Shown here one piece after another: positions 1 to 22,576 of a stretch of 22,576 bases of DNA (positions are counted from its first letter, which is position 1; each line of letters begins with the position of its first letter). A program made the position numbers and the translations under genes. The stretch spans positions 1-22,576 of the IMG/VR virus record IMGVR_UViG_3300028374_000068. The stretch is one strand, 5' to 3'. The DNA is from a virus. The notes beneath the pieces are model-generated. The model saw only the letters and a program-made list of their open reading frames with translations. It did not search any database and was not told the DNA's origin.

Positions 1-7
1 AATAACA

Positions 8-39
8 AAAGGGTTGATAAACTTAATTACCAACCCTTT
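8..39 (-). terminator. Hairpin terminator after the polymerase-like gene
   Basis: A perfect 9-bp stem (AAAGGGTTG at 8-16 with CAACCCTTT at 31-39) encloses a 14-nt loop. Read on the minus strand it is followed by TTTTGTTATT, so it suits termination of the gene ending at 110. The stem is symmetric and could also act on transcripts entering from the left. Confidence 0.65.
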
Positions 40-109
40 CTAACATAAACAAAACAAAGAAAACCTAATGATTCTCCTTTTATATATCATTTATCATTCT
101 TCCCCCTAT

Positions 110-1162
110 CTATATCATTTCTTTTTTAAACTTCAACCTTGGGTATTTAGTTTTACAATACTCTAATACCTTATCACCATATTCTTCTTTAACTATTAAA
201 CTATCATGGACTGTCAATCCGAAATCAGTAGGACAATTTTCTAATAAATCATCTATCCATATTTTAGATTCTCTATGTTGTAACATCTTACAGAAATCTT
301 TATAGTCATCTTTCTTATAACTTTTAATAATCGTTGTTATAATAGGGAATAGTTTATTCATCATTCTTATATCATCACCATCCTTTCCTTCCTTTGAATA
401 CCCCTTTCCATTTATCCATTCTAAAAATAACATCTTACCCATATCTCTTGTTGTTATATTATAAATATTATCCATTAAATATTCATAAAAATCCACATCA
501 TTTTCAAATATATTATAAAATTTCTCATCATATACCCCCATCTCCTCTAACCATAACCATACGAGTCGAGGTTGAGAGGTTACCCCATCAATGGTATAGT
601 ATCCTTTACAATAATCCTTATACGAGTTTATATCAGTCGTATCATCATCAGTCTTTAATCCTAATGTTCCTGTTACATTGGTATGTAATCGTCTTGAAAA
701 GTTATCTCTACCTATCCTTGGTTTCAATCCTAACTCTATTAAACTCTTCTTTGTTAAGTTATACCACCTATTACCCTTATAAATATCATCAACGTCTATA
801 TCCACCTCTACGCTCTTCCCTTCGGTAGTATCGATAAGAAACTTATACTTCATACATTGACCTCTATCAGCGTTATATTTCTTTTTCTCTTTCTTTTTAT
901 CATCAAATATAGTCTCAAATGAAAACTCTACTGTCTTCTTATAATCAATAACTCCATATTCAATTAGAGTATCAATAGCCTTTGAATATCTACTACTAAC
1001 TTTCTTTAAGTAATTAGAGGGAACATCAAAATAACCTTTCGTTACTCCTTTCTTATAAACCAAAGCGTTATATACTTTCATTAATCTACTCTTTACTCTT
1101 TTATCTTTTAATTCAGTACATATGAAATCTACTTCTTTTGGTATTATTATTTCTTTTATCAT
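110..1162 (-). CDS. Compact Pol A/T7-RNAP-fold polymerase-like protein with N-terminal wHTH-like region
   Basis: 350 aa. Residues about 12-75 resemble a winged-helix domain. The rest carries an ordered set of motifs of the family A DNA polymerase / single-subunit RNA polymerase palm. Motif A is D192-G-x-x-S196-Q197. Motif B is R239-x3-K243-x7-N251-G252, the spacing of R-x3-K-x7-Y-G in Klenow and T7 RNAP. A Q295-x2-E298 helix sits where Klenow has its PMQGTAADI helix, and motif C is V-H319-D320-S321. The A-to-C distance is 128 residues, against about 177 in Klenow and 275 in T7 RNAP, and no exonuclease domain is visible. DG..S and HDS are closer to RNA polymerases, while the Q..E helix is closer to Pol A. 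It is likely a replication or priming polymerase; activity is inferred. It lies 18 nt after the 47-aa ORF, probably in one transcript, with an A-rich leader. Confidence 0.6.
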   Translation of the reverse strand: MIKEIIIPKEVDFICTELKDKRVKSRLMKVYNALVYKKGVTKGYFDVPSNYLKKVSSRYSKAIDTLIEYGVIDYKKTVEFSFETIFDDKKKEKKKYNADRGQCMKYKFLIDTTEGKSVEVDIDVDDIYKGNRWYNLTKKSLIELGLKPRIGRDNFSRRLHTNVTGTLGLKTDDDTTDINSYKDYCKGYYTIDGVTSQPRLVWLWLEEMGVYDEKFYNIFENDVDFYEYLMDNIYNITTRDMGKMLFLEWINGKGYSKEGKDGDDIRMMNKLFPIITTIIKSYKKDDYKDFCKMLQHRESKIWIDDLLENCPTDFGLTVHDSLIVKEEYGDKVLEYCKTKYPRLKFKKEMI

Positions 1163-1180
1163 GTTGTTGTTTTGTTTCTA

Positions 1181-1324
1181 TTATACAGTCTCTTCTTCTT
1201 CTTTGATATCTTTTATAATATCAATTAACTCACTCATAAAATTAATATCTGGGTCAGTCTTTATACTTTCTTCAAGTATAGTTTGTTTAATATCTTTGAT
1301 AATTCTTTCTTGTTTTGTTTTCAT
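1181..1324 (-). CDS. Small acidic/basic helical protein, unknown
   Basis: 47-aa ORF starting MKTKQERIIKDIKQ and ending KEEEETV. It is rich in Lys, Glu and Ile and probably helical. The start is preceded by an A-rich leader (AAACAAAAACAAAATT), the usual Bacteroidetes initiation context. It ends 18 nt before the polymerase-like gene, so the two probably form an operon. I do not recognise a family; it could be a small replication accessory protein, by position only. Confidence 0.55.
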   Translation of the reverse strand: MKTKQERIIKDIKQTILEESIKTDPDINFMSELIDIIKDIKEEEETV

Positions 1325-1490
1325 AATTTTGTTTTTGTTTTATTTAGATTAACAAATGTTTCGTTGTTTCTCTTAAAGTATATATATAATTCCCTCTTCC
1401 CCCTACCCTATTTATAGAGGTTTTTTAAAGAAAAGTTTAAAAGATATATTAATTTTTTTCTGCGAAAAGGGAGGTGGGTTTTAAAATGAA

Positions 1491-1515
1491 TTATTATTAT
1501 TATTATTATTATTAA
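1491..1515. repeat. TTA trinucleotide microsatellite
   Basis: About eight TTA units in a row, followed closely by a TA dinucleotide run to about 1534. Such tracts change length by slippage. It lies between divergent genes and could alter promoter spacing or unwinding. Confidence 0.8.
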
Positions 1516-1656
1516 TATAATATATATATATATATCATTATCTCTCGCTCGCTTCTCCAAATTATCACAATAACCACCACTAATAAATAACTAAAAATAA
1601 ACCCTAAAATACCAAAAACTATAACTAAATATTTATATATAACTATAGAAAGAAAG

Positions 1657-1679
1657 AAATAAATAAATAAATAAATAAA
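1657..1679 (+). repeat. AAAT tetranucleotide repeat in the leader of the plus-strand unit
   Basis: Five to six AAAT units end 7 nt before the ATG at 1687. The run supplies the A-rich upstream context that replaces a Shine-Dalgarno site in Bacteroidetes, and its length could vary by slippage. Confidence 0.75.
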
Positions 1680-1686
1680 GAAAATT

Positions 1687-1935
1687 ATGATAATAACAAA
1701 AGAAAAGAAAATAAAAGATTACTCTTATATAAAAAGTATAGAAGTAAAAGGAGGTGGTGATTATCTCACACCATATAATATAGTAAATTTATTTTATGAT
1801 TACCATAAGTATTCAGGAATAGGTTGGGGTAAAAAAACAATAACCCTTTCTAAAATGTTTGAAACATTAATAGACGATTTATCAATAAAAGATAAAAAAA
1901 TAATCAAAATCAACAAAAATGGTATTATAACTTAA
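1687..1935 (+). CDS. Hypothetical protein, first gene of the plus-strand unit
   Basis: 82 aa, Lys/Ile-rich, soluble by appearance, with a GGGDYLTPYNIVNLFYDYH segment in the middle. No family recognised. The A-rich leader and in-line position before the 117-aa gene (29 nt gap) and the methyltransferase support it as real. It lies on the strand opposite to the virion genes, so it is probably expressed early. Confidence 0.6.
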   Translation: MIITKEKKIKDYSYIKSIEVKGGGDYLTPYNIVNLFYDYHKYSGIGWGKKTITLSKMFETLIDDLSIKDKKIIKINKNGIIT

Positions 1936-1964
1936 TATATAATATAACAAAAAGAAACAAATAA

Positions 1965-2318
1965 ATGAAAAGAGATTATACAAAAGGGAAAGTAGAAGAT
2001 AATATGATAGACTATCTTTTAGAAAACGGGTCTAACGCTCGTCATATAGAAAGTGGGTCTAACCTACTTTATTCAACAACATATAACGTATCAATAATAA
2101 CTTCACCTTTATTTGATATACATTTAGATAATAAGGTTACTAATTGGGGATTATTTAAAACTCACACTAAAAGATTTTATATTGATATATTTGATGAAAT
2201 AGAGTTTAATCAAATTATGGGTGATATAAAAAAGATTAATATAAAAAAGGTAGTTGAACCATTTGGTTTATCAAAAGATTATACCTATATTGATATAGAA
2301 CTAAAAACAAAATATTAA
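1965..2318 (+). CDS. Hypothetical protein
   Basis: 117 aa with no recognised motif. The N-terminal third has two similar short stretches, NGSNARHIE and SGSNLLYS; the rest looks mixed alpha/beta, ending IDIELKTKY. No membrane segment or signal peptide. It sits 29 nt after the preceding gene and 10 nt before the methyltransferase, consistent with one operon and an A-rich initiation context. Function unknown. Confidence 0.6.
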   Translation: MKRDYTKGKVEDNMIDYLLENGSNARHIESGSNLLYSTTYNVSIITSPLFDIHLDNKVTNWGLFKTHTKRFYIDIFDEIEFNQIMGDIKKINIKKVVEPFGLSKDYTYIDIELKTKY

Positions 2319-2328
2319 AAATTAAAAT

Positions 2329-3114
2329 ATGATAATAGATTTAAAATTTGGAGATTGTTTGGAACTTATGAAGGTAATACCAAACGGAAGTATAGATGCA
2401 ATTATAACAGACCCACCTTATGGCACAACAGCTTGTAAATGGGATAATGTAATTGACTTTGAATTAATGTGGTATCAGCTTAATAGAATTATAAAACCTA
2501 ATGGTGCTATTGTTTTATTTGGAAGTGAACCTTTTAGTAGTGCTTTGCGAATGAGTAATATTAAAAATTACAGATATGATTGGATTTGGAATAAAAGAAA
2601 GGCAGCGAACTTTGCTCAGTCAAAATTTCAACCATTAAAAGTTCATGAAATAATTAGTGTATTTTACAATAAAAAGAGTTGTTATTACCCTATAAAAACA
2701 ATAAACCCTAAAAAAAGAAGTGAAAACCCAAAGAAAACTAAAATAAACAAAGATAGAAGATTGTCTGGGTTAAATCTATTAGATAATTCATATAGTAATA
2801 GTTATGAAAAAGATAAGTTATTACCAATATCTATATGTGATTTTTCAAGAGTTAGCGGAAGATATATACACCCAACACAAAAACCTATTGAATTAATGGA
2901 ATACCTAATCAAAACCTACACAAACGAAAATGAAACGGTTTTAGACTTTACAATGGGAAGCGGAACAACGGGAGTGGCTTGTATAAACACAAACAGAAAC
3001 TTTATTGGAATTGAGAACAACAAAGAGTATTTTAATATTTCTTTAAAGAGGGTGGAAGAAAAAAGAAAAGAAAAAGATTTTACAGTAGTAACTTCATTCG
3101 GAGATGAAATGTAG
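2329..3114 (+). CDS. Site-specific DNA methyltransferase, beta class (N6-adenine or N4-cytosine)
   Basis: 261 aa. The catalytic motif IV DPPY (28-31) in the context TDPPYGTTACKWD comes first. The SAM-binding motif I FTMGSGTTG (207-215) is near the C-terminus, preceded by HPTQKP (181-186) and followed by FIGIEN (225-230). This IV-before-I order defines the beta class (DNA_methylase N4/N6 family). It would transfer a methyl group from SAM to adenine N6 or cytosine N4; the target site cannot be read from sequence. No restriction gene is adjacent, so this is an orphan phage enzyme, probably protecting phage DNA from host restriction. The length is normal and all core motifs are intact. Confidence 0.92.
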   Translation: MIIDLKFGDCLELMKVIPNGSIDAIITDPPYGTTACKWDNVIDFELMWYQLNRIIKPNGAIVLFGSEPFSSALRMSNIKNYRYDWIWNKRKAANFAQSKFQPLKVHEIISVFYNKKSCYYPIKTINPKKRSENPKKTKINKDRRLSGLNLLDNSYSNSYEKDKLLPISICDFSRVSGRYIHPTQKPIELMEYLIKTYTNENETVLDFTMGSGTTGVACINTNRNFIGIENNKEYFNISLKRVEEKRKEKDFTVVTSFGDEM

Positions 3115-3150
3115 TATTACTAAAAACAAAATAAAATAAAATAAATAATT

Positions 3151-3441
3151 ATGAAAAAAGTAGGAATATTATTAATGGGGTTAGCTTTAACCTTCGTAAG
3201 TTGTGAGAAAGAAGTAGAAAACCCAGACGGGTCTAATAGCGAAAGTACAGAAGATTGTACGTGTGGTGTGATAGTGCAAGAAGATGGTTGGTCAACTACT
3301 AGTGACGGATATCTCGACTTTAATAATAAATATAAAGTAAAAAATGATTGCTCGGGTAATGTATCTGGTTGGATTTATTCTGATGACCAATTTAATCCAG
3401 GTCAGGTAGGTTATGATTATTGCCACCATTCAGAATGGTAA
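3151..3441 (+). CDS. Small surface lipoprotein
   Basis: 96 aa. A lysine-started signal peptide (MKKVGILLMGLALTFVSC) ends in a lipobox with Cys18 as the lipidation site, followed at once by EKEVE. An acidic or Lys-Asp/Glu stretch just after the cysteine resembles the lipoprotein export signal of flavobacteria, suggesting display on the outer membrane. The mature part has four cysteines (36, 38, 67, 91), enough for two disulfides, in a CTCG...NDCSGN...YC arrangement seen in small Bacteroidetes lipoproteins. It could act in superinfection exclusion or lysogenic conversion; that is inference. It is the last gene of the plus-strand unit and ends one base from the stop of the convergent minus-strand ORF. 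Confidence 0.75.
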   Translation: MKKVGILLMGLALTFVSCEKEVENPDGSNSESTEDCTCGVIVQEDGWSTTSDGYLDFNNKYKVKNDCSGNVSGWIYSDDQFNPGQVGYDYCHHSEW

Positions 3442-3442
3442 A

Positions 3443-3583
3443 TTAATCATTTATATCATCTAATGGGATTATTACCTCCTCAATGATTTTATAACGAGTA
3501 GTTTCCTTTTTAATTAAGTCCTCTAATTTTTGGAGGACTTTTTCAGTTGAACTTTTTAATTTTTTTTTACTATCTTGTCCCAT
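3443..3583 (-). CDS. Small charged protein, last gene of the virion strand
   Basis: 46-aa ORF starting MGQDSKKKLKSS and ending IPLDDIND, rich in Lys and Glu and probably helical. Its ATG overlaps the end of the preceding membrane/coiled-coil gene by 14 nt, suggesting translational coupling. A hairpin that could terminate plus-strand transcription lies inside it (3516-3540), so the region may instead be mainly a terminator. No family recognised. Confidence 0.5.
   Translation of the reverse strand: MGQDSKKKLKSSTEKVLQKLEDLIKKETTRYKIIEEVIIPLDDIND
3516..3540 (+). terminator. Terminator hairpin for the lipoprotein unit
   Basis: A perfect 8-bp stem (AAGTCCTC 3516-3523 with GAGGACTT 3533-3540) with a 9-nt loop runs into a T run (3539-3543) on the plus strand. 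It is about 75 nt after the lipoprotein stop codon and lies within the opposing 46-aa ORF. Confidence 0.6.
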
Positions 3584-3851
3584 ATCGGTCTAGTTTAATT
3601 TTTATATAATCTTTCAACCCAGATATTTCAAAGTGAACTTTTTCATTAGAAGATGAAAGACCATCAATAGCATCAGCTAGTTTATCTATAATTTTAAGAT
3701 TATCCCTTTCCATATCCCGTATATCTTTATACAACTCTCTGATTTCCTTTTCTTTATTTTTTTCTCTTTTATAGAAATATCTAATTGCAATAACCATAGC
3801 TCCGATTACTGGTACTATTTTAATTAAATCTGTTAAGAACCCTATATCCAT
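3570..3851 (-). CDS. Membrane-anchored coiled-coil protein, holin/XhlA-like candidate
   Basis: 93 aa. One N-terminal hydrophobic segment (about 8-26, LIKIVPVIGAMVIAIRYFY) is followed by a long charged helix (27-90) with heptad-like spacing. This layout occurs in small phage lysis-associated or membrane-anchoring proteins such as XhlA-type products, but the order of parts (membrane segment first) is reversed from classical XhlA. It follows the connector gene with 21 nt between and overlaps the 46-aa ORF downstream. Membrane topology is seen; the lysis role is inferred from position at the end of the structural genes. Confidence 0.5.
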   Translation of the reverse strand: MDIGFLTDLIKIVPVIGAMVIAIRYFYKREKNKEKEIRELYKDIRDMERDNLKIIDKLADAIDGLSSSNEKVHFEISGLKDYIKIKLDRYGTR

Positions 3852-3872
3852 TATCTCTATTTATTTTTATTT

Positions 3873-4376
3873 TTATATACTACTCATTCCACCTTTATTC
3901 TGATTCCTTTCACCATCAGGTTCTACTATACTTTTATTAGACTTATCTTTATATAGTGTGAAAAGGTCTTTATTTTCATATAGATATTCTCTCAACTCAT
4001 CCTCTTTAATTAAAGCATACTTAACTATATTTCGTCTAATATAATTAACTACCTCTATACTCTCTGACGCTGAAAACTCACCACTCTGTGATTGAATACC
4101 CTTATTACTTATTCTAAATGTTAAATTGGGAACTGCTTCATAAGCTGCATAGAAAGCCACCACATACTTAATAAACTCAACCAATTGAGTCTCATCAGCA
4201 TTTAAAGTACCAAGGTTAAACTTATCTAATATATCATTATAAAAAGTATATCCTAATATAGGTTGTATATAAGTTATTGCTGATATATGTAAATATGGTG
4301 ATATATCACCAGCATCAACATTTTGTGTTATATGGGTTTCATTTTTAATAAATTCTTCTGTTACGAAATATACCAT
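3873..4376 (-). CDS. Probable head-tail connector/adaptor protein
   Basis: 167 aa, mostly helical, with the segment YLHISAITYIQPILGYTFY near the N-terminus and SNKGIQSQSGEFSAS in the middle. It resembles the DUF6712-like proteins found next to the portal in Bacteroidetes phages; this is recollection, not a search. Its ATG overlaps the portal stop codon as TAATG, so it is probably translated by coupling with the portal. By position it would attach beneath the portal as an adaptor. The C-terminal 25 residues are Gly/Asn/Lys-rich and probably disordered. Confidence 0.55.
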   Translation of the reverse strand: MVYFVTEEFIKNETHITQNVDAGDISPYLHISAITYIQPILGYTFYNDILDKFNLGTLNADETQLVEFIKYVVAFYAAYEAVPNLTFRISNKGIQSQSGEFSASESIEVVNYIRRNIVKYALIKEDELREYLYENKDLFTLYKDKSNKSIVEPDGERNQNKGGMSSI

Positions 4377-5578
4377 TATATGTCTTCTTTTTTATCTCCA
4401 AAGGTTTTAATTTCAGTCTTGTTTATTTCAATTGGTGTCATATTAAATATACTTAAAATATCATTTAAAAAATCTTCCATCTTATTTCTATTATCATTCA
4501 ACCAAATCTTTTCAAATTGCATTGCTGAAAACTCTATCTCATCAGAAGCTCCTAAACTACCAGCAACTCTAACTCCCATTAAAGCTGGGTTGATATTATG
4601 TGATATAGCTATCTCTTCTTTCTGTTCCTTTGAGGTCTGTTCAAATAACTTATGATTATCACTCGTTTCTAATACTCTTATATCCGGTGAGTTTTCTAAT
4701 CCATTATGTTCTATCTTCATAGCCTTATTATAATTCTTAACACCCTTTTGGTTATTTCTCATATTAGCCATCCAATTCTCATCTTCTTCATCACCCATTA
4801 AATATGGGTAGGAAAATATAACAGATGGTTGAATACCATTCTCTAAAGCCGACTTATGTAATAAACCTAGGTCAGCACTTACTGATTGCCAGTTAGCTGA
4901 TGATAACCAATCAGGTAGTCCATACGTCCGTGATGACCCAACCTCATTCTTAATTTCAAATATCTGCCATTCATCTTTACTTCCTACTCTATATGGTTTA
5001 AAGACCCGTGGGTTAGTTCTATATAACCAATTATCCGAATAGAAGTATTGTTGTATATCAGTGAATAAACCACCCTTACTATTCCTTATTTCACTTGGGT
5101 CTACCACTTTAAATTTATCATAATCTTCACCATTAAAATGTAATAAAACAATAGACCTTCCATGTTTAATATAATCTCGTGTTAATTTTCTAAATGAATC
5201 TTTAAATTTATTAGTTCTCTCAAAAGTTTTAACCTTTATCTTTTCTAAACCATCCATTTTATCATAACCTTCCCATTCATAACCTTCACCTATTACACTC
5301 CAAGTCTTAAAATCAACACACGATGAGTGCATAGGAGAGGAAAGATATAATTGATTTAGTATATTAGGGTATAGATTATTACCCCCAAAATAGACCCAAT
5401 TAGTTCCTGCCCTTAATTCATCTCCAATAAAAGGTTGTGATAAATCCATATTTTCTGTTGATATAGTATTCAATAGAGCAACTTTCTTACCCTCCTCTTT
5501 TGGTGTTGATTCTTGTTCAACTTTCTTTTTATTCTTATTTAAATTAAATAATCCCATATCTCTATTTATAATTTTCAT
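4376..5578 (-). CDS. Phage portal protein
   Basis: 400 aa. The dodecameric ring at the capsid vertex through which DNA passes. Portal features are the basic N-terminus MGLFNLNKNKKK, the stem/clip core, and the C-terminal region with IAISHNINPALMGVRVAGSLG then EIEFSAMQFEKIWL and a DFLNDIL helix, matching the HK97/SPP1-type pattern of helix, GSLG loop and long helix. The first ATG (5578) overlaps the preceding gene by 17 nt. The eighth codon is also Met (5557), and MGLFNL is a common portal start, so the true start may be 5557, four bases after the upstream stop. The connector gene follows with a TAATG overlap. Confidence 0.88.
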   Translation of the reverse strand: MKIINRDMGLFNLNKNKKKVEQESTPKEEGKKVALLNTISTENMDLSQPFIGDELRAGTNWVYFGGNNLYPNILNQLYLSSPMHSSCVDFKTWSVIGEGYEWEGYDKMDGLEKIKVKTFERTNKFKDSFRKLTRDYIKHGRSIVLLHFNGEDYDKFKVVDPSEIRNSKGGLFTDIQQYFYSDNWLYRTNPRVFKPYRVGSKDEWQIFEIKNEVGSSRTYGLPDWLSSANWQSVSADLGLLHKSALENGIQPSVIFSYPYLMGDEEDENWMANMRNNQKGVKNYNKAMKIEHNGLENSPDIRVLETSDNHKLFEQTSKEQKEEIAISHNINPALMGVRVAGSLGASDEIEFSAMQFEKIWLNDNRNKMEDFLNDILSIFNMTPIEINKTEIKTFGDKKEDI

Positions 5579-5915
5579 CTTTTACTATTAGTAGTCCATT
5601 CTCTAATATAATCCCATTGGTATCTAATGGGTCTAATGTTTGAGTAACACTTTCATAAATCCTATAATCCCATTCCCCTGTAAATAACTCTACCTCAGCA
5701 TTACTCCCTGAAGCTCCTGTTGTTTCCTCTACTTCGAATCTATCATATCTTATTTTATTCTGACTTATATTAAGTGAGTTAAAATATCTAAATTCAGTTT
5801 TAGTAAATTTAGATTGAAATTCGAATAGGTAAAAAGGGTTCTCTAATTCTACCCTTTCTGACACTGTAACAGTTAAAAAATTAACTTGTCCTTTATTTAT
5901 TATTAAATTCGCCAT
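5562..5915 (-). CDS. Small virion-associated protein of Bacteroidetes phages
   Basis: 117 aa, beta-rich, starting MANLIINKGQVNFLTVTVSE with a FYLFEFQSKFTK strand and ending with GLLIVKDENYK. The pattern (INKGQ, then a strand with YLF.F, then a WDYRIYE strand) matches a recurrent small structural protein of Bacteroidetes phages and prophages; its exact place in the particle is unknown. It is the first gene after late promoter copy 1 and lies directly before the portal gene, so it probably leads the portal-connector unit. Confidence 0.5.
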   Translation of the reverse strand: MANLIINKGQVNFLTVTVSERVELENPFYLFEFQSKFTKTEFRYFNSLNISQNKIRYDRFEVEETTGASGSNAEVELFTGEWDYRIYESVTQTLDPLDTNGIILENGLLIVKDENYK

Positions 5916-5928
5916 AGTTATATATGTT

Positions 5929-5948
5929 ATCTGATTTTTATACCAGAT
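5929..5948 (-). promoter_or_regulatory. 5'-leader hairpin before the portal unit
   Basis: ATCTG (5929-5933) pairs with CAGAT (5944-5948), with one further possible G-U pair. It lies immediately downstream of promoter copy 1 and matches the leader hairpin at 19881-19898 in sequence and position. It could protect the mRNA 5' end or bind a regulator. Confidence 0.4.
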
Positions 5949-5952
5949 TCCT

Positions 5953-5966
5953 TACAGGTTAATGTA
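5953..5966 (-). promoter_or_regulatory. Late promoter motif copy 1 (portal unit)
   Basis: Minus-strand TACATTAACCTGTA followed by AGGAATC, 37 nt before the ATG at 5915. One of six copies of a shared motif placed only upstream of structural genes. The end is GTA-AGGA where most copies have TATA-GG. Confidence 0.6.
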
Positions 5967-6001
5967 GGTTTTTATATTCTATTTTTACATAGATAGATAT
6001 A

Positions 6002-6027
6002 AAAAAAGGGAACTATTTAAGCTCCCT
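6002..6027 (-). terminator. Terminator after the tail-tube candidate
   Basis: On the minus strand AGGGAGC and GTTCCCT form a short stem (five G-C-rich pairs, then one mismatch and one further pair) followed by TTTTTTT, a standard intrinsic terminator. It ends the 6077-6598 gene just before promoter copy 1. Confidence 0.7.
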
Positions 6028-6076
6028 CTTCTTGGTATTATCTGATTTAACAGACCTATGATTTCTTAACTAACAG

Positions 6077-6598
6077 TTAAATAACAGTTAATACTGTTGC
6101 CTCGTCAGTGAAATAAGCTTGCCATCTTTCTTCTCCCATAAATGGTAGAGTGTAAAATGTACCAGCATTTCTAGTTTCATTTGTTCCAGATTCTGAATTA
6201 CCTAATCTAACTCCATCATCAAGACCGAAAATTCTATATTCGTCGTTATTATCTAATATGATGATAACCAATCTTCGTCTTCCTTCTGCAAGTAATGATA
6301 TAGCGTTTCTTTTAGCGACCTCTATTCTCCTTAATCCAAGAGATATTGACTGTTCCCATAAATGGACATCAGCAACAAAGTCACCTACTTTATTTTCTGT
6401 GTAACTTGAAGTGTTTTTTTGAAAAGTGAATTCCTTAAACGTTTCACCACCTAACATAGTTAAACCAGTAACCTCTCCAGATGATTCTGTATATGTATCA
6501 ACATCTAAAAAATCAGATATCCAAGCCTTCTTAATAGAACCAGCGTTATTATCATTACACGAAGCTGTTAAACCTATTATTGTATTACAATTTGACAT
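6077..6598 (-). CDS. Structural protein, tail-tube/major tail candidate
   Basis: 173 aa. It starts MSNCNTIIGLTASCNDNNAGSI with two cysteines, and has TFKEFTFQKNTSSYTE and RRLVIIILDNNDEYRIFGLDDG segments. This matches a family of Bacteroidetes phage proteins next to the capsid gene, beta-rich and about 170 aa, the usual size of tail-tube subunits. The FTFQKNTSSYTE strand and IFGLDDG turn are consistent with a tube fold, but a head protein is possible. It has its own terminator and is separated from the capsid gene by a strong hairpin, as expected for a protein needed in many copies. Confidence 0.55.
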   Translation of the reverse strand: MSNCNTIIGLTASCNDNNAGSIKKAWISDFLDVDTYTESSGEVTGLTMLGGETFKEFTFQKNTSSYTENKVGDFVADVHLWEQSISLGLRRIEVAKRNAISLLAEGRRRLVIIILDNNDEYRIFGLDDGVRLGNSESGTNETRNAGTFYTLPFMGEERWQAYFTDEATVLTVI

Positions 6599-6619
6599 TA
6601 TATTTTATTATTTTTATAT

Positions 6620-6652
6620 AAAAGGATTTGGGTATTAATCCCAAATCCTTTT
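6620..6652 (-). terminator. Strong hairpin after the major capsid gene
   Basis: A perfect 13-bp stem (6620-6632 with 6640-6652, AAAAGGATTTGGG and its complement) with a 7-nt loop, followed on the minus strand by further T/A-rich sequence. It lies between the capsid stop (6665) and the next ATG (6598). As there is no promoter motif after it, read-through or RNA processing probably feeds the next gene. Confidence 0.75.
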
Positions 6653-6664
6653 TAAATTATTATC

Positions 6665-7675
6665 TTATACAGAGTGGTAATAGATTTCTTTACCAATTAA
6701 AAAATCAACTCCGAATTTAAAGTCAGTTCTGATACCGATTTTTCTATCTAATCTCGTTTTGTAAAAATCAACAACCTCATATCCTGTTTCATCAGAAATT
6801 AAATCTTGAAGTAACAAGAAGTTCATCTTATCAGCAAGAATTAAAACATCATCAGATGCTCCTTCGATTTCAATGATAGGAGTTCCTTGGAAGTTCAATT
6901 GAACATCACCAACATAATATTGACCTGATGCTTGGTTTTCAGATATAGCGTCTTTATAAGCTTCAACAACATTCGTTGCTGCCATAATAACAAAACCATC
7001 TTTTGATTTTACTCCTCTTGGAAGTGCATTTCTACCTTCTATAATAGAATCAACTACTGTTGAAGATGTAATTGGAGCAGGCGTTACAGGAACAAGTACA
7101 GTCCCATCAGCACCCAATATCTTCTCTAAACCATCACACGAGTTTAAATAAGCAAGATTACCAGTTTCTACACCAGCAGAATCACCTTTCCATGTTAAGT
7201 TTTCTAATTCTTCTTGGTGTTCTTTTGCAAGAGTTTCATAGAAGAATGTCATAAATGCAAAGTTATCATTGAAATTTGCAGAACCTTTAGCAATTTGGTC
7301 TGAAATGAAACTTTGTTCCAAATCAGCTATACATACAGAAGTAGAGACCATAAGAGGACATACTTCGAATTCCTTTTGTGATATATCTGAATCACTTGGG
7401 TCAAAGTCACACGCTCCACTCTTAATAAGTGATTCGAACGTTGTTGTTCCTAATTTTACTCTATCTTTTACTCCGAAGATAGCTCGGAAATTACCTCTTG
7501 ATTGGTTCTCACCTATCATCGCTTCTCTGAAATAATCAGTTGCGTTTGTAGTGTAATCAGCAGAAGGGTCTACTGTCATATCCATCTCTACTTTACTTCC
7601 GTACTTGTTAAAGTCTTCCATTGAAAGTTCAAGACCGATATTATCGAATTTAATTTTTTCTAATTTAATAGCCAT
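6665..7675 (-). CDS. Major capsid protein (HK97-fold type)
   Basis: 336 aa, the length of a small HK97-fold capsid protein without a large delta domain. An acidic/hydrophobic N-terminus leads to a long helix with FETLAKEHQEELENLTWKGD-type sequence around residues 145-165, the spine-helix pattern with a W-x-G-D turn. It then has a domain with DGFVIMAATNVVEAYKDAI and VQLNFQGTPIIEI, the typical axial-domain run of strands, and ends FGVDFLIGKEIYYHSV. It follows the prohead protease/scaffold gene, as in most phages. Promoter copy 2 is 26 nt upstream of the ATG and a strong hairpin follows the stop, so it can be expressed alone at high level. Confidence 0.85.
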   Translation of the reverse strand: MAIKLEKIKFDNIGLELSMEDFNKYGSKVEMDMTVDPSADYTTNATDYFREAMIGENQSRGNFRAIFGVKDRVKLGTTTFESLIKSGACDFDPSDSDISQKEFEVCPLMVSTSVCIADLEQSFISDQIAKGSANFNDNFAFMTFFYETLAKEHQEELENLTWKGDSAGVETGNLAYLNSCDGLEKILGADGTVLVPVTPAPITSSTVVDSIIEGRNALPRGVKSKDGFVIMAATNVVEAYKDAISENQASGQYYVGDVQLNFQGTPIIEIEGASDDVLILADKMNFLLLQDLISDETGYEVVDFYKTRLDRKIGIRTDFKFGVDFLIGKEIYYHSV

Positions 7676-7701
7676 TTTAATTTTTATTTTTTTATTTTAT
7701 C

Positions 7702-7715
7702 TATACGTTAATGTA
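7702..7715 (-). promoter_or_regulatory. Late promoter motif copy 2 (capsid)
   Basis: Minus-strand TACATTAACGTATA followed by GATAAAA, 26 nt before the capsid ATG (7675). The leader after it is purely A/T and unstructured, unlike copies 1, 4 and 6. Confidence 0.65.
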
Positions 7716-7727
7716 TAAATATACTTT

Positions 7728-8819
7728 TTATTTTATTTTTATTCTTGTTAGTGCATTTAAAGACTGTGACTTTGTTAATTTAGTCTCAACATCTTCTTCT
7801 TCATCTTCACTATTATTCAAATCTGATATCATAGATTTAATTGAAGCAATTTCTTCATATATTGTTTCAAAGTTCTTTTCAATATCAGTGTGTTCCTCTT
7901 CAGATGGGTCAGCAATTTCACCTTCTTCATCTTCATCTTCATCTTCATCTTCATCTTCAATAGCTTCAACTTTTTCGTCTTCAACTACCTCATCTTCTTC
8001 TTCATCTTCAATAGCTTCGACCTTTTCATCTTCAACTACCTCATCTTCTTCTTCATCTTCAATAGCTTCAACTTTTTCGTCTTCAACTACCTCATCTTCT
8101 TCTTCGACTGCTTCAACTTCCTTATCCTTTTTAAGTTCTGTTATAAGGTTCTTCATAGTCTCCAATTCTGTTTTTAGAGTTTCTATCTCATCTTTCATAT
8201 TATCTTTTTTATTTTTTATTTTCTGATATACATCAGAAGTAAGCTCAACTAATTTCATATTCAAAAAAGCCTCTATACTATAAGCATTCTTATTATTATC
8301 TTTTATATCTTTCCAGTATTCATTATCAACTACTTGACTATGAACCATCCAAGTCCCAAGAGGTATATCTTCTGATGAAAATCCATATTCCGTATATGTT
8401 TTATCATCTTCACTCTCTATAATCCACTCTTCTAAAATGAAAGCTTTAGCAGTCTCACCTTTATGAGTATCTTTAAAGATATTTAAATCATCTAATTTAC
8501 CATCTTGTTTAGCTTTAAGTCTGATATCTTTAATAACCTCACTTTTAGCTCGTATATAAAACTCACCTATCTCCTTATTCCTCCGATAAATTAAAATATC
8601 CGGAATTAAAAGTGGTGATAAAACTTGTTGTTTCTCTGTTAATTGTAAAGAAAGTTTATATAATGATTCTTGTGTTTCTTTAGAAAGTAATATACCTTTC
8701 TGTTCTATTGCCGGTTCATCAACATAAGCTATTTTATCAAAACCAGTAGAATCCTTCATACCCTCTTCAAACCCAAATAACTCTAAATCTAATATAGGTA
8801 ACCTATTATCTATCTCCAT
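7728..8819 (-). CDS. XkdF-like prohead protease fused to acidic scaffold
   Basis: 363 aa. Residues about 25-195 match the XkdF-type phage serine protease: GFDKIAYVDEPAIEQKG near the start, THKGETAKAFILEEWIIE around His119, GTWMVHSQV, and YSIEAFLNMKL around Ser181. His119 and Ser181 are the likely catalytic pair; this is inferred from the fold. A coiled coil (about 196-232) and a very acidic tail follow, with three 17-aa repeats (EDEVVEDEKVEAIEDEE) and an Asp-Glu run, then a basic C-terminus (TRIKIK). The tail is scaffold-like and the short basic end could bind the capsid shell. It lies directly upstream of the capsid gene. The start at 8819 touches promoter copy 3; LPILDLEL near the N-terminus fits the family, so this start is preferred. 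Confidence 0.8.
   Translation of the reverse strand: MEIDNRLPILDLELFGFEEGMKDSTGFDKIAYVDEPAIEQKGILLSKETQESLYKLSLQLTEKQQVLSPLLIPDILIYRRNKEIGEFYIRAKSEVIKDIRLKAKQDGKLDDLNIFKDTHKGETAKAFILEEWIIESEDDKTYTEYGFSSEDIPLGTWMVHSQVVDNEYWKDIKDNNKNAYSIEAFLNMKLVELTSDVYQKIKNKKDNMKDEIETLKTELETMKNLITELKKDKEVEAVEEEDEVVEDEKVEAIEDEEEDEVVEDEKVEAIEDEEEDEVVEDEKVEAIEDEDEDEDEDEEGEIADPSEEEHTDIEKNFETIYEEIASIKSMISDLNNSEDEEEDVETKLTKSQSLNALTRIKIK
7961..8113 (-). repeat. Three 51-bp tandem repeats in the scaffold tail
   Basis: Units start at 7961, 8012 and 8063 at an exact 51-bp spacing and encode the 17-aa acidic repeat. The middle unit differs from the first by three silent-type changes; the last is identical to the first for most of its length and then diverges. 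Recent expansion by slippage or recombination is likely. Confidence 0.85.
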
Positions 8820-8832
8820 ATAAGTTAATGTA
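8819..8832 (-). promoter_or_regulatory. Late promoter motif copy 3 (protease/scaffold)
   Basis: Minus-strand TACATTAACTTATA whose last A is the A of the start codon at 8819. If this is a promoter like the others, the mRNA would have essentially no leader. Confidence 0.55.
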
Positions 8833-8850
8833 AATTTATCGATTCTATTT

Positions 8851-8888
8851 TATTTTTGTTTGTTGATTTTATTAGATTCTGATATCAT
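8851..8888. repeat. Direct repeat, left copy (remnant of the chaperone-like gene end)
   Basis: 38 nt matching 10112-10149 with one mismatch (exact for the last 30). On the minus strand it still encodes the tail MISESNKINK of the 10117-10842 gene, here as a stand-alone 12-codon relic. It continues into 13 more bases that match another part of the same gene (10338-10350). Confidence 0.85.
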
Positions 8889-9258
8889 TTATACCACTAT
8901 CTTAATTTTTTTTGGGTTAAATGGTGGAGTTGGTTTAATTAAATATTGTATCCCTCCAAAGTTATTAAGGTAATCTACCCATTCTATTATCTTATCTATA
9001 TCATATATGGATTTCTTAAAAAATATATAAGCACTATATTTAAAAGTTAATATATCCTCATAAGAAACGAACCTTTGGTGTCCACTACTTTTCAACACCC
9101 AATAATCATTATAGTTAAATTTTTTTAAATGACTTTCTAATGTTTTATTACATTTCCTAGCATATCCTAATTTAAAATAATCTCCACCTACTGGTCTCCT
9201 ATTTTCTATATGATTAGTTCTCAAACTCATACTTATCTCCCCTCTCTTCTTTTTCTAA
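8886..9258 (-). repeat. Tandem duplication, distal unit
   Basis: This 373-bp unit is a near copy of 9259-9632. It carries the 113-aa gene and the final bases of the methyltransferase gene as leader. The units join at a 2-base CA microhomology (9259-9260). Confidence 0.85.
8889..9230 (-). CDS. Unknown 113-aa protein, copy A
   Basis: 113 aa, basic, with segments GGDYFKLGYARKCNKT, HQRFVSYEDILTFKYS and IDKIIEWVDYLNNFGGIQYL. No family recognised. It is 105/113 identical to copy B (changes at positions 9, 11, 13, 48, 50, 60, 67 and 98). The leader is a duplicated piece of the methyltransferase 3' end, still containing the original initiation context. Both copies remain open and most changes are conservative, so both are probably made. 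Their link to the methyltransferase suggests a DNA-related or host-interaction role, but nothing in the sequence proves it. Confidence 0.7.
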   Translation of the reverse strand: MSLRTNHIENRRPVGGDYFKLGYARKCNKTLESHLKKFNYNDYWVLKSSGHQRFVSYEDILTFKYSAYIFFKKSIYDIDKIIEWVDYLNNFGGIQYLIKPTPPFNPKKIKIVV

Positions 9259-9632
9259 CATTTATACCACTATCTTAATTTTTTTTGGGTTAAATGGTGG
9301 AGTTGGTTTATTTAAATATTGTATCCCTCCAAAGTTATTAAGGTAATCTACCCATTCTATTATCTTATCTATATCATATATGGATTTCTTAAAAAATATA
9401 TAAACACTATATTTAAAAGTTAACATATCCTCATAAGAAACGAACCTTTGGTGTCTACTACCTTTCAACACCCAATAATCATTATAGTTAAATTTTTTTA
9501 AATGACTTTCTAATGTTTTATTACATTTCCTAGCATATCCTAATTTAAAATAATCTCCACCTACTAGGCGAAAATTTACTATATGATTAGTTCTCAAACT
9601 CATACTTATCTCCCTCTCTTCTTTTTCTAACA
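9259..9632 (-). repeat. Tandem duplication, proximal unit
   Basis: Parental-looking unit: copy B plus the last about 45 bp of the methyltransferase gene, which is whole here. It differs from the distal unit by scattered substitutions and one missing C (compare 9241). Confidence 0.85.
9262..9603 (-). CDS. Unknown 113-aa protein, copy B
   Basis: 113 aa, the paralogue of copy A. Its ATG overlaps the end of the methyltransferase gene by 17 nt, the original arrangement, so coupled translation is likely. The C-terminal residues IVV and the stop codon come from a 16-nt stretch (9259-9274) that also occurs inside the chaperone-like gene (10335-10350) in another frame, suggesting that the gene end was made by recombination. 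Function unknown. Confidence 0.72.
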   Translation of the reverse strand: MSLRTNHIVNFRLVGGDYFKLGYARKCNKTLESHLKKFNYNDYWVLKGSRHQRFVSYEDMLTFKYSVYIFFKKSIYDIDKIIEWVDYLNNFGGIQYLNKPTPPFNPKKIKIVV

Positions 9633-10102
9633 GCCATTAAAGTTATACTAACCTTACAAGCATTACCATTTCCATCTTTATTAAAGTTATAATTTCTCCA
9701 TAGTTGGATTTCCTCTACCCAGTATTTTGTATAATCTAAATTTAATATACTATTCTGTGATAATATACAAAAACTCCAATCACATTCCTCTAAACTTTTA
9801 TAAAGAAATTTAAGTCCTTTTTGAAAAGGTGGGTTGATTATAGCTACTCTACCTTTCTTATACTCTATCTTCTCTTTTAAGTAATCACATTCTTTAATAT
9901 CATCTCTATGTTCATCAGGTTGTATATCAAATGCAATATAAGGTTTATCAAATCTATCACATATAGAACCACCACCAGCACTATTTTCTAAATATTCAGT
10001 TATTTCAACATCACAAAATTTATCTTTTAATTTAAATAGTGTATCTGTTAATTCAGTTGGGGTGTAAAACTTTTCTAATCTATCTTCACCTTTATAATTC
10101 AT
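9587..10102 (-). CDS. Small N6-adenine-type DNA methyltransferase-like protein
   Basis: 171 aa. KFYTPTEL (11-18) is the usual N-terminal motif of N6-adenine methylases. The SAM-binding motif I is LENSAGGGSI (38-47), motif II AFDIQP (57-62), then DYL (73-75), and the catalytic motif IV is NPPF (90-93). This I-to-IV order is of the gamma or related class, unlike the beta-class enzyme at 2329. There is no visible target-recognition domain, so it may act with a partner or have relaxed specificity. Motif I has ENSAGGGS instead of the common EPSAGxG. It lies between virion genes, in a patch bounded by direct repeats, and has no restriction partner. Confidence 0.75.
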   Translation of the reverse strand: MNYKGEDRLEKFYTPTELTDTLFKLKDKFCDVEITEYLENSAGGGSICDRFDKPYIAFDIQPDEHRDDIKECDYLKEKIEYKKGRVAIINPPFQKGLKFLYKSLEECDWSFCILSQNSILNLDYTKYWVEEIQLWRNYNFNKDGNGNACKVSITLMAVRKRREGDKYEFEN

Positions 10103-10111
10103 AATAATAAT

Positions 10112-10149
10112 TATTTTTATTTGTTGATTTTATTAGATTCTGATATCAT
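10112..10149. repeat. Direct repeat, right copy
   Basis: Partner of 8851-8888 (one mismatch in 38). It covers the last codons and stop of the 10117-10842 gene and five downstream bases. Together the repeats bound 1.26 kb holding the methyltransferase and both 113-aa genes. Confidence 0.85.
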
Positions 10150-10842
10150 ATTATCTAACCTATTAAACACTAATATAACATTAGTTTCTAATATCTTATC
10201 AAATCTAGTTATATCTCCTTCACTCACCTTTGTTAATATATCCTGCCACATACTCTTTTTGGATTTCTCAGCATTATTTATCTCATCATAATAAATCTCT
10301 AACTCTTCTTCGTTTAATTCATCAGGATTGATATCATTTATACCACTATCAAAAAAAGAATAGGTTGAGAATATACTCTCTCTCCATTTAATATATTTCA
10401 TTATATTTCCATAAACGTGATTGATATTAATCGTATCTAAAAATATATTACCCCTCTCTTTAATATCAATAGTGGAGTAATCTTCAAATATAATTTCCTT
10501 TAATGGTTGTTTATCAAATAACCTATATAATATAGCAGTTATAAAGGGTATATTCTTCATCCAATTATCAGATATATAATGTTCTAAATCAATAAACTGT
10601 CCCAATGAAACTGTATTAAAATCAATAATTTGTAATGGGGTCGTATCTATTTTAATAACATTACGACCATTACTATCTAACTCTAAATTATTCTCATTAT
10701 ATAAATTAACCAATTCATCAATACTTAAATTATGTAGTTCTTCCTCAACCTTTCCCGTAACAAGACTAATATAAATCATCATTGACTTAATACTAGTATC
10801 ACTTAAATTGGTTAATTTAAGATAATCCCTTATTACCATCAT
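10117..10842 (-). CDS. Tail assembly chaperone-like protein
   Basis: 241 aa, mainly helical and acidic. The segment VSLGQFIDLEHYISDNW...IPFITAILYRLFD (about residues 79-110) resembles the 'LGQFIDLE ... ILYR' signature I recall in tail/baseplate chaperone-like proteins of Bacteroidetes phages. The C-terminus is charged (ESNKINK). The ATG lies inside the end of the preceding gene (26-nt overlap), and there is a second ATG at the next codon. As one of two overlapping genes next to the tape measure it fits a chaperone pair that coats the tape measure before tube assembly, but here the pair follows the tape measure. Parts of this gene were copied to 8851-8901. Confidence 0.5.
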   Translation of the reverse strand: MMVIRDYLKLTNLSDTSIKSMMIYISLVTGKVEEELHNLSIDELVNLYNENNLELDSNGRNVIKIDTTPLQIIDFNTVSLGQFIDLEHYISDNWMKNIPFITAILYRLFDKQPLKEIIFEDYSTIDIKERGNIFLDTININHVYGNIMKYIKWRESIFSTYSFFDSGINDINPDELNEEELEIYYDEINNAEKSKKSMWQDILTKVSEGDITRFDKILETNVILVFNRLDNMISESNKINK

Positions 10843-11347
10843 CTAAAAGTTTATTTAATTTTTCAAAATTGGTTGTAAGTTTAGTGTTGATATGATTAAT
10901 ATACGGTATAACTATATCACCAGTTAAACTTTCATTAATACCCTTTGTGTCTTTATCTATTTTAAATAATAAACACATAGCATCTTTAACCCAACCATCA
11001 GGATTATTATTAATATAGTCTTCTAATTCTGATAGATAAAATAAGTTTAATTTGGGTTGGTCATTATCATCCCATTCCGTTGAATATGTTTTATCACCAA
11101 TTTTTATTTCTTTAATAAATTCAGATGAGTTGATATCCAATTTACCTATAATATTAAATAAATCATCATCAGACATATATACATATCTTTCATCATCTGA
11201 AAGAATATCCAATATCTTTAACCATATTTTAATATTTGATTTATCATCACGAAATACATTCGTCACTTTCATTAATTCATCAAGGTTAATTTCACTTGCC
11301 TCGTTTTTAATATTCACTTTATACTCTTTAAAATCTAATTCTATCAT
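10817..11347 (-). CDS. Possible first member of the chaperone-like pair
   Basis: 176 aa, acidic and helical, with NIKIWLKILDILSDDERY, an IKIGDKTYSTEWDDNDQPKL beta segment and YLSELEDYINNNPDGWVKD. No named family. It overlaps the next gene by 26 nt in the +1 frame; the overlap has GATGATGG with two ATGs but no clear slippery heptamer, so re-initiation is more likely than frameshifting. It is led by promoter copy 4 with a hairpin leader. Length and location fit a tail assembly chaperone, with modest certainty. Confidence 0.5.
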   Translation of the reverse strand: MIELDFKEYKVNIKNEASEINLDELMKVTNVFRDDKSNIKIWLKILDILSDDERYVYMSDDDLFNIIGKLDINSSEFIKEIKIGDKTYSTEWDDNDQPKLNLFYLSELEDYINNNPDGWVKDAMCLLFKIDKDTKGINESLTGDIVIPYINHINTKLTTNFEKLNKLLDDGNKGLS

Positions 11348-11363
11348 AATACCATTTCTTTTT

Positions 11364-11393
11364 ATATAGGTTTCTATATCAGAATCCCTATAT
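11364..11393 (-). promoter_or_regulatory. 5'-leader hairpin before the chaperone-like pair
   Basis: On the minus strand ATATAGG pairs perfectly with CCTATAT (7 bp), and an inner TTCT/AGAA stem is possible. It overlaps the end of promoter copy 4 and includes the expected transcript start. Confidence 0.45.
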
Positions 11394-11402
11394 GTTAATG
11401 TA
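11389..11402 (-). promoter_or_regulatory. Late promoter motif copy 4 (chaperone-like pair)
   Basis: Minus-strand TACATTAACATATA followed by GGGATTC, 41 nt before the ATG at 11347. The TATA-GGGA ending is the same as in T7 promoters around the start site. Confidence 0.68.
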
Positions 11403-11420
11403 TATATATAGAAGTTATTT

Positions 11421-13427
11421 TTAGAGTTGCATTTCCTGTTGAATATTACTATCGTTATTCTGAACTGCTTCTATATCAGTCCAACTAACTACGGCTTGGA
11501 TTTGATTCCCCTGCTCTTGACTACCAAATTGACTACTATCACCTTCTGACCCTTCATTACCTTGACCGAATAGATTAACATCAGGAGTCTCTCTGATATT
11601 TGGTGCTGCGGTTGATACAGAAGGTGTGGGTGTTGGACCTCCTCCTCCACCACCTGTGAATGTTGTGCTAGCAATCTTAGCTATCTGTGCAGCCCCAGTC
11701 ACACCAGCTATAATAGGCATCGCTATATTCATTGGGTAGGGAGCTCCTAAACCTGATATTATACCCTGTGCCATACCCATAACAGCGGACGCTATTTGAA
11801 ATTTCTTTTGTTGCTCAAATCCTTCTTTTCTTAATTTCTTTTGTTTAGCTTCATTACCCTCAGCAGCTTCTATCTCTGCTTGATTTGAAGTTTGCATTAA
11901 CGAAGCTACCGCACTCATCCCTTGTGATATAGCTCCTATAGTTTGTGATGCTATCGCTCTTTTTTCTTCTGCGGTTTTCTTTTCATCTTCTATAATAGCA
12001 TCATTAGTCTTCTTCGTATTAGCGAGTATTTCAGCATCTACTCTTTTCTTTATGGTTAATTTAGCCTCTTCAATTTGAAGTGTTTTATCTAATAAGTTTA
12101 CATCAAATTCTTCTAATATAAGTTTTTCTCTTTGCAGTCTTTCAAGTAATAATATCTCATTCTGTGCATTAAATTGTTCTTCAGTGATTTGTTCATTTGT
12201 TAGTTTTTCAACAAGTATTGTTTGATTTTCAACAGACCATCTTCTTGTTGCTTCTAATTTCTTATCTATTTTTTCTTGTTCGGTAAGTCCTTCATCACTA
12301 TCATCATCTTTAGTTGTTGGTTTGTTTCTTAAATCAGCAATTATATTCTCATTAGCTATTCTTACTTTTGTTACTTTATTGCTTTCTTTAATTTCTCTTT
12401 CACTTTTAGACTCTAAAAATAACTGTTGTTTAACAGCAAGTTCTTCAATCTCTTTTACTAATTCATTAGCTCTTGTTTTACCAGCCGCAGTGCTTTCATC
12501 CACCAAAGTTTGTTGGTCCATCAAAAAGTTCATCATATCATTATTAGCTATATCCTGAGCCTCAGCTTCTTCTAATGCTATTTGTTTCTTTCTTTGAGCC
12601 AGACCTAAAGTAAGATTGTTTAATTTTTGTTGTGCTGATATAATTTTTTCTATATCATCTGGAGAATCTCTTCTAACATCAGTTAATTCATCTTGAGCAA
12701 ATAATATTTGACGTTCAAGTTCAAGTTGCTCTTTTGATAATCTTATACCCTTTCTGGATTCCCTTAAAGAAATTATATTTTTATAAGACTCTTCTTCTCG
12801 TTTTAAAGTAGCTATTAACTTTTCTTCCGCTTCGTTTAAATCTTCTGTACTGACTTTTGCTTCCTCACTAGCTGAACTAAATAAAGCAAACGCAGCAACC
12901 GCAGAAACAATAAGTCCGATTAATATAAAGATAGGGTTAGCTTTCATCACAGCATTCAGTAACCTTTGAGCTATTGTAGCATTGCCAGTAGCAACAGTTG
13001 AAGCTATTGTAGAATTTCTCATTAATTTTTGAGCAGATATAATCCCATCTAATCCACCTCTAAATGTTTGGGCAACAGCCATACCACTAACCAAAGATTC
13101 AATCATCTTCTCTGAACTATCGTTAGTTAATCCTAAAGCACCAGTTAAAGCTAAAGCACCTGTAGCGGTGTCAGCAAGTCCAGCAGCAAAAGAACCCATT
13201 TCTGAACTTTTTTGTTCCATATCAAGACCTTCCATACCAAGTTCCATATCTTTAATCTTACTAGTTGCCCCAGCAATAGAACTTTGTAATTCTTTAAATC
13301 TATCAGAAGCAACATCAGTCTGTTTTAACTCATCCATCATAGATTCAACAGAAGCTTCTAAATCTCCCATAGTCTTCAATGAACTACCTGCGTCTATATC
13401 TAAATCTATTTTTATTGTTTCAGCCAT
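11421..13427 (-). CDS. Tail tape measure protein
   Basis: 668 aa. It sets tail length and is ejected ahead of the DNA. Amphipathic helices with Met/Ala/Gly-rich stretches lead to a hydrophobic segment at about 165-184 (NPIFILIGLIVSAVAAFALF). A long charged coiled coil (about 185-480) follows, then a second hydrophobic region (about 545-590, ASAVMGMAQGIISGLG...GVTGAAQIAKIAS). A Gly run, a Pro/Thr linker and a Gly/Ser/Gln-rich C-terminus end the protein. At about 0.15 nm per residue it predicts a tail near 100 nm, short for a siphovirus. No lytic or peptidase domain is visible. A weak match to the late promoter lies 47 nt upstream. Confidence 0.88.
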   Translation of the reverse strand: MAETIKIDLDIDAGSSLKTMGDLEASVESMMDELKQTDVASDRFKELQSSIAGATSKIKDMELGMEGLDMEQKSSEMGSFAAGLADTATGALALTGALGLTNDSSEKMIESLVSGMAVAQTFRGGLDGIISAQKLMRNSTIASTVATGNATIAQRLLNAVMKANPIFILIGLIVSAVAAFALFSSASEEAKVSTEDLNEAEEKLIATLKREEESYKNIISLRESRKGIRLSKEQLELERQILFAQDELTDVRRDSPDDIEKIISAQQKLNNLTLGLAQRKKQIALEEAEAQDIANNDMMNFLMDQQTLVDESTAAGKTRANELVKEIEELAVKQQLFLESKSEREIKESNKVTKVRIANENIIADLRNKPTTKDDDSDEGLTEQEKIDKKLEATRRWSVENQTILVEKLTNEQITEEQFNAQNEILLLERLQREKLILEEFDVNLLDKTLQIEEAKLTIKKRVDAEILANTKKTNDAIIEDEKKTAEEKRAIASQTIGAISQGMSAVASLMQTSNQAEIEAAEGNEAKQKKLRKEGFEQQKKFQIASAVMGMAQGIISGLGAPYPMNIAMPIIAGVTGAAQIAKIASTTFTGGGGGGPTPTPSVSTAAPNIRETPDVNLFGQGNEGSEGDSSQFGSQEQGNQIQAVVSWTDIEAVQNNDSNIQQEMQL

Positions 13428-13474
13428 TATCTTTTAATTTATTTTAATTACTTACCAGCTCAAGAGTATATTTA

Positions 13475-13488
13475 ATAATGTTGATGTA
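13475..13488 (-). promoter_or_regulatory. Degenerate late promoter motif before the tape measure
   Basis: Minus-strand TACATCAACATTAT matches the six-copy motif in the TACATnAAC core with one change, but not in the TATA-GG end. It lies 47 nt before the tape measure ATG, where a promoter would be expected. Confidence 0.3.
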
Positions 13489-13528
13489 AATACACCCTCC
13501 TTTATCCATAATCCTATGCTTTTTTTTA

Positions 13529-13780
13529 TTAAGATATTATTACACTATCTCTCATTCTTCTCCAATCTGTTCCATCACTAAACGCTAATGTATAACCCCC
13601 AGTTTCGTCTGTAACAGCTATCATACCACCACTATAATCTGATGCGGTTGGTACAGTAGCTACCGTATATTGAGTGAGTTCTATCACTCCCGTAGATAAT
13701 GTTTCTAAATAAGTTAAATTCCCATCCATTTCGGTATAGGTTAGTGCCGACCCTTTTATACTTCTTAATATTAATGCCAT
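13529..13780 (-). CDS. Short fibre/tail-tip accessory protein
   Basis: 83 aa. The N-terminal LRSIKGSALTYTEMDGNLTYLE is a common start of phage fibre and tail-tip proteins (KGS-LTYxEMDxN). The C-terminal half, with MIAVTDETGGYTLAFSDGTDWRRM, matches the strand-turn-strand module seen near fibre ends (AFSDGTxWRR). It is therefore a minimal protein built of a fibre N-cap and C-cap, with promoter copy 5 just upstream. It may sit at the tail tip between the tape measure and the giant adhesin; the partner is unknown. Confidence 0.6.
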   Translation of the reverse strand: MALILRSIKGSALTYTEMDGNLTYLETLSTGVIELTQYTVATVPTASDYSGGMIAVTDETGGYTLAFSDGTDWRRMRDSVIIS

Positions 13781-13797
13781 AATTTATTTCTTTTTTC

Positions 13798-13811
13798 TAT
13801 TAGTTAATGTA
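13798..13811 (-). promoter_or_regulatory. Late promoter motif copy 5 (short fibre protein, perhaps tape measure)
   Basis: Minus-strand TACATTAACTAATA followed by GAAAAAA, 17 nt before the ATG at 13780 and 18 bases past the stop of the giant tail protein. Confidence 0.62.
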
Positions 13812-13829
13812 TATTATTAACTTCTATTT

Positions 13830-16800
13830 TTATGTTTTATTTACTATCGTATCTGAAATTGTGCCCGATAATGAAGCTCCATCGATATAACCATTATTAT
13901 TATTACTTATAACAGAAGTAACCGAGGCGGAACAGTTGTTGATATATCCAGCATTCGAATTTCTTAAAATAACACCGTTATTATTATTATCTTTAATATC
14001 ACCGTTATTTACATTAGAAATAATATTACCATTGTTTAAATTTGAACTAATATTACCATTGTTTGAATTACTATTAATATTTGTTACATTTTCTGTATTA
14101 TTTCCAATATAATCAAGATTTGAATTTAAATTTATATCACCAGCGTTTTCATTATCATTTATATCACCAGCGTTCGAATTTGATTCTATATCACCAGCGT
14201 TCGAATTTGAATCAATGTCACCAGCGTTCGAATTACCTATAATGTTTATATTTGAGTTATTCTGTATATGGCTGGTATTTGAATTACTAGATATAGTCCC
14301 AATGTTGGAGTTTTGAATTATTCTCCCATTGTTGGAGTTTTGAATTATTCTCCCATCGTTCGAATTTGAATTAATCTCTCCACTGTTTGAATTACTTTCT
14401 ATAACACTAGTATTTGAATTGTTATTAATCTCTCCACTGTTTGAATTTGAATTAATAGATGAATCATTCGCGTTACTCTGAATATCTCCAAGATTCGAGT
14501 TACTAGATATATCATTAGTATTTAAATTATTCAAAATAATACCAAGATTTGAATTATTCTGAATAATACCAAGATTTGAATTATTCTGAATATACCCATT
14601 ATTTGAATTATTATAAATAGAACCATCATTTGAATTATTATGAATATACCCATCATTTGAATTATTATAAATAGAACCATCATTTGAATTATTATAAATA
14701 ATACCACTATTATCATTATTATAAATAGAACCAAGATTTGAATTATCATAAATAGAACCAAGATTTGAATTATCATAAATAGAACCACTATTTAAATTAT
14801 TATAAATAGAACCAGTATTTGAATTATTATTAATACTACCATTATTTGAATTATTATAAATAGAACCAAGATTTGAATTACTAGAAATATTACCACCGTA
14901 ATTATTATAAATACCATAACATTTATTTCTGTAAATCTTATCATCATTCCAATCAGTTATGTCCAACATATTAAGATATGTACTCACATCTGTTAATGTT
15001 TCAACTCCAATTAAATCATTACCCTTTAAATCCCTTTGATTAGATACAAAATCATCATCAAAATCATATCCAATTGAAAAATAACAATCTTCATATCTAC
15101 CATCAGTATCATTAACTAAATCCCAACCTGTACCATCTATAATATCTTGAACAGTTGTTCCACCGTCAGCACCAGTTGTGTCTCTTTTCCATAATTTACC
15201 ACCCCAAATAACATAATAAATATCACCACCTATAAAATCATCTGAATTTGGAACGGAACCTTGTGCAGTTGTCTGTCCATATATACCAAGATATACACTA
15301 TCGAAAAATCCAGTAATTGTTTGTGGTGTATAGTAAGTTGTTAAAGGACACCTCATCATCCTAGCAGCACCTGTAGCCAAGTTATCTGTAGCCAACGCTC
15401 TTGTCCATATATCTCTATCTGTGATATGATATGTTGAACCTGTGTCCAAATCAGCATTTGATTTTAAAGTAACTAAATCAGCATATAATATTTCAGTGAA
15501 TTTTTCATTATTTACTATATTCGTAACGTTTGTGAAATCTAAAGTAGTAGTATTAAAATCTAAAGTATTTGCTTGTATATCTATATTACCATCATTACTC
15601 GCATCGAAAGTTATACCAGCATCGAACGACTCAGTATATCCATCAGCAACATAATTATCAGCAACAAATTCTGATTGATAAGTCATACCTACCTTGGTGA
15701 AATCAACTTCACCTATATTAACCTTTTCTCCTAAATTAACATCTCCTATAAGTGCATTATATTCTTCTGATGCAATCTTATTTGTACCAACAACCAACTT
15801 ATTATCTAAACCACCATCTGATGATTTATTACCAATAATCATTGACGAACCATTTATCGTATTATTATCACCAATTATATTCCCTTTACTATTAGATTGA
15901 GCTGTATTATTTTTACCTTTAAAATCAACATCTGACCCAACAACGATTGTGTTATTAGTAATCATCCTTGTCTCTTTACCTTTTACCCAAGGAGAAACTA
16001 CCCAAGGGTTAGAAGGATTTGGTTTAGTCGGAGGATGTACAATTCTATTGACATCAATACTTAAACCATCATCGACTGTCACTAATTCAACTTTTGTTAA
16101 AGAGTTGCTATTTGCATCATAATCAACTATTTTATTAACATTATACCAGGAGTCATTGATGAATATTCTATCATTATATTTAAAGTTTAATATATCTATA
16201 CTATCTAATTGAAAAAATGCTGTTACTAATTTACCTTTATATAATTGACTTAAACTTCTTCTATGATATAAAGTCCATAAATTATTTTGAGTTATATTCT
16301 CATATTCATTATGAAAGTAAAATTCACAATTACCAAAGTTCAAATCAAATCCTGGATTTACGGGATTATCTTGGTGAGTAATAAGTGGATAAACTCCTTC
16401 CTCAACAGTTGAATAACTACCATCATTTTGCTCAATAAAATAATAACCATCTTTTGTTCCACCATCATATAATAGTCTAATATTATATTCCTCATCTGGC
16501 TTCAAAGCTGGTGTGAACATATCATTACTTTCTCCGTGAAGTGTTGGAGTTGGACTAAAAGTTAATTCAACTTTATCTTCTCCTACATTATATTCATTCA
16601 AATAATCAAAATCATATTCACCATATACATCTCCAATTGCATCAGAATACTGGGTGTTATAAGAATCTTTATCTTTTTTATATGTATATTTCTTCGTCTT
16701 TCCTTGACTTGTAACTAGCCATTGTTGATTAATCTTCTTATTCTTAGCTAATTTTTTAGTCCAATCCTTTTGTTCTCCATCATCATAATATTTATCTCTA

Positions 16801-18314
16801 GTAGTATAGATTAATTTATTGGGTTGTATAGGGTCAATTTCAACTATCAACTTATACATATCAATTACAGACTTAACTATATCTCTTTGTTTAACACCCT
16901 TTGGTATAAATTTATTTAAATGAACTGGTGTTCCAATATCATATTCTAAATCTGGTATAACCGTCATATAAATACTATTGATATTTAAAATAGAACCAAT
17001 ATTCGCCTTAGGTTGATTTCCGTTACTTAACTGATATCTCCATCCGAGTGTTACATTTTCATCATATGGGTTTTGATATGTTTCTGAAATCATAAAATCA
17101 GTCACTTGCTCAGAAACTCCCAATGGAATCGTAAAACTACAATTAGCAATGCCACTATTAATTGAATTATTACCTGGTTGTAATGCATCTTCAGGATTGT
17201 TAAAGTCTGGATTATCTCTTTCTCTAAAATCATTTGATGCTCCATCTAAAGCTTTCCATCCAAATGTTGAATTACCAAGATAATCAATTATTCTATATCT
17301 TAATTCATATCTAATTCTTAATTTATTTAAAACATCACTTCCGACACCTAAAGATTGTATATAAGCTGACGAACTTTCTAAATTATTTAAGAAATGGTCA
17401 AAATCAATCTGGAAGTTAAATGTATATTCTGAATTAACTGCCGCAGTAAATGAATCAGTTGATAAATTAAATTGATTAAATTCATCTTTTGTTTCAATTG
17501 TGAAATTTTCTACACTATCAAATCGTGTGTTAATCCCACCTGGTAAATATTCTTGCCTAAATCCATAATCTTGTTGATGAAAAGTCCCATCCTCAACTAT
17601 AACTTCATAAGTATCTTTCGTCTCCTGTTCAACTTCAAATCCTCCCGTGTATGGAATTAATAATTTATCAATATGTAAATCTTCTAACTCATCAAATTGA
17701 TATTCAAATCCACTTTCTTTGTGAATCGCATCCCAATATGTTTTAAGATATGTAGCTGGCTTGAAGTATTTAACTGCATAATTTGGACTACCACCATTAT
17801 CATAAGGTATGAATTTATATTTATCAGTAACATCATTATTAAAAGTTGCTAATATACTATTCCTGAACAGCAAAGTATATGTTGATGGGTCATAGATATT
17901 TAAATCTGTTAAATCTTTATTTTTAATTGTAGTAAAAAAACTCATTAAATCAGATTTTACTCTACCTGTATATTTAATTTCAGACTCACCATTTGGTAAC
18001 TCACTACCTGTTTTCTCTACATTTATTAATTGAAAGAATCCATTCTCAAAAACATTACTACCATTTTGAATTACATTACAACTAACTTTCTTATTTATAT
18101 CAAATGATGAATTACTTATATTCACATCAAAAGCTTGACCTAATAATATATTAGCATCATTATCACCTATTATAATTATATCTTTTGAATATGCTGATGG
18201 TGTTGAATCTGGTTCTTTTAAATTCTGTATATTGAAATTTAAAGGAAAACTACTTCCCTCCTTAATTGTTAATTTACCAAAACCTTCTAACTGTATCTGT
18301 GTATTATTTCCCAT
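13830..18314 (-). CDS. Giant tail-tip/baseplate protein with Asn-rich repeat adhesin
   Basis: 1494 aa. Residues 1 to about 760 look like the tail-tip/baseplate protein of Bacteroidetes phages (beta-rich, GFGKLTIKEGSSFPLNFNIQ at the start). About 785-865 holds a YadA/Hia-head-like run (NTIVVGS, GNIIGDNNTING, SMIIGN), suggesting a trimeric beta-roll. About 935-1130 holds a YADLVTLKS...GSTYHITDRD module common in phage fibres. About 1140-1486 is a run of some 38 nonapeptides (x-N-N/S-S-N-x-G-x-I), then a short cap. It probably links the tail tip to host receptors. The start overlaps the preceding stop as TAATG. The fusion of a hub-like part and a repeat adhesin in one chain is unusual. Confidence 0.75.
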   Translation of the reverse strand: MGNNTQIQLEGFGKLTIKEGSSFPLNFNIQNLKEPDSTPSAYSKDIIIIGDNDANILLGQAFDVNISNSSFDINKKVSCNVIQNGSNVFENGFFQLINVEKTGSELPNGESEIKYTGRVKSDLMSFFTTIKNKDLTDLNIYDPSTYTLLFRNSILATFNNDVTDKYKFIPYDNGGSPNYAVKYFKPATYLKTYWDAIHKESGFEYQFDELEDLHIDKLLIPYTGGFEVEQETKDTYEVIVEDGTFHQQDYGFRQEYLPGGINTRFDSVENFTIETKDEFNQFNLSTDSFTAAVNSEYTFNFQIDFDHFLNNLESSSAYIQSLGVGSDVLNKLRIRYELRYRIIDYLGNSTFGWKALDGASNDFRERDNPDFNNPEDALQPGNNSINSGIANCSFTIPLGVSEQVTDFMISETYQNPYDENVTLGWRYQLSNGNQPKANIGSILNINSIYMTVIPDLEYDIGTPVHLNKFIPKGVKQRDIVKSVIDMYKLIVEIDPIQPNKLIYTTRDKYYDDGEQKDWTKKLAKNKKINQQWLVTSQGKTKKYTYKKDKDSYNTQYSDAIGDVYGEYDFDYLNEYNVGEDKVELTFSPTPTLHGESNDMFTPALKPDEEYNIRLLYDGGTKDGYYFIEQNDGSYSTVEEGVYPLITHQDNPVNPGFDLNFGNCEFYFHNEYENITQNNLWTLYHRRSLSQLYKGKLVTAFFQLDSIDILNFKYNDRIFINDSWYNVNKIVDYDANSNSLTKVELVTVDDGLSIDVNRIVHPPTKPNPSNPWVVSPWVKGKETRMITNNTIVVGSDVDFKGKNNTAQSNSKGNIIGDNNTINGSSMIIGNKSSDGGLDNKLVVGTNKIASEEYNALIGDVNLGEKVNIGEVDFTKVGMTYQSEFVADNYVADGYTESFDAGITFDASNDGNIDIQANTLDFNTTTLDFTNVTNIVNNEKFTEILYADLVTLKSNADLDTGSTYHITDRDIWTRALATDNLATGAARMMRCPLTTYYTPQTITGFFDSVYLGIYGQTTAQGSVPNSDDFIGGDIYYVIWGGKLWKRDTTGADGGTTVQDIIDGTGWDLVNDTDGRYEDCYFSIGYDFDDDFVSNQRDLKGNDLIGVETLTDVSTYLNMLDITDWNDDKIYRNKCYGIYNNYGGNISSNSNLGSIYNNSNNGSINNNSNTGSIYNNLNSGSIYDNSNLGSIYDNSNLGSIYNNDNSGIIYNNSNDGSIYNNSNDGYIHNNSNDGSIYNNSNNGYIQNNSNLGIIQNNSNLGIILNNLNTNDISSNSNLGDIQSNANDSSINSNSNSGEINNNSNTSVIESNSNSGEINSNSNDGRIIQNSNNGRIIQNSNIGTISSNSNTSHIQNNSNINIIGNSNAGDIDSNSNAGDIESNSNAGDINDNENAGDINLNSNLDYIGNNTENVTNINSNSNNGNISSNLNNGNIISNVNNGDIKDNNNNGVILRNSNAGYINNCSASVTSVISNNNNGYIDGASLSGTISDTIVNKT
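13857..14896 (-). repeat. About 38 degenerate 27-bp tandem repeats encoding nonapeptides
   Basis: Period 27 bp (9 aa). Neighbouring units at about 14600-14880 are nearly identical, while those at 13860-14300 are more divergent. A few units have 8, 10 or 11 residues, breaking the register near the C-terminal end. This is coding DNA, not a CRISPR array. Confidence 0.85.
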
Positions 18315-19852
18315 TATATGTTTATACTTTCTTTATTACTTAATGTAATTTTTACTTTATACTTTTTCTGCTCATACCAACCATCTTTCTTTATCTCTAC
18401 CGAGTCAGTTTTCATAACACAACTATAATAGTCTCCTCCTAACTTAACTAAAGTAACAGGACTCTCTATTACATTATGAAAGAACAAACTCTCCTCCGTA
18501 TTTAAATAATCAGTCTGTAATTCAAACGACCTACTGTAATTTGAATTATAAACCCCTATACCACCATCATCTAAATTATATGAATATAACTCTCCTGAAT
18601 CATATGCGGGAACACTTGAAGTATCTAACCCTCCTAAATAGGACGTATATTCACTTCTCTTAACGTTATGTGTCTCTACTGCTCTCCCATTAAATTGAAA
18701 AGGTATAAAGCTACCAAACTTATCCATAAATAATAATTCTACTCTATCAATAGAATGACACTCTCTGTCTATATAAACTCTTTTCGTTTCTGATAATGCA
18801 ATTGCATCTCTATCTATTATAGTAAATTCATACCATTTAGTAGTTGAAGTTACAATAGGTCCTCCAGTTCCCCAATCAGTTCGTGTTGGACTAAAATCAA
18901 ATCCTTGTATATTAGTTTCTAATGCTGGTGAAAAGGAATATGTTGAATCATCACCAGCATCATTCTCAAAGTAAATAACATCAGCAGTAGTTAAAATATC
19001 AACTCCATAACACATCCATTGTAAAAATAATGTTGAATCTGGTCTTATCTTATAGTTATCATACATCTGTGTTAAAAACTTCTCATCAGTATCATTACCA
19101 GATATCATATTATAGTCTGAATTATCATAACTTAACCAATCTTTTTTAGATAAAGCAGTGTTGAAAATTACTTGGTCTTGTATATTATAATCATTTAAAA
19201 ATCTTGATTTTCTATTATCAGAATATCTAGTAGTTCCACCATTTGAATTACCAGATATATAAGGTAAGTCTAAAACTATAACCCATTCAGCACCACTTGA
19301 GCCTTGCTCATACACATCCAATATAGTATGCACACCTGTGATTGGAGCAGCATCATCTGAATCATTTGTTCGTGTAATAAATATACTATCACCTGGCGAA
19401 TATCCTGGCACTTCAGTAACATCATTATTATAAATCATCGTCTTTGCCCCTGGTGTTGTATTAATGGCTGGGTCATTATAATTTGGCCAATTACCTACTC
19501 CAGCATAACCCATATCAATCCAATCCCAATTTTCATAATACTCTTCACCTATTTCTAATTCATATTCTAAATAAGATTTATCAGCATCATATACATCACC
19601 ATCTATATTATCAAAATCTAAATTATAACTAACATAATTAGATAGTTCTCTATTTAAATTTAATATTCCATAATTATTATCAATATCTGGGATTAGGGTC
19701 TTTTCAAATAATATCTGACCTGATGAATTCTTAATAACAGCGATATATCTAAACCCTTCTTCTGTTTTGTTATCGCTATCAAAGTAATATACTACTGGAT
19801 TATACGCTGGGTTTATTGCGAATTGTGGTCCTCCTACTTTTGTTATTGACAT
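18314..19852 (-). CDS. Tail-tip/baseplate structural protein
   Basis: 512 aa, beta-rich, starting MSITKVGGPQFAINPAYNPVVYYFDSDN. This start (INPAYNPVVYYF) is like that of a large structural protein just upstream of the tail-tip gene in Bacteroidetes phages. The segments DWIDMGYAGVGNWPNY and ETHNVKRSEYTSYLGG have no clear enzymatic motif. It probably packs with the giant protein at the tail tip. Promoter copy 6 with a hairpin leader lies upstream, and its stop overlaps the next start as TAATG, so both are likely made from one mRNA. Confidence 0.6.
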   Translation of the reverse strand: MSITKVGGPQFAINPAYNPVVYYFDSDNKTEEGFRYIAVIKNSSGQILFEKTLIPDIDNNYGILNLNRELSNYVSYNLDFDNIDGDVYDADKSYLEYELEIGEEYYENWDWIDMGYAGVGNWPNYNDPAINTTPGAKTMIYNNDVTEVPGYSPGDSIFITRTNDSDDAAPITGVHTILDVYEQGSSGAEWVIVLDLPYISGNSNGGTTRYSDNRKSRFLNDYNIQDQVIFNTALSKKDWLSYDNSDYNMISGNDTDEKFLTQMYDNYKIRPDSTLFLQWMCYGVDILTTADVIYFENDAGDDSTYSFSPALETNIQGFDFSPTRTDWGTGGPIVTSTTKWYEFTIIDRDAIALSETKRVYIDRECHSIDRVELLFMDKFGSFIPFQFNGRAVETHNVKRSEYTSYLGGLDTSSVPAYDSGELYSYNLDDGGIGVYNSNYSRSFELQTDYLNTEESLFFHNVIESPVTLVKLGGDYYSCVMKTDSVEIKKDGWYEQKKYKVKITLSNKESINI

Positions 19853-19880
19853 AATGATTTTTATATTTTTATATAAGTTA

Positions 19881-19898
19881 TCTGATTTCTATATCAGA
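19881..19898 (-). promoter_or_regulatory. 5'-leader hairpin before the tail-tip genes
   Basis: Perfect inverted repeat TCTGAT (19881-19886) and ATCAGA (19893-19898) with a 6-nt loop, five bases after the predicted transcript start of promoter copy 6. The sequence around it (GGAATTCTGATATAGAAATC on the minus strand) is shared with copies 1 and 4. Confidence 0.45.
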
Positions 19899-19903
19899 AT
19901 TCC

Positions 19904-19917
19904 TATAGGTTAATGTA
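19904..19917 (-). promoter_or_regulatory. Late promoter motif copy 6 (tail-tip genes)
   Basis: Minus-strand TACATTAACCTATA followed by GGAATTC, 51 nt before the ATG at 19852. With copy 4 this is the closest to a T7-like TATA-GG start. Confidence 0.68.
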
Positions 19918-19935
19918 GGTTATAGTTATATATTT

Positions 19936-20316
19936 TTAGACCTTATAAGTTGCTTTACTTACATTCTTACCTTTTAATTTAGATACTAAATCTTCCTCTA
20001 ACACAGCAGCATATAAACCCTCTAAAGCAGCATTCACATCAGGACTTTTAATAGCTTCCTCTCTTACCCTACGTTCCCCATATTTCTTATTACTTCCCCA
20101 TCCGTTCTCAACATACTTCAAATACTCTTGACTCTTTATATTCAACTCTACGTCCAACGTATCGGTGTTTAATGTTATACTAACAAGTTCGGTAGTTTTT
20201 AACATAAGTCCAGTATCTATCGGTGTCTTTGAAAATTCTCTATCAACATTCTTAATAGTCTGTTTTAATTGATAATTTAATATATTCTTTAATTCTGTTA
20301 ATTTCTTCTGTATCAT
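19936..20316 (-). CDS. Tail completion / HK97 gp10-like protein candidate
   Basis: 126 aa, helical N-terminus (MIQKKLTELKNILNYQLKQT), then FSKTPIDTGLMLKTTELVSI and YLKYVENGWGSNKKYGERRV. The P-x-DTG-x-L start of a helix-strand unit followed by Y-xx-YVE-x-G is the pattern of gp10-type tail completion (head-tail joining) proteins. These cap the tail tube where it meets the head. It is placed with tail genes but away from the portal. The match is by motif only. Confidence 0.5.
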   Translation of the reverse strand: MIQKKLTELKNILNYQLKQTIKNVDREFSKTPIDTGLMLKTTELVSITLNTDTLDVELNIKSQEYLKYVENGWGSNKKYGERRVREEAIKSPDVNAALEGLYAAVLEEDLVSKLKGKNVSKATYKV

Positions 20317-20362
20317 TATATTTTATATTATATTTTATACATCTATAATCATCTTCTTCAAT

Positions 20363-20428
20363 TCAGTGTTGATTACTCGTGTTGTGGTTCGTTCCAAGTC
20401 TCCTAATTAATTTTACTTCTACACTCAT
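20363..20428 (-). CDS. 21-codon ORF coupled to the membrane protein gene
   Basis: Short ORF starting MSVEVKLIRRLGTN. Its ATG overlaps the stop of the membrane protein gene as ATGA, as at other junctions in this module, which is the only reason to list it. No family or motif. The 46 nt between it and the gp10-like gene hold nothing recognisable. Confidence 0.25.
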   Translation of the reverse strand: MSVEVKLIRRLGTNHNTSNQH

Positions 20429-20913
20429 TTTACTAATAATAATACCAAGACTGCAACAGAAATTACAGTCGTTAATATGGCAATGAATATATTCTTCCTA
20501 TTATTCTTCTTATTTTCTACTATTTCCAAATCTTTTAATTCCAATTTTGAAACATACCTCACCTCTTTTACTTGGAGGTTTCTTATAATCGTATCCTTAT
20601 ATTGAATCTCAACATCTTTTAAATCAATCAACGTGTCTTGCTGCTTAATTATGGTGTCACGAATGTCAGGTTCAATGTCCTTTATATTTAAACGTGACAT
20701 ATTCGTGTCTATTTCTATTTCCAATGGCTGAATACTATTTGACTGTAAAGTGTCTATCGTGAAGAAGTGTGTATCATTCTCGCCTGTTAATGAATCAATC
20801 TCAATAGTTAATTTCTCTTGTTTATATTCATAGTCATGACTACTTGAATCACATTTACCTATTAATAATATAAGTATAATACCAAGTAAAATATATGATA
20901 TCCATTTATTCAT
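20425..20913 (-). CDS. Double-anchored envelope protein, spanin-like candidate
   Basis: 162 aa. It has an N-terminal hydrophobic segment (about 5-21) ending LLIGKC22, a periplasmic-type middle of about 115 residues rich in Asp, Ile and Lys with coiled-coil tendency (DTIIKQQDTLIDLKD), and a C-terminal membrane segment (about 144-161). A lipobox-like N-end with a C-terminal membrane helix is the layout of unimolecular spanins, which fuse the inner and outer membranes at lysis. Lys before the cysteine is against lipid processing, so two plain membrane anchors are the alternative. The start overlaps the previous stop as ATGA. Confidence 0.5.
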   Translation of the reverse strand: MNKWISYILLGIILILLIGKCDSSSHDYEYKQEKLTIEIDSLTGENDTHFFTIDTLQSNSIQPLEIEIDTNMSRLNIKDIEPDIRDTIIKQQDTLIDLKDVEIQYKDTIIRNLQVKEVRYVSKLELKDLEIVENKKNNRKNIFIAILTTVISVAVLVLLLVK

Positions 20914-21119
20914 TCCACATCTCTATCTAATTTTAACATCATTCTCATATCCTCCAATTCCCTAGCTTCTTCCCAATCAAGAAAATCTTGTGGTGGCTCA
21001 TCATACCATTTCCACCCATCAATCATTTCACCTTTATTATCAGAATTCAATAATATATCATTCGGAAGATGTATATTTAAACCTTTATTCCATTTTCCAT
21101 TTTCTTCTTTATACCACAT
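20910..21119 (-). CDS. Small acidic phage protein, unknown
   Basis: 69 aa, Trp- and Asp/Glu-rich, with MIDGWKWYDEPPQDFLDWEEARELED in the second half, written in two parts: MIDGWKWYDEPP, then QDFLDWEEARE. Such W-W-DEPP sequences are seen in small proteins next to fibre genes, possibly fibre assembly factors; this is loose. It lies 19 nt after the fibre gene and overlaps the membrane protein gene by 4 nt (ATGA). Confidence 0.5.
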   Translation of the reverse strand: MWYKEENGKWNKGLNIHLPNDILLNSDNKGEMIDGWKWYDEPPQDFLDWEEARELEDMRMMLKLDRDVE

Positions 21120-21138
21120 ATCTTATAATTATTATTTT

Positions 21139-22359
21139 TTATGTTATCACTGTCCAACCCTTCGTAGTTGCTATTGTTGTATCACAAGTTGCTGAACCTG
21201 GATTATCACTTACATTTACTGTTTGAGTCCCAGCCGCTGTTCCTAAAGAAGTGAACCAAGCATTTATTGCAGTCGCATCTAAATTATTTGGACTAGCATC
21301 TAAACTAACTGTTAAATTTGGTGTTATTAATCTTGTTACATTACCCGCAGAATTTCCAAATAAATCATTTGCGATTGTACAATTACTCAAATCAGTAAAT
21401 TCAACATCGGTCATCTTACAATTTCTCAACATATAATCTATTCTAGTTACATTTGGCGCATCAATTATTCCAATACCTTCAATTAAAGCAGCTCCTACCG
21501 TACCACCGAATAAATAATTAATTTCGGTTGCGTCTGGTAAAGTTACATTACCCACTTTATACATATTACAATGTATATTCAACGATGTAATATCTACTAA
21601 TCCAGGTAAATTCAAATCACCAAATTCACATCTCGCACTATCCCTAGCCATTGATGATAATCCAACTAAATTACTATTATTGATTGATGGGAAAACCAAT
21701 CTTGCTGTTGATAATGCACCGACACTTGTAAAAATATTATCTGAACCTTGAGTTATATAATTAAACATATCAGAAGGTACATCTAATTTAGATAAAGAAA
21801 AACAATGTCGTAAACCCCTAGTGAATCCATAATCACTTAATGGATATTTAGTGGATATTCTTTCAACTAACGGACAATATCTAGCCCCTGACCCAAATGA
21901 AAATGAATAACTATTAGCTAATGAACTATCAGTTGATGTACCATTTACTCTAAATACTACATCTAACCAGTAAGAAGGTCCCGTGTCAAATGGTGGTTTA
22001 GCATCCATTCGAAAATAAGATTGATATGATGAATTATCACTTGTGACTTCAACAAGAACTGTTTTATAATTACCTCCGTTTCGATGCACTAAAATTGGTC
22101 CAGGTATTGTTGCGTAATCATATACATTATAATAATTTGTAGATGATGGGCTTAATATACCTGTTTCTGTATTACCATCTCCCCAATCAATATCACTAAC
22201 TCCGAAAACTAACATTGATGCTACATTATATTCATCTTCAAATACCGCATAAACACCATACATTTTATTATCTAAACCATTATCTAATGGTATCTGTGCC
22301 CATTGTGGATTTCTTATCCATTCATTTGGGTCTATTGCTTTAAAATATTTATCACTCAT
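21139..22359 (-). CDS. LRR-like tail fibre / receptor-binding protein candidate
   Basis: 406 aa. The N-terminal part has a PKD-like motif (DIDWGDGNTETG, about 55-66) in a beta domain. About 150-340 is a series of degenerate leucine-rich-like strands of BspA/DUF285 type with recurring L-P-x-x-x-x-I and xCxMxxV patterns. The C-terminal NLDATAINAWFTSLGT... and CDTTIATTKGWTVIT is a closing module I recall in LRR-type surface proteins of Bacteroidetes phages. It probably binds a cell-surface receptor. No enzymatic motif is seen. It starts 4 nt after the previous stop codon. Confidence 0.65.
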   Translation of the reverse strand: MSDKYFKAIDPNEWIRNPQWAQIPLDNGLDNKMYGVYAVFEDEYNVASMLVFGVSDIDWGDGNTETGILSPSSTNYYNVYDYATIPGPILVHRNGGNYKTVLVEVTSDNSSYQSYFRMDAKPPFDTGPSYWLDVVFRVNGTSTDSSLANSYSFSFGSGARYCPLVERISTKYPLSDYGFTRGLRHCFSLSKLDVPSDMFNYITQGSDNIFTSVGALSTARLVFPSINNSNLVGLSSMARDSARCEFGDLNLPGLVDITSLNIHCNMYKVGNVTLPDATEINYLFGGTVGAALIEGIGIIDAPNVTRIDYMLRNCKMTDVEFTDLSNCTIANDLFGNSAGNVTRLITPNLTVSLDASPNNLDATAINAWFTSLGTAAGTQTVNVSDNPGSATCDTTIATTKGWTVIT

Positions 22360-22363
22360 AATA

Positions 22364-22561
22364 TTATTTCTCTATTTTTAATTTTATAACTGATGCGGTC
22401 GAAACAATTATATCTATCTTATCTCCACTTATAATTGGGTCACCTAATGTATAAGCCGAACCATTCAGTAATATTGTGGTCGTTGGTGCATTTACTATAT
22501 CTTCTACTACAGTTATTGATAATGATTCTGATGCATATATTACCTTTGTTGTTGCTGCCAT
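22364..22561 (-). CDS. Small beta-rich structural protein
   Basis: 65 aa, starting MAATTKVIYASESLSITV with alternating strands, a GDPIISGDKIDIIVS turn and a basic end (KLKIEK). It is probably a virion or fibre-associated protein from position. The reading frame stays open upstream to the window edge, but the sequence TTTAATG allows the upstream gene to end in a TAATG overlap as at 4376 and 18314, so this Met is preferred. No family recognised. Confidence 0.45.
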   Translation of the reverse strand: MAATTKVIYASESLSITVVEDIVNAPTTTILLNGSAYTLGDPIISGDKIDIIVSTASVIKLKIEK

Positions 22562-22576
22562 TAAATCAATTGTCCA

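Follow-up and report, generated by a model that had tools for sequence, protein, structure and literature searches.

The virus record analysed here over its full length (22,576 bases; hereafter the window) is a fragment of a tailed, Bacteroidota-type phage. It carries on its minus strand, at 110-1162, an intact reading frame for a 350-aa protein, predicted to be a thumbless family A-type polymerase with an N-terminal winged helix-turn-helix (wHTH). This polymerase looks like the only replication protein of a group of phages and of some small integrated elements. Since no other replication protein was seen, it probably starts the DNA copying of its carriers. The reading that we favour, to which we give a slightly better than even chance, is that the protein initiates replication by binding the origin and has priming or polymerising activity as well, before the host replisome takes over. 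The features of the gene and its upstream region are listed in Table 1.

Table 1. Features of the polymerase gene and its upstream region in the window
Feature	Position	Strand	Basis or remark
Whole polymerase gene, 350 aa	110..1162	minus	predicted thumbless family A-type polymerase with N-terminal wHTH
Winged helix-turn-helix, residues 1-121, putative DNA binding	800..1162	minus	structure model
Predicted palm and fingers of family A polymerase, residues 127-350	113..784	minus	VIA match to apPol 5dkt
Motif A, D192-G-V-T-S196-Q197-P198-R199	566..589	minus	D, S, Q and P invariant in 27 sequences
Fingers/motif B region, D224-F-Y ... R239-x3-K243 ... N251-G-K-G254-Y255	398..493	minus	alignment and hhalign
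Q-helix L294-Q295-x2-E298-S-K-I-W and motif C hairpin H319-D320-S321	188..283	minus	alignment and model
Second upstream block AAATAGGGTAGGGGGAAGAGG..TATATATA, like AAAAATGGGTAGAGGGAAGAG..TATATATA of L003	1381..1416	minus	by-eye comparison
AT-rich stretch beside the element, possible unwinding region	1494..1533	plus	sequence; same layout in relatives
Diverged element copy ATCATTATCTCTCGCTCGCTT, pointing away from the polymerase gene	1534..1554	plus	pattern match and alignment

Predicted fold and conserved active-site residues

The AlphaFold2 model of the polymerase, built from 27 sequences, had a mean pLDDT of 81.8. It placed motif A on a strand (residues 189-193), R-x3-K on a helix (239-251), Q295 and E298 on another helix (290-307) and H-D within a hairpin (316-324), with a helix and a strand after it, which is the order of Pol A. 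VIA-align superposed residues 127-350 onto apPol 5dkt with Z 14.4 over 208 residues (rmsd 3.3 Å). All of the best 50 VIA rows (50/50) were family A DNA polymerases; that RNA polymerases are missing among these 50 rows is not evidence against them. In a Foldseek search against the PDB, ranks 1-15 were family A DNA polymerases, with a modest best E value of 1.8e-3 and probabilities of 0.95-1.0 for the best 12 matches, all of family A. The original prediction had expected structure prediction followed by Foldseek to reveal a Pol A-type palm, and such a palm was found; a fold without one, the outcome named as counting against it, did not occur. The two metal-binding aspartates and the RxxxK of the fingers that mark family A were all present, with D192, D320 and R239 invariant and K243 conserved in 26 of 27 sequences. 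In the model D192 and D320 would superpose on the metal ligands of Pol A. The assignment of residues 127-350 to the palm and fingers of a family A polymerase is well supported by these model comparisons.

A canonical thumb appears to be lacking, because residues 80-150, predicted as strands and helices of 5 and 12 residues, contain no pair of long helices in the model. No exonuclease was seen in the polymerase model either. R158, a candidate for the Arg of a TV-Pol-type beta-hairpin, is invariant and lies in a part modelled with low confidence. When residues 1-125 were modelled alone, a winged helix was obtained (pLDDT 78.8), and its VIA matches (Z 5-6.2) comprised ORC winged helices, CodY, Fur and Rep/initiator domains. 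The model and its matches support the wHTH-like domain proposed earlier for the N-terminus. The wHTH is a common fold, and matches of a model to it say nothing on DNA specificity.

All residue counts are based on the 27-sequence alignment. Invariant in 27/27 were R158, D192, S196, Q197, P198, D212, D224, Y226, R239, G254, Y255, E298, H319 and D320; near-invariant were, besides K243, Q295 (26/27) and N251 (24/27). Overall identity among relatives was 37-48%, and because these residues are invariant at such identity and the fold matches, the motif pattern is not due to chance. The motifs that had been read from the single sequence (D..S-Q, R-x3-K, Q..E and H-D) were conserved in that order in the 27 sequences. 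The two reported spacings were also correct, with 51 residues between D192 and K243 (A to B) and a shortened 77 between K243 and D320 (B to C); in relatives the first is mostly 48-50, with 55 in three, and the second mostly 70. The core of the proposed motif residues was thus conserved, whereas G193 was not, the S321 position is C, S or A among relatives, and G252 is variable next to the invariant G254-Y255.

The family signature in motif A is D-[ASG]-x-x-S-Q-P, in which D192 would be the metal Asp and Q197 would occupy the position of the steric-gate Glu. Residue 193 is A in 19 and S in 7 of the 27 sequences and G in the window protein only. The claim that 'DG..S' marks a single-subunit RNA polymerase fails here, because this residue is Ala or Ser in every relative. 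Of the two features by which single-subunit RNA polymerases would be recognised, D-G in motif A occurs in 1/27 sequences and the Tyr at the Y639 position is replaced by Asn251. Two of the invariant residues, D224 and R158, had not been on the earlier motif list. D224 (D-[FL]-Y) lies 14 residues ahead of R239 in most relatives, and this distance equals that from D-I-H to R518 in T7 DNA polymerase. In an hhalign comparison with T7 DNA polymerase, weak at E 0.11, the fingers blocks were in register and Q197 stood opposite the steric-gate E480.

Relatives and nearest described proteins

Searches of Pfam, PHROGs, NCBIfam and PDB sequences with the protein and with its family gave nothing significant, and the polymerase belongs to no curated family. 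By tblastn, the window protein had no match in phage records and a relative had none in plasmids. Profile comparisons with hhalign were not significant for T7 DNA polymerase and host PolA (E 0.11-0.2), divPolA2 (E 0.15) or T7 RNA polymerase (E 0.69), and hmmsearch did not separate Pol A from decoys. The link to Pol A is therefore not proven by sequence alone; the missing Pol A profile match lowers the case for close Pol I membership, not that for a shared fold. No description of this polymerase family was found in the literature covered, which lies outside most subscription journals.

Relatives were found in viral contigs (12 with the protein query alone, more with an alignment query) and in Bacteroidota genomes (seven, from Mucilaginibacter, Flavobacterium and uncultured Bacteroidetes). 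A draw of 395 genomes of this phylum yielded two further, more distant homologues (L053 and L054, 536-548 aa), which together with the plasmid-borne L056:2824-4398 carry motifs of the RLHT / NSQP / LQRxE / HDSI type. Another homologue family, of 397 aa and unannotated, was noticed in metagenomic phages of 595-735 kb (L031:1284-2474 and hits H8-H11). L053, L054, L031 and the Hymenobacter protein WP_187734701 resemble the window protein in R-x-H-T, D-x-x-N-SQP, LQR-x-E and HDSI-type motifs. Comparison of the window family with these Bacteroidota and megaphage homologues gave E 3e-10 and 1e-7 in hhalign and E 1.3e-12 to 1.2e-6 in hmmsearch. They differ from the window protein in their length (397-548 aa), in being unannotated and in having other N-termini. 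The Hymenobacter plasmid encodes a separate replication initiator, and its homologue was for this reason rejected as proof of a replication role. With the PHROG 4756 profile 2/11 members were matched (best E 0.0039), and the distant homologue L053 was matched with E 1.2e-5 and links the longer Bacteroidota homologues to this PHROG. Downstream of the intact gene, L024 contains a truncated second polymerase-like frame (L024:2032-2247; LQKKEAA...TIHDAL).

A structure search of BFVD returned phage proteins of ~400-435 residues as best matches, among them a barbavirus protein at rank 3 (E 1.5e-6) and a protein of Aeromonas phage 2L372X at rank 9 (E 1.2e-4); rank 17 was a virophage helicase-primase-polymerase. 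The barbavirus and 2L372X proteins appear to belong to divPolA2 (PHROG 4756), which is found in barbaviruses, ICP1-like and other phages (PMC11348598). Like the model of the window protein, divPolA2 combines a catalytic palm with a separate N-terminal globular domain and has no recognisable thumb and no exonuclease. In contrast, its representative is 430 aa long with F-D-E in motif C, as against 350 aa and H-D-S, and divPolA2 accompanies a regular DNA polymerase, whereas none was seen alongside the window polymerase. TV-Pol, a predicted primase-polymerase of mobile elements and viruses, consists of a minimal family A core (Iyer 2008, PMC2579912). It shares with the window protein the two Asp, the Asp and RxxxK of the fingers and the links to resolvases and integrases, but its thumb is made of two helices and a D5 helicase often goes with it; neither such a thumb nor such a helicase was seen here, where a wHTH occupies the N-terminus. 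Membership in TV-Pol was rejected, as the predicted structure has no thumb of two antiparallel helices and no D5 helicase was found. The nearest described proteins are thus far divPolA2 and TV-Pol, and judged by the model, divPolA2 is the structurally closest among named viral proteins. Because the thumb and helicase of TV-Pol were not seen and the sequence link to PHROG 4756 is weak, the protein would be a minimal Pol A variant outside both families.

By analogy, the nearest biochemical precedent is CCPol-MP of SCC elements, which makes DNA primers de novo with its partner and prefers an iteron-bearing origin (PMC7581432). CCPol-MP and the Pol-SSB pairs (PMC10061031) resemble the present case in having a family A palm on mobile elements. 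CCPol has a metal pair (D169/D324), and an Asp pair is likewise present in the window polymerase. At the sugar-selecting positions CCPol keeps E174 (E710) and F225 (F762), whereas the window family has Q197, Leu/Met247 and Asn251 in place of Glu, Phe and Tyr. CCPol further retains part of the exonuclease and thumb, neither of which was seen in the window polymerase, and works with MP and the helicase Cch2, whereas no conserved partner gene was found among the 16 records compared below.

Carriers, upstream element and proposed function

We compared 11 phage records (window included) and five host-integrated elements. The polymerase was the sole gene family present in 16/16 records, the next best reaching 11; all 16 had been chosen for having the polymerase, and the informative part of this count is that no other gene was shared by all. 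None of the Pfam families listed (25/28) for 124 accessory-region ORFs of seven phage records (28-38 kb) was that of a helicase, primase, further polymerase, SSB or initiator, and the same held for 62 ORFs including the integrated elements (25/26 families listed); most phage records are possibly incomplete. Listed were methylases, terminases, integrases, recombinases, HNH, restriction-type, sigma-like and HTH proteins, with no D5-like helicase among these Pfam families in either phages or small elements. In the prophage of Mucilaginibacter achroorhodeus MJ1a (G002, L025) an integrase and host genes lie on one side. Insertions of ~12 kb split comM (N-part ending FRSPHHTISD) in the Mucilaginibacter genomes L026 and L027; they contain the polymerase gene, a small resolvase and a large serine recombinase, and no virion genes. 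In Flavobacterium (L028, from Flavobacterium KMS, and L029) the polymerase gene lies near integrases. Adjoining it in Flavobacterium saliperosum, genes resembling those for Dnd phosphorothioation were recognised by eye (L029:12245-16081), and these may be defence cargo of the element that holds the polymerase gene.

The region upstream of the gene has, in most relatives, an AT-rich run followed by ATCATTATTACTCTTATTCACTTTT, often with 1-2 more AAAAGTGARTAA sites. In 18/25 cases (one tie) the highest-scoring site of a leave-one-out weight matrix over the entire sequence lay upstream of the gene, at a distance of 52-213 bp, typically with 15-33 bits against a background of about 13 or less. The 12-mer occurred at 33 sites within 250 bp upstream in the relatives vs 2.2 expected, and at 1.32 sites per interval upstream of the polymerase gene vs 0.12 upstream of other ORFs. 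Direct pairs of sites exactly 19 bp apart occur in L009, L012, L017 and L027, with three sites each in the 250 bp before the gene in L017 and L027, and a 51-bp unit with the element in it forms a tandem array of 3.7 copies in L024. No element was found upstream of the polymerase gene in L020, L021 and L028. The element is directional, and most genomes have one to three copies; L012 also carries it in reversed orientation. Some copies lie far from the polymerase gene and are in part perfect (L010:18696, L009:13263, L012:1304 and 8600), and one in L025 lies upstream of another gene (+1722). Given these extra copies in L009, L010, L012 and L025, the element may also be a promoter or an operator.

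The sole copy in the window has a two-base deletion. The leave-one-out matrix misses it, and it is recovered only by a gapped pattern and by alignment. The pattern, which was written with this site in view, had one match in the window and 0/100 in shuffles; alignment to the upstream region of L003 scored 52 vs a shuffle maximum of 42. The iteron-type arrangement of a wHTH protein and regularly spaced repeats by its gene was found in relatives, whereas the window has a diverged copy only.

A role as replication initiator or primase would fit both the gene content and the upstream repeats. The N-terminal wHTH might dock on the short repeat array next to its own gene, whereupon the AT-rich DNA beside the repeats would open. 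The palm, with its fingers and two metal-binding Asp and without thumb or exonuclease, would make a short primer or first strand there, and the host replisome would then take over. Hand-over is suggested because neither a helicase nor a clamp nor a second polymerase is seen in the phages. Computation shows the family conservation, the predicted fold, the gene content and the enrichment of repeats; that the protein binds DNA, makes primers, acts at an origin, passes its product to the host and uses dNTPs or NTPs is inferred. The lack of the element upstream of the gene in L020, L021 and L028 and the diverged, reversed copy in the window speak against an origin role. A possible, if doubtful, version of the proposal has one thumbless protein of ~325-350 residues act as initiator and partner-free primer maker in both phages and ~12 kb elements, with hand-over to the host. 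Priming by CCPol needs an SSB-like partner, and none was identified in the carriers of the window polymerase. As no other replication gene is in sight and the repeats lie beside the gene, the question of what such thumbless proteins do is open to test with a single protein and some hundreds of bases of DNA. Priming without a partner would make the protein a very small initiator-primase, useful as a model of how Pol A enzymes gained or lost de novo initiation.

The role of thumbless Pol A-like phage proteins is undecided in the literature, with repair, RNA polymerase or other functions under consideration (PMC11348598). We regard it as unlikely that the window protein is a primer-dependent DNA polymerase extending host primers, with the wHTH holding the template and the repeats serving as autoregulatory operator. 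Without its partner CCPol does no more than extend primers, DNA binding is a common use of wHTH folds, and the element copy before another gene in L025 would suit an operator; yet something must start replication where no phage helicase or initiator is visible, and the 19-bp repeat pairs and the tandem array of L024 look like an origin. The small number of element copies per genome already argues against a small RNA polymerase of the single-subunit type using the element as a T7-like promoter for phage genes, a reading that we consider quite improbable. It would account for a motif C that reads H-D-S/C/A and not H-D-E, for the loss of the steric-gate Glu (Q197) and for a directional element with extra copies in some genomes, and the authors of the divPolA2 study left this option open (PMC11348598). 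Against it stand Asn251 as the Y639 equivalent, the lack of a domain for promoter recognition such as T7 RNA polymerase has, and the hhalign result for the latter. Moreover, an enzyme for transcribing virion genes would be useless in the ~12 kb comM elements because they hold no structural genes.

A repair or translesion polymerase accessory to replication, as suggested for divPolA2 beside its regular DNA polymerase (PMC11348598), would agree with the missing thumb and proofreading. We hold it to be very improbable, given that neither a regular DNA polymerase nor any other gene for replication was seen alongside and that the polymerase is the one gene kept in every compared record. For a palm that has lost catalysis and persists as a DNA-binding initiator or repressor, some polymerase-SSB pairs with a vestigial, possibly inactive core give a parallel (Rice 2023). 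We find this reading scarcely credible, since the invariant metal Asp, R158, R239, E298 and H319, with K243 and Q295 nearly so, argue for kept catalysis.

Other features of the window

The ORFs at 3.9-22.4 kb of the window belong to families common to other phage records of the polymerase-carrying group, and none of the Rfam RNA families was found within the window. An adenine-type methylase with a DPPYGT motif is encoded at 2329-3114. Two adjacent 113-aa genes on the minus strand (8889-9230 and 9262-9603), for which no function was found, are near-identical tandem duplicates with 105/113 residues equal. The 1494-aa tail-type protein encoded at 13830-18314 (minus strand) has Asn-rich short repeats (NNSNLGSIY-like) in its C-terminal third, which is probably a repeat fibre. 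A 363-aa protein encoded at 7728-8819 (minus strand) contains 3 near-identical acidic repeats (DEVVEDEKVEAIEDEEE).
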